A stretch of 64,000 nucleotides of DNA from Rothia terrae (GTDB lineage: Bacteria > Actinomycetota > Actinomycetes > Actinomycetales > Micrococcaceae). A program made the position numbers and the translations under genes. Location: assembly GCF_012396615.1 (NCBI RefSeq), contig NZ_JAAXPV010000002.1:62001-126000 (forward strand), given 5' to 3'. Below, in pieces: positions 1-64,000 of the stretch (positions within the stretch are counted from its first letter, which is position 1; each line of letters opens with the position of its first letter). Below the pieces are notes generated by a model, which worked only from the letters and a program-made list of their open reading frames with translations, was not told the DNA's origin and made no database searches.

Positions 1-536
1 CTGTTTTTGAGCAGAAGCAACTGCCGTCAGGGTACACAAATTTGCAAAGGCAGCTACAAGGTCAGTCGTTAGGATTCACCGGTGACCAATGTAGCGTTGA
101 AGCAAAGACGTTGAGTCCAGACGGTTTAACAGCACATCTAGAAGCATCGTACAACAATGACTCGTTGACAGAGCTACTCAATATCTCTTGCATCGAGGAT
201 CGAAATCTGACATATCTAGCCACCGGCGATCTAGAAAAACCGGGTGTGCAGAAGTTGCTATCGCAAAATCCAGATGTTCACGCTGATGTATTGGCTGTCC
301 CTCATCACGGTTCGAAAGGCGCAGGCACAGCTTTACTGGAGGCCACGCATCCACAACTTGCGCTGATTTCAGCAGGCAAGAATAACGAATACGGTCACCC
401 ACACCAAGAAATTACTCAATATCTTGCCCAACATCATGTACCCACCGCGAGCACCATCGAGTCAGGGCACATCGCTACGTATGTAGAACAAGGAAGACTT
501 ATGATGGTTAGCTCTCATGCGCGCGGTAGGAGTTAG
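1..536 (+). CDS. comEC: ComEC/Rec2 DNA-uptake channel, C-terminal part (cut by window edge)
   Basis: The frame is open from base 3 to the stop at 534-536, so about 177 C-terminal residues are present and the membrane channel part lies outside the window. What remains is the metallo-beta-lactamase-like domain of ComEC: TGDLEKPG followed about 30 residues later by VPHHGSKGAG, the usual aspartate and His-His signature, then a YGHPH motif. ComEC forms the inner-membrane pore for single-stranded DNA in natural transformation. holA follows after 61 bases in the same direction, the usual comEC-holA order. Competence itself cannot be judged from this fragment. Confidence 0.85.
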   Translation, partial: VFEQKQLPSGYTNLQRQLQGQSLGFTGDQCSVEAKTLSPDGLTAHLEASYNNDSLTELLNISCIEDRNLTYLATGDLEKPGVQKLLSQNPDVHADVLAVPHHGSKGAGTALLEATHPQLALISAGKNNEYGHPHQEITQYLAQHHVPTASTIESGHIATYVEQGRLMMVSSHARGRS

Positions 537-597
537 CGCTAGCGGGTTCATTTCGTTATGCTCTAATCGGACTATAAGACAAAAATGAGGTGCTGTC

Positions 598-1578
598 GTG
601 GCTCGTGCAACAAACAATTCAGAAACCTATGCGTGGAAAACAGTGGGCCCAGCACCCGTCATCATGCTCTACGGATCAGAAGAGTTCTTTGCAAGTCGAG
701 CACGAGATCGAATTCGCGCTGAATTTCGAAAAGCCAACGATGATGTTGAAGTTATTCAGTTGAACGCTAAAGATTACAAAACTGGTCAACTAATCGCCGA
801 AACAAGCCCTTCGTTGTTCGGTGGCGCAAAGATTGTTGAAGTAGAAAATCTAGCGTCAATGAGCGATGCTTTTCTTCCAGACGCTTTGCAGTACGTGCAA
901 ACACCAGATACTGACTCAGTTGTAGTGATGATTCACAGCGGCGGTAACAAAGGTAAAAAGCTGATTGATACCGTCAAAAAATCGTCGCATCCCTTTATTG
1001 AAATCAAGCCGCTTAAGAAGGATTCCGAAAAACAGAATTTTGTTCACTACATGGTGAAAGATATGGGACGGCACATTCAACCGGATGCGGTAGAGATGCT
1101 GGTCTCGGCTGCTGGCAACGATATTTCGGAGTTAGCCTCCGCCTGCCAGCAATTGGTTAAGGACTCTGAAGGAACAATCGATCTCAAACTGGTCGATAAA
1201 TACTACGGTCATCGGGTTGAGGTTACTGCCTTCAAAGTTTCTGATGCGGCTGTTTCAGGAAATCCGCGGGTAGCTATGAAACTTCTTCGCAATGCTCTAG
1301 ATACAGGAGTTGAGCCTATTCCATTGGTAGGTGCTCTTGCCGCCCGCATGCGAAATATTTCGAAAGTGCATGGCGGCCGTTCAGCCAATGGAATACCGGG
1401 TATGGCTCCCTGGCAAGCTCAACAGGCACTGCGCGAATCACGCAGGTTCTCATCCGACGATATCGCTCGAATATTCACTGTATTAGCTGAAGCTGATGCA
1501 GCTCTGAAGGGGGAGTCCTCAACTCCCGAGTACGTTGTAGAGAAGGCAGTGCTTGCCATTGCAACCGCTGGCAGGTAA
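598..1578 (+). CDS. holA: DNA polymerase III delta subunit
   Basis: 326 residues, the normal length for HolA. The delta subunit is the wrench of the clamp loader that opens the beta sliding clamp. The N-terminal part reads VIMLYGSEEFFASRARDRI, the nucleotide-fold start typical of bacterial delta, and the C-terminal collar region ends with EYVVEKAVLAI. The start is GTG at 598 with GAGG seven bases before it. It follows comEC and ends just before a bidirectional terminator that separates it from the convergent rpsT gene. Identification rests on sequence character plus the conserved comEC-holA-rpsT neighbourhood. Confidence 0.92.
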   Translation: MARATNNSETYAWKTVGPAPVIMLYGSEEFFASRARDRIRAEFRKANDDVEVIQLNAKDYKTGQLIAETSPSLFGGAKIVEVENLASMSDAFLPDALQYVQTPDTDSVVVMIHSGGNKGKKLIDTVKKSSHPFIEIKPLKKDSEKQNFVHYMVKDMGRHIQPDAVEMLVSAAGNDISELASACQQLVKDSEGTIDLKLVDKYYGHRVEVTAFKVSDAAVSGNPRVAMKLLRNALDTGVEPIPLVGALAARMRNISKVHGGRSANGIPGMAPWQAQQALRESRRFSSDDIARIFTVLAEADAALKGESSTPEYVVEKAVLAIATAGR

Positions 1579-1591
1579 AAACTTTAAATAA

Positions 1592-1620
1592 AAATGACCC
1601 CTCGTGATGAGGGGTCATTT
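1592..1620. terminator. Bidirectional terminator between holA and rpsT
   Basis: Perfect hairpin with arms AAATGACCCCTC and GAGGGGTCATTT around a short loop, A-rich before and T-rich after, so it can serve both convergent genes. Confidence 0.85.
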
Positions 1621-1659
1621 TGCTTTTTAGAAGTTTCTAAAAAGCTACATAAGTAAAAC

Positions 1660-1926
1660 TTATGCTGAAAGCTTGTTTACACGAGCTGCAAGACCTGACT
1701 TCTTATTAGCAGCGTTCTTCTTGTGCAGAACACCCTTTGAAACAGCCTTGTCAAGCTTGCGGCTTGCAGTGCGGAGCGCTTCGGTTGCTGCTTCAACGTT
1801 TGAAGCCTCTACAGCCTGGTTTACCTTACGGATGCTGGTCTTCAGATCAGACTTGATCGTGTTGTTACGCAGACGAGCCTTCTCGTTGGTAAGGATGCGC
1901 TTCTTCTGGGACTTGATGTTAGCCAC
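1660..1926 (-). CDS. rpsT: 30S ribosomal protein bS20
   Basis: 88 residues starting [21 protein letters not shown], the standard S20 N-terminus, with lysine/arginine-rich helices throughout ([18 protein letters not shown] at the end). S20 binds 16S rRNA early in assembly of the small subunit. The start codon is GTG at 1926; only a weak GA-rich stretch lies upstream. It is a single-gene unit facing holA, with a 182-base upstream region before the PemK-like gene. Length and sequence are typical for the family. Confidence 0.97.
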
Positions 1927-2108
1927 TTGTATAACTTTCTGTTTGTCTAATTGGTCGGTGAGGGCGACGCTGGTCGATCATCGACTGAGCGGCGTGGGGA
2001 TGCCTATGGCAATCAACCAGCTGTGTCCAATGACCATCGGACACACATCTATAGACTGTACCAGACTTTGCCAGCCAAACCTCTAAGATTTATGCCACAG
2101 AAACCGTG

Positions 2109-2675
2109 TTATTGCTGGTTCAGAGCGTAAATAATCTTATTGAAAAGGTTCTCTGCAATGACAGAGCCTTCACGGCGAACGTCCTGGGGGAGAACCCGTA
2201 GAACGCGATCGAGTTTAACTTCAGATGCACGCCCCTTTGAGTCCCATGAGCCGGTACCGATATCAAGGTATCGCGGGTCACGATCTAAAACGTTGGTGTT
2301 GTCTTTGCTGGTCAGCATCAGGGCCAGTAGGTACTGGTTGTCGTGTCCAATAATAAGCACGGGACGATCTTTACCTTGCGAGTAATCTTCCTGGTAAGGA
2401 ACCCATGTCCATACCACTTCACCTGGGCCTGGTTGACCATCAGGTTGAGGGGAGTAGGCTGCGTGAACTGTGCCTGAGTAATCGCCGGGGTAGGGAGCTG
2501 ACAATCGCGAGGCGGCTGTTCCATGCGTGGGAACGTTTTCGGGAGAGGTATAGCCAGCCGGGCGAGATTCCTGGCCGGAAGTGGGTTTTTGGAGTTTCTG
2601 AACTTTTTGATATTCGCGGTAGGCGCGTTGACCGAAACTGATGATCTTTCGGACGGTGGAGAGATTGAAATTCAT
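2109..2675 (-). CDS. Solitary PemK/MazF-fold protein
   Basis: 188 residues. The C-terminal two thirds resemble the PemK/MazF barrel: GEVVWTWVPYQED corresponds to the usual G(D/E)IVW start of the fold, KDRPVLIIGHD to the RPxLVV strand, and VKLDRVLRVLP to the later conserved strand. The first 90 residues are an extra low-complexity, proline-rich N-terminus after a short helix. MazF proteins are usually mRNA-cleaving toxins, but no antitoxin gene is adjacent: upstream is the promoter region of divergent lepA and downstream is rpsT. I infer a chromosomally fixed relative rather than an active toxin; its function is unknown. Confidence 0.7.
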   Translation of the reverse strand: MNFNLSTVRKIISFGQRAYREYQKVQKLQKPTSGQESRPAGYTSPENVPTHGTAASRLSAPYPGDYSGTVHAAYSPQPDGQPGPGEVVWTWVPYQEDYSQGKDRPVLIIGHDNQYLLALMLTSKDNTNVLDRDPRYLDIGTGSWDSKGRASEVKLDRVLRVLPQDVRREGSVIAENLFNKIIYALNQQ

Positions 2676-2910
2676 GTTTTAACTTTACCGCTGTACCCAC
2701 GCTACGCATTGAGTTTCAAGATGAGCTAGACAAAAACTTTGCCGGATAGCTACATCACCGTGCTATTTGCCACCCGGCAGATATCGGATTGGAATACGTT
2801 TTCTACGGTTGCCTTGTTAGAATTAACTTTTGAGTTTTCAACGGGCATTTTGTGTGCCTCATATCTACTGTTCTTCGCGTGAGCGCGCGTGTAGAAAGGA
2901 CGATACCTAC

Positions 2911-4767
2911 GTGTCACCCTTGGCCACTAACCCTCCGGTTCCTTCGGCAACAGATCCAGCCGTCATTCGCAATTTTTGCATTATTGCGCATATTGACCAC
3001 GGTAAGTCGACCCTCGCTGACCGCATGCTGCAGGCTACCGGAGTTGTTACACCCCGTGAGATGAAGGCGCAGTATCTTGACCGTATGGATATCGAACGTG
3101 AACGCGGCATCACTATTAAGTCGCAGGCCGTTCGTATGCCGTGGGAAAAAGATGGCGTGAATTATGCGTTGAATATGATTGATACCCCCGGTCACGTTGA
3201 CTTCACTTACGAGGTATCACGCTCGCTGGCTGCGTGTGAAGGTGCGCTTTTGTTGGTGGATGCGGCTCAGGGCATTGAGGCTCAGACCCTGGCGAATCTG
3301 TATCTGGCAATGGAAAATGATCTGACCATTATTCCTGTGCTTAATAAGATTGACCTTCCGGCAGCTCAGCCTGATAAGTATGCGGAGGAACTCGCTCATC
3401 TGATTGGTGTCGAGCCCGAGGATGTTTTGCGTGTTTCAGGTAAAACCGGTGAAGGCGTGACAGAACTTCTGGACCGTATTGTTGAGCTTCTCCCCGCGCC
3501 TGAGGGTAAGGCGGATGCTCCTGCCCGAGCTATGATTTTTGACTCAGTCTACGATTCCTACCGCGGTGTGGTTACTTATGTTCGCGTGGTGGATGGCCGT
3601 TTGGAGTCGCGTCAAAAAATTAAGATGATGTCTACTAGCGCCGAGCACGATCTACTTGAAATTGGTGTGATTTCGCCCGAACCCAACCCCACTAAGGGTC
3701 TTGGCGTTGGTGAAGTAGGCTACTTGATCACCGGTGTTAAGGACGTCCGCCAATCTCGTGTTGGCGATACCGTCACTAGCTCAGTGAATGGAGCATCAGA
3801 TTCTTTGGGTGGATACGAAGATCCCAAGCCCATGGTGTTCTCGGGATTGTTCCCTATCGACGGCTCTGACTACCCGGTCCTGCGTGATGCGCTGGACAAA
3901 CTCAAGCTGAACGACGCAGCTTTGATTTATGAGCCTGAGACCTCGGCAGCACTCGGCTTTGGTTTCCGCGTAGGCTTTTTGGGTCTTTTGCACCTTGAAA
4001 TCGTACGCGAGCGCTTGGAACGCGAGTTCAACCTCGACTTAATTTCTACAGCACCCAACGTTATCTACGATGTAGTGGACGAATCAGGCGAGACTCGTCG
4101 TGTGACTAATCCCAGCGAATTCCCCGAGGGTAAAATCGCGGAGATTCGTGAACCAATGGTTGCGTGTACGATTATTGCGCCCAGTGAATTTATTGGTGCA
4201 ATTATGGAGCTTTGCCAGTCCCGTCGCGGCATTATGGGGGGCATGGACTACCTGTCACAGGATCGTGTTGAACTTCGTTACCGGTTGCCGCTTGCTGAAA
4301 TTGTCTTCGACTTCTTTGATCAGCTGAAATCACGTACCAAGGGTTATGCCTCATTGGATTGGAAACTCGATGGTGAAGAAGAAGCTGACCTCGTCAAGGT
4401 CGATATCCTCTTGCAGGGTGAGAAGGTTGATGCTTTCAGCGCGATTACTCACCGAGATAAAGCGTATTCGTATGGCGTGATGATGACCGGTAAGCTCCGT
4501 GAGCTTATTCCTCGCCAGCAATTTGAGGTGCCAATTCAGGCAGCCATTGGCTCACGCATCATTGCGCGTGAAAATATTCGCGCGATTCGCAAGGACGTTT
4601 TGTCGAAGTGCTATGGTGGCGATATTTCACGTAAGCGTAAGCTTCTTGAAAAGCAGAAGGAAGGTAAGAAGCGCATGAAGATGGTGGGCCGTGTGGAGGT
4701 TCCCCAAGAAGCCTTCATCGCTGCGCTTTCTTCTGGCGAAGAGTCAAAGGATAAGTCCAAGAAGTGA
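2911..4767 (+). CDS. lepA: Elongation factor 4 (LepA), translational GTPase
   Basis: 618 residues from the GTG at 2911. An upstream in-frame start at 2830 would add 27 residues of non-conserved sequence; the downstream start gives the usual N-terminus and has AAAGGA about ten bases before it. G1 AHIDHGKST is at residues 26-34, with IDTPGHVDF and VLNKIDLP further on, then the LepA-specific C-terminal domain ending in the lysine-rich [13 protein letters not shown] tract. LepA back-translocates or remodels stalled ribosomes at the membrane. Its stop overlaps the hemW start (GTGA), so the two are translationally coupled. Confidence 0.96.
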
Positions 4768-6011
4768 CCCCAGCTCAACCTTTAGGTTTGCCTGCTCCGC
4801 TCGATGGTTCGATTCCGCAAGAATCCACCATCGGCGCGGAGCATCGCGCTTTTAGCCTGTATGTGCATGTACCGTTTTGTTCGATTCGGTGTGGTTACTG
4901 TGATTTCAATACGTACGCTGTTGATGATTTTGGCAATGGTGTAGGTCTTGATTCTTATGCGCAGGACGCCATCGCTGAGCTGGATTTTTCGGCTCGCGTC
5001 CTTCGGGATAATGGGGCACCTGCACGGAAGTTGCATACCGTATTTTTTGGTGGCGGGACGCCCACCAAATTGCCTGCTCGCGATCTGGTGCGCATCCTCC
5101 AACATGCTATTGATTTGTTCGGGCTGGAAGATAATGCAGAAGTAACCACCGAGGCAAATCCAGATTCTGTGACCGCGGAAGATTTGCAGGTGTTAGCTGA
5201 TGGTGGTTTCACTAGAGTTTCTTTTGGAATGCAATCTGCTGTTCCGGAAGTTCTAGAGGTTCTGGATCGTACTCATACTCCAGCTAATGTGCCCAAGGTA
5301 GTTCAGTGGGCTAAGGATGCTGGTTTGCAGGTTTCGGTGGACCTTATTTATGGCACACCGGGTGAGACTTTGGAGCAGTGGGTACAGTCGATTAAATCTG
5401 CGATCAGCTACCGCCCTGACCATATCTCAGCGTATTCACTCATTGTTGAGGACGGTACCAAACTAGCGGTGCAGATTAAGCGTGGACAGTATGAGTTGCC
5501 CGATGATGATCTCATGGCAGATATGTACACCGAGGCGGAAAAACTATTGTCTTCGGCAGGTTACCGGTGGTACGAGGTCTCAAACTTTTCAACTAGTCCA
5601 CAGACTCAAAGCACCCATAATTACGCGTACTGGAAGAACCAGGACTGGTGGGGCATTGGCCCCGGAGCGCATTCTCATATCAACGGCACTCGTTGGTGGA
5701 ACGTCAAGCACCCCGTTGCCTACTCTGGGCGCATCCGAAACAACCAGTCTCCAGCAGCTGCACGCGAGATACTTGAGCCCTCCACCCGGGACTTTGAAAG
5801 TATCATGTTGATGCTGCGAACCGTAGAGGGCGTCTCAACTTCTTATCTCCAAGAGATCCACGGTGAGGCGTTAGAGCCAAAACTTCAATGGCTTGTTTTA
5901 CAAGAACTAATTGACTCCACTGAACTAGCCAACGGTAGGGTTGTCCTGACCTTCAAGGGTCGTCTGCTGGGGGACGCAGTGACGCGGGAGCTTCTGCCAG
6001 AAACCGAATAA
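4764..6011 (+). CDS. hemW: HemW, radical SAM heme chaperone
   Basis: 415 residues. The radical SAM cluster ligands are C39, C43 and C46 in [14 protein letters not shown], followed by FFGGGTPT, the SAM-binding glycine motif. The HNYAYW motif of HemW is present, which distinguishes the heme chaperone HemW from the coproporphyrinogen dehydrogenase HemN. HemW binds heme and is thought to deliver it to respiratory enzymes. The start GTG overlaps the lepA stop, and the gene ends at a strong terminator. Older annotations call such genes HemN; the motif argues against that. Confidence 0.92.
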
Positions 6012-6026
6012 AGAGCGTTTAACTAA

Positions 6027-6070
6027 GCATCGGGGGTAGCAAAGCTTTGAAGCTTTGCTACCCCCGATGC
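6027..6070. terminator. Long bidirectional terminator after hemW
   Basis: Near-perfect inverted repeat, GCATCGGGGGTAGCAAAGC against GCTTTGCTACCCCCGATGC, lying between the convergent hemW and DUF4870 genes. The T run is weak on both sides. Confidence 0.75.
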
Positions 6071-6082
6071 GCTTAATAGATG

Positions 6083-6499
6083 TTATTTCTTGCGAGAAAT
6101 CATATCGAACAAGCGAGTGTTCATGGGGTAGAGATAGGGGTTACCCTTATTGACTTTGATGCCACCGACCAAGGACATCACTGCAAGATAAGCCCAAATC
6201 AGAGCGGCAAGCATACCGAAAAATCCGCCAACGTCGGGAACGGTGCACAGAGCGAAAGAAACAACGAGAACAATCGTTGGCAACAAGGTGAAGTTCAGTG
6301 CTTCGCGCGATTCCTGCTGGGTGAAAGGGCCACGTCCCTTGTAAAGGTAGTAAATAACTGCTGAAGGTACGCAACCTAGAACACCGCTGAAATGAGCGAG
6401 TGTTGCGATATTGCGGTCTTCAGAAACGCTTAAATTACCAGCAGCAGCATGGGTTCCTTCGAATTGTGAGTCAGAAGGAATCTTAGTTGCAGTATTCAA
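6083..6499 (-). CDS. DUF4870 (Tic20-like) small membrane protein
   Basis: 138 residues. After a polar 28-residue N-terminus, RNIATLAHFSGVLGCVPSAVIYYLYKG and FTQQESREALNFTLL match the DUF4870 pattern, in which the conserved (S/R)EALNF segment precedes two further hydrophobic helices (LPTIVLVVSFALCTVPDV, FFGMLAALIWAYLAVMSLVGG). Three to four membrane segments are expected. The function of the family is not known. The start appears to be TTG at 6499, without a strong ribosome binding site. It is a single-gene unit between hemW and the DUF3097 gene. Confidence 0.75.
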   Translation of the reverse strand: MNTATKIPSDSQFEGTHAAAGNLSVSEDRNIATLAHFSGVLGCVPSAVIYYLYKGRGPFTQQESREALNFTLLPTIVLVVSFALCTVPDVGGFFGMLAALIWAYLAVMSLVGGIKVNKGNPYLYPMNTRLFDMISRKK

Positions 6500-6632
6500 G
6501 GGCAGCTCATTCTTATAGGGGTTTACAAGGGGGAAAGCATCGATAAACGCTTTACGTCATGTTTATTTTATGAAGAAACTAGGTGATTGCACAGGGAATC
6601 TAACTAATTTCATCAAGAGATTGCTCACAGAA

Positions 6633-7496
6633 TTATTGGTCAACCGTCAAAAAGTCAATCAGTTGTTCGACAGGTCCAAGTATCTGCGGTTCCAAATCGG
6701 AATAAGAATCAACTTTGGATAACATTAATTTCCACGACTGAGCGATGCCGGCTTGCGTTGAATGTGGCATACCTAGTCTTTTGAGGATGCCTTCTTTCCA
6801 TGATTCTGTGCGGGGCACTACCGGCCACTTAGAAAGACCCAGGGTTTTAGGCTTAATAGCTTGCCACACATCCACAAATGGGTGCCCCACCACGAGAACA
6901 TTCCCTTTTGCCCCGGGCACGCGAAGAGCATCTTCAACAATTCTGCTCTCTTTGGTACCCGTTACGAGGTGGTCAACTAGAACCCCCAATTTTCGTTGTG
7001 GTGACGGGCCGAATGCTTGAATAGCGCCGGCCAAATCGTCGAGGCCGTGCAAAGGCTCAACAACGATGCCCTCAACCCTTAGATCATGTCCCCACACTTT
7101 TTCAATCAACTCAGCGTCGTGAGTTCCCTCAACCCAAATGCGTGACGCTCGAGCAACTCGTGCAGGAGCATTTTCAACCGCGATTGAACCTGATCGTGAA
7201 ATTTTAGGTTGAGATGGCGCAGCCTTCTTTTTGGGCGCTACGACGATGACGGGCTCGCCCTCAAACAGAAATCCCGGCCCCAGAGGAAATTTTTTGACGC
7301 GTCGAGCAGCGTCCTCAAGTCCAAAAACCTGCATCCCGCCGATTGTCTCAAAAGAAACAACAATTCCTACCCAGCCTGATTGGACGTCCTCCAATAAAAG
7401 TCCTTTTTGGAGGTAAATGGATTTCGCCTTCGGTGTGTTGTGTTGCTGGGCGAGGACACTCAAATCCTGAGGCCCCCACGAAGTGGCGCCGCTCAT
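6633..7496 (-). CDS. DUF3097 family protein
   Basis: 287 residues from the ATG at 7496, which has AAGGGG six bases upstream; a longer start at 7517 would add seven residues and has no such site. The sequence matches the actinobacterial DUF3097 family, which usually lies between hemW and hrcA as here. Visible features are KARRxxVEGTHD-like text (SRIWVEGTHDAELIEKVWG), which resembles a toprim-type strand with conserved E and D residues, and LGVLVDHLVTGTKESRI. No function is established; a nucleic-acid enzyme is a guess from the toprim-like motif. It is divergent from hrcA. Confidence 0.75.
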   Translation of the reverse strand: MSGATSWGPQDLSVLAQQHNTPKAKSIYLQKGLLLEDVQSGWVGIVVSFETIGGMQVFGLEDAARRVKKFPLGPGFLFEGEPVIVVAPKKKAAPSQPKISRSGSIAVENAPARVARASRIWVEGTHDAELIEKVWGHDLRVEGIVVEPLHGLDDLAGAIQAFGPSPQRKLGVLVDHLVTGTKESRIVEDALRVPGAKGNVLVVGHPFVDVWQAIKPKTLGLSKWPVVPRTESWKEGILKRLGMPHSTQAGIAQSWKLMLSKVDSYSDLEPQILGPVEQLIDFLTVDQ

Positions 7497-7611
7497 GCTA
7501 CCCCTTGCTCTCGTCATGAATGAATTCTTTTAATTGTGCAGTATCGGCAGCCGCTCTTGTGCCAACAGCGTACGGGTAGGCGCAAAACTCAGAAAAATAT
7601 TAGAGTAAGAA

Positions 7612-7638
7612 TTAGCACTCTGCTCTCTAAAGTGCCAG
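7612..7638 (+). promoter_or_regulatory. CIRCE-like HrcA operator
   Basis: TTAGCACTC, nine bases, then AAGTGCCAG. The left half is identical to the CIRCE consensus and the right half keeps AGTGC in register, with the exact N9 spacing. It sits 32 bases upstream of the hrcA start, as expected for autoregulation by the HrcA repressor. The degenerate right half may weaken repression. Confidence 0.75.
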
Positions 7639-7669
7639 TGGACAACGTGTGGAAGGAGGATGCACTCAG

Positions 7670-8650
7670 GTGAACCGCGAGCGCCAGCTGAAAGTTTTAC
7701 AGGCAATCGTTGAAGACTATGTTCATTCTCGAGAACCGGTGGGTTCTAAGGCTCTGATTGAGCGCCACAATATGAAGGTCTCGAGTGCCACTGTCAGAAA
7801 TGATATGGCTTCATTAGAAAATGAAGGGGTGATTACTGCCCCTCACGCCAGTGCTGGCAGAATTCCAACCAACAAGGGCTATAGGCTATTTGTTGACCAG
7901 ATTGCAGCGGTCAGACCCCTGTCTACAGCGCAAAAGGACGCAATCGAACGCTTTCTCGACTCTGCTGATGATGTAGATCAGATGATGGATCGAACGGTTC
8001 GTTTGTTGTCGCAACTCACTCACCAGGTCGCGGTCGCTCAGTACCCGATAATCTCTGAACCGCTTGTTCGCCATATAGATTTGGTTCCTCTTGGGGCGCA
8101 TCAGTTACTGTTGATCGTTGTCTTAAGCAATGCCGAGGTGCTTCAGAAACAGCTGAAGCAGGTCAATATCTCTGATGCAGATATACCTGTGCTGTGCAGA
8201 ACCGTCCGCGCATCCGTTTTGGAGAAGGATTCCGCTGTTACGCCATCCGTTTCCCACCGCCTGCGGGCCGCTTATGACACCGTTATGTCGGCCGTAGAGC
8301 AGCTGATGCGGCATCATCAAGTGTCCCGCCTAGCTATTGCCGGTACGTCCTATCTTGTTGAATCAACCGATGATTTCTCACACAGTATCGCTCCGATTCT
8401 CGACGCGCTTGAAGAACAAGTTGTGGTCTTGCGACTATTAGATGAGCTTCAGCAAGATCAGCGTGGATTTTTAGTACGCATTGGATCTGAAAATGAGAAA
8501 GAGCTACTGAACGATACAGCGGTGGTTGCCTCTGGATATGGCCAGGAAAACGTCTCTAAACTAGGGATTGTCGGGCCTACACGCATGGACTATTCAGCGA
8601 ACCTAGCCGCTGTACGAGCTGTAGCTAAATATTTGTCGCGTTTAATGTAA
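7670..8650 (+). CDS. hrcA: Heat-inducible transcription repressor HrcA
   Basis: 326 residues from the GTG at 7670, which follows a strong AAGGAGG ten bases upstream; an earlier in-frame GTG lies inside that site's neighbourhood and would start before it. The N-terminal winged helix reads RERQLKVLQAIVEDYV, then SSATVRNDMASLENEGVI, then HASAGRIPTNKGYRLFVD, all diagnostic for HrcA. HrcA binds CIRCE elements and represses chaperone operons until heat shock. A CIRCE-like site lies just upstream, and dnaJ follows 63 bases downstream in the same direction. Confidence 0.96.
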   Translation: MNRERQLKVLQAIVEDYVHSREPVGSKALIERHNMKVSSATVRNDMASLENEGVITAPHASAGRIPTNKGYRLFVDQIAAVRPLSTAQKDAIERFLDSADDVDQMMDRTVRLLSQLTHQVAVAQYPIISEPLVRHIDLVPLGAHQLLLIVVLSNAEVLQKQLKQVNISDADIPVLCRTVRASVLEKDSAVTPSVSHRLRAAYDTVMSAVEQLMRHHQVSRLAIAGTSYLVESTDDFSHSIAPILDALEEQVVVLRLLDELQQDQRGFLVRIGSENEKELLNDTAVVASGYGQENVSKLGIVGPTRMDYSANLAAVRAVAKYLSRLM

Positions 8651-8713
8651 TCAATCTAATGCGATTCAAAGCTTTTAATTATTAACACAGAGTATGAAGA
8701 GGAAAGAGTATTC

Positions 8714-9841
8714 GTGAGCGATCACTACGAAACCCTGGGTGTCTCTAAAGACGCCAGCCCTGAAGAAATCAAGAAGGCATACCGTAAGAAAGCTCGCACT
8801 CTCCATCCCGATTTGAACCCGGGTGAAGAAGCGGCCAACGAATTCAAGCGAGTTTCGCATGCCTACGAAGTTCTCTCAGACCCCGAAAAGCGTAGCAATT
8901 ATGATCGCACTGGCAACGAGAACGGCAATCCCTCTGGCTTCGGCGGCGGTGGCGGCTTCGGCGGTTTTGGAGGCTTTGAAGATATTTTCAATACTTTCTT
9001 CAGCCAGCAGCCGCAGGGGCCCGCTAGCCGTACTCGCCAGGGACAGGACGCGCTCATTCAAGTACGCGTTGACTTGGTAGATGCTGTCTTTGGCGTGAAC
9101 AAAGAAATTACCGTAGATACTGCGGTGAGCTGTGACGTCTGTGAAGGCGAAGGCACAGAACCCGGTTATAGCCCAGAAACGTGTGATACCTGCGGCGGTC
9201 AGGGGTACATGCAGCGTCAGGTTCAGTCTATTCTCGGCACCGTTGTACAGCCCGTTCAGTGCCCCTCCTGTAACGGGTATGGCACTGTTATTAAGCATCC
9301 TTGCCACGAATGCTACGGCGAAGGACGCGTACGTGAGCGTAAGCCGCTGACCATCAAGATTCCTGCTGGCGTTGCTGATGGCACTCGCATCCGCCTTTCG
9401 GGTCAGGGCGAGGCTGGGGTTGCCGGTGGAGCTAACGGTGATTTGTATGTAGAGCTTCGGGTAAATCCGGATCCCACGTTTACCCGCGACGGCGATGATT
9501 TGCACGCAACGATTGTCATTTCAATGGCTGCTGCGGCTTTGGGCACTGCAATTACTCTGGATAGCTTTGACGGACCTCAGGAAATCTCCGTCAAGCCTGG
9601 CACCCAAACCGGTGATGTTGTAACGCTCAAGGATTTGGGCGCTACCCGTCTGCGCGGTGGTGGTAGGGGTAGCCTGCACGTTCATTTTGAGGTGCGCATC
9701 CCTGACGATCTCACCGATCACCAGCGCGATTTGTTGCGTCAATTCGCAGAATCACGCAACGAGGACTTGGGACGAAGCGAGGTCGTAGAGCAAAAGCATC
9801 ACACCGGTTTCTTCTCACGATTCAAAGAACGTTTTCAGTAA
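8714..9841 (+). CDS. dnaJ: Chaperone protein DnaJ (type I Hsp40)
   Basis: 375 residues, GTG start. The J domain carries HPD at residues 31-33; a Gly/Phe-rich linker ([14 protein letters not shown]) follows; then four zinc-binding repeats [24 protein letters not shown] and CHECYGEG; then the C-terminal substrate-binding domains. DnaJ stimulates DnaK ATPase and delivers unfolded clients. Placement directly after hrcA and away from dnaK/grpE is typical of the second, hrcA-linked DnaJ of actinobacteria (often named DnaJ2), which is my inference here. Probably under HrcA control. Confidence 0.95.
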
Positions 9842-9866
9842 ATAAGGGTTAGGCACAGGCTAAGCT

Positions 9867-10631
9867 ATGACGTCACCAGTTTTTTATGTTGAGCCTTCAG
9901 AATTATCAAAGGTTGAGGTTGGAAGTTTCATTGCCCTCAGCGGCGAAGAAGGTCATCATGCACGAAACGTGAAGCGACTTTCATCTGGGGAGTCTGTTGA
10001 TGTTGCAGATGGCGAAGGAATGCGAGCTGTTGGCGTCGTAGAGTCTGTTCTGCCTGAAGGTTTGAGTATCCGCGTCATCGAAATGGCGCACGAGTCACGG
10101 TCTCCTCGGCTTTACCTTGTCCAGGCTTTAGCAAAGGGCGATCGTGACATCATGGCCATTGAGATGGCTACTGAAGTTGGTGTTGCCGGTGTTATTCCTT
10201 GGCAAGCTGACCGTTCAATCGTTCGGTGGAAGGGCGAACGTGCAAAGAAGGCTCATGCCAAATGGCAAAATGTTGTCTCTGCCGCAGCTAAACAATCTCG
10301 CCGGTCGCTGATTCCTACGGTGTATGACCTTCACACGTCAAAGCAGCTTACCCAAACGATTGCCGAGGTGACGGGCGAAAATGCAGCTGTATTCATACTT
10401 CACGAGCAAGGCAATCAGCAGCTCACCTCTGTTCTAGCTGATACTAATCTCTCAAGCACCGAAGAAATTTATGTAGTGGTGGGGCCTGAAGGCGGAATCT
10501 CCCCTGAAGAGCTGGATGCGTTTGTGCAAGCAGGTGCGCAGGTTACGCTCTTAGGACAAGAAGTTCTGCGAAGCTCAACAGCCGGTATTGCAGCGCTATC
10601 GGCTGTAAACATCGCGGTGAAGCACTGGTAA
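9867..10631 (+). CDS. rsmE: 16S rRNA (uracil1498-N3)-methyltransferase
   Basis: 254 residues. HHARNVKRLSSGE at the N-terminus belongs to the RNA-binding PUA-like part; the SPOUT methyltransferase part shows ALAKGDRDIMAIEMATEVGV, then the knot motifs VVVGPEGGISPEEL and LGQEVLRSSTAGIAAL, which are diagnostic for RsmE. The enzyme methylates U1498 of 16S rRNA with S-adenosylmethionine. It begins 25 bases after dnaJ, so it is likely part of the hrcA-dnaJ transcript, a common arrangement. Confidence 0.95.
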   Translation: MTSPVFYVEPSELSKVEVGSFIALSGEEGHHARNVKRLSSGESVDVADGEGMRAVGVVESVLPEGLSIRVIEMAHESRSPRLYLVQALAKGDRDIMAIEMATEVGVAGVIPWQADRSIVRWKGERAKKAHAKWQNVVSAAAKQSRRSLIPTVYDLHTSKQLTQTIAEVTGENAAVFILHEQGNQQLTSVLADTNLSSTEEIYVVVGPEGGISPEELDAFVQAGAQVTLLGQEVLRSSTAGIAALSAVNIAVKHW

Positions 10632-10675
10632 ACATTGCCAGATGCTCGTTTTCTCGAGTCACACTTTCTATCTCG

Positions 10676-10705
10676 TTGACTCTAAAACTTGTACTGTAGT
10701 ACTAA
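10676..10705 (+). promoter_or_regulatory. Candidate promoter for phoH operon
   Basis: TTGACT, an 18-base spacer and TACTAA match a housekeeping sigma promoter moderately well. It lies in the 130-base gap before phoH. Inferred only from sequence. Confidence 0.45.
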
Positions 10706-10761
10706 CACTTACTTTTCAGGCTAGGAGCTCTGAGCAAGTCCCATAGGGGACGAATTCTTTT

Positions 10762-11859
10762 ATGACTATTAATTCCACTTCATCATCACGTCCATTGTCT
10801 GTGGCTCGTACTTTTTCATTCAAAAATCGTACAGAGATGGTTTCCGTTCTAGGTCCGCATGATTCATCTCTGGCGCTCATTGAGCAGCAGTTCCCAGGTG
10901 TCTCTTTGCGCCCTAAAGATTTGGATATAGTGGTCACTGGCCCGTCAGAGACAGTTGCTACTACGGTGCGTTTGTTGGGCGAGCTACGCATATTAGCAAA
11001 CAGCGGTTCAATCATTTCGCAAGAAGTTGTGACCCGTATGCTCAAAATGCTAGCTGTCGAGATGGCGGCTCCTGCTGAAGCTTTGAGCCAAAATATTCTA
11101 AGTTCGCGCGGCAAAAGCATCCGCCCCAAGACTATTAACCAAAAAACATACGTTGATGCTATTGATGATGCCACGGTTGTTTTCGGTATTGGTCCAGCTG
11201 GTACCGGTAAGACTTATCTCGCGATGGCTAAAGCAGTTCAGGCTTTGCAAGCTAAAGAAGTTAACCGCATCATTTTGACGCGTCCGGCTGTTGAGGCCGG
11301 GGAACGGCTAGGCTTTCTGCCGGGATCGCTCAACGATAAGATCGATCCTTACCTGCGCCCTTTGTACGATGCGTTGCACGACATGATGGATCCCGAAGCC
11401 ATTCCACGACTGATGGAATCTGGAACCATCGAGGTTGCTCCGCTTGCTTATATGCGTGGACGCACCCTCAATGATGCTTTCATCATTCTTGATGAGGCTC
11501 AAAATACTACGGTGGAACAGATGAAAATGTTCCTCACCCGCTTGGGATTCGGCTCAAAAATGGTGATTACCGGCGACGTGACGCAGATCGATTTGCCCAA
11601 CGGTCAGGCCTCGGGTCTAAAGCAGGTTCGCGAGATTCTGAAAAACGTTGAGGATATTCATTTTTCGATCTTGGAATCTGTGGACGTCGTTCGTCACTCG
11701 TTAGTGTCAGATATCGTGACTGCTTATGACCAATGGGATGAAGACAAAACAGCGATGGAAAGAAAGCGCAACCGCAAAGTAAAACGCGCGACAATCGAGG
11801 CTGCAGCAGAAAAACTTTTGGAGCGCTCAGGCGTTGATACTTCGAAGGGCGAGAAATAA
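10762..11859 (+). CDS. phoH: PhoH-like ATPase
   Basis: 365 residues. Walker A is GPAGTGKTYLA, Walker B is AFIILDEAQNTT, and ILTRPAVEAGERLGFLPG is the highly conserved PhoH family segment. An N-terminal domain of about 110 residues precedes the ATPase core, as in the PhoL type. PhoH-like proteins are probable RNA helicases or ribonuclease partners; the link with YbeY is supported here, since ybeY starts three bases after the phoH stop. First gene of phoH-ybeY-CBS transporter. Confidence 0.93.
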   Translation: MTINSTSSSRPLSVARTFSFKNRTEMVSVLGPHDSSLALIEQQFPGVSLRPKDLDIVVTGPSETVATTVRLLGELRILANSGSIISQEVVTRMLKMLAVEMAAPAEALSQNILSSRGKSIRPKTINQKTYVDAIDDATVVFGIGPAGTGKTYLAMAKAVQALQAKEVNRIILTRPAVEAGERLGFLPGSLNDKIDPYLRPLYDALHDMMDPEAIPRLMESGTIEVAPLAYMRGRTLNDAFIILDEAQNTTVEQMKMFLTRLGFGSKMVITGDVTQIDLPNGQASGLKQVREILKNVEDIHFSILESVDVVRHSLVSDIVTAYDQWDEDKTAMERKRNRKVKRATIEAAAEKLLERSGVDTSKGEK

Positions 11860-11862
11860 CCA

Positions 11863-12369
11863 ATGGCCACAGAATTTGAGATTGAGGAAGTCCCAGCCAC
11901 AGCTAACTCTTTTGTACAGCAGGCATTTTCTGAAGTAAGCACAGAAGAGCTGACTCGTTTGGTGGATTTTGCTTTCAACAAGTTATATCTGTCTCCTGCT
12001 ACTGAACTTTCAATTAATATCGTGGGGGAGCAAGAGATGGAGCGAATTCACCTTGAATGGATGGATTTGCCTGGCTCAACAGATGTCATGTCATTCCCAA
12101 TGGATGAGATGACCGAAGGCACAGCAGATGAACTGGCTGAAGGTATGCTTGGCGACATCGTGCTATGTCCACCCGTTGCCGCGCGCCAGGGCGCTGATGC
12201 TGGTCACTCCACCAGCGATGAGCTCTGTCTGCTGACAGTTCACGGAATTTTACATTGTTTGGGCTATGACCACGCCACCGCTGAAGAAGAGGCAGAGATG
12301 TTCGGGATTCAGCGCTCAATTCTTGAGGAGTTTTTAGGTCGACCAGCTCCCGTTGAAACGAGGCACTAA
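11863..12369 (+). CDS. ybeY: Endoribonuclease YbeY
   Basis: 168 residues. The zinc site is in HGILHCLGYDHATAEEEAEMF (H-x3-H-x5-H), preceded by GSTDVMSFPMDE, both standard YbeY motifs. YbeY is a metalloendoribonuclease in 16S rRNA 3' maturation and ribosome quality control. It lies between phoH and the CBS-domain membrane protein, with gaps of three and five bases, so the genes are surely cotranscribed. Confidence 0.96.
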   Translation: MATEFEIEEVPATANSFVQQAFSEVSTEELTRLVDFAFNKLYLSPATELSINIVGEQEMERIHLEWMDLPGSTDVMSFPMDEMTEGTADELAEGMLGDIVLCPPVAARQGADAGHSTSDELCLLTVHGILHCLGYDHATAEEEAEMFGIQRSILEEFLGRPAPVETRH

Positions 12370-12374
12370 CTGCA

Positions 12375-13673
12375 ATGATGCTTTCACTAGGTTTATTTGC
12401 GGCAAGCGTCCTTTTAGCTTTTCTTTGCTATGTCCTAACTGCAACTGAAACAGCTTTTACCTATATCTCAGGTTCTGATTCTGACCGGCTGAGGGAATCT
12501 GCTCGTTCCAAGCGTTCCATGCGTCTGGTGGATGAGCCCGAACGCTTCATGTTCGCAACCAGAGTTTGGAAAGTTATCTTTGAGACGGCGTCCATCGTCT
12601 TGTTTTACGTGCTTGTGGATCGTTTTACAGATAACCGCCCCTGGGTAACGGCGATTATCACAGTGATTGTGATGAGCTTGGTGGGCTTTGTCTTGTTCGG
12701 TGCCCACCCCAAATACCGGGGTCGATCAAATCCGTATCGTGTGTTGCGCACCTTTGGTGGATTGACTTATCTTCTGGGGTCAATTCTTGGACCACTGCCC
12801 GATTTGGTATTGGCATGGGGCCGCAAGGTAAACCCGTCTGAGGCTGAAAACAAGGCCGGATTTTTTACTGAAGATGAGCTTCGCGAGTTTGTTGACCGCG
12901 CCAACACTACCGATGCAATCGAAGATGACGAGGCACAGATGGTTCACTCCATCTTTGAAATGGATGAGACTCTTATTCGTTCATTGATGGTTCCACGTAC
13001 CGACATGGTGACGATCGGTATTGATGAGCCTTTGGACGATGGTATGAATCTCATGCTCCGTTCAGGTTATTCACGCGTTCCTGTCCTGGGTGAAAATGTG
13101 GATGACGTACGCGGACTGCTCTATCTGAAGGACGCGACCCAGGCTTTTGTTAAAGCGCGAGCTGGGGGAGTTCTGCCTTCCATTGCAGAAATTATGCGCG
13201 AACCTCGCTTTGAGCCGGAGTCTAAGCGCGCTCTTGAGCTCCTTCAAGAAATGCAGCGCGAATCCACTCACGTTGCAATTGTCATCGATGAATACGGTGG
13301 CACGTCCGGTTTGGTGACACTTGAGGATCTGATTGAGGAGCTGGTTGGTGAAATCGCTGACGAGTACGACAATGAAAAGCCTGAAGTGGTCATGCAAGAA
13401 GATGGCACTTTCAAGATTAGTTCTCGTTTGAGTGTCTTTGAACTGGGAGAGACGTTCGGTATCGATCTTGAAGACGATGATGTTGATACTGTTGGCGGTC
13501 TGCTTTCGAAGCATCTAGGACGCGTGCCAATAGTTGGAAGCGAAGTCACGGTGGAGGGCCTGCACATTCGTGCTATCGGCACCCAGGGACGTCGCAACCA
13601 GATTGCAACCTTGCTGGTGTGGGCTGAACCAGGACTTCACGAACCAGAAGACCACGTAGTAGCGCATCCATAA
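12375..13673 (+). CDS. CNNM/HlyC-CorC family membrane protein with CBS pair
   Basis: 432 residues. The first 150 residues contain hydrophobic helices (LGLFAASVLLAFLCYVLTATETA, ASIVLFYVLVDRF, VTAIITVIVMSLVGFVLFG) forming the CNNM/DUF21 domain. Then come VHSIFEMDETLIRSLMVPRTDMV, the first CBS motif, and HVAIVIDEYGGTSGLVTLEDLIEELVGEI, the second, and finally a CorC_HlyC domain (VDTVGGLLSKHLGRVP). The family is linked to magnesium or cobalt export; the old name hemolysin is misleading. Position between ybeY and era is standard in actinobacteria. Confidence 0.9.
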   Translation: MMLSLGLFAASVLLAFLCYVLTATETAFTYISGSDSDRLRESARSKRSMRLVDEPERFMFATRVWKVIFETASIVLFYVLVDRFTDNRPWVTAIITVIVMSLVGFVLFGAHPKYRGRSNPYRVLRTFGGLTYLLGSILGPLPDLVLAWGRKVNPSEAENKAGFFTEDELREFVDRANTTDAIEDDEAQMVHSIFEMDETLIRSLMVPRTDMVTIGIDEPLDDGMNLMLRSGYSRVPVLGENVDDVRGLLYLKDATQAFVKARAGGVLPSIAEIMREPRFEPESKRALELLQEMQRESTHVAIVIDEYGGTSGLVTLEDLIEELVGEIADEYDNEKPEVVMQEDGTFKISSRLSVFELGETFGIDLEDDDVDTVGGLLSKHLGRVPIVGSEVTVEGLHIRAIGTQGRRNQIATLLVWAEPGLHEPEDHVVAHP

Positions 13674-13687
13674 TTTTGTTGTTCACA

Positions 13688-13715
13688 GGGGAGAAACGTA
13701 TTGACGTTTCTCCCC
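13688..13715 (+). terminator. Hairpin after the CBS-domain gene
   Basis: Perfect 12-base arms GGGGAGAAACGT and ACGTTTCTCCCC with a four-base loop, 15 bases after the stop. No T run follows, so termination could be partial and allow read-through into era. Confidence 0.55.
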
Positions 13716-13828
13716 ATACTGGTTGAGATTCACACTGGCTAAAGCAAGAAAAAGCGTGTCACTTTCAATCGATAAGCTGTAGAGTTAGCCCTTAGTTATT
13801 TTGTTTTTATCGTTACGAAGGTGACAGT

Positions 13829-14917
13829 ATGGATTTTGCTTCTTTCCCGGAGGACTTTACAGCAGGCTTTGCTGTGATGGTCGGACGTCCCAACGCAGGT
13901 AAGTCAACTCTGACTAACGCGTTAGTGGGACAGAAAGTTGCAATTACGTCCAACCGCCCTCAGACTACACGTCATACCATTCGCGGCATTGTGCACCGTG
14001 ATAATTTTCAGCTAGTTCTGGTTGATACCCCCGGTCTTCATAGACCTCGAACTCTTCTCGGCGAGCGCCTCAACGACATGGTGGCTGAAACTCTGGCTGA
14101 GGTGGATGTTATCGGTTTCTGCATTTCTGCAAACGAGAAGATTGGCCCAGGCGATCGGTATATCGCTCAGCAGTTGGCGGCATCCGGCAACAAGCCAGTC
14201 GTTGCGATTGTCACTAAAGCCGACACTGTGAGCCAGGAGGAACTGGCTATTCAGCTACTTGAGGTTTCTCGTTTAGGCGAAGAAATTATGAGCGCAGAAC
14301 GCGCTACTCGTGCTGAACGCAAGCGTCGTCAGCAGCCACGTAAAAAGGGCGATACCAATCTGGCTTTCCGTAAGGATTCTGGCCCGGCAGCTCAGCGTCG
14401 TAAATCTCAAGCAAGCTCTGATGCCCCGGTGAATGACGGAAAAGGCGGATGGGCCGATATTATACCCGTGTCGTCTGTCAAAGGTTTCCAGGTTGAGCAG
14501 GTTGCTGAACTTCTTGCCTCTCATATGCCTGTTTCTCCACCGCTTTACCCTGAGGGGGAGCTAACGGACGAGCCCGAGATGACACTTGTGGCGGAGCTCG
14601 TTCGCGAAGCAGCGTTGGAGGGGGTGCGTCATGAACTTCCCCACTCCGTTGCGGTGACTGTCGAAGAAATGGAACTTCGCGAGGGACGTCCGGAGGACAG
14701 CCCCTTGGTAGATATTCATGTCAATCTATACGTCGAACGTGATTCACAAAAAGCTATCATCATTGGCAAACGTGGGTCACGACTGCGTGAAATCGGTGCA
14801 ACTGCCCGCCAGAATATCGAGGCATTGCTGGGTACTAAGGTGTATCTAGATATCCACGTTAAGGTAGCTAAGGACTGGCAGCGAGATCCCAAGGCGTTAG
14901 GACGTCTAGGGTTCTAA
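13829..14917 (+). CDS. era: GTPase Era
   Basis: 362 residues, longer than the roughly 300 of E. coli Era. G1 is GRPNAGKST, G3 is LVDTPGLHRPR, G4 is VTKAD, and the C-terminal KH domain contains IIIGKRGSRLREIG. Era binds the 3' end of 16S rRNA and checks small-subunit assembly. The extra length lies between G4 and G5: a basic, glutamine- and lysine-rich insertion of roughly 60 residues (RAERKRRQQPRKKG and RRKSQASSD) that is predicted disordered. Its own promoter region of about 110 bases precedes it. Confidence 0.95.
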   Translation: MDFASFPEDFTAGFAVMVGRPNAGKSTLTNALVGQKVAITSNRPQTTRHTIRGIVHRDNFQLVLVDTPGLHRPRTLLGERLNDMVAETLAEVDVIGFCISANEKIGPGDRYIAQQLAASGNKPVVAIVTKADTVSQEELAIQLLEVSRLGEEIMSAERATRAERKRRQQPRKKGDTNLAFRKDSGPAAQRRKSQASSDAPVNDGKGGWADIIPVSSVKGFQVEQVAELLASHMPVSPPLYPEGELTDEPEMTLVAELVREAALEGVRHELPHSVAVTVEEMELREGRPEDSPLVDIHVNLYVERDSQKAIIIGKRGSRLREIGATARQNIEALLGTKVYLDIHVKVAKDWQRDPKALGRLGF

Positions 14918-15008
14918 GCATTCTTTAGGCCTTCTTCAGGTAATACCGGGGTTATGCGGTTACCCTTGAATACTGCATCCGTTTGAAGTGAGTTAAGAAA
15001 GTTCGTTG

Positions 15009-16487
15009 ATGGCATCTCATAAAACCTCTGACACAGGTCTGCTCAGCGCTGGTCGTCATATGCAAAACCAGGCGGTGCGTTCCCACCGATACCGCTGGTT
15101 AGCGCTTGCTGTAGCGTCGATGCTAGTTTTTGTAGTAGCGCTGTCCGGCTTTATTTTTATGCGCCTTCAGAACAACGTGCATACCGCAAGCCTAAATCTG
15201 GGAGAAGCTAGTTCTCAGCTTGAAAATGGAGCTCTTGACATTCTTTTGATCGGCTCCGACACTCGAGCTGGTTCTAATTCAAATTATGGGGATGCATCTG
15301 ACCAAGCCTCCGGTGCTCGTTCAGATGTGATGATGCTGATTCAAATCAGTGCAGACCGTCAGAACATCACTTCTCTATCGTTCCCGCGCGATTTGATGGT
15401 AGATATTCCAAAGTGCACGGACCCTGAAACTGGAACTGTGTATCCCGCAACTGAGGCTACTCAAATTAATGAGTCGCTCACTCGAGGTGGCCCGGGCTGC
15501 ACCGTAGCCACAATTTCACAGATCACCGGAGTGAATATTGATCACTTCATGCTGGTGGATTTCAACGCGGTAAAAGAGCTCAGCAAAGTTGTTGGTGGCG
15601 TCGAAGTATGTGTCAATGAGCCTATCGACGATTCATATTCCGGTCTGAAATTGCCGGCGGGTACCTCATCGGTTGAAGGTGAGCAGGCCTTAGCGTTTCT
15701 GCGTTCACGACACGGTTTTGGCGATGGTTCCGACACCGGTCGCATCAAGGCTCAGCAGGGGTTTCTAGCAGCTCTTCTGCGTAAGGTACAAGCCGAAGGA
15801 ACCCTTACCAACCCGGGCGGGGTAGTCAACATTGCAGAGGCGATTACTCAGAATGTAACGGTTGACGAGGGTCTTACCAGCATCAAAACCCTTGCCGGTT
15901 TAGGAAGTATCTTTGGGCAGGTCGATCTCAGCAAAGTTGTATTTGCGACAGTTCCTACCGAGCCCTATGATCTCGATGCTAATAAGCTGCAGATTTCAGC
16001 CGATGCGGATACCGTTTTCAAACGTTTGCAAGACGACAAGAGCTTAGTTGAAGAACAGCCAGCGGAGCCCGCCGCAAGTTCCTCGTCTGCATCTGTGTCC
16101 ACTCCTACTGAGGAGCAAATTCAATACTACACAACAGCGCATGTTACCGTTTTGAACGGTTCGGGCAAAGATAACCGCGATCAGGATATTTCAAAGATCG
16201 TGAAGGATTTGGGATATACCTCTGTATCTTCCACCCAGGCGGATAGCCAATACTCTGCCTCAGCTCTGTACTTCCAGCCCGGGTACGACAATGAAGCTCA
16301 GCAGATTGCTGACAAGCTGGGTATCAAGGAAGTAGCTGAATCGGCAGCAGTTACTGGCATTCAGGTTATTGTTGGTACTGACTTTACTGACGGTGAAAAG
16401 GTCGGCAATAATTCAACCGAGATTGCCGGCGGAGCCAGCGGCCAAACAGCAGATCAGCAAACCTGTCAGCAGGCATTTGCTTACTAA
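15009..16487 (+). CDS. LytR-CpsA-Psr (LCP) family protein with LytR_C domain
   Basis: 492 residues from ATG 15009 (a TTG directly before it is also possible). One N-terminal membrane helix (YRWLALAVASMLVFVVALSG) anchors an extracellular LCP domain with the motifs ILLIGSDTRAG, DVMMLIQIS and SFPRDLMVDIP; arginines and aspartates that bind the polyprenyl pyrophosphate are kept. A Ser/Ala/Pro/Glu linker then leads to a LytR_C domain (VTVLNGSGKDNRDQDISKIV). LCP enzymes transfer undecaprenyl-linked glycopolymers to peptidoglycan. uppS nearby supplies the lipid carrier. A second LCP gene lies near 63 kb. Confidence 0.92.
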   Translation: MASHKTSDTGLLSAGRHMQNQAVRSHRYRWLALAVASMLVFVVALSGFIFMRLQNNVHTASLNLGEASSQLENGALDILLIGSDTRAGSNSNYGDASDQASGARSDVMMLIQISADRQNITSLSFPRDLMVDIPKCTDPETGTVYPATEATQINESLTRGGPGCTVATISQITGVNIDHFMLVDFNAVKELSKVVGGVEVCVNEPIDDSYSGLKLPAGTSSVEGEQALAFLRSRHGFGDGSDTGRIKAQQGFLAALLRKVQAEGTLTNPGGVVNIAEAITQNVTVDEGLTSIKTLAGLGSIFGQVDLSKVVFATVPTEPYDLDANKLQISADADTVFKRLQDDKSLVEEQPAEPAASSSSASVSTPTEEQIQYYTTAHVTVLNGSGKDNRDQDISKIVKDLGYTSVSSTQADSQYSASALYFQPGYDNEAQQIADKLGIKEVAESAAVTGIQVIVGTDFTDGEKVGNNSTEIAGGASGQTADQQTCQQAFAY

Positions 16488-16494
16488 AATCCAC

Positions 16495-16524
16495 AGAGGG
16501 TGAGGACATAAGTCCTCACCCTCT
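16495..16524 (+). terminator. Hairpin after the LCP gene
   Basis: Perfect arms AGAGGGTGAGGAC and GTCCTCACCCTCT around a four-base loop, eight bases after the stop. The T run is poor. Confidence 0.65.
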
Positions 16525-16593
16525 CTCTGTTCAAATATTGAGAATTCCGGAAGCTCATCTTTTGCCGGCCAGATTTTCTGATACGTTGAGAAT

Positions 16594-16644
16594 GTGAACT
16601 CGGTTATACATTTGCTGTTGCTTATGAGCCGCAACGAGGTCTGA
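16594..16644 (+). CDS. Leucine-rich leader peptide of leuA
   Basis: A 16-codon frame starting at GTG 16594 encodes MNSVIHLLLLMSRNEV and stops at TGA 16642. It has four consecutive leucine codons (TTG CTG TTG CTT), and GAGAAT lies just before the start. Such a run 80 bases upstream of leuA is what is expected of an attenuation leader: ribosome stalling under leucine shortage would change folding of the RNA behind it. Leucine leaders before leuA are known in other actinobacteria. Inferred from sequence only. Confidence 0.7.
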   Translation: MNSVIHLLLLMSRNEV

Positions 16645-16668
16645 ATACCAGGTCGTCTCTCGTTGCGG
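16629..16668 (+). promoter_or_regulatory. Attenuator hairpin upstream of leuA
   Basis: CCGCAACGAG at 16629-16638, inside the leader frame immediately after the Leu codons, pairs perfectly with CTCGTTGCGG at 16659-16668. A competing pairing is GGTCGT at 16651-16656 with ACGACC at 16681-16686. A T-rich stretch (ATTTTTA) follows near 16703. Whether control is by termination or by hiding the leuA ribosome binding site cannot be decided from sequence. Confidence 0.6.
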
Positions 16669-16701
16669 TGTTCGTCGTACACGACCACGTTCACACATTA
16701 A

Positions 16702-18471
<1,770 letters not shown>

Positions 18472-18491
18472 TTTCATCACTGAGATAAGAG

Positions 18492-18528
18492 ACCGGGAGC
18501 AGATGTGAAAATATTAGCTCCCGGTTTT
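18492..18528 (+). terminator. Terminator of leuA
   Basis: Arms ACCGGGAGC and GCTCCCGGT with a 16-base loop, followed by TTTTC, 20 bases after the leuA stop. Confidence 0.75.
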
Positions 18529-18573
18529 CGCTTGTACCCAGTTGAGCTTTCTCGGTAAGGAATAATAATAAGT

Positions 18574-19347
18574 GTGAGTTCATCAGCACTTTCCACAAAG
18601 TCCCATAAGGATATTGCGATCGTTCTCAGAACCCAACCATTGGGGGAGGCCGATCGCATCATTATTTTGTTCACCCGTGAACGCGGTATTGTTCATGCCG
18701 TCGCTAAGGGGATAAGACGAAGCAGCTCGAAATTCGGTGCGCGCCTAGAGCCCTTCATGCTGATAGACGTTTCACTCGTAGCCGGTAAAAATTTAGAGAC
18801 AGTTTCGCAAGTTCAAACTCGTCGTGCTTATACTTCGTCCATTATGGGTGATTATTCTGCCTACTTGACGGGTCTGGCACTGGTTGAAATCACTGAACAA
18901 TTATCGGTGTATGACGCGGAAACTTACACAGAGAGCTTCAATTTACTGGCTGGTGCCCTGTCAGCTATCGCAAGAAATGTCCATCAGCCCATTGATGTAC
19001 TCAATTCATTCATTTCGCGAATGATGCGCTTATCGGGCTGGGACATACAGGTGTATCAGTGCTCTGTGTGCGGACGCCAGGAAGATATCAATTACTTCTC
19101 AGCAAGTTCTAGTGGTATCTGCACTTCGTGCGCCTCAATGGTGGGCGAGAAGCTGTTGGCTTTTTCCGATGACGTAAAATCTTATATTGATGATGTTTCA
19201 TCTGGGCGATGGGAACAGGTTGATTCTCAGATACAGCAGAGCATCAAGCTACGTTCGTTGGAGTTATTAACGCGGTATCTCCAATGGCACGTAGAAAAAC
19301 CCATCAGATCGATTGAAGTAGCGCTGAAGGATTTTCATGCCAGTTAA
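18574..19347 (+). CDS. recO: DNA repair protein RecO
   Basis: 257 residues, GTG start. The N-terminal OB-fold begins [27 protein letters not shown], the RecO signature, and a zinc-binding pair is seen in CSVCGR and CTSC about 25 residues apart. RecO loads RecA on SSB-coated single-stranded DNA in the RecFOR path. Its last 11 bases overlap the uppS start, so translation is coupled; the recO-uppS pair is usual in actinobacteria. Confidence 0.96.
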
Positions 19348-20110
19348 ACCCTATGCACACCCTAACGGAGCTGTCGCTCCGGCTATTCCCACTCAGTTTG
19401 TTCCACGACACGTGGCTGTTGTTATGGACGGTAATGGGCGCTGGGCTAATCAGCGTGGCTTGCCTCGCAACGAAGGCCACCGTGCGGGGGAGGCGGCATT
19501 ACTCGATGTTGTTGCTGGCGCCATTGAAATGGGAATCGACTGTGTAAGCGCGTACGCATTTTCCACAGAGAACTGGAAGCGTTCCATTGACGAAGTCAGC
19601 TTCATTATGAAGTTTTCAGTGGATGTTTTAGACCGCCAGCTGGAGACGTTGAATAACTGGGGCGTGCGCATCCGTTGGGCAGGCCGACGTCCTAAACTAT
19701 GGAAGTCTGTGATTAAACGCCTCGAAGAGTGCGAAGAAGCAACTAAGAACAACACAGTCTGCACACTGGTGATGTGTGTTAACTATGGTGGACGGGCGGA
19801 AATAGCTGACGCTGCAGCAGCGCTTGCTCAGGATGTTGCTGACGGCAAACTGAAGTCCACATCTATCAATGAGAAGGTATTTCAAAAATACCTTGATGAA
19901 CCTGACCTACCCGATGTTGATTTGTTTCTACGCACCAGTGGAGAGCAACGATTCTCTAATTTCTTGCTCTGGCAAAGCGCATACGCAGAGATGGTATTCA
20001 TGAATGTTCTATGGCCAGACGTTGATCGTACAACTTTGTGGAAAGCTGTAGAAGAATACGCGTTGCGTGACAGGCGCTACGGTGGCGCGGTCGATAAAAT
20101 TAGTAAGTAG
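19337..20110 (+). CDS. uppS: Isoprenyl (undecaprenyl) diphosphate synthase
   Basis: 257 residues. [26 protein letters not shown] is the cis-prenyltransferase motif with the catalytic Asp, cut here to key residues D-G-N-G-R-W; later motifs are [11 protein letters not shown] and [23 protein letters not shown]. The enzyme builds the C55 (or shorter) lipid carrier used for peptidoglycan and glycopolymers. Product length cannot be read from sequence. It overlaps recO and is followed by pyrD. Confidence 0.94.
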
Positions 20111-20164
20111 AAACCGCGTCAAGGTTTTGATATCGCACCCCATACCTTCGTGTTAGGCAACGTT

Positions 20165-21250
20165 ATGCGCATTTACCCTACTCTTTTCAAACTGGTCTTT
20201 ACGCCGATGGATCCCGAAAAAGCTCACCACGTGGGTTTCTGGGGTGTTAACACACTTCGCAAAACCGGTGTCAGCAATATTGGCCGCAAGGTTCTAGCGC
20301 CGCATCCCTCATTGAAGACCACTGTGATGGGTCTGGACTTTCCCTCGCCCTTTGGTCTTGCCGCTGGGTTTGATAAGACCGGAGCGGGCATCGCAGCATT
20401 AGCTAATCTTGGCTTTGGCCATATTGAGGTGGGTACCGTGACGGGGCAAGCTCAGCCGGGCAATCCTCAACCGCGTCTTTTCCGTTTGGTCGAAGATAAG
20501 GCTGTCATCAACCGTATGGGATTTAATAATGACGGTGCTGCTACGGTAGGCCCGCGAGTGGCAGCTGCTCGCGCTGATTTTGATCATGAATACGCAGGCA
20601 AGACGCGTCCTATCATCGGCGTCAACATTGGTAAGACTAAAGTTGTCGAGTTCGATCAGGCTATTGAGGATTATCTCGTTAGTACTCGCACTTTAGCGCC
20701 GCAGGCAGACTACCTTGCAGTCAATGTCAGCTCACCTAACACTCCGGGTCTTCGTGATCTACAGGCTGTTGAGACGCTTCGTCCCTTGCTAAAGGCAGTT
20801 CGCGAAGAGGCAGATCGTGTAGTGACCGATCGTAGGGTGCCTCTAACTGTAAAGATTGCCCCCGATTTGGCTGATGAGGATATTGTCGAAGTAGCCAAGA
20901 TGGCTATAGAGCTTGGTCTTGACGGCATCATCGCTACCAATACGACCATCGCGCGTGAAGGCCTGGGCCTGACCTCAGATATGAATAAGGTTCATGAGAT
21001 AGGTGCTGGCGGATTGTCAGGAGTACCGGTAGCACGCCGTTCCCTCGAAGTTCTCAAACTGCTCAAAAGCACTGTGGGGGACCAGCTCGCTCTTATCTCC
21101 GTAGGTGGTGTAACTACCGGACGCGACGTTCAAGAACGTTTGGATGCTGGAGCTGATTTAGTCCAGGGCTACACCGCTTTTCTCTATGAGGGACCGTTAT
21201 GGGCACATCACATCAACCGGGAGCTTCTTAAAATACGTAAAGGTGCATAG
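20165..21250 (+). CDS. pyrD: Dihydroorotate dehydrogenase (quinone), class 2
   Basis: 361 residues from ATG 20165; a GTG 15 bases earlier is also in frame. [16 protein letters not shown] near the N-terminus, [10 protein letters not shown], and [15 protein letters not shown], where class 2 enzymes have the catalytic Ser, identify the membrane-associated quinone-dependent class. It oxidises dihydroorotate to orotate in pyrimidine synthesis and feeds electrons to the quinone pool, so it links to the respiratory genes downstream. The N-terminal helix region ([11 protein letters not shown]) is the quinone-tunnel helix. Confidence 0.96.
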
Positions 21251-21262
21251 CTAATACAACAA

Positions 21263-21294
21263 AAGGGTGAGTAAGCATTTGCTTACTCACCCTT
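21263..21294. terminator. Bidirectional terminator pyrD / DUF3043
   Basis: Perfect arms AAGGGTGAGTAAGC and GCTTACTCACCCTT with a four-base loop between two convergent genes. Confidence 0.85.
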
Positions 21295-21308
21295 AGCTTT
21301 TATCAAAT

Positions 21309-21977
21309 CTATGCTGGGTACTGGCCGCGCTTAACCTGAGGCTTAGGAAGGCGCAGACGTCGAATCATGAGAACTCGGTTCATGGTGTACATTCCTGAAC
21401 CGGGCTCAACCTCACCAAACTTAGCAATAAGGCGTTTTTTAATCTTCCGCCATACATACCAGGTATCGAGTACCCACAGCAGGATGATAATCCACATGAT
21501 GGCAGTCGCAATCAACTGGTAGCGTGCAACGAAAAGAGTTACGAAGAAAACCGCAACCAATGCGATGAGCACAAAGTCACCGACATTGTAACGGGCATCC
21601 ACAAAATCACGAATGAAACGACGCTGAGGACCGCGATCACGCAGAGGCAGATATCGCTCATCGCCGGTCTGCAGAGCTCGTTGTTCACGCGCACGATTTT
21701 CGCGTGCTATCTTACGTTCTTCTTCTTTAGCAGCCTTACGGTCTTCGGGCACCAAGGGCTGACGACGCGCAGCTTGCTGTTCCTTACGCGAGGGGGTAGG
21801 ACGTCCCTTAGGTTGCGTAGTCTTTTTCGATTTAGTTTCCTTAGCAACCTTGGGGCTGGTCTTAACATCGTCCCTTGCCGGCGCTTTAACTAACTTTGAA
21901 GGTTCTTGCGAGGGAGCTTTCACAGAGCCACGGGTTGATGGCTGTCCCTGAGTCTTATCTTTATTACGTCCAAACAC
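21309..21977 (-). CDS. DUF3043 family membrane protein
   Basis: 222 residues, GTG start at 21977. The first 100 residues are highly charged (lysine, arginine, glutamate) and low in complexity; RYLPLRDRGPQRRFIRDFVDARYNVGDF begins the conserved DUF3043 region, followed by two membrane helices (LIALVAVFFVTLFVA and LIATAIMWIIILLWVLDTW) and a basic tail. The function of the family is unknown. In many actinobacteria it is a neighbour of the M20 peptidase and pyrD, as here. Confidence 0.8.
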   Translation of the reverse strand: MFGRNKDKTQGQPSTRGSVKAPSQEPSKLVKAPARDDVKTSPKVAKETKSKKTTQPKGRPTPSRKEQQAARRQPLVPEDRKAAKEEERKIARENRAREQRALQTGDERYLPLRDRGPQRRFIRDFVDARYNVGDFVLIALVAVFFVTLFVARYQLIATAIMWIIILLWVLDTWYVWRKIKKRLIAKFGEVEPGSGMYTMNRVLMIRRLRLPKPQVKRGQYPA

Positions 21978-22032
21978 TATTCAAGAATATCGAAGATATG
22001 AGATTGATGTGTATCGAGAGTAGTCTAAAGAT

Positions 22033-23433
22033 ATGAATATCTCACCAGAATTTGATTTTTCGAACCCTCCGCAGTTGGCTCAGAAAGTAAGCGACAATTT
22101 GGATATCGCAATGAAGCGACTGTCTGATTTGGTAGCGATTCCCTCCATTGCGTGGGAAGCTTTTGACCGGACTCAGGTGCATAAAAGCGCAGAAAAAGTT
22201 AAAGAGCTGGCTTTGGAAGTCGGGTTTGAGAGCGCAGAAATCCTGACAGCTACTTATGGCCAAGACGCCAAAGAGGGCATGCCTGCGGTAGTAGCTCATA
22301 AGCCCGCTAAACCGGGGTATCCCACAGTTCTTCTGTATGCTCATCACGATGTTCAACCGGTCGGTGATGAAAACGAATGGGAAACTAAGCCGTTTGAAGC
22401 TACACAGGTAGGGGATAGGCTCTTCGGCCGCGGTGCGGCAGATGACAAGGCAGGTGTGGTTGCACATCTCACTGCATTTGAAACTGTCAAAGAAGCGATG
22501 GGAGCTGACTTTAATGCCGGCGTCACTCTTTTCATCGAAGGTGAAGAAGAAGCTGGTTCACCCAGTTTCGCGTCGTTCTTAGAAACCTACAGCGATAAGC
22601 TGCAGTCGGATGTCATCGTTGTAGCTGATTCTACAAACTGGCAGAAGGGTGTACCTGCGCTGACCACCAGTCTCCGAGGTGTCGCTAGCGGTGAAATTAG
22701 TGTTCGAGTTGCAGATCATGACGTTCATTCAGGGATGTTTGGTGGCCCGTTATTGGATGCGCACACTGTCATGGTTCGCGCTTTAGCGTCACTCCATGAC
22801 TCTAAAGGTAAAGTTGCAGTTGAAGGTTTAGTGCGTGGATCTGAACCAGAAGTTGAATACACTGAAGAGAATTTCCGTACTGACTCTGGAATCCTCAACT
22901 CAATGCGCCTTGCAGGAGAAGGCTCGCTCTCATCACGCCTGTGGACGCAGCCAGCAATCTCAATTATCGGCATGAACATTGCTGATGTTGATAGGGCATC
23001 GAATACTATTGCGTCACGTTCGACTGCAAAAATTAGCGTTCGTCTCGCTCCAGGCAGTAATCCGCAAGAGGCTCACCAAGCTCTTGAGAAGCATTTCAAA
23101 AACCTCGATTTATGGGGTGCTGAAATCAGTTACAGCGCGGATGATTCCGGTCTTCCCTTTAGCACCGATACCTCTTCAACGGGCGCTCAGTTAGCTCTGC
23201 GTTCATTTGAAACAGCATGGGGTGTTACCCCCGTGAGCACCGGCCTAGGCGGCTCAATTCCCTTCATTGCCGACCTGAAGGAAGTCTTCCCCACTGCAGA
23301 AATCCTTATCACCGGAATTGAAGACCCCGATACTCGGGCACACAGTGCGAATGAATCCCTGTACGTTCCCGATTTTGAGAAAGCGATAGTTGCTGAAGCG
23401 TTGATGTTAAGCGCATTGAGCCGTAACAGCTAA
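22033..23433 (+). CDS. M20 family metallopeptidase (dipeptidase)
   Basis: 466 residues. The zinc site reads VLLYAHHDVQPVG and GRGAADDKAGVVAHL, with the catalytic pair in FIEGEEEAGSP, and a late conserved histidine in TRAHSANESLYV. A dimerisation domain is inserted in the middle. The enzyme probably cleaves dipeptides. No ribosome binding site precedes the ATG; instead TAGTCT lies six bases upstream of it, which fits a -10 element of a leaderless transcript. It is divergent from the DUF3043 gene. Confidence 0.88.
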   Translation: MNISPEFDFSNPPQLAQKVSDNLDIAMKRLSDLVAIPSIAWEAFDRTQVHKSAEKVKELALEVGFESAEILTATYGQDAKEGMPAVVAHKPAKPGYPTVLLYAHHDVQPVGDENEWETKPFEATQVGDRLFGRGAADDKAGVVAHLTAFETVKEAMGADFNAGVTLFIEGEEEAGSPSFASFLETYSDKLQSDVIVVADSTNWQKGVPALTTSLRGVASGEISVRVADHDVHSGMFGGPLLDAHTVMVRALASLHDSKGKVAVEGLVRGSEPEVEYTEENFRTDSGILNSMRLAGEGSLSSRLWTQPAISIIGMNIADVDRASNTIASRSTAKISVRLAPGSNPQEAHQALEKHFKNLDLWGAEISYSADDSGLPFSTDTSSTGAQLALRSFETAWGVTPVSTGLGGSIPFIADLKEVFPTAEILITGIEDPDTRAHSANESLYVPDFEKAIVAEALMLSALSRNS

Positions 23434-23554
23434 ATCACCCGCACGGGGCTATGCGGTAGCGGAATAAATCAAACCCGCATAAAGTTAACTCCGGTAGCAA
23501 TATTAAATTTTTAGGTAGGCTCGTTGCTTACCTGCTGAGAGAAAGGAGCTACAT

Positions 23555-23908
23555 ATGACTGATGTAGCTACTGAACTTCCAACCCACGGCGTCAACCTCA
23601 CCGATGTTGCAGCAACTAAAGTACGCACTTTACTGGAGCAAGAAGGACGCACTGACTTGCGTCTTCGCGTAGCGGTCCAGCCCGGTGGCTGCTCCGGTCT
23701 GATCTACCAGCTGTACTTTGATGAACGTGTACTTGATGGTGACGCAACACGCGATTTCGACGGCGTGGAAGTTATCGTCGATCGTATGAGCGTACCTTAC
23801 CTCGAAGGCTCAACCATCGACTTTGAAGACACCATTGAAAAACAGGGTTTCTCAATTGATAACCCCAATGCGCAGGGATCATGCGCATGTGGTGATTCAT
23901 TCCACTAA
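23555..23908 (+). CDS. erpA: Iron-sulfur cluster insertion protein ErpA
   Basis: 117 residues. The A-type carrier cysteines are C in GGCSGL and the pair in GSCACGDSFH at the C-terminus. A-type carriers pass Fe-S clusters to target enzymes; in Micrococcaceae the gene lies just before ctaC as here, and the respiratory Rieske protein is a plausible client. ATG start with AAAGGAGC upstream. It ends at a strong terminator. Confidence 0.95.
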   Translation: MTDVATELPTHGVNLTDVAATKVRTLLEQEGRTDLRLRVAVQPGGCSGLIYQLYFDERVLDGDATRDFDGVEVIVDRMSVPYLEGSTIDFEDTIEKQGFSIDNPNAQGSCACGDSFH

Positions 23909-23924
23909 ATCATCGCTTGATTAA

Positions 23925-23971
23925 AACGAACTTGTGGGGGAGCAACCTAGTTGCGACCCCACAAGTTCGTT
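23925..23971 (+). terminator. Terminator of erpA
   Basis: Perfect 15-base arms AACGAACTTGTGGGG and CCCCACAAGTTCGTT, with an inner loop, then TAAAAATC. Confidence 0.8.
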
Positions 23972-24146
23972 AAAAATCAATATTTTTAAGAAATACTTTG
24001 AAATGACACGAGGTTTGCATGACAGAGTGTCACCACAATGAATGAAATACGGGTAAGCTCGTATTCGAAAGTATTTAAATCTTGTGCTAATACTGTCCAC
24101 ACGCAGTATTCCAAGAACACGCACACCGCAAAAGGAAGGGCCGTCT

Positions 24147-25016
24147 GTGAGTTCGCAGCATCGAACCAGCAGCCGCAAGCTGAAGGGTCTGAAGATTTCA
24201 TCAGTTACCCTGGCTTCCGCATTGTTTCTGACTGGATGTTCAGATCAAGCAAAGGTGGGTTGGCTGCCCACCCATCGAGGTGTGACCGATAATGCTGACC
24301 TCATCATGGATCTTTGGATCGGTTCATGGGTCGCAGCATTGATCGTTGGTCTCATTACTTGGGGCCTCATGCTATGGTGCTTCATTGCATACCGTCGCCG
24401 TAAAAACGAAATCGGTTACCCTCGCCAGCTGGCATACCATGCACCGCTGGAAATTTTTTACACCATTGCTCCCATCATCTTGATTGTGAGCCTCTTCAGC
24501 TTCTCCGATACAGCTGAACGTGCGATTACCGCACCTAAGGCTGATCAGGCAGATGTAACTGTCGAGGTCTACGGCAAGCAGTGGGCATGGGATTTCAACT
24601 ACCTCGATGAAAATGTTTATTCATCAGGTGTTCAGGCTCGTTTGGATAAGCAGGGCGACGAAGGTGTTGAAGAAACCCTTCCCACTCTGTACCTGCCTGT
24701 TAACTCGACTGTTGACCTGCAGCTCAAGACCCGCGACGTCATCCACTCATTCTGGGTTCCCGCGTTCCTTGAAAAGCGCGATACTATCCCCGGTCAGACC
24801 AACCACATGTACTTCACCACGCATGAAGAAGGCTTCTACGCTGGCAAATGTGCTGAGCTCTGCGGCGAGTACCACTCCGAGATGCTGTTCAATGTTGCAG
24901 TTGTATCTCAGGAAGAATACGACCAGCAGATGAAGGCTCTGGCTGATGAGGGTAACACGGGTCGTTTGGGCGAGGAATTCAACCGCAACCCGAACCTTAA
25001 CGTTATGGACAAGTAA
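24147..25016 (+). CDS. ctaC: Cytochrome c oxidase subunit II
   Basis: 289 residues from GTG 24147, which has AAGGAAGG about six bases upstream; longer in-frame starts lack one. The N-terminus is a lipoprotein-type signal ([15 protein letters not shown]), then two membrane helices, then the periplasmic cupredoxin domain. The CuA ligands are visible in [14 protein letters not shown]. It receives electrons from the diheme cytochrome QcrC in actinobacteria, which have no soluble cytochrome c. First gene of ctaC-ctaD-ctaF; ctaD begins ten bases after its stop. Confidence 0.96.
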
Positions 25017-25026
25017 GGGGGAACAC

Positions 25027-26736
25027 ATGTCAACTTTTGAGTATTCAGCTGAGGGCACCAGCCCTGTAGTATCACGTGTGGTACCTAAGTCCAAGGGACG
25101 CATCATCGTCAACTGGCTTACCTCCACCGACCACAAGACCATCGGGTACATGTACCTGATTGCCGCTTTCATCTTCTTCTGCTTCGCAGGTGTTATGGCA
25201 CTTGTGATGCGACTTGAGCTCTTTGAACCCGGTATGCAGGTTCTGCACACCAAAGAACAGTTCAACCAGCTCTTCACCATGCACGGCACCTTGATGTTGC
25301 TGATGTTCGGTACACCTTTGTTCACTGCATTTGCAAACATTCTTGTTCCTTTGCAGATCGGTGCACCTGACGTTGCATTCCCTCGCCTTAACGCTCTGGC
25401 GTTCTGGTTCTTCCTGTTCGGTTCATTTATTGCAATCGCAGGCTTCATTACCCCTCAGGGTGCTGCATCATTCGGCTGGTTCGCTTATGCGCCCCTGAAC
25501 AGCACCACTTACTCACCTTCAGTAGGTGGCGATCTCTGGGTATTCGGCCTAGCTCTACAGGGCTTCGGCACCATCATGGGTGGCGTCAACTTCTTGACCA
25601 CCATCCTTTGTATGCGTGCACCGGGTATGACCATGTGGCGTATGCCGGTCTTCACCTGGACCACTCTCATTACCTCAATCTTGATCATCATGATCTTCCC
25701 CCCGTTGGCATCTGCACTCTTCGCATTGGGTATGGATCGTCGTTTGGGTGGACATATCTTTGATCCTGAAAACGGTGGCGCAGTTCTGTGGCAGCACCTA
25801 TTCTGGTTCTTTGGTCACCCCGAGGTTTATGTCTTGGCTTTGCCCTTCTTCGGCATCGTTTCTGAAATTATTCCTGTCTTCTCACGTAAGCCCATCTTTG
25901 GCTACAAGGGTCTTGTTTTTGCGACCATCGCAATTGCAGCTCTTTCAGTAACCGTTTGGGCTCACCACATGTACGTAACCGGCGCAGTTATGTTGCCGTT
26001 CTTCTCGTTCATGACCATGATGATTGGCGTTCCGACCGGTGTGAAGTTCTTCAACTGGATCGGTACCATGTGGCAGGGTTCAATCACTTTTGAGACTCCT
26101 CTCCTGTGGGTTATCGGCTTCTTGATTACCTTCCTCTTCGGCGGTATCACCGGTATCATCCTCGCGACTCCGCCGCTGGACTTCCACCTATCAGATTCCT
26201 ACTTTGTGGTTGCTCACTTCCACTACGTAATCTTCGGTACCATCGTGTTCGGTATGTTCGCAGGTCTGTACTTCTGGTGGCCTAAATTCACCGGTAAGAT
26301 GCTCAACGAGCGCATCGGCAAGATTCACTTCTGGTTGCTCTTCATTGGCTTCCATATGACCTTCTTGGTACAGCACTGGCTCGGTGTCGATGGTATGCCC
26401 CGTCGTTACGCGGACTACATGCCCGAAGATGGATTCACCTGGATGAACCAGCTCTCAACCGTAGGCTCAATGATTCTTGCAGTTTCAATGATTCCTTGGT
26501 TCTGGAACGTTTACACCACTAGCCGCAATGGCAAGAAGGTAGAAGTTGACGATCCTTGGGGCTTCGGCGGTTCGCTGGAGTGGGCAACCTCTTGCCCGCC
26601 TCCTCGCCACAACTTCACCGCTCTGCCTCGCATCCGTTCAGAGCGTCCGGCGTTGGACCTGCACCATCCTGAATTGTCAACCAACCATGACGTAGCTGCT
26701 GCAGCTCGTCGTGCAGTAGCAGACGTAAGGGCATAA
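25027..26736 (+). CDS. ctaD: Cytochrome c oxidase subunit I (aa3 type)
   Basis: 569 residues from ATG 25027, preceded by AAGGGGGAA; an earlier in-frame start would overlap ctaC and is unlikely. Twelve membrane helices are expected. HEME/CuB landmarks are present: [12 protein letters not shown] with a low-spin heme histidine, [19 protein letters not shown] with the His-Glu-Tyr cross-link motif, WAHHMYVTG with the CuB histidines, and [14 protein letters not shown] near the end. Catalyses reduction of oxygen to water with proton pumping. Cotranscribed with ctaC and ctaF. Confidence 0.98.
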
Positions 26737-26740
26737 CCTC

Positions 26741-27142
26741 ATGAAACTTCTTGCAAAGATTTTCGGTTTGATTGGTGTCTTCTTGATTCCCGTAGGCATT
26801 GTTTACGGTTTCATGACACACTTCAAGGAATGGGCTGGTTTCCCTGCAATTCTCGCAACTGCAGTAATGTGTCTCTTCCTCTGGTGGTTCCTTGGATTCA
26901 CTGACAAGATGCATCCTGATCAGCCGTACGAAAACCTCGACGGTGAAATCTCAGATGCAGCAGGAGCATACGGTTTCTACTCACCGTGGTCATGGTGGCC
27001 GCTAGCACTTGGTACCGTTGCAGCTATCGCAGTTGTAGGTATCGCTATTGCACCATGGGTCACTCTGTTGGCCATTCCTGTTGCACTGGCTGCACTCGTT
27101 GGTTGGGTCTACGAATACAACCGTGGTAACCACGCTCACTAA
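26741..27142 (+). CDS. ctaF: Cytochrome c oxidase subunit IV (actinobacterial CtaF)
   Basis: 133 residues with four hydrophobic stretches (KIFGLIGVFLIPVGIVYGFM, FPAILATAVMCLFLWWFLGF, WPLALGTVAAIAVVGIAIAPW, LLAIPVALAALVGWVYEY). This is the actinobacterium-specific fourth subunit of the aa3 oxidase, always next to ctaD. The ATG lies four bases after the ctaD stop. The gene ends at a terminator, closing the ctaCDF unit. Confidence 0.92.
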   Translation: MKLLAKIFGLIGVFLIPVGIVYGFMTHFKEWAGFPAILATAVMCLFLWWFLGFTDKMHPDQPYENLDGEISDAAGAYGFYSPWSWWPLALGTVAAIAVVGIAIAPWVTLLAIPVALAALVGWVYEYNRGNHAH

Positions 27143-27164
27143 TTGAGTAAGCAGGCATAAGTCG

Positions 27165-27200
27165 TTCAGGCGGATACAGATTATTCTGTATCCGCCTGAA
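27165..27200 (+). terminator. Terminator of ctaCDF
   Basis: Perfect 16-base arms TTCAGGCGGATACAGA and TCTGTATCCGCCTGAA with a four-base loop, followed by TTTGTTT. Confidence 0.9.
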
Positions 27201-28399
27201 TTTGTTTAAGCTGGCAGTTCCTTGCCCAATCTCCGTTAACAACAGCAATAGTAGGTGCCCGGCTGCAGCGTGTCTACAACACTACGAGCATATTTTGGGT
27301 CTCTATCAACACCGCGGCTTTTAGCAAAACAATCTTTATTCAGCGCAACAAAGCGTCCAGAATATACAGCGGTTTTGAACACGCTCAATGACTCTAAACT
27401 CTACTCAGCGATCCAAGATAGAACACTGAGCATTTGCGGTGCTGAGCAACAGAACAACAATGCCAATATCAATAAAAAGTCATTGGTGACCAGGGATATC
27501 ACGAGAATTTTTATGGTGCGGCTGTGAGGGCTATGCCAAAGCCTTTTATTCCTGGTGCACGTGGGTTTGAGGGACACAAGCAAAACTAGCCTCGTCTGGC
27601 TAGATTGAGCAATAGTTGCAGCCTCTTGCAGGCAGATTGATGGTTGCGAGGTTGTCCTTACTACCGCCAAGTGGCTATAAAGCGATAGAGAGTATAAATT
27701 TTATGGCCCGATGCGACTGCTCTGCCTTAACGCATCATGGCGCAGGCCGAGTCTGTCTAAACGCACGAAAGTTACCAGTTTCCTTCTGCTATCTTTCAGA
27801 GGATCATATCGGCTTCGTAGGGGAGCACCCAGACGAGTAACAAAGTAATTTGGGTTCGGATCTGTTTTCCGTCAGCTTCAGGAAAACTGGCCGATCGAAA
27901 TCACGCTGACTATAATCGTGTATTCATCTCAAGAATCTTGGTGCTGTATCTATTCTGATTTCTACTTTTAAGGCGTGCGCTGATATGAAGAGATACTTCA
28001 CTAGGGCTGTATGAACAATCTCGCAGCCAATAGATCATCCCTATAGGTTCATGCGCTCAATCGATCTAGATTGCTAGGCCCCAAAACATTCTCACTCTTT
28101 AGACTAAATCTTCGTTCTAAGGGCCTAAATACCAGATATCAGTGGGGCAATCGAACTGATGATGTATTTACCTTCTGAAATGGCTTTGTACGGCTTTAAC
28201 AGGCTATTAGTCCATACTGGGTGAGTCTAACCCGCCCGACCTCTGACAGAATAATCTGCTAAGACTGCAAATGTGTAAACGATCAGTTCGAGTTTCGTTG
28301 ACCTGTTGCACCGATGATGACCATAGGAATAGCTCAAGGCTTGTCGACATCTTCGGACCATTTCACTACATTCAATCCATCTCACCAAACGACACCATC
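27201..28399. other. Gene-poor 1.2-kb stretch between ctaF and qcrB
   Basis: No frame here combines adequate length, a ribosome binding site and a recognisable protein. The flanking operons end at strong terminators pointing in from both sides. I found no tRNA or known actinobacterial small RNA by eye. A local inverted repeat, GTTTTCC ten bases GGAAAAC, sits near 27864-27887. The one coding-like run is listed separately at 27236-27502. The stretch may be gene decay, or may hide an uncharacterised RNA. Confidence 0.6.
27236..27502 (-). pseudogene. Possible decayed small lipoprotein or secreted peptide gene
   Basis: From GTG 27502 the frame encodes a hydrophobic start (FLLILALLFCCSAPQ, which looks like a lipoprotein signal), meets a TAG at 27401, then continues in the same frame for 54 codons with ordinary amino-acid use (KTAVYSGRFVALNKDCFAKS) to TAA at 27236, ending in CCC. 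That pattern fits one nonsense mutation in a short gene. There is no convincing ribosome binding site and no recognised family, so this may be chance. Confidence 0.2.
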
Positions 28400-28455
28400 G
28401 TTTGTTGCTTAGAAGCAACAAAAAGGAGGACCCCTCGGCGAGGGATCCTCCTTTT
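28400..28455 (-). terminator. Tandem hairpins ending the ctaE-qcrCAB operon
   Basis: Downstream of qcrB on the minus strand, AAAAGGAGGATCCCT pairs with AGGGGTCCTCCTTTT (28421-28455), followed by TTTTTG; a second perfect hairpin, TTTGTTGCTT against AAGCAACAAA (28400-28421), follows at once. The first is a good intrinsic terminator. Confidence 0.8.
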
Positions 28456-28478
28456 AAGAACTATCTCTAACTTTAGAT

Positions 28479-30167
28479 TTAGTTGTGTGAGTGGCCGCCA
28501 AGGGAGCCAGTAGGCTTGGGACCAGCTTCAACAGCTTCGGTACCGTGACCGTGATGGTGCGCAGCTTCGAGCTCAGCGGGGCTGACAGGAGCTACACGAT
28601 CTTCAAAGAACCACTTTGAGATGCGAGCGCGGATCTTCTCAGCACCGGTAATTTTGCCCTTAGCATTAGGCTGTGCAGCCAAAGGCTCAGGTGATTCGAA
28701 AGAAACGAGCTTATAACGGTGGTACTCATCCAACGGCTTGTGAACTTCAATAAATTCGCCGTGGGGGAGCTGAACAACGTTACCGGTTTCGATACCGTGC
28801 AATACCAGTTCACGATCCTTGCGCTGCAGAGACAGGCAAATACGGCGAACGATAATGAACGCAATAATCGGACCGAAGAACCACAGGAAGCGCAATACGT
28901 AAGCCACATCGTTCAGCGAAACGTGGAAGTGAGTCGCAATCAAGTCAGAGCTTGCTGCAATCATCATCACTGAGTAGTAAACGATGCCTGCTGCGCCAGC
29001 TGCGGTACGGAACGGAGCGTTACGCGGACGATCAAGAATGTTGTGAACTCGATTGTCCTTGGTAACCCAACGTTCAATCCAGGGCCAAGTGAACATGAAC
29101 AACACGAGGACGCCTGCGAGCATGAAGGGCAACAGAACTGCTAATACGAAGGTGTGGTTGAAAAGATCAATCTTCCATGACCAGGGGAATGAACCGGGCC
29201 ACAGGCGCAAGGCGCCATCGCCGAAGCCTACGTACCAGTCAGGCTGAGTACCGGCCTGAACGGGTGAAGGATCGTAAGGACCGTAGTTCCAAATCGCATT
29301 GATGGTGAAAGTTGCACCAAGGAACGCAATAATACCGAACACGATGAAGAAGAAACCGCCAGCCTTAGCTGCATAGACGGGACCTACAGGGAAGCCCACA
29401 ACGTTGTCCTCAGTGCGGCCGGGGCCAGGGTACTGAGTGTGCTTGTGAACAACCACCATGAACAGGTGAATAGCCATAAGCAACAGCAACAGTGCAGGAA
29501 TCACCATGATGTGAATCGAGTACAAACGGCTGATCAACAGGGTACCGGGGAACTCGCCACCGAAGAAGAACATCGAGAGGTAAGTACCTACAAGAGGAAT
29601 AGCCTTCATGATGCCGTCCACAATACGCAGACCGTTACCTGAAAGAACGTCATCGGGGAGTGAGTAACCGGTGAAGCCAGCAAAAATGCCGAGCAACCAG
29701 AGGCAGCAACCTACTACCCAGTTGAGTTCACGAGGACGACGGAATGCGCCGGTGAAGAATACGCGGAGCATGTGGATCGTCAGTGCAGTCATAAACAGCA
29801 ACGCTGCCCAGTGGTGAATCTGGCGCAGCAACAAACCGCCACGAACATCAAATGAAATATCCAAAGCTGAGCTATAAGCTGCAGACATATGGACACCCTT
29901 GAGAGGCAAATAAGTACCATCGTAGGTTACTGATGCCATCGAGGGGTTGAACCACAGGGTCAAGAAAGTACCCGAGAGGATCAGAATGATGAGGCTGTAC
30001 ATTGCAACCTCACCGAACATAAAGGTCCAGTGATCGGGGAAAATCTTGCGTCCGAATTCACGAACGATACCTGACATACCTACGCGGGTATCAACGAAGT
30101 TAGTGATTTTACCGGTAGTAGTGCGTGCCTGGTAGTTATTTTCGGTCTCAATAACGTGGTGTGCCAT
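28479..30167 (-). CDS. qcrB: Cytochrome bc1 complex cytochrome b subunit
   Basis: 562 residues. The first about 400 residues form the cytochrome b core: WGEVAMYSLIILILSG-type helices, HHWAALLFMTALTIHMLRVFF carrying heme histidines, GYSLPDDVLSGNGLRI, and IHLFMVVVHKHTQYPGPG. A polar C-terminal extension of about 130 residues ends in a His/Gly-rich tail, typical of actinobacterial QcrB. It oxidises menaquinol and passes electrons to Rieske and QcrC. The ATG overlaps the qcrA stop by one base (TAATG). Confidence 0.97.
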   Translation of the reverse strand: MAHHVIETENNYQARTTTGKITNFVDTRVGMSGIVREFGRKIFPDHWTFMFGEVAMYSLIILILSGTFLTLWFNPSMASVTYDGTYLPLKGVHMSAAYSSALDISFDVRGGLLLRQIHHWAALLFMTALTIHMLRVFFTGAFRRPRELNWVVGCCLWLLGIFAGFTGYSLPDDVLSGNGLRIVDGIMKAIPLVGTYLSMFFFGGEFPGTLLISRLYSIHIMVIPALLLLLMAIHLFMVVVHKHTQYPGPGRTEDNVVGFPVGPVYAAKAGGFFFIVFGIIAFLGATFTINAIWNYGPYDPSPVQAGTQPDWYVGFGDGALRLWPGSFPWSWKIDLFNHTFVLAVLLPFMLAGVLVLFMFTWPWIERWVTKDNRVHNILDRPRNAPFRTAAGAAGIVYYSVMMIAASSDLIATHFHVSLNDVAYVLRFLWFFGPIIAFIIVRRICLSLQRKDRELVLHGIETGNVVQLPHGEFIEVHKPLDEYHRYKLVSFESPEPLAAQPNAKGKITGAEKIRARISKWFFEDRVAPVSPAELEAAHHHGHGTEAVEAGPKPTGSLGGHSHN

Positions 30168-31261
30168 TAGTTAGCCTCACCTGCCATTTCGTTAACGTGC
30201 TTAGCACGTTCCCAGTATGCAGGGCCGACGGGCTCATGGAAGTCGCTCTGAGCAACCAAGTAACCTTCTTCATCCACAGCAATGGGAAGCTGGGGCAAAG
30301 GATGCGCAGCAGGTCCGAAAATAACTTCGCACTCATTTGCAGCGTCAAAGGTTGACTGGTGGCAAGGGCACAACAGGTGGTGCGTACGCTGCTCGTAAAG
30401 AGCAATGGGGCAACCAACGTGAGTACATACCTTGGAGAACGCCAAGATGCCGTCAACGTTCCAGTCCTTGCGGTCCTCTGAGATGTTGAGTTCTGCAGGG
30501 TTAATACGCATCAGAAGAACTACAGCCTTAGCCTTTTCTTCAACGTAGCCGGTTTCGTGAGTCAGTGACTGCAGGTTTTCAGGTAGGACGTGGTATGCCG
30601 AACCGATGGTAACGTCTGCAGCCTTAATCGGGGTACCTGAGGGATCACGAACCAGTCGTACACCCTGATCCCACAAAGTGTGCTTCAGAAGTGAAGGATT
30701 AGCAGGACCCAAGTCGCGGAACAAGGTAACAAAAGTCAGCGGTGCAAGAATGATTGAACCGATCAAAGTGTTACGCAACAGCGGGCGACGCTTGATGCCC
30801 GACTCGTCAATAATGGTTTCCATGATGTCCTGTGCCTCTGCGCGGGACTCTTCAGAAGAAACCGGGTGACGCATTTCGACCATTTCATGGTCGGGCATCA
30901 ACGCGCGTGCCCAGTGAACAATACCGATACCGATACCGAACATTGAAAGAGCAATGCCAAGACCCAAGAAAAGATTCTGCAAGCGAAGCAGGTGGTTATT
31001 CTCAGGGTTGGTTACATCGTAGAAGTTGCCCTCTACGCGAATGCCAAAGTAAGCAAACCAGAAAAGCAAAGCGCCAAGAATCGAAATCACGAAAAGAAGC
31101 GTGACGTGGCGTTCTGCCTTTTTGTTCTGCTTAGGATCCACGTCGGTTAGACGCGGGGAGTGCGGAGGCAGTCCCGGATCAGGGAACTTCTCCTTACTTG
31201 CCTCAAGAGAGGTAACTGCAACTGAAGAAACTTCTTCAGTGCTGTCACGATGGTTACCCAT
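30167..31261 (-). CDS. qcrA: Rieske iron-sulfur subunit of the bc1 complex
   Basis: 364 residues from ATG 31261, which has TTGAGG six bases upstream; a TTG four codons earlier overlaps that site. The 2Fe-2S ligands are in CTHVGCPIALYE and CPCHQSTFD. Three N-terminal membrane helices precede the cluster domain (VTLLFVISILGALLFWFAYFG, LFLGLGIALSMFGIGIGIVHW, IGSIILAPLTFVTLF), the actinobacterial form; most other bacteria have one. The stop overlaps the qcrB start. Confidence 0.97.
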   Translation of the reverse strand: MGNHRDSTEEVSSVAVTSLEASKEKFPDPGLPPHSPRLTDVDPKQNKKAERHVTLLFVISILGALLFWFAYFGIRVEGNFYDVTNPENNHLLRLQNLFLGLGIALSMFGIGIGIVHWARALMPDHEMVEMRHPVSSEESRAEAQDIMETIIDESGIKRRPLLRNTLIGSIILAPLTFVTLFRDLGPANPSLLKHTLWDQGVRLVRDPSGTPIKAADVTIGSAYHVLPENLQSLTHETGYVEEKAKAVVLLMRINPAELNISEDRKDWNVDGILAFSKVCTHVGCPIALYEQRTHHLLCPCHQSTFDAANECEVIFGPAAHPLPQLPIAVDEEGYLVAQSDFHEPVGPAYWERAKHVNEMAGEAN

Positions 31262-31314
31262 GTGATGCCTCAAATCTTCCTAGAACTAGTCAAATATTGT
31301 GTGTGCTTACCGAA

Positions 31315-32109
31315 CTATGCTGAACGTGAGGTCAGCCAGATGGTGAAGGCGATTACGATGCCAAGACCCAAGGTCCAAATCAAAAGACCTTCAGAAACGG
31401 GGCCAAGTGATCCAAGCTTAAAACCACCGGGGGATTCATTAACTTCCTGAGCCTTCAGGTAAGTAATAACATCGCGCTTTTCTTCAGGGGTGATGTTCGC
31501 ATCGTTGAAGACCGGCATGTTCTGAGGACCAGTCTCCATTGCCTCATAAATGTGCTTTTCTGAGACGCCCATGAGGGTAGGAGCCCACTTACCACGGGTA
31601 AGTGCACCACCAGCACCTGCTGCGTTGTGGCACATTGCGCAGTTAGCCAAGAAGACCTTGGCACCATTGGCTGCATCGCCCTTCGTAACATCAAGGTGCT
31701 CATCTTCAGGAACAGTAGGACCAGCGCCAAGAGATGCAACGTATGCAGCAAGCTGATGAGTCTGTTCATCGTTAAACTGTCGCGGCTTAACCTGAGCCTG
31801 GGTGCCCTGCATCTGCATAGGCATACGGCCGGTTCCTACCTGGAAGTCAACAGCAGCAGCGCCAACACCAACAAGTGAAGGACCGTCGACGGTGCCTTCA
31901 GCGTTGAGACCGTGGCAGGTCGCGCAGTTCGAAACGAACAGCTTCTGACCTTCTTCGATATCAGATGCAGTGTAAGTAGTGCTGGATGCTGCCTGTGCCT
32001 GGTTGCTTGCGGTTGCTACTGCATAAAGACCGCCAGTGAGGATCAGAGCAATAGCCAACAACACGACAGCTGCAAGCGGATGGCGCCGCTTTTGAGAAAG
32101 TGCCTTCAC
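31315..32109 (-). CDS. qcrC: Diheme cytochrome c of the bc1-aa3 supercomplex
   Basis: 264 residues, GTG start. An N-terminal helix (AAVVLLAIALILTGGLYAVA) is followed by two heme c sites, SNCATCHGLNAEG and ANCAMCHNAAGAGG, and a C-terminal membrane helix (LLIWTLGLGIVIAFTIWL). The covalent diheme subunit replaces soluble cytochrome c and hands electrons directly to CtaC, as established for the actinobacterial III2-IV2 supercomplex. Sits between ctaE and qcrA in one operon. Confidence 0.97.
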   Translation of the reverse strand: MKALSQKRRHPLAAVVLLAIALILTGGLYAVATASNQAQAASSTTYTASDIEEGQKLFVSNCATCHGLNAEGTVDGPSLVGVGAAAVDFQVGTGRMPMQMQGTQAQVKPRQFNDEQTHQLAAYVASLGAGPTVPEDEHLDVTKGDAANGAKVFLANCAMCHNAAGAGGALTRGKWAPTLMGVSEKHIYEAMETGPQNMPVFNDANITPEEKRDVITYLKAQEVNESPGGFKLGSLGPVSEGLLIWTLGLGIVIAFTIWLTSRSA

Positions 32110-32163
32110 GTGTTTTCCTTAGTGTGTGCTTATAAAGCTGAATTTAAAGTTTCACTTCGAGGT

Positions 32164-32802
32164 TTACTTCAAGAAGTAAACGACGGCGAACAGAATAATC
32201 CAAACGACGTCAACGAAGTGCCAGTAGTAAGAAACAACGATTGCTGAAGTTGCTTCGTAGTGGCCAAATCGCTTAGCCAAGTAAGCGCGTCCAATAATGA
32301 ACAAGAAAGCCACAAGACCACCGGTCACGTGAAGTGCGTGGAATCCGGTGGTGATATAGAAGGCTGAACCATATGCGCTAGAAGCGATGGTTACACCTTC
32401 TGAAACGAGGTTTGCGTATTCGAAAGCCTGAACTGAAACAAAGAACGCACCCATGATGAAGGTCAAAATAAACCATTCAACCATGCCCCACTCCTTGATA
32501 TTGAAGAGTGAGCCGGTGCGGCGAGGCTTCAATTGCTCAGCCTTGAATACACCAAACTGGCAGGTAACCGAGCTCAAAACGAGCACGATGGTGTTACCGA
32601 GTGCCATCGGAACTTCAAGGTGGTGCACATTTTCTGCCCAAATATCTGGGCGTGCAGCACGAAGCGTAAAGTACATTGCGAATAGTCCGGCAAAGAACAT
32701 GAGCTCTGACGCCAACCAAACAACGGTGCCTACTGATACAACGTTGGGTCGGTTCAAAGTCACGGGGGCGGACTTACTGGGTGTATGGGTTGCAGTTGTC
32801 AC
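32164..32802 (-). CDS. ctaE: Cytochrome c oxidase subunit III
   Basis: 212 residues from GTG 32802. A longer frame begins with a TTG 36 bases upstream, but homologues start near VTTATHTP, and the longer start would cover a good promoter. The helices include [25 protein letters not shown] with the conserved ASELMFF motif, [10 protein letters not shown], and the end [21 protein letters not shown]. There is no ribosome binding site before the GTG, which suggests a leaderless mRNA. First gene of the ctaE-qcrC-qcrA-qcrB operon. Confidence 0.93.
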
Positions 32803-32808
32803 ATAGAC

Positions 32809-32838
32809 ATTATGTCTATAAAACTTCGCATGAACCAA
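32809..32838 (-). promoter_or_regulatory. Candidate leaderless promoter of ctaE-qcrCAB
   Basis: On the minus strand: TTGGTT, an 18-base spacer and CATAAT, ending six bases before the ctaE GTG. The geometry puts the transcript start at or next to the start codon. Confidence 0.45.
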
Positions 32839-32985
32839 TAGGTTGAGGGGTGTTGCAGGGGGTGTGTTGCATTAAACCCCGAATTATCGGTCTTTTTTGG
32901 ACAAATTGTGACATTTCTTTTACACGTGAACATCACCTACTGTTCACATTGCGCCGCGAGTTAGATTGTCGGGGGAGCGGCGTCA

Positions 32986-32991
32986 TACAAT
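32986..32991 (+). promoter_or_regulatory. Candidate -10 element of trpD (leaderless)
   Basis: TACAAT ends seven bases before the trpD ATG, so transcription would begin at the start codon. GGGGGAG lies 22 bases from the ATG, too far to act as its ribosome binding site. No clear -35 hexamer at the ideal distance. Confidence 0.35.
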
Positions 32992-32998
32992 CAGCTAC

Positions 32999-34045
32999 AT
33001 GACTTCACATGAACCCTTGAGCTGGAAACTGTTACTTAATGATCTAGTGGCCCGCAAAGATCTCACCGATGAGCAGGTTGCTTGGGCCATGGACCAAATC
33101 ATGTCAGGCGAGACATCAGAGGCTGTTACAGGCGCTTTTCTAGTGGCTCTCCATGTAAAAGGTGAGACCCCAGCAGAACTTAACGCTCTTGCTCAAGGAA
33201 TGTTGGAGAAATCTGAAAATATTCAAATCACCCGTGACGCTGTGGATATCGTTGGCACTGGCGGGGATATGCAAAACACGGTCAACATATCGACCATGGC
33301 CTCACTCGTGATCGCTGGCGCTGGGGTTCCCGTTATCAAGCATGGAAATAGATCTTCAAGTTCATCTTCAGGTTCAGCTGATGTACTTGAAAAATTGGGT
33401 GTTAATCTCCAGACGCCCATTGTCGATGTCGCTGAATGCGTCAATAATTCAGGTATTACGTTTCTGTTTGCGCAAGTTTTTCACCCATCCATGAAACATG
33501 TAGCACCGGTACGCAAAGCACTGGGCGTTCCAACGGCATTTAACTACCTCGGGCCTATGACTAACCCTGCCCGCGTCCGAGCTTCGGCTATCGGTGTAGC
33601 GGACGGCGAAATGGCCGAGAAAATTGCCGAAGTTTTTGCCTCACGCGGTGACCATGCTTTGATTTTTAGAGGCAGCGACGGACTGGATGAAATCACCATA
33701 ACGGGGGAGTCAACCGTGTGGGAGACTAATGATTTCGCCATTGAAAAATACACTGTTTCTCCGACAGATTTTGATATGCCGCTCGGGTCTATCGATGATT
33801 TACGCGGGGGAGACGCCACCCATAACGCTCAAGTAGTACTTGATACTCTCAATGGGCAACCAGGCTTCATTAGAAATGCTGTACTGCTCAATGCGGCAGC
33901 AGCTATTGTTGCTTTTGAAGATGCGACGACAGATCCATTCCAGCAGCGTTTCCAGAAAGCAATTGACCGAGCCAAGGACTCAATAGATTCCGGCAAGGCT
34001 CTAGCGACTCTCAACAGCTGGGTACAATTCAGCAACAAATCATAG
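32999..34045 (+). CDS. trpD: Anthranilate phosphoribosyltransferase
   Basis: 348 residues from ATG 32999. The phosphoribosyl pyrophosphate site reads VDIVGTGGDMQNTVNIST and VIKHGNRSSSSSSGSADVLE, with FLFAQVFHPSMKHVAPVRKALG and NYLGPMTNPA downstream, all standard TrpD motifs. It joins anthranilate and PRPP in tryptophan synthesis. The gene stands apart from other trp genes, next to the ctaE-qcr operon and divergent from it, a location shared with related genomes. A terminator follows the stop. Confidence 0.96.
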   Translation: MTSHEPLSWKLLLNDLVARKDLTDEQVAWAMDQIMSGETSEAVTGAFLVALHVKGETPAELNALAQGMLEKSENIQITRDAVDIVGTGGDMQNTVNISTMASLVIAGAGVPVIKHGNRSSSSSSGSADVLEKLGVNLQTPIVDVAECVNNSGITFLFAQVFHPSMKHVAPVRKALGVPTAFNYLGPMTNPARVRASAIGVADGEMAEKIAEVFASRGDHALIFRGSDGLDEITITGESTVWETNDFAIEKYTVSPTDFDMPLGSIDDLRGGDATHNAQVVLDTLNGQPGFIRNAVLLNAAAAIVAFEDATTDPFQQRFQKAIDRAKDSIDSGKALATLNSWVQFSNKS

Positions 34046-34049
34046 ACTA

Positions 34050-34083
34050 AAACCCTCATCCTTAAAGTAAAGGTTGAGGGTTT
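34050..34083. terminator. Terminator between trpD and DUF3054 gene
   Basis: Arms AAACCCTCA and TGAGGGTTT with an imperfect inner stem, followed by further T residues; between convergent genes. Confidence 0.75.
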
Positions 34084-34087
34084 TTGT

Positions 34088-34435
34088 TTAATAAATGCTC
34101 TTTCTAAGAAGCAATCGCCAGATGCCACAGAATATCAGCAAGGCAATGGCGGTCACTATATAAAAAGAAACAGCAAAGCCGCCGCCAAAGGCAACACGCA
34201 AAATCATTCCCAGATTCAAGGTAAATAGCCACACAATCAGACCTTGCACCATGAGATTTCGAGTCAAATAACGACCAACGATAAAACCGATAAGAGTTGC
34301 CACTAAGAACGGCGCAGCGGTCGAAAGGACGCCTAACGCCGTCAAGCCGTGCTGATGAGACATCCGTCCGATGAGCGCAAAGATAGTCACCGCTATAAGG
34401 TCAAGGGCAAGGTAGGAAAAAGGAATTCTCTTCAT
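34088..34435 (-). CDS. DUF3054 family membrane protein
   Basis: 115 residues with four hydrophobic helices: YLALDLIAVTIFALIGRMSH, LGVLSTAAPFLVATLIGFIVG, MVQGLIVWLFTLNLGMILRVA and FAVSFYIVTAIALLIFCGIW. The pattern DxxAVxxFAxxGRxSH followed later by GxxLR is that of DUF3054, a small integral membrane family of unknown function in actinobacteria. ATG start; single gene. Confidence 0.75.
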   Translation of the reverse strand: MKRIPFSYLALDLIAVTIFALIGRMSHQHGLTALGVLSTAAPFLVATLIGFIVGRYLTRNLMVQGLIVWLFTLNLGMILRVAFGGGFAVSFYIVTAIALLIFCGIWRLLLRKSIY

Positions 34436-34913
34436 ATCTTTACTTTACAGAATTCCAACTCCGAAGAATCGTTGTCAGATCTATGGTGGGCATCAAAAAC
34501 TCAGCACGCAGGAGAGTGTTTTTAGAACTACTTTACATAATATAGATTATCGGCGTTCTATAAATACCTACGAACGGAAGGTTTTTGCCGATGACTACAA
34601 TGTTTTTCTAATTGTTTTGCAGACGGCAATCGTTCATCATCACACCTTTGATAGTTTCTAGAACCTGAGTAAAGCCTCGGCACAGTTATTCCACCACTGA
34701 GACTCGCTGGAGTATCTGCCAAATTCAAACTCAAGTCGTGCATTGTTTCAAGTAGCTCTTAGAGCTGCATCCACTACCGGCGGCACTGACATCGCCACAA
34801 CTTCCGCCTTGTTAACACAAGTCACCCAACTAGACCCGCCAATCGCAGCTTTACCAACCGCCATGTCCGCCCGATATAGCTATAATGGTTGTTTAGCAAT
34901 TCTTCAACCACTC
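34436..34913. other. Intergenic region upstream of rbpA
   Basis: About 480 bases between the divergent DUF3054 and rbpA genes with no supported gene. It is AT-rich near 34530-34620. A perfect TATAAT occurs at 34881-34886 and may serve a second, housekeeping promoter of rbpA, though I see no good -35 hexamer. No tRNA or clear repeat seen. Confidence 0.55.
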
Positions 34914-34939
34914 GGAATAAATACGATTACGCTGTGGTT
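34914..34939 (+). promoter_or_regulatory. SigR/SigH-type stress promoter of rbpA
   Basis: GGAAT, exactly 18 bases, then GTT: the consensus of the disulfide-stress ECF sigma factors SigR (Streptomyces) and SigH (mycobacteria). It lies 38 bases before the rbpA start, leaving room for a short leader with a ribosome binding site. In Streptomyces rbpA is a known SigR target, which supports the assignment. Confidence 0.65.
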
Positions 34940-34977
34940 ATAGCTTTCGAATCTAATCTTCTGTGGAAGGAAAATGC

Positions 34978-35316
34978 ATGAGTGATCGCAGCCTGCGCGG
35001 TATGCGCCTTGGCTCACAGTCAATGGAAACTGAAGCCGGCGTTGAACCCGCACCTCGCCAGCGAATTGAGTACCGCACCGAGGACGGCGAACGCGTCTTT
35101 GTAACTTTTGCTCAAGAAGCTGAAGTCCCCACTACATGGACCGCTAAGTCCGGTAAAGAAGCACGCATCGTCAACGGTGACTCTCAGCAGGAAGAAGCTA
35201 CCGATAAGCCTGCACGTACCCACTGGGATATGTTGATGGAGCGTCGCTCAATGGAAGAACTCGAAGAAACTTTGCAGAAGCGCCTCGAAATCTACCGCGA
35301 GCGTCATTCTCTCTAA
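34978..35316 (+). CDS. rbpA: RNA polymerase-binding protein RbpA
   Basis: 112 residues from ATG 34978, with GGAAGGAAAA just upstream. The order is that of RbpA: N-terminal tail (SDRSLRGMRLGSQSMETE), core domain (APRQRIEYRTEDGERVFVTFAQEAEVPTTW, here shortened), basic linker, and the sigma-binding C-terminus HWDMLMERRSMEELEETLQ. It stabilises open complexes with the main sigma factor. There is no cysteine at all, so the zinc site known in Streptomyces RbpA is absent, as in Mycobacterium. Confidence 0.95.
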   Translation: MSDRSLRGMRLGSQSMETEAGVEPAPRQRIEYRTEDGERVFVTFAQEAEVPTTWTAKSGKEARIVNGDSQQEEATDKPARTHWDMLMERRSMEELEETLQKRLEIYRERHSL

Positions 35317-35331
35317 ACCTTGGTTTTACAA

Positions 35332-35371
35332 CAAGAGGGGCCCTGAACTCTAAAGTTCAGGGCCCCTCTTG
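35332..35371. terminator. Bidirectional terminator rbpA / mannose synthase
   Basis: Perfect 18-base arms CAAGAGGGGCCCTGAACT and AGTTCAGGGCCCCTCTTG with a short loop, between convergent genes. Confidence 0.9.
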
Positions 35372-35406
35372 GCTTAACTCCCCCACTGGTGGGTCGGAGC
35401 TCGTGC

Positions 35407-36141
35407 TTATTTCTTAAATTTTGCTCGCAGGTTATTTGCACGACCGGTCAGACCCCAGCGAGTTACCTTGGTCATGGAGTCAAGGATGATGTTTCCGTCC
35501 ATTTTTGAATCGCCAATTTCGCGTTCTACAAAGGTAATCGGTACTTCGGTAATTTTCAGTCCGGCCTGCTCTGAACGCCATGCCAAGTCAACCTGGAAAA
35601 CGTAACCCTTAGAGTCGATCCCGTCCAAATTGAGCTTCTGAAGAGCTTCACGGCGGTATGCACGATATCCTGCGGTAATATCCTTGATTTTGGTACCCAA
35701 GATTAAGCGGGTGTAAAGGTTTGCACCGCGAGAAAGAATCTGACGGTGAGCTGGCCAGTTCTTGGTCTTACCACCGGGAACATACCGTGAACCAATAGCG
35801 AGTTCTGCGCCGTTCTCAATAGCTTCAATAAGTAAAGGAAGCTGTTCCGGCTGGTGAGAGCAGTCGGCGTCCATCTCAACCAACACATCGTAGTTATTAG
35901 TTAGACCCCAATCAAAGCCGGCCAAGTACGCTCCGCCGAGACCGTCTTTTACCTTGCGGTGCAACACGTGGATTGCAGAATCTTCAGCAGCCATTGAATC
36001 AGCAAGTTCACCTGTACCGTCGGGGCTACTGTCGTCCACAACTAGGATGTCGCTGTCTGGAACGGCTGCGCGTAGACGAGAAACTACCACTGGTAGATTG
36101 TCTTTCTCGTTATAGGTCGGGATAACCGTCAGAACACGCAT
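35407..36141 (-). CDS. Polyprenol-phosphate mannose synthase (GT2)
   Basis: 244 residues. [18 protein letters not shown] opens the GT-A fold, [15 protein letters not shown] binds the nucleotide, and [15 protein letters not shown] carries the metal-binding DAD; SRYVPGG and [14 protein letters not shown] are standard for dolichol-phosphate mannose synthases. It makes the membrane mannose donor used for lipoglycans or protein mannosylation. Unlike mycobacterial Ppm1 it has no apolipoprotein acyltransferase domain or membrane helices. ATG preceded by GGAGATTTAT. Probably cotranscribed with the upstream amidohydrolase-like gene. Confidence 0.9.
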
Positions 36142-36254
36142 ATAAATCTCCTACTAGCAGCTTTTGAGCTACGCGTTTAAATATCAGAGTTCTAGTATAA
36201 AGCACTAGTTATCAATCGCTTGTTTAAAGATTGAATAACTAGGCATAATACTGA

Positions 36255-37325
36255 TTATTTACGTACAAATATGGGGGTAGAGCTACGGTATGTTGTCGCA
36301 CATTGCGGGTAGGTATCTCCGTCAAGTGTCGGCAACAACGGTGTGCGGGCACGTGGATCAGTGCTCCATGCGGCAACGCGTTCATCAGCGGTTTGAACCA
36401 TCAAGGAATCGAAATACCACAGTGCGAAATCTGCGTTACCTCCGGGCACCAATTGTCCCTGGGTAGGCTCAGCAAAGCCAAGTCCGCGCCAGGCACCTCG
36501 CGTTTGCGAGTTGAAAGCTGCGCGAGCTGAAATATTGTCTGATGAGTTCTGGCGATGTACCGCTAACGTCGTCAGTTCCCAACCCCACAGTTTTTGGGTG
36601 GGTTGAGTTGAAGAGCCGATATAGGTGGCAACACCGGCTTTGATGGCCGATGCTAGTGATGCAGACGTTGTGTTAAGATCGTCTACAAACCCTATGCTGA
36701 TATTGAGCTTTTCAATACGGTTCAGCTGCGCTTGGGTGACTTCAAGTACTCCATCGAGACGGACCCCTGCTCGTAACCTTTTCAACGGACTTTCTGCGTT
36801 TAGTGCCTCAATGATCGCCAGAGTAGACTCAATGAGGTCCTCTGAACTTGCATCGAATGCAACCTTGAGTCCCGCATCCACGGCCTTTGAGACCAATACG
36901 GAAGCTTCTGTCTGACCGGCATCTACTAAGACTCCGTATGCACCTAAATTTTTAAGATGCTCAACTTTGCTCTCACGTTGGATGCGAACATACGGATACA
37001 GGGAAAGTCCCGAAATTTTTGATGCCTCTTTGAGTAGGTCCTCTCCGATAAAAATCGTACCGGCGACATAGCCATGAGCTGGTAGCTGTTCCTCAAGATT
37101 CTGCAATTCCTGAAGGGAGTCGACCGTGACTCCCCCAACAACAAAACCCGGTGTTATCAGAAGACCGTTGAGATCCTGAGATTCCATAGAGTCATCCATA
37201 ATTGATTCTGCACCGGCATCGGACCCAACCCATTCAACTTTTTCTCCGTTGGCTACCAACGAGGTCGCAAAGGGATCTGCAGGACTGTAGACAGAACCGT
37301 TGGAAAATACCTGTACCTTTGTCAC
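36255..37325 (-). CDS. Amidohydrolase-like protein lacking metal-binding HxH
   Basis: 356 residues, GTG start with GGAG upstream. The frame has the amidohydrolase plan: an N-terminal sandwich start (VFSNGSVYSPADPFATSLVA), a segment LNGLLITPGFV, a barrel, and a C-terminal GNADFALWYFDSLMV typical of the returning sandwich domain. But where the superfamily has PGFVDxHxH this protein has PGFVVGGVTVD, and I see no replacement zinc ligands in the barrel (few histidines overall). It is therefore likely catalytically dead or altered. It sits between helY and the mannose synthase gene. Function unknown. Confidence 0.7.
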   Translation of the reverse strand: MTKVQVFSNGSVYSPADPFATSLVANGEKVEWVGSDAGAESIMDDSMESQDLNGLLITPGFVVGGVTVDSLQELQNLEEQLPAHGYVAGTIFIGEDLLKEASKISGLSLYPYVRIQRESKVEHLKNLGAYGVLVDAGQTEASVLVSKAVDAGLKVAFDASSEDLIESTLAIIEALNAESPLKRLRAGVRLDGVLEVTQAQLNRIEKLNISIGFVDDLNTTSASLASAIKAGVATYIGSSTQPTQKLWGWELTTLAVHRQNSSDNISARAAFNSQTRGAWRGLGFAEPTQGQLVPGGNADFALWYFDSLMVQTADERVAAWSTDPRARTPLLPTLDGDTYPQCATTYRSSTPIFVRK

Positions 37326-37356
37326 GTTAATTCTCCTTTTCTAAAAACCTTGCACG

Positions 37357-40206
37357 CTACATCTGGTCAGCTACAACGCCGCGACGAATCTTTCCGATAG
37401 CAGCTTCACATGCGGTACGCATTTGCGCATCGTTGTGTGCAACATGTGAAATCTGGTCGAGCACATCGATGACTTGCTTGACCCAGCGTACGAAGTCGCC
37501 AGCCGCTAGGTCAGTGCCTTCAATTGACTTCGCAAGTGAATCTCCACGGGCCCATTTATAGATCGGCCACACCATACCTAAATCAGGAGTCGCAGTTTGA
37601 GGGAGCTTCATCTGTTCCTCAGCATCGGTTAGCTGGCTCCACAACGTAATCATTGTGGTAACTGACTTCCCAATTTCTGGGCGCGGATATTTGCTGAGAA
37701 AACCGTTTTCATCGCGTTTGCCTTGATATACCAAAGCTGAGACAACGGATGCCATTGAAGCTGAATCGAGACCGTCCAAGAATCTCTCTTCCAGGCAGAG
37801 AGATGTCAGCAAATCTTTTTCGCCGTAGACCCGCCTGAGGCTCTGTCCACGAGATGTTAAAACCAGCTTGCCCTCCGCCGTGGTCGATACGTAATCATAG
37901 CTACGAAGGAGCTCAGTAATCCGATCAAACACTTGAGAAATAGTATTAGTGCGACGTGAAATTTGCCGGCGCAATCCATCTGTCTCCCGCTCAAGTTTCC
38001 ACCATCGTTCAGACCAGCGTGCGTGCTCTTCGCGTTCTGAACATCCGTGGCAGGGATGCGTACGCATAGCGTGGCGTAGCTCATCTAGCTTGGTTTCTAT
38101 AGCGCTTTCTTTATGGTCAAACCACGTATTTTGCGCGCGCTCGCGGGGTGGGCGTCCCTGATAGATCGCCTCCCTCATACGTGAAGCCATGTCGCGGCGT
38201 TCTTTAGGCGTCTTTACGCTGTATTTCTTGGGAACCTTAATCTTTGAGACAGGAACAATGGGCCCCACTAAATCTCGTGTCTCTAGACGTCGAACATGGG
38301 CATCTATCGTCAGAATCGAGGGTCTAGGGTCATCGTTTGATTCCGCACGCGTCAACACGACTGCATAGCCTCGGTTTTTGCCTTTGGGGATATCAACGAC
38401 GTCTCCGGGTACGAGCTGCTGCAATGATGCTACAGCTTGTGAGAGTGATAGCTTGCGGCGACTCTTCTGCACCTGTTTTTCAAGATCTTTAATTTCACGA
38501 CGAATGCGGGCGTATTCGGTGAAATCACCAAGGTGACACTGCATAGCGTCAGCATAACCTTCGAGGGCGCGCTCATTTTTACGGACACGTTGGGCTACAC
38601 CTACCACTGACTTATCGGCTTGGAACTGTGCAAACGATGATTCCAGGATTTTACGGGTACGCTCGGCTCCGAACTGAGCGATGAGGTTTGCACTCATGTT
38701 GTAGGTGGGACGGAATGATGAGTTCAGCGGGTAGGTGCGGCGTGATGCAAGACCGGCAACTTGTTCAGCTTGCATACCGTTACGCCATGTCACCACTGCA
38801 TGGCCTTCAATATCGATGCCTCGACGCCCTGCACGTCCTGTCAGCTGCGTGTACTCCCCCGGTGTGATGTCCACGTGGTTTTCGCCATTGAACTTGGTAA
38901 GTTTTTCAAGCACCACTGAACGAGCAGGCATGTTGATTCCGAGGGCCAGCGTTTCGGTGGCAAAAACAACTTTGATAAGACCTTCGGAGAATAGGGTCTC
39001 AACAATTTCTTTGAAGATAGGCAGCAAACCAGCGTGGTGCGCTGCGATGCCACGGGTGAGCCCCTCACGCCATTCGTAGAAGCCGAGGACGTTCAGATCA
39101 CGGACATCCAAGGATGCGGTAGCCTCTGCGATGTAGGCTCGGATAGTTTGCGCCTGGGCGTCGGTCGTCAGACGGATATCTGCGTCAATGCACTGCGATA
39201 CAGCACCGTCGCAGCCTGCGCGTGAGAAGATGAAACAGATGGCGGGAAGCAACCCATTTTTATCAAGGGTCTCAATCATTGCCGGTCGGGAAATACGCGC
39301 TGGAAGTTGTGCAGAGCCCGAAAAACCGCTTGCTGTTGTTTTCAGCGCGGGAGTACGGCGGTCACGCGGTCCGCGTCCGTTGCGTCCACGATTATTTCGT
39401 CGCCCACCGGGACGGCGTCCTCCCCCACGAGAACCTCCGGTACGCATTTTAAGAAGCTCCGGGTTGACGGCGGGAGCCTCATTGTCAGCTGATGATAGTG
39501 CATCCGCTGCCTGAGAAACCGTAGTTTCTTCGGCGAAAAGATTCATCAGACGCTTACCCACCAGCACATGCTGCCACAGGGGAACCGGGCGATGCTCCGA
39601 CACAATGATGTCGGTAGAGCCACGCACAGTATCGAGCCACGCACCGAATTCCTCAGCGTTAGAAATAGTGGCAGAGAGCGAAATTACTGAGATGTGCTCG
39701 GGTAAGTGAATAATCACTTCTTCCCACACAGCACCGCGAAATCTGTCGGCAAGATAGTGAACCTCATCCATGACGACATAGGCGAGATTAGTAAGAGTTG
39801 AGGACTCAGCGTACAGCATGTTCCGAAGCACCTCAGTTGTCATCACAACTACCGGTGCCTCTGAGTTTATCGACGTGTCGCCGGTCAAAAGACCAACTGA
39901 ATCTTCACCATATTCTTTGACCAGATCGTTGTATTTCTGGTTACTCAAAGCCTTAATAGGCGTGGTGTAGAAAGCTTTTTTGCCCTGCGACAGCGCCAGA
40001 AAAATAGCAAATTCTCCGACGATGGTTTTACCTGCGCCGGTCGGTGCAGCAACGAGGACGCCGCGTCCTGCTTCTACGCTTTCACACGCTTGACGCTGGA
40101 AATCATCGAGATCAAAACCAACCCGATTTTCAAACACCCCGAGCTGAGTTTTGGCGTAAGCGGCTCGCTGCTTTGCTTGCTGATAACGTTCTGCGTAGGA
40201 AGACAT
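37357..40206 (-). CDS. helY: Ski2-like DEAD/DEVH-box helicase (HelY type)
   Basis: 949 residues. Q-like and Walker A regions: FDLDDFQRQACESVEAG and VAAPTGAGKTIVGEF; the DEVH box is VVMDEVHYLADRFRG; motif III SLSATISNAEEFG; motif VI TGRAGRRGID. The C-terminal part resembles the Ski2/Mtr4-like domain (DSHCT). The two RecA folds are separated by an arginine- and glycine-rich insert near residues 255-285 (GGSRGGGRRPGGRRNN) that could bind RNA. Likely an RNA helicase in RNA turnover. Located just upstream of a tat pair, a common actinobacterial order (tatA-tatC-helY). Confidence 0.93.
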   Translation of the reverse strand: MSSYAERYQQAKQRAAYAKTQLGVFENRVGFDLDDFQRQACESVEAGRGVLVAAPTGAGKTIVGEFAIFLALSQGKKAFYTTPIKALSNQKYNDLVKEYGEDSVGLLTGDTSINSEAPVVVMTTEVLRNMLYAESSTLTNLAYVVMDEVHYLADRFRGAVWEEVIIHLPEHISVISLSATISNAEEFGAWLDTVRGSTDIIVSEHRPVPLWQHVLVGKRLMNLFAEETTVSQAADALSSADNEAPAVNPELLKMRTGGSRGGGRRPGGRRNNRGRNGRGPRDRRTPALKTTASGFSGSAQLPARISRPAMIETLDKNGLLPAICFIFSRAGCDGAVSQCIDADIRLTTDAQAQTIRAYIAEATASLDVRDLNVLGFYEWREGLTRGIAAHHAGLLPIFKEIVETLFSEGLIKVVFATETLALGINMPARSVVLEKLTKFNGENHVDITPGEYTQLTGRAGRRGIDIEGHAVVTWRNGMQAEQVAGLASRRTYPLNSSFRPTYNMSANLIAQFGAERTRKILESSFAQFQADKSVVGVAQRVRKNERALEGYADAMQCHLGDFTEYARIRREIKDLEKQVQKSRRKLSLSQAVASLQQLVPGDVVDIPKGKNRGYAVVLTRAESNDDPRPSILTIDAHVRRLETRDLVGPIVPVSKIKVPKKYSVKTPKERRDMASRMREAIYQGRPPRERAQNTWFDHKESAIETKLDELRHAMRTHPCHGCSEREEHARWSERWWKLERETDGLRRQISRRTNTISQVFDRITELLRSYDYVSTTAEGKLVLTSRGQSLRRVYGEKDLLTSLCLEERFLDGLDSASMASVVSALVYQGKRDENGFLSKYPRPEIGKSVTTMITLWSQLTDAEEQMKLPQTATPDLGMVWPIYKWARGDSLAKSIEGTDLAAGDFVRWVKQVIDVLDQISHVAHNDAQMRTACEAAIGKIRRGVVADQM

Positions 40207-40242
40207 AAAAACTATCCTACGTGAAAAGTCAAAGTCAGAATT

Positions 40243-41100
40243 TTAGTTTTGCTCTACGCGTCCAAGCTGATCTAGTTCTTCGGCTGAGGTTGCGCGGTTG
40301 AGCTCATCATCTGTCAGACCGGCCGCGAGTTTAGCGTTCTTTTTATCGCGGCGCTTATCGTTCATCATGCAAATACCGATGGCAATAAAGAAGAAGATAA
40401 TCAGAGGAGCCGCCAAATAGAACATAGTCATCGGGTCGGTGCCCGGAGCAACGGCTGCCGCCAGGGTAGCAACAAGGACGATAACCCAGCGCCATGCCTT
40501 GAGAATGGTACGACCGCGAATAAGTCCCATCATATTGACGCCAACCAGTACAACAGGCAGAACGAAAGCTACACCGAAAACCACCATGAATTTGATGAAG
40601 AAAGCGATGTAGATATCAGCCCCCATAATGTTAGTGGTTCCCTGGGGATTGAACATGGTGAGTGCCTTGATGGCAGCAGGGATGCACCACCACGCCACTG
40701 CAAGACCGATAAAGAACATGGGCACTGCGGCGGCCACAAAACCAATCGCGTACAGCTTCTCTTTTTTGTACAGAGCAGGAGTAATAAAGGCCCAAAGCTG
40801 ATACAGCCACACCGGAGATGCTAAAACCAAGCCAATGTACAGCGAAACAGTAACCATAAGGTTGAAGGACGCCGCCGGAGTTGCGTAGTTCAACACAGCC
40901 TCGCGTCCATCAATCGAGTTAATTTCAGCCAGAGGCCCAGAAATCGCATCGATAAATGGCTCATACAAAAAGAAACCCGCGATAGACGTCAGTACAGTTG
41001 CAACCGCAGATTTAATCAAGCGGTTACGGAACTCACGAAAATGTTCCCCCAACGCCATCTTCGCCTGGGGGTTATTCTTTCTGCTATTTGGATTAGCCAT
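40243..41100 (-). CDS. tatC: Twin-arginine translocase subunit TatC
   Basis: 285 residues from ATG 41100, which follows GGAGATGTA. Six membrane helices are expected; MALGEHFREFRNRLIKSAV is the conserved cytoplasmic entry (E and R residues that recognise the RR signal), and FLYEPFIDAISGPLAEIN, YQLWAFITPALYKKEK follow. TatC is the receptor for folded proteins with twin-arginine signals. tatA is 111 bases upstream and helY follows by 36 bases, on the same strand. Confidence 0.96.
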   Translation of the reverse strand: MANPNSRKNNPQAKMALGEHFREFRNRLIKSAVATVLTSIAGFFLYEPFIDAISGPLAEINSIDGREAVLNYATPAASFNLMVTVSLYIGLVLASPVWLYQLWAFITPALYKKEKLYAIGFVAAAVPMFFIGLAVAWWCIPAAIKALTMFNPQGTTNIMGADIYIAFFIKFMVVFGVAFVLPVVLVGVNMMGLIRGRTILKAWRWVIVLVATLAAAVAPGTDPMTMFYLAAPLIIFFFIAIGICMMNDKRRDKKNAKLAAGLTDDELNRATSAEELDQLGRVEQN

Positions 41101-41157
41101 TACATCTCCGAGAAGTTCAGGTCTGTGCACAGCACAAACTAGGCGTCAACAGGACGA

Positions 41158-41194
41158 TACCCGCATAACCTGCTACAACCAGATTATGCGGGTA
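41158..41194 (-). promoter_or_regulatory. Hairpin between tatA and tatC
   Basis: Perfect 11-base arms TACCCGCATAA and TTATGCGGGTA with a 15-base loop in the tatA-tatC gap. It lacks a T run, so it may lower downstream expression or protect the tatA mRNA end rather than terminate fully. Confidence 0.45.
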
Positions 41195-41211
41195 CTCGTG
41201 CACATCAAAAA

Positions 41212-41475
41212 TTACAGCTTATCGGTCGAATCCGGGGCTGCTACTGAACCGTGATTGTTGTTATTCACAACTTCGCCCTCAACGGGATCTTTAGCAGAAG
41301 CCACCTTTGTGCTGTTGCCATCTTTCTTCATGCCATCTACCTCTGACTTGAAGATTCGCATGGACTGACCCAAGCTACGAGCCATACCGGGAAGCTTCGG
41401 AGCGCCAAACAGCAAAATGATAATCAAAAGAAGAATAAGGAGCATTACCGGGTTATCAAATAAACCACGAACCAT
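41212..41475 (-). CDS. tatA: Sec-independent translocase subunit TatA
   Basis: 87 residues. A short N-terminus, one membrane helix ([22 protein letters not shown] with the FGxxKLP hinge), an amphipathic helix ([19 protein letters not shown]) and a polar tail: the standard TatA plan. TatA multimers form the transport pore with TatC. Its ATG overlaps the stop of the small membrane protein upstream by one base. Confidence 0.94.
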
Positions 41476-41837
41476 TAGTCTGCACCTTCCTGTGCGTATA
41501 TACGTAGATCATCTACGCGTTGAGGCTGACCGAGTGTCTCACGACGCTGGTAGCGTCGAACTGCACGATCGATTTTACGTTCTTGTTTGCCAGACTCATA
41601 GTGCGAAACTGCTTCACCTACAGGAGTAAAGATTGCAGGTTCACTGGGTGATTCTAGTTTGCGGTAGCTAACACTGTTCGCTTCAGCCAAACGCGATGAG
41701 AAATCGGCTTCCCACGCCTCAACTTCAGACAGTGCTTTCCAGCCTTTTTTGAGGGTTACAAAGAGCAGATAAGCAAGTAGCACAAGTGATGCTACTACAA
41801 GGCTTCCCCACAAAACAATCCAAAACCACCAAGGCAT
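41475..41837 (-). CDS. Small single-pass membrane protein before tatA
   Basis: 120 residues. One N-terminal helix ([26 protein letters not shown]) is followed by a charged, probably helical cytoplasmic tail with an [11 protein letters not shown] segment. I do not recognise a family. It lies between the pafBC gene and tatA and its stop overlaps the tatA start (TAATG), so it is coupled to tatA. The plan resembles a membrane-anchored coiled coil; a Tat-related or TatB-like role is only a guess from position. Confidence 0.7.
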
Positions 41838-41927
41838 AAACTCAAGTATAGAGCGTTATCTTTGTGTTTTATACCGGTAAGTGTATGAGAACACTGGGAA
41901 TTTTGTGAGAGATTAGCAAATACAGGC

Positions 41928-43814
41928 TTAACTGTTTGAACCGTATGCGCGGATGCGCTCGCGCACCTCCAGGGGAGCAATCACCTCTATGGTGCCGGCA
42001 GCATCCGTCACAAGAGAATCAAACCACGCATTGTTGAAAAGATCTATCTCAAAGATGGTTTGATCTTTGCTGTATCTCTCAGCAACCGATTCCAGCATCT
42101 GCTGTGCGCTCGCGTCCTGCCCTGTATAACGAATGATGACCTTCTGATGAGTCAGGCTATCACCTGTATGAGAAGAAGCCTTTTCAACAGCATCAATTAT
42201 TTGCTCCTCGTCTAACACCTCGATATCAGCCATTTTAAATTTTCGTTGTGCCCGACGTAAGTGACACCATGCCACCAGATAATAGGAGTCATTGTCGAGA
42301 ATAAGTTGCTGAGGCGTTATCGTTCGTTCGGAGCTGCCCCGAGAAGTACTGTAACGAATTCTCATGTTCTCACGTAACCGGATAGCGGACTCAAACCGGG
42401 CTAAAGAAACCGGTACAGCTGAATAAATAGCGCATCTATTGGTGAGCTGACGCAGCTGAGGGTAGCTTGCAAATATCTTGCCGAACACTTGGTCCACAAC
42501 ACCGGCTGAAGGAATGACGCGACGTAGCTGATCTATCGTCAAAGATAAATAGAGGGCTTCTTGCGCTGACAAAGGCGCGCCACTTACCAAGTAGTCTGCG
42601 CCACTGAGCGACTGAACCTTACCCTTATCAAGCTCCAAAGTCAGTGATTCCTCATCCACTGCAAGCCATAAAAGCTCTAGGTCTTGACGGATCTTGCCAG
42701 GCGTAGTTTGAAAATATACAGCGGTTTCTTTGAGCGACACCGGCGCATTATCTTTGACGAATTCAGCTATCCGTAGCACACGAGTGAGGTGATCCAGCGC
42801 TGTTTCTTTGCGCCTTTTACTACTTCTTTCAACCCACTTAATACTCGCAGGAGAGATACTAGGTTCCCCCTCATGCATTTCAGTAAGTTTCTTGGCCGCA
42901 ACAGACAAAGTCTTTTTGACGCGCTGTTGCAAGTTTATGGAAGCTGAGTACTGATAAGGAACAGAATGCGGGGCAACATCAGCTACTCGGGCATGGTGGC
43001 GAATCATCCACCCAACAGCCTCATGCCAGTTATACAACGGCACACCAGAAACATTACCCACGTGAACCACTGCCGAGCTATCAGGGGCATCTTCGATAAA
43101 AGCAAGTGGAGTGTTTGCATCAGAAATCTTTTCTAAAGCCCGCTTCATCGAAAAACTCTGCGGAGGCAGATGAGTCTCAATGTTCACCAGCTTTAGCTGC
43201 CACATCCGATCACGTTTAAAAATCCGTTCATCACGAACAGCATGATCAAAACCGTACACATACCACTGACCAAAACGATGCCCCAGTCCCCACACAGTCA
43301 CTGTACGGGATGAAACATCGCCCTGCGCATTGCGATACTCAAACGTCATTGCCTTAGATTCAGCAACCGCTTCAATAAGAGTATCGATTTCTTGAGGCGC
43401 AGTAATAAAGGCCGACGTCTCCGTCAGCCCATTAGCCAGACCGGCCAGACCAAGTTTAGTAAGGATACGAGAAACCGTCCGGCGTGCCGGGACGCTTCTC
43501 CCCCAAACGTTCGTCAACGCCGACAAAATCGCCACCTCCCCAGGCTCAAACTGAGGAAGAACCCTAGCTGAGCCATTGCGGATACGGTAGCGTGAATACA
43601 ATCCCCCAGGTACCGGCTTAAGCGTCTCAAGGTGATAGCCCAGCGCCTTAAGCTGGTTTTTATCCCTTTCAAAAGCGCGCTCAAAAGCCGCCTCATTACT
43701 GTATTCCGCATAAGACGGAACGGAGGTTTTAATGCTTTCGCGCGTAATCCCTCGCTCAGAACGAGAGAGAACATCCAAAAGCGCAATCAGTCGCTCAACA
43801 GAACTTTTGCTCAT
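41928..43814 (-). CDS. pafBC: PafB-PafC fusion, WYL-domain transcription regulator
   Basis: 628 residues, twice the length of a single WYL regulator. Each half has an N-terminal winged helix (SSVERLIALLDVLSRSERGI; HLTRVLRIAEFVKDNAPVSL) and a WYL domain (VYGFDHAVRDERIFKRDRMW; YYLVAWCHLRRAQRKFKMADI). In mycobacteria PafB and PafC are separate genes in an operon with pafA and together activate the LexA-independent DNA damage response; natural fusions are known in Arthrobacter. Here it lies on the same strand as pafA, about 1.6 kb downstream. Confidence 0.92.
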   Translation of the reverse strand: MSKSSVERLIALLDVLSRSERGITRESIKTSVPSYAEYSNEAAFERAFERDKNQLKALGYHLETLKPVPGGLYSRYRIRNGSARVLPQFEPGEVAILSALTNVWGRSVPARRTVSRILTKLGLAGLANGLTETSAFITAPQEIDTLIEAVAESKAMTFEYRNAQGDVSSRTVTVWGLGHRFGQWYVYGFDHAVRDERIFKRDRMWQLKLVNIETHLPPQSFSMKRALEKISDANTPLAFIEDAPDSSAVVHVGNVSGVPLYNWHEAVGWMIRHHARVADVAPHSVPYQYSASINLQQRVKKTLSVAAKKLTEMHEGEPSISPASIKWVERSSKRRKETALDHLTRVLRIAEFVKDNAPVSLKETAVYFQTTPGKIRQDLELLWLAVDEESLTLELDKGKVQSLSGADYLVSGAPLSAQEALYLSLTIDQLRRVIPSAGVVDQVFGKIFASYPQLRQLTNRCAIYSAVPVSLARFESAIRLRENMRIRYSTSRGSSERTITPQQLILDNDSYYLVAWCHLRRAQRKFKMADIEVLDEEQIIDAVEKASSHTGDSLTHQKVIIRYTGQDASAQQMLESVAERYSKDQTIFEIDLFNNAWFDSLVTDAAGTIEVIAPLEVRERIRAYGSNS

Positions 43815-43825
43815 CGATTAAAACA

Positions 43826-43855
43826 ATAGCCTCTCACCGTGACGTGAGAGGCTAT
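43826..43855 (-). terminator. Terminator of FKBP gene
   Basis: Arms ATAGCCTCTCAC and GTGAGAGGCTAT, then TTGTTTTA on the minus strand, 12 bases after the FKBP stop. Confidence 0.85.
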
Positions 43856-43867
43856 GTGCTGAAAATA

Positions 43868-44266
43868 TTACTTACGAATATCCACGAGATCTACGACGAA
43901 GATCAATGACTCGTTAGGACCAATTGCGCTACCGGCACCGCGCTCGCCATAAGCCATTGCTGAAGGAATCTCAAGGCGACGACGTCCACCAACCTTCATA
44001 CCAATTAGACCTTCATCCCAGCCCTGAATTACCTGACCAACACCAGCAGTGAAACCAAGAGGCTCACCACGGTTCCACGATGAGTCAAATTCTTCACCGG
44101 TGGAAAAAGCTACACCAACATAGTGGCACTGGATGTAATTGCAGGGTTCAACAGCAGGACCATTGCCCTCAATGAGGTCGGTAATCACCAATTCAGTGGG
44201 CTCACCGCCCTCAGGGAAATCAATTTCAGGCTTGGTGCGATCAAGTTTGCGCTCGCCAAATGACAT
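43868..44266 (-). CDS. FKBP-type peptidyl-prolyl isomerase (cytoplasmic)
   Basis: 132 residues from ATG 44266, preceded by GAGGAGAACACT; a longer frame extends upstream into the previous gene but has no support. One FKBP domain: CHYVGVAFSTGEEFDSSW, VIQGWDEGLIGMKVGGRRRLEIP and AYGERGAGSAIGPNESLIFVVDLVDI, with the usual active-site aromatic and aspartate residues. It catalyses cis-trans isomerisation of prolyl bonds. No signal peptide, so probably cytoplasmic. Paired with the lipoprotein FKBP gene immediately upstream, 28 bases away. Confidence 0.94.
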   Translation of the reverse strand: MSFGERKLDRTKPEIDFPEGGEPTELVITDLIEGNGPAVEPCNYIQCHYVGVAFSTGEEFDSSWNRGEPLGFTAGVGQVIQGWDEGLIGMKVGGRRRLEIPSAMAYGERGAGSAIGPNESLIFVVDLVDIRK

Positions 44267-44294
44267 AGTGTTCTCCTCTTCTTCGATGAGTGTT

Positions 44295-45323
44295 TTACTT
44301 AGATTCTTCAGGCTGAGGTGTTTCTGACTGAGCAGGAGCTGATGATGCCTCACCAGTCTCAGCAGGTGCAGACTGAGTTTCAGTCGCAGCGGGTGCATCT
44401 GAGCGTCCCAAGATATCCACCACGAAGACCAGCGGGCCTTCGGGCATCTGGTTTTCCTTAGCGTTCTCGCCGTATGCCTTATCAGTGGGGATAGTCACCA
44501 TGACGCGTGAACCGACCTTCTTACCGGCAAGGCCTTCAACCCACCCCTCAACCAGGCTGTCTTTACTGAGCTGGAAAGCTGCGGGAGCCGCATCGTAATT
44601 CTGGTCGAAAACCTTACCGTCGTTCCAGGTCACACCGATGTAACGTGCGTAGACGGTATCGCCCTCATTGACGGTTTCGCCGTTACCGGTAATCAAATCG
44701 TCGGTCACAACTTCCTTGGGCTCGTCCCCCTTATTCTCAGGAAGAGTGAGGGTAGCTTTATTGCCTTCGAGAGTGAACTTAGGCTTATCAGCACCAAGAT
44801 CTTTCTGCTCACCTTCTACAGAGGACGGAAGCTTCTGAGAAATGGTGTACACCTCTACGTTGGTGGCGGAGCCGGGGCTGCTGGTGGACTTAGTTCCATC
44901 TTGACCCATTGTGGTGTTGGTGGTGTACGAGAAGCTCGTGCCAACCTTAGCCTGAGAGACTACATCGTAGATTTCAGGGGCATTTTCTTTCAGCTGGTCA
45001 TTGACCTCAATAATCAACGGCGATGAAGTGTAGGTTGAACCCTGCGATTTACCGTCAGCACCTGAGAATACAGATGCATTAAGTACAAGCGCGTCACCTT
45101 CATTCACCTGATCACCAGAACCATCTTCAATGATGTGAGTCTGGTTGCCGGTAGCCGCGAAGGGGGTCTCAAAACCGACAGAAGGCTCAGCAGTTGCGCC
45201 CTTCATATCGTAATCAACATCCTCAAGCTTCTGAGTACCTGAACCGCACGCGGTCAATGCCAAAACAACCACAGCGGAGGTAGCGGCCCACGTCAACTTC
45301 TTAGCTGCAAATTTCTTCTTCAT
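44295..45323 (-). CDS. FKBP-type isomerase lipoprotein
   Basis: 342 residues. The N-terminus is a lipoprotein signal (TSAVVVLALTACGSG, Cys as the lipid site). The C-terminal domain is a canonical FKBP (YARYIGVTWNDGKVFDQNY, EGWVEGLAGKKVGSRVMVTIP, GPLVFVVDILG), and residues about 70-150 look like a degenerate second FKBP repeat (EGDALVLNASVFSGADGKS). The last 40 residues are a Ser/Glu/Pro/Ala tail. Surface-bound foldase in the actinobacterial envelope. Adjacent to pafA upstream. Confidence 0.92.
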   Translation of the reverse strand: MKKKFAAKKLTWAATSAVVVLALTACGSGTQKLEDVDYDMKGATAEPSVGFETPFAATGNQTHIIEDGSGDQVNEGDALVLNASVFSGADGKSQGSTYTSSPLIIEVNDQLKENAPEIYDVVSQAKVGTSFSYTTNTTMGQDGTKSTSSPGSATNVEVYTISQKLPSSVEGEQKDLGADKPKFTLEGNKATLTLPENKGDEPKEVVTDDLITGNGETVNEGDTVYARYIGVTWNDGKVFDQNYDAAPAAFQLSKDSLVEGWVEGLAGKKVGSRVMVTIPTDKAYGENAKENQMPEGPLVFVVDILGRSDAPAATETQSAPAETGEASSAPAQSETPQPEESK

Positions 45324-45407
45324 CCATATTCTTTCGTCGAAGCTAAACTAAATTTTCGTAACTATCCTACAGTTGCTCGCTCACAATTTGCTGAGAGCAA
45401 CCCTGAA

Positions 45408-46841
45408 TTAGATAAATGGCGGTGCCCAAGAGGTGCTTGGCGCAATACCATCCAGCACTTTGATCAGAGCCTGAACGTCCTCAGATTCCGTGGCAAACGG
45501 ATCCTTGCACATCACCGTATGCTGCGGGTACGCATTCAGTTTCATGTGCACCCAATCAACGGTGAACTGCTCACCAGCATTACGAGCCGCATTGATGAAT
45601 GCACCACGCAATTTTGCGCGAGTTTCAGGCGGGTGGATAGCAGCGCGGGCAATTTCCTGCTCGCTGACAACGGTCTTAGCTTGCCCTCTTGACGCCAGTA
45701 GGTTGTAGACTCCGCGTCGGGGGTCGATGTCGTGATAAGCGAGATCCAACTGCGCAATTCGCGGATCGTCGTAACCGCTAGCACCTCGGGCGATGTAGGC
45801 GTCCAAGAGTTTTTTCTTAATCGCCCAATCGATCTCAGTGTCGATTGTAGAAAAATCATCGGCTTCAATCGCTTCTAACGTACGGGTCCAAAGATCCAGA
45901 ACATACGCTACGTCTTGGTGATGTTCACCCTTGATTTCTACGAAAGCTCGAGCAGATTCAAGGTAGTGACGCTGCATTTCTAAAGCGCTGATTTCCCCAC
46001 CGTCAGCTAGGGCAAAACGCGCCGTGCCGGTGAGATCATGAGAAATGGTACGCAAAGCCGTCGCGGTATCTTTAACGGCAAAATCCTTGAGCGGATAGCG
46101 CTCTTCGAGCATGCGTAGCACGAGGTCGGTCGCACCAATTTTTAGAAGCGTGGTGGTTTGCGACATGTTAGAGTCGCCGTTAATCACGTGGAGTCGGCGG
46201 TATAAAGACGCATCCGCATGCGGCTCATCGCGGGTATTGATGAGCGGACGCGAACGAGTGGTGGCTGTGGATGAGCCTTCCCAAATGTGGTCGGCTCGTT
46301 GAGAAAATGAATACGAAGGTTCTGCGCTGATACCCGGCTGTGTTCCCCACGCCGGAGGACCGGCAGGATGAGTTTTGCCAGCACCCACAATAATCTGGCG
46401 AGTAATCAGAAACGGAATCAGCGAAGCTACAAGCTTTGCGAATTCTACTTTGCGTTCAAGCATGTAGTTTTCGTGAGAGCCGTATGAGTTATCAGCAGAA
46501 TCTACGTTGTTTTTGAAAAGGTAGATAGTGCCGGTCAAATTTTCATCTTCTAGTGAATCCTCAGCCTGATTGATGAGGTCATTGAAGAGATACTCCCCCG
46601 CTTTATCGTGGGTGATGAGGTCCCGAAGAGTCGCGGTTTCTGCCGTGGCGTATTCCGGGTGTGAACCAACGTCTAGATAAAGTCTGCCGCCGTTGGGTAA
46701 AAAGACATTGGTGGAACGCCATGTGTCTACAACGGGTTTGAAGAGTTTACGGGCAGTTTCTTCTGGTCCGAGGTGTCCTAGGCTTTTAGGGATATATCTA
46801 ATGCCGTATTCGGTTTCAATGCCGTATATTCTGCGTTCCAC
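45408..46841 (-). CDS. pafA: Pup--protein ligase PafA
   Basis: 477 residues, GTG start at 46841. RRIYGIETEYGIRY is the carboxylate-amine ligase start; GSHENYMLER, GAGKTHPAGPPAWG, PLINTRDEPHADAS and RLHVINGDSNMSQT are shared by PafA and Dop, and PafA-specific FALADGG and the C-terminal ARGQAKT region are present. It uses ATP to join the Pup C-terminal glutamate to substrate lysines. In most proteasome-bearing actinobacteria prcB and prcA lie between pup and pafA; here pup ends only 48 bases upstream and they are absent. Confidence 0.97.
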   Translation of the reverse strand: MERRIYGIETEYGIRYIPKSLGHLGPEETARKLFKPVVDTWRSTNVFLPNGGRLYLDVGSHPEYATAETATLRDLITHDKAGEYLFNDLINQAEDSLEDENLTGTIYLFKNNVDSADNSYGSHENYMLERKVEFAKLVASLIPFLITRQIIVGAGKTHPAGPPAWGTQPGISAEPSYSFSQRADHIWEGSSTATTRSRPLINTRDEPHADASLYRRLHVINGDSNMSQTTTLLKIGATDLVLRMLEERYPLKDFAVKDTATALRTISHDLTGTARFALADGGEISALEMQRHYLESARAFVEIKGEHHQDVAYVLDLWTRTLEAIEADDFSTIDTEIDWAIKKKLLDAYIARGASGYDDPRIAQLDLAYHDIDPRRGVYNLLASRGQAKTVVSEQEIARAAIHPPETRAKLRGAFINAARNAGEQFTVDWVHMKLNAYPQHTVMCKDPFATESEDVQALIKVLDGIAPSTSWAPPFI

Positions 46842-46889
46842 GGGTGAATCTTTCTGGAGATAGGCGGTCAGGGTGAGGTCAGAGTATGG

Positions 46890-47090
46890 TTACTGACCGC
46901 CCTTTTGTACAAAACCCTTTACAAAGTCTTCTGCGTTTTCTTCGAGAACACCGTCAATTTCAGCGAGGATGTCATCGACGTTGGTGAGAAGCTCTTGGTT
47001 GGTCTCTGTGGTTTTTTGAGCAAGTTCTACGTGTTCCTGTTCCTGCGCGGTATGAGTAGTTTGCTGTGCCTGAATATTTTTGCGTTCCAC
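46890..47090 (-). CDS. pup: Prokaryotic ubiquitin-like protein Pup
   Basis: 66 residues from GTG 47090, chosen because AGGAGA lies five bases upstream and the length fits (about 64); longer in-frame starts would run into dop. The first half is Gln-rich and disordered (ERKNIQAQQTTHTAQEQE); the second half holds the conserved helix ILAEIDGVLEENAEDFVKGF, and the chain ends GGQ, so Dop must deamidate the last Gln to Glu before ligation. Lies between dop and pafA. Confidence 0.95.
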   Translation of the reverse strand: MERKNIQAQQTTHTAQEQEHVELAQKTTETNQELLTNVDDILAEIDGVLEENAEDFVKGFVQKGGQ

Positions 47091-47136
47091 AATGTTCTCC
47101 TGGTGATGGGCGTAGTCTGAGTGGCTAATGCCCGGT

Positions 47137-48726
47137 TTAATAGGTGTGAGAGTTTGCGCCAAGCGCTGTGAACAGCGGTTCGGCACTGGGATTTGTTAGG
47201 TAGGGCTCAATGGTTCGACGCGTGAGATCGGAGGGCTCGTTCATGGTCAGTCGATAGGTTGTTATATCGAGTGGGTTGCGAACAACGATTGTGTCCCAGT
47301 TGGCACTAATCACTTCATTTCCCCAAGTCGAGACAATTTTACCGCGGGCGTATGCTCGAGTGTCATCAGGTGGCTCACTTGCTGCCTTTTTGATGTGCTC
47401 TGCGCTGAAGAGAGTCTTTAGACGGCCGAGCCCCACCAGTTTGAAATATAAGCCTTTATCAGGTCTCAAATCTGAGTATTGGATATCGATGGCTTTGAGC
47501 TTAGGACTGTCCCAGTCAATACCTTGAGCCACATATGCTTTGAGCAACTGGTATTTTGCCGCCCAGTCGAGACGATCCGCAAGTGCATCGGGGGCGGTCG
47601 CCAGAAGGTGCAGTACCTCTTCCCACAGTTCGAGTACCTCGCGGGTTTGCTCATCTGGATTGGGATTATTATCAAGGGACGCTTCAAGATATGCCTGCTG
47701 CACCTCAAGGGCTGTGATGCTTCCGCCATTTGCAAGTGGGAGTTCTTGGGTGAAGGTGAGGTCACGGCTAACAGTGTGCATAGCAGTCACAGGATCCGTC
47801 AGCTGAATAACAGGAGCCTTGCCTTGCTCAATAAGTTCCAAAACTAAGGACATGGTACCGAACTTCAGCAAGTTAGAGTAGTGCGCTAAATTGGCGTCTC
47901 CGGTAATCACATGCAACCGGCGGTACTTTTCGCGGTCTGCATGGGGCTCATCACGAGTGTTAATGAGAGGCCGGCGGATAGTTGTTTCAAGCCCCACCAA
48001 GCGCTCAAAGAAATCAGCTCTCTGCGAGAGTTGGAAACCCGGTTCATCACCGTCAGTACCGAGCCCCACGCGTCCTGCGCCGGTATAGATAATGCGAGTA
48101 GCAAAGAAGGACGCGAGAACTTTAGTCAAGTAGTCGAAGTCAGTTTCACGGGAAATCAGGTAGTTTTCGTGAGAACCGTAAGACTGTCCTTTACCGTCGG
48201 TGTTGTTTTTATAGAGGTTGATGGGCTCGATACCGGTCTTTGCCGATGAATCGGCAAGAGTAGCAATAGTAACTGCGGCGATGTGATCGCCGGCAGCGTC
48301 CCAGAGAACGGCGTCTTGAGGGCTGGTGACCTCTGGTGATGAGTATTCGGGATGGGCGTGATCAACATAGAGGCGGGCTCCATTGGGCAAAATGGAGTTC
48401 ATGGTAATTTTGTCCCAGTCAAGACGCTCAGCAAACATACCGGATTCTTTGAGGGCCTCGGCTGCGATATCTTCGCTGGTGAGCTCGTATGCTTCATCGG
48501 TGAGCTGGCTAGAGTGCGCCTCTTCACGTTTCATCGCAAAACCGCGAGCGTCCTGAAGAGGTTGCTCAGAATCGTATTCCCATGCCGTCTTTTGGTGCTT
48601 GGAGAACGCCAAGTTGTCGTAGGTATTGACGATGGTGGCTGAAAGGACGGTATGATTCGCGGCCGGGTTGGTCGGTGAGATGACACCAAATTCGGTTTCG
48701 GCTCCCATAATGCGCTGAACACCCAT
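47137..48726 (-). CDS. dop: Pup deamidase/depupylase Dop
   Basis: 529 residues. VQRIMGAETEFGVISP starts the carboxylate-amine ligase fold shared with PafA; GSHENYLISRETDF, GAGRVGLG, PLINTRDEPHAD and RLHVITGDANLAHYS follow. It is longer than PafA, as Dop normally is because of an extra N-terminal loop (about residues 40-80, which carries the acidic/Gln segment). Dop converts the terminal Gln of Pup to Glu and removes Pup from substrates. The ATG lies two bases after the arc stop. Confidence 0.95.
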   Translation of the reverse strand: MGVQRIMGAETEFGVISPTNPAANHTVLSATIVNTYDNLAFSKHQKTAWEYDSEQPLQDARGFAMKREEAHSSQLTDEAYELTSEDIAAEALKESGMFAERLDWDKITMNSILPNGARLYVDHAHPEYSSPEVTSPQDAVLWDAAGDHIAAVTIATLADSSAKTGIEPINLYKNNTDGKGQSYGSHENYLISRETDFDYLTKVLASFFATRIIYTGAGRVGLGTDGDEPGFQLSQRADFFERLVGLETTIRRPLINTRDEPHADREKYRRLHVITGDANLAHYSNLLKFGTMSLVLELIEQGKAPVIQLTDPVTAMHTVSRDLTFTQELPLANGGSITALEVQQAYLEASLDNNPNPDEQTREVLELWEEVLHLLATAPDALADRLDWAAKYQLLKAYVAQGIDWDSPKLKAIDIQYSDLRPDKGLYFKLVGLGRLKTLFSAEHIKKAASEPPDDTRAYARGKIVSTWGNEVISANWDTIVVRNPLDITTYRLTMNEPSDLTRRTIEPYLTNPSAEPLFTALGANSHTY

Positions 48727-48728
48727 GG

Positions 48729-50405
48729 TTACTCCCCTCGTCCTGAGCGCGCTGGAGTGACGGTGTGGATGCGCGCCCTGATGTTGTATTGCGTGAGCAC
48801 GTCTTCGATTTCAGCGGTTTGCGGAACTTCGACCTGATCCTCAAATTCTGCGCGGATAGCTTCTAAGACGTGCTGAGCAGTAATACCTTTTTCGCCACCG
48901 GTGAGTAGCGACTTAATGGCCTGTTTTTTGGCGGAGTCTACGATATTGCGGATCACCGCGCCCGTGAGAAAGTCTCCACGGTACAGGGTGAGAGTTTGCC
49001 CGTTGTCCAAGGTGAGAGTGAGGTAACGATTGTAGTCTTCGCGTGAGAACAGGGACTCTACTGCCCGATTAATCATCGCATCAATAGCGAGCTCTTTACT
49101 GCCGGCCGCATCGATAGCGTCCTGACTGATAGGGATGCGCGGCGTCAGGTAAAGCGCGAAAATTTCACGTGCGCCTTCAGCATTCGGGCGATTGATGCGA
49201 ATCTTAATGTCGAGACGGCCCGGTCGCAGAACCGCGGGATCAATCATGTCTTCACGGTTAGTAGCACCGATGACAATGACGTTATCCAGGGATTCGACAC
49301 CGTCGATTTCTGACAACAGCTGGGGAACAATAGTGGTTTCCACGTCGGAGGAACGACCTGTTCCGCGGGTACGGAAGAGCGACTCCATCTCATCGAAGAA
49401 AACAACAACGGGATTACCCTCTGCGGCCTTCTGACGGGCAGCAGAGAAGATATCGCGAATCTGCCGTTCTGTCTCGCCTACATATTTATCCAGTAGCTCC
49501 GGACCCTTGATATTGAGAAAGTAGCCGGTTGTAGACGAATCTTTAGAAATCTCAGCTGCGCGTTGCGCAAGAGAATTAGCCACGGCTTTTGCAATAAGAG
49601 TCTTACCGTTACCGGGAGGGCCGTAGAGCAGGATGCCTTTGGGCGGAGTCAACTGGTGTTCACGGTAAATCTCGGGGTGCAAGAAAGGTAGCTCAACCGC
49701 ATCCTGGATCTGTTCAATCTGAGAAGAAAGACCACCAATGTTGGCGTAGGTGATGTTCGGAACCTCTTCAAGAACCAGCTCCTGCGCCTCAGTAGAAGGA
49801 ACCTGCGCCAGAATCAGACCGGTCTTAGAGTCATAGGTAACGGTATCGCCCGTACTCAACGAAACCCCAGCAAGCGCTCCCGAAATACGCGCCACTGCTT
49901 TGTTCTGATTAGGGAGATCAATGATGATCTGCTTATCATCAATCTTCTCTCGGATAGTAACAACTTCACCGTAAGTGCTGTACCCCAGTGATAGGACAGC
50001 TTGATTATGCTCGTTGAGCAGAACTGTCATACCGGGTTCTACATCCTCGGGCGACAGGAGCGGTGAAAAGGGAATACGCACCAGCCTACCGCCGAGCTGA
50101 ACGTCAAGGTAATCCTCAACCTCAGCCGGGGTCTTACCGGAAGCTAGCTGGTCGTAGGTCATCTTGCCGCGCCCTACCTCAAGAACCACAGCTGAATTGA
50201 GCGGTGGTTCTACCTCTTGCGCGACGGAGACTCGAATACGCTCGATTTCAGCTTTAGTAATTTCTAGCGCTTTGACAAGTTTTTGGTTCTTCTCCCCGGC
50301 AAGGCGCAGTTGGCGGTCCAGGTTCTTGCGGTTTTCGTTCGCAAGAGTGAGCTGGCGCAGTACGCGTTCGTAATCGGTGGTTGAAGGTCCGTTAGTGTCG
50401 GTCAT
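48729..50405 (-). CDS. arc: Proteasome-type AAA ATPase (ARC/Mpa)
   Basis: 558 residues. An N-terminal coiled coil (YERVLRQLTLANENRKNL to about residue 55) that binds Pup, two OB folds (to about 210), then one AAA module: Walker A GPPGNGKTLIAKAVA, Walker B VVFFDEMESLFRTRG, and the arginine finger region LRPGRLDIKI. The ring unfolds pupylated proteins. The C-terminus reads PARSGRGE and lacks the GQYL tail that docks Mpa onto the 20S core. Linked tightly to dop (two-base gap). Confidence 0.96.
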   Translation of the reverse strand: MTDTNGPSTTDYERVLRQLTLANENRKNLDRQLRLAGEKNQKLVKALEITKAEIERIRVSVAQEVEPPLNSAVVLEVGRGKMTYDQLASGKTPAEVEDYLDVQLGGRLVRIPFSPLLSPEDVEPGMTVLLNEHNQAVLSLGYSTYGEVVTIREKIDDKQIIIDLPNQNKAVARISGALAGVSLSTGDTVTYDSKTGLILAQVPSTEAQELVLEEVPNITYANIGGLSSQIEQIQDAVELPFLHPEIYREHQLTPPKGILLYGPPGNGKTLIAKAVANSLAQRAAEISKDSSTTGYFLNIKGPELLDKYVGETERQIRDIFSAARQKAAEGNPVVVFFDEMESLFRTRGTGRSSDVETTIVPQLLSEIDGVESLDNVIVIGATNREDMIDPAVLRPGRLDIKIRINRPNAEGAREIFALYLTPRIPISQDAIDAAGSKELAIDAMINRAVESLFSREDYNRYLTLTLDNGQTLTLYRGDFLTGAVIRNIVDSAKKQAIKSLLTGGEKGITAQHVLEAIRAEFEDQVEVPQTAEIEDVLTQYNIRARIHTVTPARSGRGE

Positions 50406-50456
50406 CGTGTGCTCTTATCGATTCGCGTTGGGTGTTTAAGGTAGGACGCGGGTTAA

Positions 50457-51476
50457 TTAGTTACTGGTATTGATATGTTCGCTAGCTCGCGCAGCATGCT
50501 GAGCAAGATTCTGTGCATCTCGAGCCGCACGTCGCAACTTGCGGTCAGTCACATTGCGCTCGCCCAGTGATGCTGGCGTCCAGGCATTCATATCTTCTTC
50601 AGAGAACTCGGTCTTGGACGCGCGTCGTTTGGGTGCAAGACGCACCGCTCCGTCGGCGAGACGGCGGGCAGTAATCAGGAAGCCGGTGTGCGCGACCATA
50701 CGGTGGTCAGGTCGAACAGCGAGACCCTCAACATGCCAGCCTCGAACCATGGTTTCGTGCGACTCAGGTTCGGTGAAACGGCCGTCAGCGCGAAGTGCTT
50801 CTGCGGTACGAGAGAGCTGAGTGACGGTTGCAACGTAGCAAATAATCACACCACCAGGCGCCAGAGCAGTCGCCACAGCATCAAGGCATTCCCAAGGGGC
50901 AAGCATATCGAGTACCGCACGGTCTACGCTGCCAGGTTCTTCGACCTCCCCAAGAGTTTCAGCCAGATCCCCTAGAGTAATCTCCCACGCTGGATGCGGA
51001 CCACCGAACATAGTTTCAACGTTGCCACGGGCAATATCCGCGAATTCCTCGCGACGTTCAAACGAACGCAGATGACCTTCATCGCCGATTGCACGCAACA
51101 AACCAATAGACAAAGCACCGGAACCTACGCCCGCTTCAATAACGCGTGCACCCGGGTAAATATCTGCCATGGTAACAATCTGACCGGCGTCCTTGGGATA
51201 AACCACAGCCGCACCGCGAGGCATCGACAGCACAAAGTCCTTGTAGAGAGGGCGAAGGGCCTGGAAAAGAAGACCCTCAGAATTCTCAATAACAGTGCCC
51301 TCATCGTGCCCGATGAGGTCGTTGTGATTGAGGAACCCTCGATGCGAGTGGTACTGGCCATCCTCTTGCAAGGTGATGGTAGTGATGCGTCCGCGCTCAT
51401 CAGTAATTTGGACGCGCTCGCCGGGGCGGAATGGACCGCGGCGGTTGTTAGCGCCAGTGGGATTGTGTTGAGTCAT
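50457..51476 (-). CDS. trmI: tRNA (adenine-N1-)-methyltransferase TrmI
   Basis: 339 residues from ATG 51476 (a TTG six codons earlier is also in frame). The actinobacterial N-terminal barrel (GPFRPGERVQITDERGRITT) is followed by the methyltransferase core: VIEAGVGSGALSIGLLRAIG binds S-adenosylmethionine, and DRAVLDMLAPWECLDAV is motif IV. It makes m1A58 in the T loop of tRNAs. A TrmI homologue next to the ARC/Mpa gene is conserved across actinobacteria. Confidence 0.93.
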   Translation of the reverse strand: MTQHNPTGANNRRGPFRPGERVQITDERGRITTITLQEDGQYHSHRGFLNHNDLIGHDEGTVIENSEGLLFQALRPLYKDFVLSMPRGAAVVYPKDAGQIVTMADIYPGARVIEAGVGSGALSIGLLRAIGDEGHLRSFERREEFADIARGNVETMFGGPHPAWEITLGDLAETLGEVEEPGSVDRAVLDMLAPWECLDAVATALAPGGVIICYVATVTQLSRTAEALRADGRFTEPESHETMVRGWHVEGLAVRPDHRMVAHTGFLITARRLADGAVRLAPKRRASKTEFSEEDMNAWTPASLGERNVTDRKLRRAARDAQNLAQHAARASEHINTSN

Positions 51477-51580
51477 AGATTTTTCTTTCGCCAAGATGTT
51501 AGTGACGGGTTGGTGCCGTCCTGCGGTAAGAGCGCTTGAGACGGTGCTGTAGTTCTATTGTCTCAAACCGAGTGAGATTT

Positions 51581-52723
51581 TTATATTTGGTGGTCGAGTC
51601 CGAGCATATGGTTTTCGCGGTTGATGATGTTGGTGGCGTCTTTGTGAGTGATAATGCCTATGGGCTGGTGGTGTGCATCGGTGACAGCCCAGGCCAGCAC
51701 GATGGGGTTTTGTTGATATGAGACTGGCAGACGATGCCAGTGGGTACCGTTGAGGTATTCCATGACGTCATAACGCAGGGCGTTGTAGCTAATAGGCGGT
51801 TCTGCGAGTGGAACGGCTACCTGCATGATGGGAGTGCCGGGTTTGACCTGAAGTACGTGCCCATCTGCCCAGAGAAGCTGACCGGTATGAGGATGCGAGG
51901 TAATTGCAAGGAAGCCGTTGCCGATGGATTGTGCAACGATTTCAACAGGTGTGGTGGGGGCAAAAGAAATTGCCGGGCGCATCAGATTTTTAGCTTGAAG
52001 AGGATCGTAGCCAGCGCTTTGGTGTCTGAGAATTGATAGATGCGATGACGCGTTCTTCCACAAATAGGTGCACAGATAAATCAGGATAATAAGCGCAACG
52101 GGAGTGCGCATCATTCCGCCAAACGCAAAAAGAAGCACAGCAACCGGTATGAGTATGACCCCGACATATGAAGTTATTTTGACCGCGGTTGATTTTTTGG
52201 CGCCGCAGAGCATTGCGAAGGACTCGATGGCGTGACCGCCGTCAAGCGGGTAAGCAGGCAGAAGATTAAAAAATGCGATAGCGAGGTTAGCGTCCGACGC
52301 GAGACGAAGGCCAAAGGCAAAGGAACTTGGTTCCACAACTTGTAACAGCCCATACCCTGCAAGGGCGAAAAGTACGTTGACGGCAGGCCCTGCTAATGAG
52401 ACAAGAAGCGAGCCAGCAGCGCTCCCCTGCGTTAGCTTGGTGAAACCGCCCCATAGAGTCATGGAAATAAAGTGCACTTTTTGTCCGCTGGTGTGCCCTA
52501 CAGCGGCGTGAGCAAGTTCGTGCACAAAAACCGCAGCGGCAACTACCACGGCGACTGTAGTCGAGACAATGAAACCATCGCCCCAGCTCATACGCGGCGA
52601 ACGTTGAATGTAGTAGGCGTAGCCGAGAATGACCACTGCCATGAAAACAAACCATGAGGTGCGCAGGTACACGGGTGCACCAAAAATGCGGGCTACTTGT
52701 ACGCCGAGTGCGTCCTTATGCAT
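51581..52723 (-). CDS. Site-2 protease-type M50 peptidase with CBS-like C-terminus
   Basis: 380 residues. The zinc site is VFVHELAHAAVGH in a membrane helix and the third ligand is in NLLPAYPLDGGHAIES. Further helices (VKITSYVGVILIPVAVLLFA, VALIILIYLCTYLW) complete the membrane core, and about 130 C-terminal residues look like a CBS pair (LMRPAISFAPTTPVEIVAQS; IGIITHKDATNIINRE). Such proteases cut membrane-bound regulators. Adjacent to trmI and arc but with no clear link to pupylation; substrate unknown. Confidence 0.88.
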   Translation of the reverse strand: MHKDALGVQVARIFGAPVYLRTSWFVFMAVVILGYAYYIQRSPRMSWGDGFIVSTTVAVVVAAAVFVHELAHAAVGHTSGQKVHFISMTLWGGFTKLTQGSAAGSLLVSLAGPAVNVLFALAGYGLLQVVEPSSFAFGLRLASDANLAIAFFNLLPAYPLDGGHAIESFAMLCGAKKSTAVKITSYVGVILIPVAVLLFAFGGMMRTPVALIILIYLCTYLWKNASSHLSILRHQSAGYDPLQAKNLMRPAISFAPTTPVEIVAQSIGNGFLAITSHPHTGQLLWADGHVLQVKPGTPIMQVAVPLAEPPISYNALRYDVMEYLNGTHWHRLPVSYQQNPIVLAWAVTDAHHQPIGIITHKDATNIINRENHMLGLDHQI

Positions 52724-52850
52724 ATGCCCTACTCTCAGGTTGATGTGGCGGGGTGTTTTACCATCCTACTAAAGAGCTTGCAATAAAGAGCAGTCTGCTT
52801 TTCATCTGGTGGTCTGCGTGGCTGAGCTACGAGCGGTAAAGTAGATTCTA

Positions 52851-53726
52851 ATGAGCGCAGAATACAACCCAGAGTTCCACACCGTTAAAGATTTATTGTC
52901 TCCCACCGGTGAAATGTACACCATCGTTCTGGCCGCTTTTGAAGGCTGGAACGATGCCGGCGGGGCAGCTAGCGAGGCCCTGCAATATTTAACTCGCCTG
53001 TGGGATTTTACCCCGCACTCCGGTATCGATGATGAGGATTATTTTCTCTACATGCACCAACGCCCCGTCATGATGTCGCAAGAAGAGGGCGGTGCTGAAA
53101 TTTTATGGCCTGAAATATCAGTGCAACTGACTGAACTGCCGGAGCACAACGTGCGAATCGCCGTGGTGACCGGCCCGGAGCCCACCCACAAGTGGAAGGG
53201 TTTTGTCAGAGATTTTTATGAGCTCACTGAACAGCTCGGTGCTGGCGCAGTAATTTTGCTCGGTGGTCTTTTGGCAGAAACCCCGCATACGCGTCCTTTC
53301 CCAGTAGACGTCACAAGCGAGTCAATTTTGATGCGACAGCTCGATGACGTTCACCCCAACACTTATACCGGTCCGACGGGCATTACAGGGGTGCTTGCGG
53401 TGATGGGTACCCAATACAGTATTCCCGCAACCAGCCTGTGGGTTTCTATCCCCCACTATGTTGGTCAGCCGCCGCATCCTAAAGCAACTTTAGCTCTCTT
53501 GAAAAAACTTGAGACTCTAGTGGGTATCGCTATCCCCCTCAAACCGCTAGAAGAAGAGGTGGATGCGTGGGATCGTGGCGCTGCCGAGTTGCTAGAGGAT
53601 GAGCGAGAGCTCGCCCAGTATGTCGCACAGTTAGAAAGCACCTACGACATGGAGAATGATCCGCAAACCTCGGGTGATGATATTGCCGCCGAGTTTGAGC
53701 AGTTCCTCAAGCGTCGCGAGCAATAA
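52851..53726 (+). CDS. PAC2 (proteasome assembly chaperone-like) family protein
   Basis: 291 residues. AAFEGWNDAGGAASEALQYL and VILLGGLLAETPHTRPFPV match the PAC2 family, which is related to eukaryotic proteasome assembly chaperones; in actinobacteria its role is not established. No ribosome binding site precedes the ATG; TAAAGT eight bases upstream may be a -10 element of a leaderless transcript. It is convergent with mshC. Of interest because no 20S proteasome genes are found in the Pup locus nearby. Confidence 0.9.
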   Translation: MSAEYNPEFHTVKDLLSPTGEMYTIVLAAFEGWNDAGGAASEALQYLTRLWDFTPHSGIDDEDYFLYMHQRPVMMSQEEGGAEILWPEISVQLTELPEHNVRIAVVTGPEPTHKWKGFVRDFYELTEQLGAGAVILLGGLLAETPHTRPFPVDVTSESILMRQLDDVHPNTYTGPTGITGVLAVMGTQYSIPATSLWVSIPHYVGQPPHPKATLALLKKLETLVGIAIPLKPLEEEVDAWDRGAAELLEDERELAQYVAQLESTYDMENDPQTSGDDIAAEFEQFLKRREQ

Positions 53727-53741
53727 CCTTGGCTACTGATA

Positions 53742-53782
53742 AAGGCCCCCGCGAAAACTCACCGGAGTTTTCGCGGGGGCCT
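53742..53782. terminator. Bidirectional terminator PAC2 / mshC
   Basis: Perfect 19-base arms from AAGGCCCCCGCGAAAACTC and its complement, with a short loop, between convergent genes. Confidence 0.9.
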
Positions 53783-53819
53783 TTATTTCTGCACACGTAT
53801 TGTGTGCAGTTTTTGTGTT

Positions 53820-55103
53820 TTAGAGCTTCACGCCAAATCGAGCATCCAGTAGATCAGCTACCAGGGAGCCACCACCGGCATGGCCCTGTTGCGCCCACTG
53901 TTCAATGCGGTCAAGAGCAACCGGAGTATTCAAATCATCTGCCAGTAACTGACGAACGTCCTCAATGAGCTCGCGTGCAGCACCGTCATCTTCGCCGGCT
54001 GCGGCTGTGACAGCCTGGGAAATAGCGCCAAAACGTGACTGAGCCTGAGCAAGCAACTCATTGGTCCAGAACCAGTCGGTACGGTAGTGATTGCTCATAA
54101 TCGCCAAGCGAATAACGCCCGGGTGAACCCCCGCAGCGCGAAGCTTGGATACCAAAACGAGATTGCCCAAAGACTTCGATATCTTCTCACCGTCAAGACC
54201 TACCATGCCGGTATGAGCAAAGTGCTGCGCCATGGGCACCCGATTGACGGCGTAGGCATGAGCTGCACCCATCTCATGGTGCGGGAACTGCAGGTCAGAG
54301 CCGCCGCCCTGAACGGTGAAAGGTGCGGGCAAGAACTGCTGTGAAATCATGGTGCACTCAATATGCCATCCTGGACGACCGCGTCCCAAAGACTTTCCAT
54401 CCCATGCAGGCTCGCCCTCGCGTTCAACACGCCACAGGAGCGGGTCCAAGGCATCCTTCTTACCGGGACGCTGCGGGTCTCCACCGCGCTCGGCAAACAC
54501 GGGAAGCATCTGCTCACGGTCAAGATTCGAGACATCACCCAGGTGCCAGCCTCGCTCGTCGCCTTCGCCCAAACGCTGAGCAGCTTCCACATCAAAATAG
54601 ACATCGCCATCGGGGGCAACTACACCGTTCTCATCGGTAAAGCCCGGTACACGGTAAGCAATCCCCTGCTCAATCCAACGCTCAACCGTAGGAACGATCC
54701 ATTCGATGGATTCGACAGCACCCACATAATGATCGGGAGCGATAACGTTCAACGCCTCCATGTCACCAAAGAACAACTCAGTCTGGTCCTTTGCCAGCTC
54801 GCGCCAGTCAACGCCAGTAGCGTTCGCGCGTTCCAACAAAGGATCGTCAACATCGGTGACATTCTGAACATAGGCAACATCCATACCGGCATCACGCCAC
54901 GCACGGTTCAACACGTCAAAAGCCACATACGTGGATGCGTGCCCCATATGAGTCGCATCGTAAGGAGTAATACCGCACACGTACAAGCTCGCCTGATCCT
55001 CAAAGGGCAACTCGACCTTCAGCTGTGCAGCTGTATCAAAAATATGCGGAACCGGTGCTTTGCCCGGCAACTTAGCAATCTCAGGGCTCTTCCAGGATTC
55101 CAT
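53820..55103 (-). CDS. mshC: Mycothiol ligase MshC
   Basis: 427 residues from ATG 55103, with AGAGGTAGTA upstream; a TTG five codons earlier is less likely. It is a cysteinyl-tRNA synthetase relative: [20 protein letters not shown] holds the zinc Cys and the HIGH-like site, [13 protein letters not shown] follows, and EKISKSLGN is the KMSKS motif. No anticodon-binding domain typical of CysS follows, and GWHIECT and [13 protein letters not shown] fit the family. It joins cysteine to the glucosaminyl-inositol precursor in mycothiol synthesis, the thiol buffer that links functionally to the SigR-type control of rbpA. Confidence 0.95.
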
Positions 55104-55140
55104 TACTACCTCTTCCAAAATTTCTTTTCTGCATAAAACA

Positions 55141-55172
55141 ATACCCGTTCACCGGTTGCGGTGAACGGGTAT
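55141..55172 (-). terminator. Terminator of uppP
   Basis: Arms ATACCCGTTCACC and GGTGAACGGGTAT, six-base loop, followed on the minus strand by TTGTTTTAT, 18 bases after the uppP stop. Confidence 0.85.
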
Positions 55173-55189
55173 GAAAGCAGTTGGCTTAA

Positions 55190-56020
55190 TTACGCTACAA
55201 GAATTCCTAGACCGAGCAAGATGTATACAAGAACACCTACCGCGATGCGATACCAGACGAAAATGCCGTAGCTGTTCGAAGAAACATACTTCAAGAACCA
55301 GCCAATCATCAGGTAACCGGAGACAAACGCTACAAGCGTTGCCACAACAGTTGAGCCTAAACCGTAGTATCCGGTAAAACCCTCAGCCAAACTATCGGAA
55401 AGCTTAAACAGGCCGGATGCGAACACTGCAGGAATTGCCAGCAAGAACGAATAACGCGCGGCAGCTTCACGGGTGTACCCCATCAGCAAACCGGCAGTAA
55501 TAGTGCCACCCGAGCGAGAAACGCCGGGAATCAATGCCAACGCCTGAGCAAAACCAAAAATCAGACCGTGCTTCACGTTCAAATCTTTAAGCTCACGCTG
55601 TTCTTTACCCATACGATCGGCAATACCCAAGAAAATCGCGAACACAATCAACATGGTCGCAACAATCCACAGGCTGCGGAAGGTCGTATCAATGTAGTCC
55701 TGCAAGAGCAAACCCAAAATACCAATGGGCAAAGAACCTACGATGATGAACCAGCCCATACGAGCATCCGGGTCCTTCTTATCGACCTTGCCAGTCAATG
55801 AGCCGAACCACTTACCGATAATGCGCACAATATCGCGCCAGAAAAACAACAAAACAGCCGTCTCAGTACCCAGCTGAGTAATCGCAGTAAAAGCCGCGCC
55901 GGGATCTTCAGAAACCGGCAAGAACTGCCCCACAATTCGCAGGTGACCGGATGAAGAAACCGGCAAAAACTCAGTCAGACCCTGAACAAGGCCCAAAATA
56001 ATAGCTTGAATCCATTCCAC
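55190..56020 (-). CDS. uppP: Undecaprenyl-diphosphatase UppP (BacA)
   Basis: 276 residues. [20 protein letters not shown] at the start and [19 protein letters not shown] in the middle are the two active-site motifs of UppP. Eight membrane helices are expected. It regenerates undecaprenyl phosphate for cell-wall synthesis and can give bacitracin resistance. Flanked by terminators on both sides, so a single-gene unit. Confidence 0.97.
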
Positions 56021-56050
56021 GCATCAAACTGTACCGGTTAAAAAACGAAC

Positions 56051-56074
56051 ACAGCAGTACTTTCATACTGCTGT
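56051..56074 (-). terminator. Terminator of the acidic-protein gene
   Basis: Perfect arms ACAGCAGTA and TACTGCTGT with a six-base loop, then TTCGTTTTTT on the minus strand. Confidence 0.8.
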
Positions 56075-56111
56075 GTCTGTTCTAACAGCTAAACCACACT
56101 AGCTTGTGGGC

Positions 56112-56417
56112 TTAAGCGCGGGGATCCTCATCGTCATCCTCATCAAAGAATTCGATGTCATCTTCGTCGTATTCTTCGCTGTCATCGAAATCGTCGTAGT
56201 CTTCGTCATTATCATCTTCAATGAAGACCTCCAAAGGAGTAACCTCTTCATAGGATTCAAAGAGGGAGTCCTCATAACGTTCAAAAGCATTAGCGATGGC
56301 AACATACGCGTTATCAATCGCGGTATCGTGCTCGCCACGACGGTTAGCAATAGCTGTAAGGTGTTCTTCTAACGCTGAAGTCAATACTGATAGCGCTGCG
56401 CGAGGATCATTACTCAT
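56112..56417 (-). CDS. Small acidic conserved protein
   Basis: 101 residues, ATG start. The first 65 residues look helical (LSVLTSALEEHLTAIANRRG, ATDNAYVAIANAFERYEDSL-like) and the last 40 are nearly all Asp, Glu, Tyr and Phe (DEDYDDFDDSEEYDEDDIEF). I do not recognise a function; short acidic-tailed proteins at this place, divergent from a DUF5703 gene, recur in related actinobacteria, where some are annotated as primosomal protein without good support. Confidence 0.7.
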   Translation of the reverse strand: MSNDPRAALSVLTSALEEHLTAIANRRGEHDTAIDNAYVAIANAFERYEDSLFESYEEVTPLEVFIEDDNDEDYDDFDDSEEYDEDDIEFFDEDDDEDPRA

Positions 56418-56469
56418 GTATAAGACGTTATCACTAAACGCTTGAACGCGAACTATATCGGAGGGAATT

Positions 56470-56712
56470 TTGAGAGAAACACAGATTAGTGCACCGATTG
56501 TTCACTCGACGTTCAACACGGACCGCTATGAATACCTGATTATCACCGTTGAACCCGGCGATTCCATCAAGGCTGCCCGCCAGCGTCTGGGAGAACATGC
56601 CGAGTACGGCAAGTGGGAACTTTCTCGAACCGTTATTCTGTATGGCGGACGCCGACGCTACTGGTTGCGCCGACGCATCATGAAGGTCGTTAAGACCACG
56701 CAATTTATCTAA
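56470..56712 (+). CDS. DUF5703 family protein
   Basis: 80 residues, starting at TTG 56470; GGAGGG lies a few bases upstream, which decides this start. DRYEYLIITVEPGDSIKAARQ, EHAEYGKWELSRTVIL and RRRYWLRRRIMKV match DUF5703, a small actinobacterial family of unknown role with a basic C-terminus. It is divergent from the acidic protein gene 52 bases away and ends before a bidirectional terminator. Confidence 0.85.
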   Translation: MRETQISAPIVHSTFNTDRYEYLIITVEPGDSIKAARQRLGEHAEYGKWELSRTVILYGGRRRYWLRRRIMKVVKTTQFI

Positions 56713-56760
56713 AAGATTTTCTTGTCTTCGCTAGCTCAATGCAAGCTGCGAAGAAAAACT

Positions 56761-56795
56761 AAGCGGTGGCGTCCTGATAGAGGACGCCACCGCTT
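56761..56795. terminator. Bidirectional terminator DUF5703 / ldh
   Basis: Arms AAGCGGTGGCGTCCT and AGGACGCCACCGCTT with a short loop between convergent genes. Confidence 0.88.
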
Positions 56796-56813
56796 ACTTA
56801 TTTGAATCGATGG

Positions 56814-57782
56814 CTACTTGTCGCCGTAACCAGCTGATTCCAAAGTCTTCTGAATTTCGCCAGCTGACTTGCGCAGACGCTCGATTTCTTCGTCGCTCAT
56901 GGGAACATCGAGCACGCGCACAACACCCTCGCGGTTGACGACTGAAGGGAGCGATACTGCAGCTTCACCTTCGATACCGTACTTACCGCGAATCTGGGTG
57001 GCAACGTTGAGTACAGCATCCTGACCTTTCAAGATTGCCTCAGCGATGCGTGCACCCGAAATACCGATTGCGTAGTTAGTGGAACCCTTGCCCTCGATGA
57101 TCTTGTAAGCTGCGCGCATAGCCTGAGTTGCAAGCTCATTCTTGACCTCATCGGTGAAGACGCGCTCACCGTCTTCGCTGGTCCACTCATCCAGCGGAAC
57201 CATACCGATGTTAGCTGCTGACCATACGGGGAATTCTGAGTCGCCGTGCTCGCCGATAACGTTGGCGTGAACGTTCTTGATAGAAACGCCTGCCTTGTTT
57301 GCGATCAGCCAGCGCAGTCGTGATGAGTCCAAAACGGTGCCGGATGCGAAGCAACGTTCGGTGGGCAGACCGGTAATCTTCTGAGCTACAACAGCCAGAA
57401 CGTCGCAGGGGTTGGTGACAATCATCAAGATTGCGTTCGGTGCAACTTCCATAACCTGGGGAAGCATTGCTTCAAAGATTTTGACGTTAGCGCCAACGAG
57501 CTCAAGGCGGGGCTGCCCGGGCTTCTGGCGAGCACCTGCGGTAACAATAACCAAATCGCAGTCACGCAGGATTTCGATATCCCCACCGCCTGAAACCTTA
57601 GCTTCTGAGGCAAACATCGAACCGTGTGCGATATCGAGGCCTTCTGCTTCTGCACGTTCTGCAGCGATATCGTAAATCACGATTTCATCGGCAACGCCGC
57701 GCAGCATGGATGCGTATGCGGTTGCTGAGCCGACGCCGCCTGCACCGATGACGCCGAGTTTGGTGGATTTTGCAGTAGCCAT
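56814..57782 (-). CDS. ldh: L-lactate dehydrogenase
   Basis: 322 residues. LGVIGAGGVGSATAYA binds NAD; ARQKPGQPRLELV is the substrate loop with Gln where malate dehydrogenases have Arg, so lactate is the expected substrate; VTNPCDVLA and GEHGDSEFPVWS hold the catalytic Asp/Arg and His. It reduces pyruvate to L-lactate, regenerating NAD+ when respiration is limiting. The ATG has GGAAAGTTC-like purines upstream. Old annotations may call it malate dehydrogenase; the loop residue argues against that. Confidence 0.92.
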   Translation of the reverse strand: MATAKSTKLGVIGAGGVGSATAYASMLRGVADEIVIYDIAAERAEAEGLDIAHGSMFASEAKVSGGGDIEILRDCDLVIVTAGARQKPGQPRLELVGANVKIFEAMLPQVMEVAPNAILMIVTNPCDVLAVVAQKITGLPTERCFASGTVLDSSRLRWLIANKAGVSIKNVHANVIGEHGDSEFPVWSAANIGMVPLDEWTSEDGERVFTDEVKNELATQAMRAAYKIIEGKGSTNYAIGISGARIAEAILKGQDAVLNVATQIRGKYGIEGEAAVSLPSVVNREGVVRVLDVPMSDEEIERLRKSAGEIQKTLESAGYGDK

Positions 57783-58050
57783 GAGGAAAGTTCCTTTCGA
57801 GCTTGTGAGCTTGATGTGGTTTGTGATTACCAGTATGACACACTAAATGTGGTTTTATGTTGGGTTTATATGACTTTAAGTGTCTGAAATTCGCCCTTTT
57901 TACACCTTGCCGCCGAAAAACCCTCATAAACACAAATAATTCAGAAATGACCTTTTGTTGAAGGTCACATGAAAGCTCGCTCACCCACTCCCCTGCAACC
58001 CCGCACCAATCATTGAAGTCAACCGAAGAATCCCAGGCTCAATGTAAACA
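57783..58050. other. Region upstream of ldh
   Basis: 268 bases that hold the ldh upstream region and nothing else recognisable. AT-rich near 57840-57960. No Rex-type TTGTGA-N8-TCACAA palindrome was found. Confidence 0.4.
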
Positions 58051-58084
58051 ATAATCCCCGGATGCCGAAGCATCCGGGGATTAT
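58051..58084 (-). terminator. Terminator of tRNA-Leu
   Basis: Arms ATAATCCCCGGATGC and GCATCCGGGGATTAT closed by a TTCG tetraloop on the minus strand, five bases after the tRNA 3' end. Confidence 0.9.
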
Positions 58085-58088
58085 TCTG

Positions 58089-58174
58089 TGCGCGGAGGGG
58101 GACTTGAACCCCCACCCTCTAATACGAGGACTAGCACCTCAAGCTAGCGCGTCTGCCTATTCCGCCACCCGCGC
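58089..58174 (-). tRNA. tRNA-Leu (anticodon GAG)
   Basis: 86-base class II tRNA. The acceptor arms GCGCGGG and TCCGCGC pair with one G-T; the anticodon stem CTAGC/GCTAG encloses loop TTGAGGT, giving anticodon GAG (reads CUC and CUU); a long variable arm follows; the T arm is GGGGG TTCAAGT CCCCC. The discriminator is A and the CCA end is not encoded. Confidence 0.95.
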
Positions 58175-58218
58175 AGGTGATAAATCAGAGCTGGGAAGCT
58201 CTGTAAGCAACAGATAAT

Positions 58219-58248
58219 AATCTACACGCATCACAAGATGAGACGCAA
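58219..58248 (-). promoter_or_regulatory. Candidate tRNA-Leu promoter
   Basis: TTGCGT, an 18-base spacer and TAGATT on the minus strand, about 45 bases before the tRNA 5' end. A moderate match only. Confidence 0.35.
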
Positions 58249-58494
58249 ATCCAGAGGTTGCATTTTCTTATTATCTACCTCACATTTTGAGTTTTCGACC
58301 AAAATTTAGGTTCCTAAATTCCAGAAAATAACGAAATTTTTCCACATTATAGGATTTTTAAGCTTCTGGAATCTATCGGGCCGCCCACCCATAAAAAATT
58401 TTATCAATGCGCCAACCGAAGGTAATCAGTTTAACTTGTCAGTTATATAGGCTAAATACCCTATTTCATTACGTGAGTACGCACTAACAGCAGG
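58249..58494. other. AT-rich spacer between tRNA-Leu and pepN
   Basis: About 250 bases without a frame or repeat I can support. Clearly more AT-rich than its neighbours (many A and T runs near 58260-58420). Confidence 0.4.
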
Positions 58495-58523
58495 TAGACT
58501 CACCCTAAACCTCGCTATACGAT
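58495..58523 (+). promoter_or_regulatory. Candidate leaderless promoter of pepN
   Basis: TAGACT, a 17-base spacer and TACGAT, which ends six bases before the GTG start; no ribosome binding site lies between. Confidence 0.45.
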
Positions 58524-58529
58524 GATGAC

Positions 58530-61190
58530 GTGAATAACGAAAACTTGAGCCGCGACGAAGCGGCACACCGCTCAGAACTACTATCCGTTGACACCTACGA
58601 CGTACACGTTGACCTCACCAACGCGGCAGATACATCGTTTGCGTCCTACCCCACCGCAACCACCGTGCGTTTCACCGCCCGTGCGGCTGAAGAAACCTTC
58701 ATTGACTACATTCACCAGTCAATCGACTCCATCAAACTCAATGGCGGCCATATCAATACCGCAGAAGCCATTGACGGCTCACGCATCCGCTTTACCCCGG
58801 TAGAAGGCGAAAACATACTGACCATTCATGGCCGCTCCTACTTCTCCCGATCTGGAGAAGGTCTGCACCGTTACACCGACCCAACCGATGACAAAACTTA
58901 CCTGTACACACAGTACGAACCCGCAGATTGCCGACGGGTCTTCCCCAACTTTGAACAGCCAGACCTTAAAGCTGTCTTTAATTTCCGCATTACCGCGCCT
59001 GCCCACTGGGTAGTCAGCTCAAACGCTGAACTAGATCGAACACTTGAAGACCCAGCAGATTCCAGCATTTCAAAGCGAGTTTTCAAGCCCACAGCACGCA
59101 TCTCTACTTACATCACCACCATCCTTGCTGGTGAGTACTTTGTAGCATCAGATACCTACGTACCGACCTCAACCGTGAACTCCGGTAAGATTCCGCTGGT
59201 TGCCTACTGCCGAGCCTCATTGGCAGAGTACTTCGATGCGGAGAACATTTTCACTGTCACCAAGCAGGGACTTGATTTCTTCCAAGATCTTTTCGACTAT
59301 GCCTACCCCTTCAAGAAGTACGAGCAAGCTTTTGTTCCCGAGTACAATCTGGGCGCGATGGAAAACCCCGGCATGGTGACTTTCACCGAAAGCTATATCT
59401 ACATTTCCGGAGCAACCCAAGCTGATCTTGAATCTCGTGCCAACGTTATTTGCCACGAGATGTCGCATATGTGGTTTGGCGACTTAGTCACCATGAAATG
59501 GTGGGACGATTTGTGGCTCAAAGAATCATTTGCAGATTTCATGGGTACTTTGGGTTCTATTCAAGCCAACGGGTTTGAGGATGCGTGGACTACGTTTGCT
59601 AACCGTCGCAACTCGTGGGCCTACTACCAGGATCAGCTACCCACGACTCACCCGATTGTGGCAGATATCCCCCACCTCGAAGCAGCTAAGCAGAACTTTG
59701 ACGGTATTACTTATGCCAAGGGCGCCTCAGCCCTCAAACAGCTCGTCGCGTACGTTGGTTTTGAAACCTTCATCGACGCTGCTCGCGCTTACTTCAAGAA
59801 ACACGAATACGGGAACACTACCCTCGATGACTTCTTGAGCGTTCTCGATGAAAAATCTGATCGCGATGTCAAAACGTGGGCTCAGGCATGGTTGCAGACA
59901 AGCGGGCTATCATCATTGAGTACTGAACGTATTTTTGCCGAAGATGGCACGCTACAAGAACTTCGCATCCATCAGGAACTACCAGCTGGTGTTCCTACTG
60001 GACTTGGACGTCCACATCAGCTGATGCTTGAAACCTTTATTGCATCTGACGACGAAGAACCTCAGCTGACCTCCACAGGAAAGTTTTCTCTAGAAATTCC
60101 CGCTGGTGATTCGCAAAGCGTCGCTATTGACTTAGACGCAGAGGCTCGAGAGCAGGTCGCGGCGGCAGATCTTCTTCTTCTCAATTCTGGCGACCAAACC
60201 TACGCGAAGGTTTACCTTAGCGATGAAGACGGTCTGCAGACAGCCCTAAAGTCAGTATCAACCATCGATGATGCGCTTGCTCGCGGTTTGTTGTGGGGTA
60301 GCCTGTGGAATCAAGTTCGGGATGGAAAATTAGCGGCAGCAACGTTCATACGTGCTGTCGAGTTCAACCTGACTCGTGAACCGTCAGCAACTCTACTGGC
60401 AGCGTTGACCTCACAAGCACAGTCGGCTATTTCGCTCTATACCGCTCCTGCGGAGCAAGCATCGCTCTGGGATTCTTTGTATTCTGCGCTCTCAGATGCG
60501 CTTGAATCAGCGGAGTCTTCCAGTGACGCTCAGCTGATTTTGATGCGGTCTACCCTGGCTGTCGCTGCGCACTCCCCACTGGGCATTGAATTTGCTCGCG
60601 AGGTTTCACGCGGCGCCATCGAAGACCTCAAGGACGCTGATATCGAAGGTTTGCAGGGGCTGAAATACACCCAGACACTGGGCTGGTCAGCTCTCATCGC
60701 TCTCGCAGCTCATTCGGAAGTTGACGACCTCGCTCTTGAGACCGCTCGCGCTTATCAGTCATCAGCAACGTCTGAGCGCGGGTTTGCCTATGCATCGGCG
60801 GCTTTCCCCAATGCTCAAGCGAAGCAGGCAGCATTTACTGCTGTAACAACTGACCAAGAACTGTCGAACGAGATCTTGACTGCAACCGCTAACGGTTTCA
60901 AACTCGGTGAAGAAAAACTTCATGTCGAGTTCTACCCGCAGTACTTCGAGCAGCTACTTGACACCTGGAACGACCGCTCAATTGGTATGGCAACACGCGT
61001 CGTCACCGGCCTTTACCCTGCGGCAGTTCTTCGTGAAAACAAAGCTATCGAAGAGCACCCGGCCGTAGCAATGGGCGAAAAATGGTTAGAAGAAAATCCG
61101 GATGCTCCCAGCGCACTGCGCCGAGAAATCATTGAAAATGTTGCTGATGCTCGTCGTGCGCTCACAGCGCAGCAGGCATCATCACGCTAA
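58530..61190 (+). CDS. pepN: Aminopeptidase N (M1 family)
   Basis: 886 residues, GTG start at 58530. GAMEN at 275-279 binds the peptide N-terminus; HEMSH at 309-313 with the downstream glutamate in WLKESFADFMG form the zinc site. The N-terminal saddle, catalytic thermolysin-like domain and a C-terminal helical domain (from about 570) match M1 aminopeptidases. A general cytoplasmic enzyme that trims N-terminal amino acids. The upstream sequence suggests a leaderless mRNA. A hairpin follows the stop. Confidence 0.96.
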   Translation: MNNENLSRDEAAHRSELLSVDTYDVHVDLTNAADTSFASYPTATTVRFTARAAEETFIDYIHQSIDSIKLNGGHINTAEAIDGSRIRFTPVEGENILTIHGRSYFSRSGEGLHRYTDPTDDKTYLYTQYEPADCRRVFPNFEQPDLKAVFNFRITAPAHWVVSSNAELDRTLEDPADSSISKRVFKPTARISTYITTILAGEYFVASDTYVPTSTVNSGKIPLVAYCRASLAEYFDAENIFTVTKQGLDFFQDLFDYAYPFKKYEQAFVPEYNLGAMENPGMVTFTESYIYISGATQADLESRANVICHEMSHMWFGDLVTMKWWDDLWLKESFADFMGTLGSIQANGFEDAWTTFANRRNSWAYYQDQLPTTHPIVADIPHLEAAKQNFDGITYAKGASALKQLVAYVGFETFIDAARAYFKKHEYGNTTLDDFLSVLDEKSDRDVKTWAQAWLQTSGLSSLSTERIFAEDGTLQELRIHQELPAGVPTGLGRPHQLMLETFIASDDEEPQLTSTGKFSLEIPAGDSQSVAIDLDAEAREQVAAADLLLLNSGDQTYAKVYLSDEDGLQTALKSVSTIDDALARGLLWGSLWNQVRDGKLAAATFIRAVEFNLTREPSATLLAALTSQAQSAISLYTAPAEQASLWDSLYSALSDALESAESSSDAQLILMRSTLAVAAHSPLGIEFAREVSRGAIEDLKDADIEGLQGLKYTQTLGWSALIALAAHSEVDDLALETARAYQSSATSERGFAYASAAFPNAQAKQAAFTAVTTDQELSNEILTATANGFKLGEEKLHVEFYPQYFEQLLDTWNDRSIGMATRVVTGLYPAAVLRENKAIEEHPAVAMGEKWLEENPDAPSALRREIIENVADARRALTAQQASSR

Positions 61191-61247
61191 ATAGGTGAGT
61201 AGGCACAGATTAAGACAACCTGTGCAAGTGATTTAAGTAATCTGATG

Positions 61248-61290
61248 AATGCCGGTTTTAGGGGCAAAAATTACCTCTAAAGTCGGCATT
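61248..61290 (+). terminator. Hairpin after pepN
   Basis: Arms AATGCCG and CGGCATT, with a partly paired inner stem (TTTAG...CTAAA), between pepN and the next gene, 58 bases after the stop. Confidence 0.6.
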
Positions 61291-61339
61291 TCATGAGAAG
61301 CTATACAAGTAGATTTTGTACGTTGCAAGGAGTTGAACA

Positions 61340-62506
61340 TTGGCCGAATTTGCACTGGGCGATCGTGGATCAGTCACTATCATCACCAATGATTTTTACG
61401 ATGCTGAGATTTTGCAGGTCTTTGAAGAACTCCAAATTGACCGGGAGCGTATTTGGAACGGTCCGGCGCGTCTAGTGCCTGAGCCCGATAACGCGTACGC
61501 CCCGAATACTATTGCGGTTTACATCGACGATTTAAAGGTCGGACGCCTGAGCGCTGAACACTCAGCACAGTACTGGAAGCCGATCACGCGCGTCGTCTCT
61601 AGCGGTTACGATGCTATGGCGCATCTGCAGCTCTCGGCGGTTTTGCGCAAGTTGCAGGGCGAACATACTATCGAGAGCACCGGCATCCTTTCCTTGAGCG
61701 CTCCGGGTTCTTTGTTCCCGCTCAATCAGGCACCTGTTCATGCTACTTTGTTGCCGCAGGGTGCTTCAATGAAAGTACTGGATGAAAACGACCATTCAGC
61801 GTACTTGCATACTATTTTGCCGCCCAGTGGCGAAGGACGCGTGATTCTTACTCTCGAAGCCAACCAGATTAAGCTGGCGGATGGCTCCGTGGTTGATTCC
61901 ATTGATGTTCTTCACGATCGCAAAGTGGTTGGACGCTTGAGTACTCAGATCTCAGAGCAGCTAGCACCCGTTATCAAGTACGCCTTTGAACATGAAAAAC
62001 TCACCAGTGCGTGGGGCACAATCCGAGGCAACGCTTTCGAGGTATCGCTGACTGTTCAGGCTGCTCGCCCTTCAGAGCTCAGCGATGAGTGGTATCGCAC
62101 CCTGCCCAATAACGTTCCTGAGCTCATTGAAGAAGCAGACTCTTACGTAGTGCCTGATGCCTATGTTCCCACCGAGGGCGAATCTCAGCAGAACGCGAGC
62201 ACGAAATCGCGTCGTCGTGGATTCGGAGCGACTGTTGCCCCTGCTGCGGCCGTTGCCTCTATTCCTTCTCGTTCCAAGAAACAGAGTGAAAAAGCGCCTC
62301 AGGAGGGCACCGGTTCATCTTCAAAGCTTGCGGCATTGTTGGGTGTCTTAGGTGGTCTGATTTTGACCTTCGGCATTGTTCTCGTGTTCGTTAAGCCCCC
62401 GCTGCTGGGCATTTTGGCCATTGTTCTTGGTGCTTCGCTCGCTTTTATGGGTCTATACTTCGGCCGGTACAACGAGGAACCCGAATACGACATCGTTGAC
62501 AGCTAA
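61340..62506 (+). CDS. Membrane protein with two HIRAN-like repeats
   Basis: 388 residues. The start is TTG 61340, set by AAGGAG seven bases upstream. Residues about 40-72 read ARLVPEPDNAYAPNTIAVY then DDLKVGRLSAEHSAQYWKP, very like the HIRAN domain (EPDNpYDpNAVxVY ... KVGxL). A weaker second copy is near 185-220 (VVDSIDVLHDRKVVGRLST, then SEQLAPVIKYA). A disordered Ser/Lys-rich linker (about 275-335) leads to two C-terminal membrane helices (GVLGGLILTFGIVLVFV and LLGILAIVLGASLAFMGLYF). HIRAN domains usually bind DNA ends in helicases; a membrane-tethered form is unusual. Function unknown. Confidence 0.6.
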   Translation: MAEFALGDRGSVTIITNDFYDAEILQVFEELQIDRERIWNGPARLVPEPDNAYAPNTIAVYIDDLKVGRLSAEHSAQYWKPITRVVSSGYDAMAHLQLSAVLRKLQGEHTIESTGILSLSAPGSLFPLNQAPVHATLLPQGASMKVLDENDHSAYLHTILPPSGEGRVILTLEANQIKLADGSVVDSIDVLHDRKVVGRLSTQISEQLAPVIKYAFEHEKLTSAWGTIRGNAFEVSLTVQAARPSELSDEWYRTLPNNVPELIEEADSYVVPDAYVPTEGESQQNASTKSRRRGFGATVAPAAAVASIPSRSKKQSEKAPQEGTGSSSKLAALLGVLGGLILTFGIVLVFVKPPLLGILAIVLGASLAFMGLYFGRYNEEPEYDIVDS

Positions 62507-62537
62507 TTCTGCTGACAACTCTTTGAACTCAAAAATT

Positions 62538-62576
62538 AAAACGGGTGCCCGGGAGATGATCTCCCGGGCACCCGTT
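62538..62576. terminator. Bidirectional terminator
   Basis: Perfect 18-base arms AAACGGGTGCCCGGGAGA and TCTCCCGGGCACCCGTTT with a three-base loop between convergent genes. Confidence 0.92.
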
Positions 62577-62600
62577 TATTTACCTTAGATGCGGATGGCT

Positions 62601-63785
62601 TTAGTCCGCGCCGTGAGTGGCCACGTAGTTGTCCATGGTCTCGTTCTTCAAAGCATTTGAAAGCTCCTGGTTAGCGTTCAAATCAACGACCACAATGGAC
62701 TGTCCGTCTGAGGACCAACCGGTGCCTGCGTTCGGCAAGGTCATCATCTTCAGCCCAAAGTTCGGGTTAGAAATCATGGGCGATGCGATAGATACGATTG
62801 AACCGGCATCCAACCCCTCGTCCACAGTCAGGTACGGAGCCATGGTGGTCACCATATTTTTGAATTCTGTTGCGTTGTTTAGTACCCCGCGTGATTTCAA
62901 GGTGTCAAAGACGCCGCGGATAAAAGCGCGCTGGTTGCGCACACGCTGGTAGTCGCCGTCTGAGAACTGGTAGCGCTGACGTACAAAGGTAAGAGCTTCC
63001 TCACCATCCATCTTCTGCGGACCTGCAGTATAGGTGTAACCGTCGCCTTCGAAGGAAAGCGGCACGTTTACGGTCACGCCATCCATGGAATCTACCAGAC
63101 CCTTGAAGCCCTCAAAATCAACCTCTGCAATGTGGTCGATGCGGGTATCCAGCAACTGTTCAATGGCGCTAACCTGCAGGGCCACTCCCCCGTGATCAAG
63201 AGCAGCGTTAATCTTCGCGGGACCGTAACCCGGGATGTTGACCCAGGTATCACGCATAATCGAAATCAGGTAGGCGTTCGATCCGTCTTCAGGAACATGC
63301 AGGAGCATCAAAGAGTCAGCACGCTGGCCTTTTACCGTTGCAGATTCAGCAGTACCTGCACGTGAGTCTGAGCCCATGAGCAAGATGTTGGTAGCTCCAG
63401 TTTCGGCAGGACGCTCGTGGTTCTTAGGCTGGCTTCCATCTGAGCTTTCCTCATCAGCATCCAAAATACCGTTACCGTTTTTATCGATATCAGACGAAAG
63501 ATCTTTGCCACTGTCGTTAGTGATTGTGACGTCTTTATTCGCCTGACCGTCTTCGGCCATATTTTTCTTGAAAGTATCGAGCTGGTCAGTTGGAATCGAG
63601 CCATCTTCATTAGGGAAAGCTGATTCTGAATTCTCAATCTTTTGAGTGTTGTTGTTCCATGCGCTACCGATGCTATAGACATACGCGCCAACACCTACAG
63701 CTGCTACCAGTAAAAGCGCAAGAATCACTAGCAGGATATTGCGTCCTGTTTTCTTCTTGCGCGGGGCTGGAGTCTGAACCGACAT
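62601..63785 (-). CDS. LytR-CpsA-Psr (LCP) family cell-wall ligase
   Basis: 394 residues. An N-terminal membrane helix (NILLVILALLLVAAVGVGAYVYSIG) is followed by an acidic linker that holds an EF-hand-like stretch (DIDKNGNGILDADEESSDG, near residues 97-115), then an LCP domain: ILLMGSDSRAGT, SLMLLHVPEDG, SIMRDTWVNIPG and FVRQRYQFSDGDYQRVRNQR. It probably moves glycopolymers from the lipid carrier to peptidoglycan. No LytR_C domain, unlike the LCP protein near 15 kb. Confidence 0.92.
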   Translation of the reverse strand: MSVQTPAPRKKKTGRNILLVILALLLVAAVGVGAYVYSIGSAWNNNTQKIENSESAFPNEDGSIPTDQLDTFKKNMAEDGQANKDVTITNDSGKDLSSDIDKNGNGILDADEESSDGSQPKNHERPAETGATNILLMGSDSRAGTAESATVKGQRADSLMLLHVPEDGSNAYLISIMRDTWVNIPGYGPAKINAALDHGGVALQVSAIEQLLDTRIDHIAEVDFEGFKGLVDSMDGVTVNVPLSFEGDGYTYTAGPQKMDGEEALTFVRQRYQFSDGDYQRVRNQRAFIRGVFDTLKSRGVLNNATEFKNMVTTMAPYLTVDEGLDAGSIVSIASPMISNPNFGLKMMTLPNAGTGWSSDGQSIVVVDLNANQELSNALKNETMDNYVATHGAD

Positions 63786-63865
63786 ACTTTATCCCGTCAT
63801 CTTGCGTACTGTCACCGGAATAGGTGACAATAAATTTATTTTGATTCTACTCAAGGTTAATAAAA

Positions 63866-63902
63866 AACACCCCGAAACTTTTCTAAAAAGTTCCGGGGTG
63901 TT
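63866..63902 (-). terminator. Terminator of rpmE
   Basis: Arms AACACCCCG and CGGGGTGTT with an extended AAACTTTT/AAAAAGTT inner stem, followed on the minus strand by TTTTTATT. Confidence 0.88.
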
Positions 63903-63924
63903 CGAAATAACAGGGCTAAAAAGA

Positions 63925-64000
63925 TTAAGCCTTGCCGAAGTTCTTGAAGCGAGCGTTGAAGCGCTCTACACGGCCAGCGGAGTCCATGATGCGCTGCTTA
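63925..64000 (-). CDS. rpmE: 50S ribosomal protein bL31, C-terminal end (cut by window edge)
   Basis: The last 24 codons read KQRIMDSAGRVERFNARFKN FGKA and stop at TAA 63925. This matches the C-terminus of bL31 (GKQR..D.AGRV.RFN.RF). Too little is present to tell the zinc-binding from the zinc-free form. A good terminator follows. Confidence 0.85.
   Translation of the reverse strand, partial: KQRIMDSAGRVERFNARFKNFGKA

Follow-up and report, generated by a model that had tools for sequence, protein, structure and literature searches.

What is protein tagging with Pup for in a bacterium in which the 20S protease genes are missing from their place among the tagging genes? The question is raised by a locus in the window, i.e., the whole stretch of 64,000 nucleotides from Rothia terrae analyzed here, in which arc, dop, pup and pafA are all intact and lie on the minus strand at 50405-45408, as identified from open reading frames and NCBIfam profiles. 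Arrangements of this kind have precedents. Passages of PMC3511204 describe actinobacteria that keep pupylation without 20S genes, with pup then placed directly before pafA, and note that the ATPases of these organisms are without the docking motif and more variable in sequence. A subgroup without 20S genes, probably resulting from secondary loss, is also referred to in part of PMC8223512, where a legend names C. glutamicum and M. luteus.

The gene order arc-dop-pup-pafA on one strand, reported in a preliminary description of this DNA, is borne out, as all four genes pass their NCBIfam cut-offs (Table 1), and the coordinates confirm the 48-base gap without prcB or prcA, which extends from the pup stop to the pafA GTG; the corresponding spacer in 20S-bearing relatives is about 1.5-1.7 kb. 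The ARC protein is laid out as an N-terminal coiled coil followed by an OB region and an AAA module, contains the strings GPPGNGKT, VVFFDEME and KYVGE, which we take to be AAA-module motifs, and matches PDB 5kwa at E 3.6e-144, while Dop matches PDB 4b0r at E 6.4e-135. In an alignment to 4b0t and 4bjr, PafA retains GIETEYG and LYLDVGSHPEYA, and carries Asp in place of the Asn of the 4bjr construct; its best named matches among those listed, where very near records may be absent, are from Rothia sp. P100 (76%) and R. endophytica (75%). The Pup profile score is 63.6 bits (NCBIfam cut-off 41.45), and the probable pup start is placed at the GTG at 47090, rather than at 47186 of the mechanical ORF list, because AGGAG stands before that GTG. 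Beyond pafA, a pair of FKBP-type ORFs separates the locus from a 628-aa WYL protein, which is likely a PafB-PafC fusion (HTH_PafC is matched at 29.4 bits, below the cut-off of 32).

Table 1. Features of the pupylation locus and its neighbors (positions in the window)
Feature	Position	Strand	Evidence or remark
TrmI-type tRNA methyltransferase, upstream of arc	50457..51494	-	PF14801, PF08704
arc (Mpa-type AAA ATPase), 558 aa	48729..50405	-	TIGR03689, 652.8 bits (cut-off 504.75)
dop (Pup deamidase/depupylase), 529 aa	47137..48726	-	TIGR03688, 600.3 bits (cut-off 492.3)
pup, 66 aa from GTG, C-terminus VQKGGQ	46890..47090	-	PF05639 and TIGR03687, above cut-off
pup-pafA spacer, 48 nt	46842..46889	-	prcB-prcA found here in 20S-bearing relatives
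pafA (Pup ligase), 477 aa	45408..46841	-	TIGR03686, 646.7 bits (cut-off 551.3)
Two FKBP-type prolyl isomerase ORFs, mechanical starts overlapping	43868..45323	-	PF00254
WYL protein, 628 aa	41928..43814	-	Two WYL stretches above cut-off

A profile search with PF00227 gives no match anywhere in the 41 contigs of the window genome, a draft of Rothia terrae (G000; 2.48 Mb, 99.98% complete), and none in the 35 genomes searched from the genus; of these, 32 are good, i.e., at least 90% complete and at most 5% contaminated, and four are single-contig. The rest of the genome, on which the preliminary description had made its reading conditional, is thus likewise without a 20S match. The search does detect actinobacterial subunits, because 162 of 295 genomes drawn from the Micrococcaceae match, in 19 of 32 genera; for the other 13 genera no genome drawn has a match. 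Genes of the Pup-ligase family are found in 294 of the 295 genomes, the sole miss being 82% complete. Remnants of prcBA were sought with PrcA and PrcB profiles in 15 spacers, namely those of the window and of L011 and 13 spacers of at least 20 nt from a set of 60 genomes, which was selected by hand and together with G000 spans all 32 genera. None was found in the window spacer, and a single spacer, that of L098, matches either profile.

The history of the 20S genes was read from an RpoB tree built from 58 genomes, of which 24 have a 20S and 34 do not; it is a quick one-gene tree without bootstraps. It was chosen over a tree based on ARC, Dop and PafA, equally quick and without bootstraps, because the latter has long branches, for which a warning was raised, and places some 20S-less genera at the base. 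In the RpoB tree, Rothia and Kocuria form one six-row clade (SH-aLRT 100), all of it 20S-less, which joins (96) a 21-row clade (81) with 17 of 21 rows 20S-bearing. At least 7 changes of the 20S label are required on this tree and 6 on the locus tree; when only losses are allowed, 12 are needed on the RpoB tree for the Micrococcaceae, and 12 to 15 are obtained over all rootings. From the RpoB tree we infer that the loss of prcBA dates back to the common ancestor of Rothia and Kocuria or further. The preliminary description had proposed an independent loss in this lineage. In trees confined to the Micrococcaceae, where prcBA is in place in many members including the 17 sister-clade rows, a loss separate from that in Corynebacterium can indeed be inferred, but it is not specific to Rothia, as Kocuria shares it. 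A special position of the lineage is not supported, because the loss is shared with Kocuria, in 13 of 32 genera no genome drawn has a PF00227 match and the general case is in print. A comparison of the locus across relatives, which had been called for, finds prcB-prcA in the pup-pafA gap of 20S-bearing relatives and the loss common to Kocuria; relatives with the complete Pup-proteasome system, such as Arthrobacter (L038) and Sinomonas (L072), have the same gene order as the window, but differ in carrying prcB-prcA between pup and pafA and in an ARC that ends in GQYL. In genus g26 a close natural pair is seen, with prcBA absent in G077 (L124) and present in G026 (L137).

The window ARC ends in RIHTVTPARSGRGE (...ARSGRGE) and the GQYL docking motif is absent. 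ARC ends were read in two overlapping sets, one of 80 loci and one consisting of the 60 chosen genomes. In the former, 43 loci have prcBA in the stretch, and GQYL ends all 41 of the ARCs present, while the 37 loci without prcBA gave 36 ARC ends, one of which is GQYL; these 36 include that of L051, where the tail is unreliable due to a broken frame. (An odd start of pafA considered for L051 was rejected, as a run of N lies inside pafA and the ARC frame is broken.) In the 60-genome set GQYL ends are found in 21 of 26 genomes with 20S vs 1 of 34 without. Measured against the consensus of 20S-bearing GQYL relatives, conservation of the window ARC falls from the AAA module, where 79% of the conserved columns are retained, to the last helix-strand segment (16%) and the tail (8%). 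The hairpin by which ARC/Mpa contacts the 20S in mycobacteria, described in a passage of PMC8755798, reads DNGQ in the window and ANGD or ANGE in 18 of 20 GQYL relatives, and parts of it are kept in some 20S-less relatives. An AlphaFold model of the window ARC (mean pLDDT 77.8, pTM 0.56) has an Mpa-like fold, and the best 30 ranks of a Foldseek search with this model are all mycobacterial Mpa; in the segment NTTNPDDW...IRTI, at first labeled as the beta-grasp, the model has the last helix and strand only, and these are still predicted in Rothia.

A search for exact GQYL ends, which any different docking motif would escape, yielded no plausible gene in G000, where the two GQYL-stop strings present are preceded by 6 and 34 open codons. 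In the control genomes G009 and G026 the search recovered both ARC and Bpa, together with one extra GQYL-stop string each (211 and 43 open codons), which was taken for chance. Bpa (PF10759) has no match in G000. Among the 295 family genomes it is found in 147, in 146 of them above cut-off, and it is present in most 20S-bearing genomes; 16 of the 162 are without a match, including G167 (71% complete) and G155 (7% contaminated), and 20S-bearing G076 has a sub-cut-off fragment only. In the 295-genome survey G008 is the only genome with Bpa and without 20S. These cases add exceptions to the statement, made in a passage of PMC8223512, that the occurrence of Bpa is strictly tied to that of the 20S; an earlier exception is Propionibacterium acnes, in which according to a passage of PMC4254994 a 20S is present while ARC and Bpa are both absent, a precedent for an orphan 20S.

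The way in which the protease disappeared is visible in some relatives. Haematomicrobium sanguinis (L056; L098/G008) has zero PF00227 matches, and its pup-pafA spacer of 272 nt (275 if the pup stop is included) contains an open frame, the end of which matches the PrcA C-terminus (25.6 bits, E 3.7e-7, against E 1.8 for the best of 999 shuffles). The start of the frame weakly resembles the PrcB N-terminus (8.5 bits, E 0.075, against 2.2 for the best shuffle), which also gives a 35.8-bit BLAST match, part of it in a frame overlapping pup. The simplest reading of this scar would be a deletion that fused the prcB start to the prcA end, where the prcA part is well supported and the prcB part less so. 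The ARC of this species retains its GQYL end, an exception to the published rule that 20S-less ATPases lack the docking motif, and its Bpa ORF (L244) also ends in GQYL, with part of an internal helix missing (by eye). As judged from these sequences, the protease was here lost first and the docking tail retained. A full-text search of open-licence papers for Haematomicrobium together with the proteasome gave none.

In genera g2 (G001/L125) and g21 (G093/L143, G110/L144, G155/L145), prcB and prcA lie between pup and pafA, PrcB retains ATT and PrcA retains SL.K. For g21 the dN/dS values of PrcB and PrcA are 0.06-0.13, where most pairs are saturated and the single pair with dS <1 gives 0.06 and 0.07, which points to purifying selection on the 20S in this genus. 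The ARC of both genera is without GQYL and has an eroded end that retains 40% (g2) or 28% (g21), and Bpa was not found in the 20S-bearing g2 and g21 genomes. A search for GQYL-ended genes gave nothing convincing, with none in G001 and G110, a 13-codon frame in G093 and frames of 5 and 124 codons in G155, where the 124-codon frame is at most a candidate. Contamination is listed for G110 (4%), G155 (7%) and G093 (4%), and the genes concerned lie within the locus itself, in G093 on a single contig. In another g21 genome, the above-mentioned G167, prcBA is found outside the stretch read, and in other g21 species prcBA is absent. It would appear that g2 and g21 have kept a 20S without a recognized activator. 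As GQYL is missing in every member read of the clade composed of g12, g3, g14, g2, g16 and g21, the ARC tail may have been lost once in this clade, before repeated losses of the 20S. It seems that neither the docking parts nor the protease must be lost first.

Compared with a complete system, the window genome has pup, dop, pafA and ARC and is without a match to the 20S subunits or Bpa and without a GQYL end on ARC. It resembles C. glutamicum in that arc, dop, pup and pafA are kept, prcBA is gone and the docking motif is absent, and the strain studied here has a ferritin gene. Differences are that the loss appears to be independent, that no ferritin match is obtained in half of the good Rothia genomes, and that the Pup of the window ends in GGQ and should need deamidation by Dop, whereas C. 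glutamicum Pup ends in GGE. A GGE end is also seen in scattered species (L009, L010, L022, L023, L104, L146), in which this deamidation should be unnecessary; the Dop ORF is still present in these loci. As far as genes alone are considered, the gene features of the proteasome-less C. glutamicum type, taken from part of PMC3511204, are those found here: pup adjoins pafA, 20S genes are absent and so is the docking motif. The Pup locus of Micrococcus luteus, a member of the same family, is 20S-less by our reading of the legend in PMC8223512. The window locus belongs to the already described type of 20S-less pupylation, and the new details lie in the relatives. A full-text search of open-licence papers for pupylation in Rothia gave nothing except a review of Streptomyces development in which the words are used apart.

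The draft state of the assembly, with its 41 contigs, would allow prcBA to be present but missed, either in a gap or as divergent subunits elsewhere. We consider this to be very improbable, because none of the 35 genus genomes, including the four single-contig ones, gave a 20S match, which makes an assembly gap unlikely, and the absence of GQYL and Bpa agrees. That the locus is decaying and non-functional, a scenario suggested by the loss of the 20S, Bpa and the ARC tail, is hardly conceivable given the low dN/dS across Rothia and the four open frames found in each Rothia locus except in L021, which is split, and L016, at a contig end. In a set of 13 Rothia loci and the window, from which these two were excluded, the median dN/dS values of ARC, Dop, PafA and Pup are 0.05, 0.07, 0.09 and 0.28, with maxima for single pairs of 0.28, 0.10, 0.37 and 0.57, respectively; they were obtained from 14, 12, 18 and 23 usable pairs of 91 each, which share sequences and are non-independent. 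Thus, all four genes are under purifying selection in Rothia, which does not single out the selected step. The L021 locus (G296:C144), with pafA alone, was considered as a loss of three genes; this was rejected, as arc, dop and pup lie on the same contig at a distance of about 60 kb (L247), with pafA in the opposite orientation.

Two other alternatives accept that the tagging is functional and differ in its purpose. ARC, a translocating motor by homology, might hand pupylated proteins to another chambered protease, e.g., ClpP, such that pupylation would still be a degradation signal. We found nothing direct in favor of such a link, and by eye the 20S-less ARCs share no replacement tail motif and their ends vary even within Rothia, which makes it unlikely. 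Alternatively, pupylation in Rothia could serve the release of iron from ferritin, as described for C. glutamicum in passages of PMC8223512 and PMC12288473. The window genome encodes a non-heme ferritin (C14:40079-40594) and Dps (NCBIfam best matches, below cut-offs), and the Corynebacterium analogy drawn in the preliminary description may hold for this strain. When this ferritin is used as a query, however, no more than 15 of the 31 Rothia genomes give a match, 9 of them at 67-100% identity and 6 at 32-34%; the 28 good genomes divide into 14 with and 14 without a match, and two incomplete ones bring the genomes without a match to 16. These 14 have one above-cut-off PF00210 match each, and G173 a second, sub-cut-off one; the matches were taken for Dps by E-value, with the sequence checked in G000 and G002. 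All 12 checkable genomes of these 14 have two Pup-ligase-family genes. Because half of the good genomes have no ferritin match and the 12 of these that were checked keep the ligase genes, the ferritin model can hardly be the whole answer, and the analogy does not hold up across the genus as the only function. Ferritin is a possible substrate in this strain and could hardly be the sole one in the genus; its release probably does not explain why pupylation is maintained in Rothia generally, and the iron-release explanation as a whole is quite improbable.

Rothia thus probably maintains a working, reversible Pup tagging that is separated from proteolysis, where the chemistry and the unfolding are deduced from the known biochemistry of PafA, Dop and Mpa. 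Given the absence of the GQYL tail, the lack of a Bpa match and the purifying selection on the four genes, ARC is most likely a stand-alone Pup-directed unfoldase. In such a pathway Dop would turn Pup-GGQ into Pup-GGE, which PafA would couple to substrate lysines; ARC would then bind the Pup tag, pull, and unfold or dismantle the tagged protein or complex. Without a 20S partner the product would be released and Pup taken off by Dop. The docking tail of ARC would have been lost either before or after prcBA.

More tentatively, tagging and ARC may already have formed a stand-alone remodeling pathway in the Micrococcaceae while the 20S was present. In one branch the ARC tail and Bpa would have been lost first, leaving a selected, uncoupled proteasome in g2 and g21, and the 20S would then have been lost repeatedly; Rothia would represent an end state, with substrates other than ferritin. 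The interest is mostly in this comparative picture around the window and not in a special loss in the Rothia lineage. The observations suggest that 20S-less pupylation is not generally explained by ferritin release, and as the 20S was lost many times within one family, close pairs, i.e., those within g21 and G026 vs G077, are suited to a search for a degradation-independent role of Pup.
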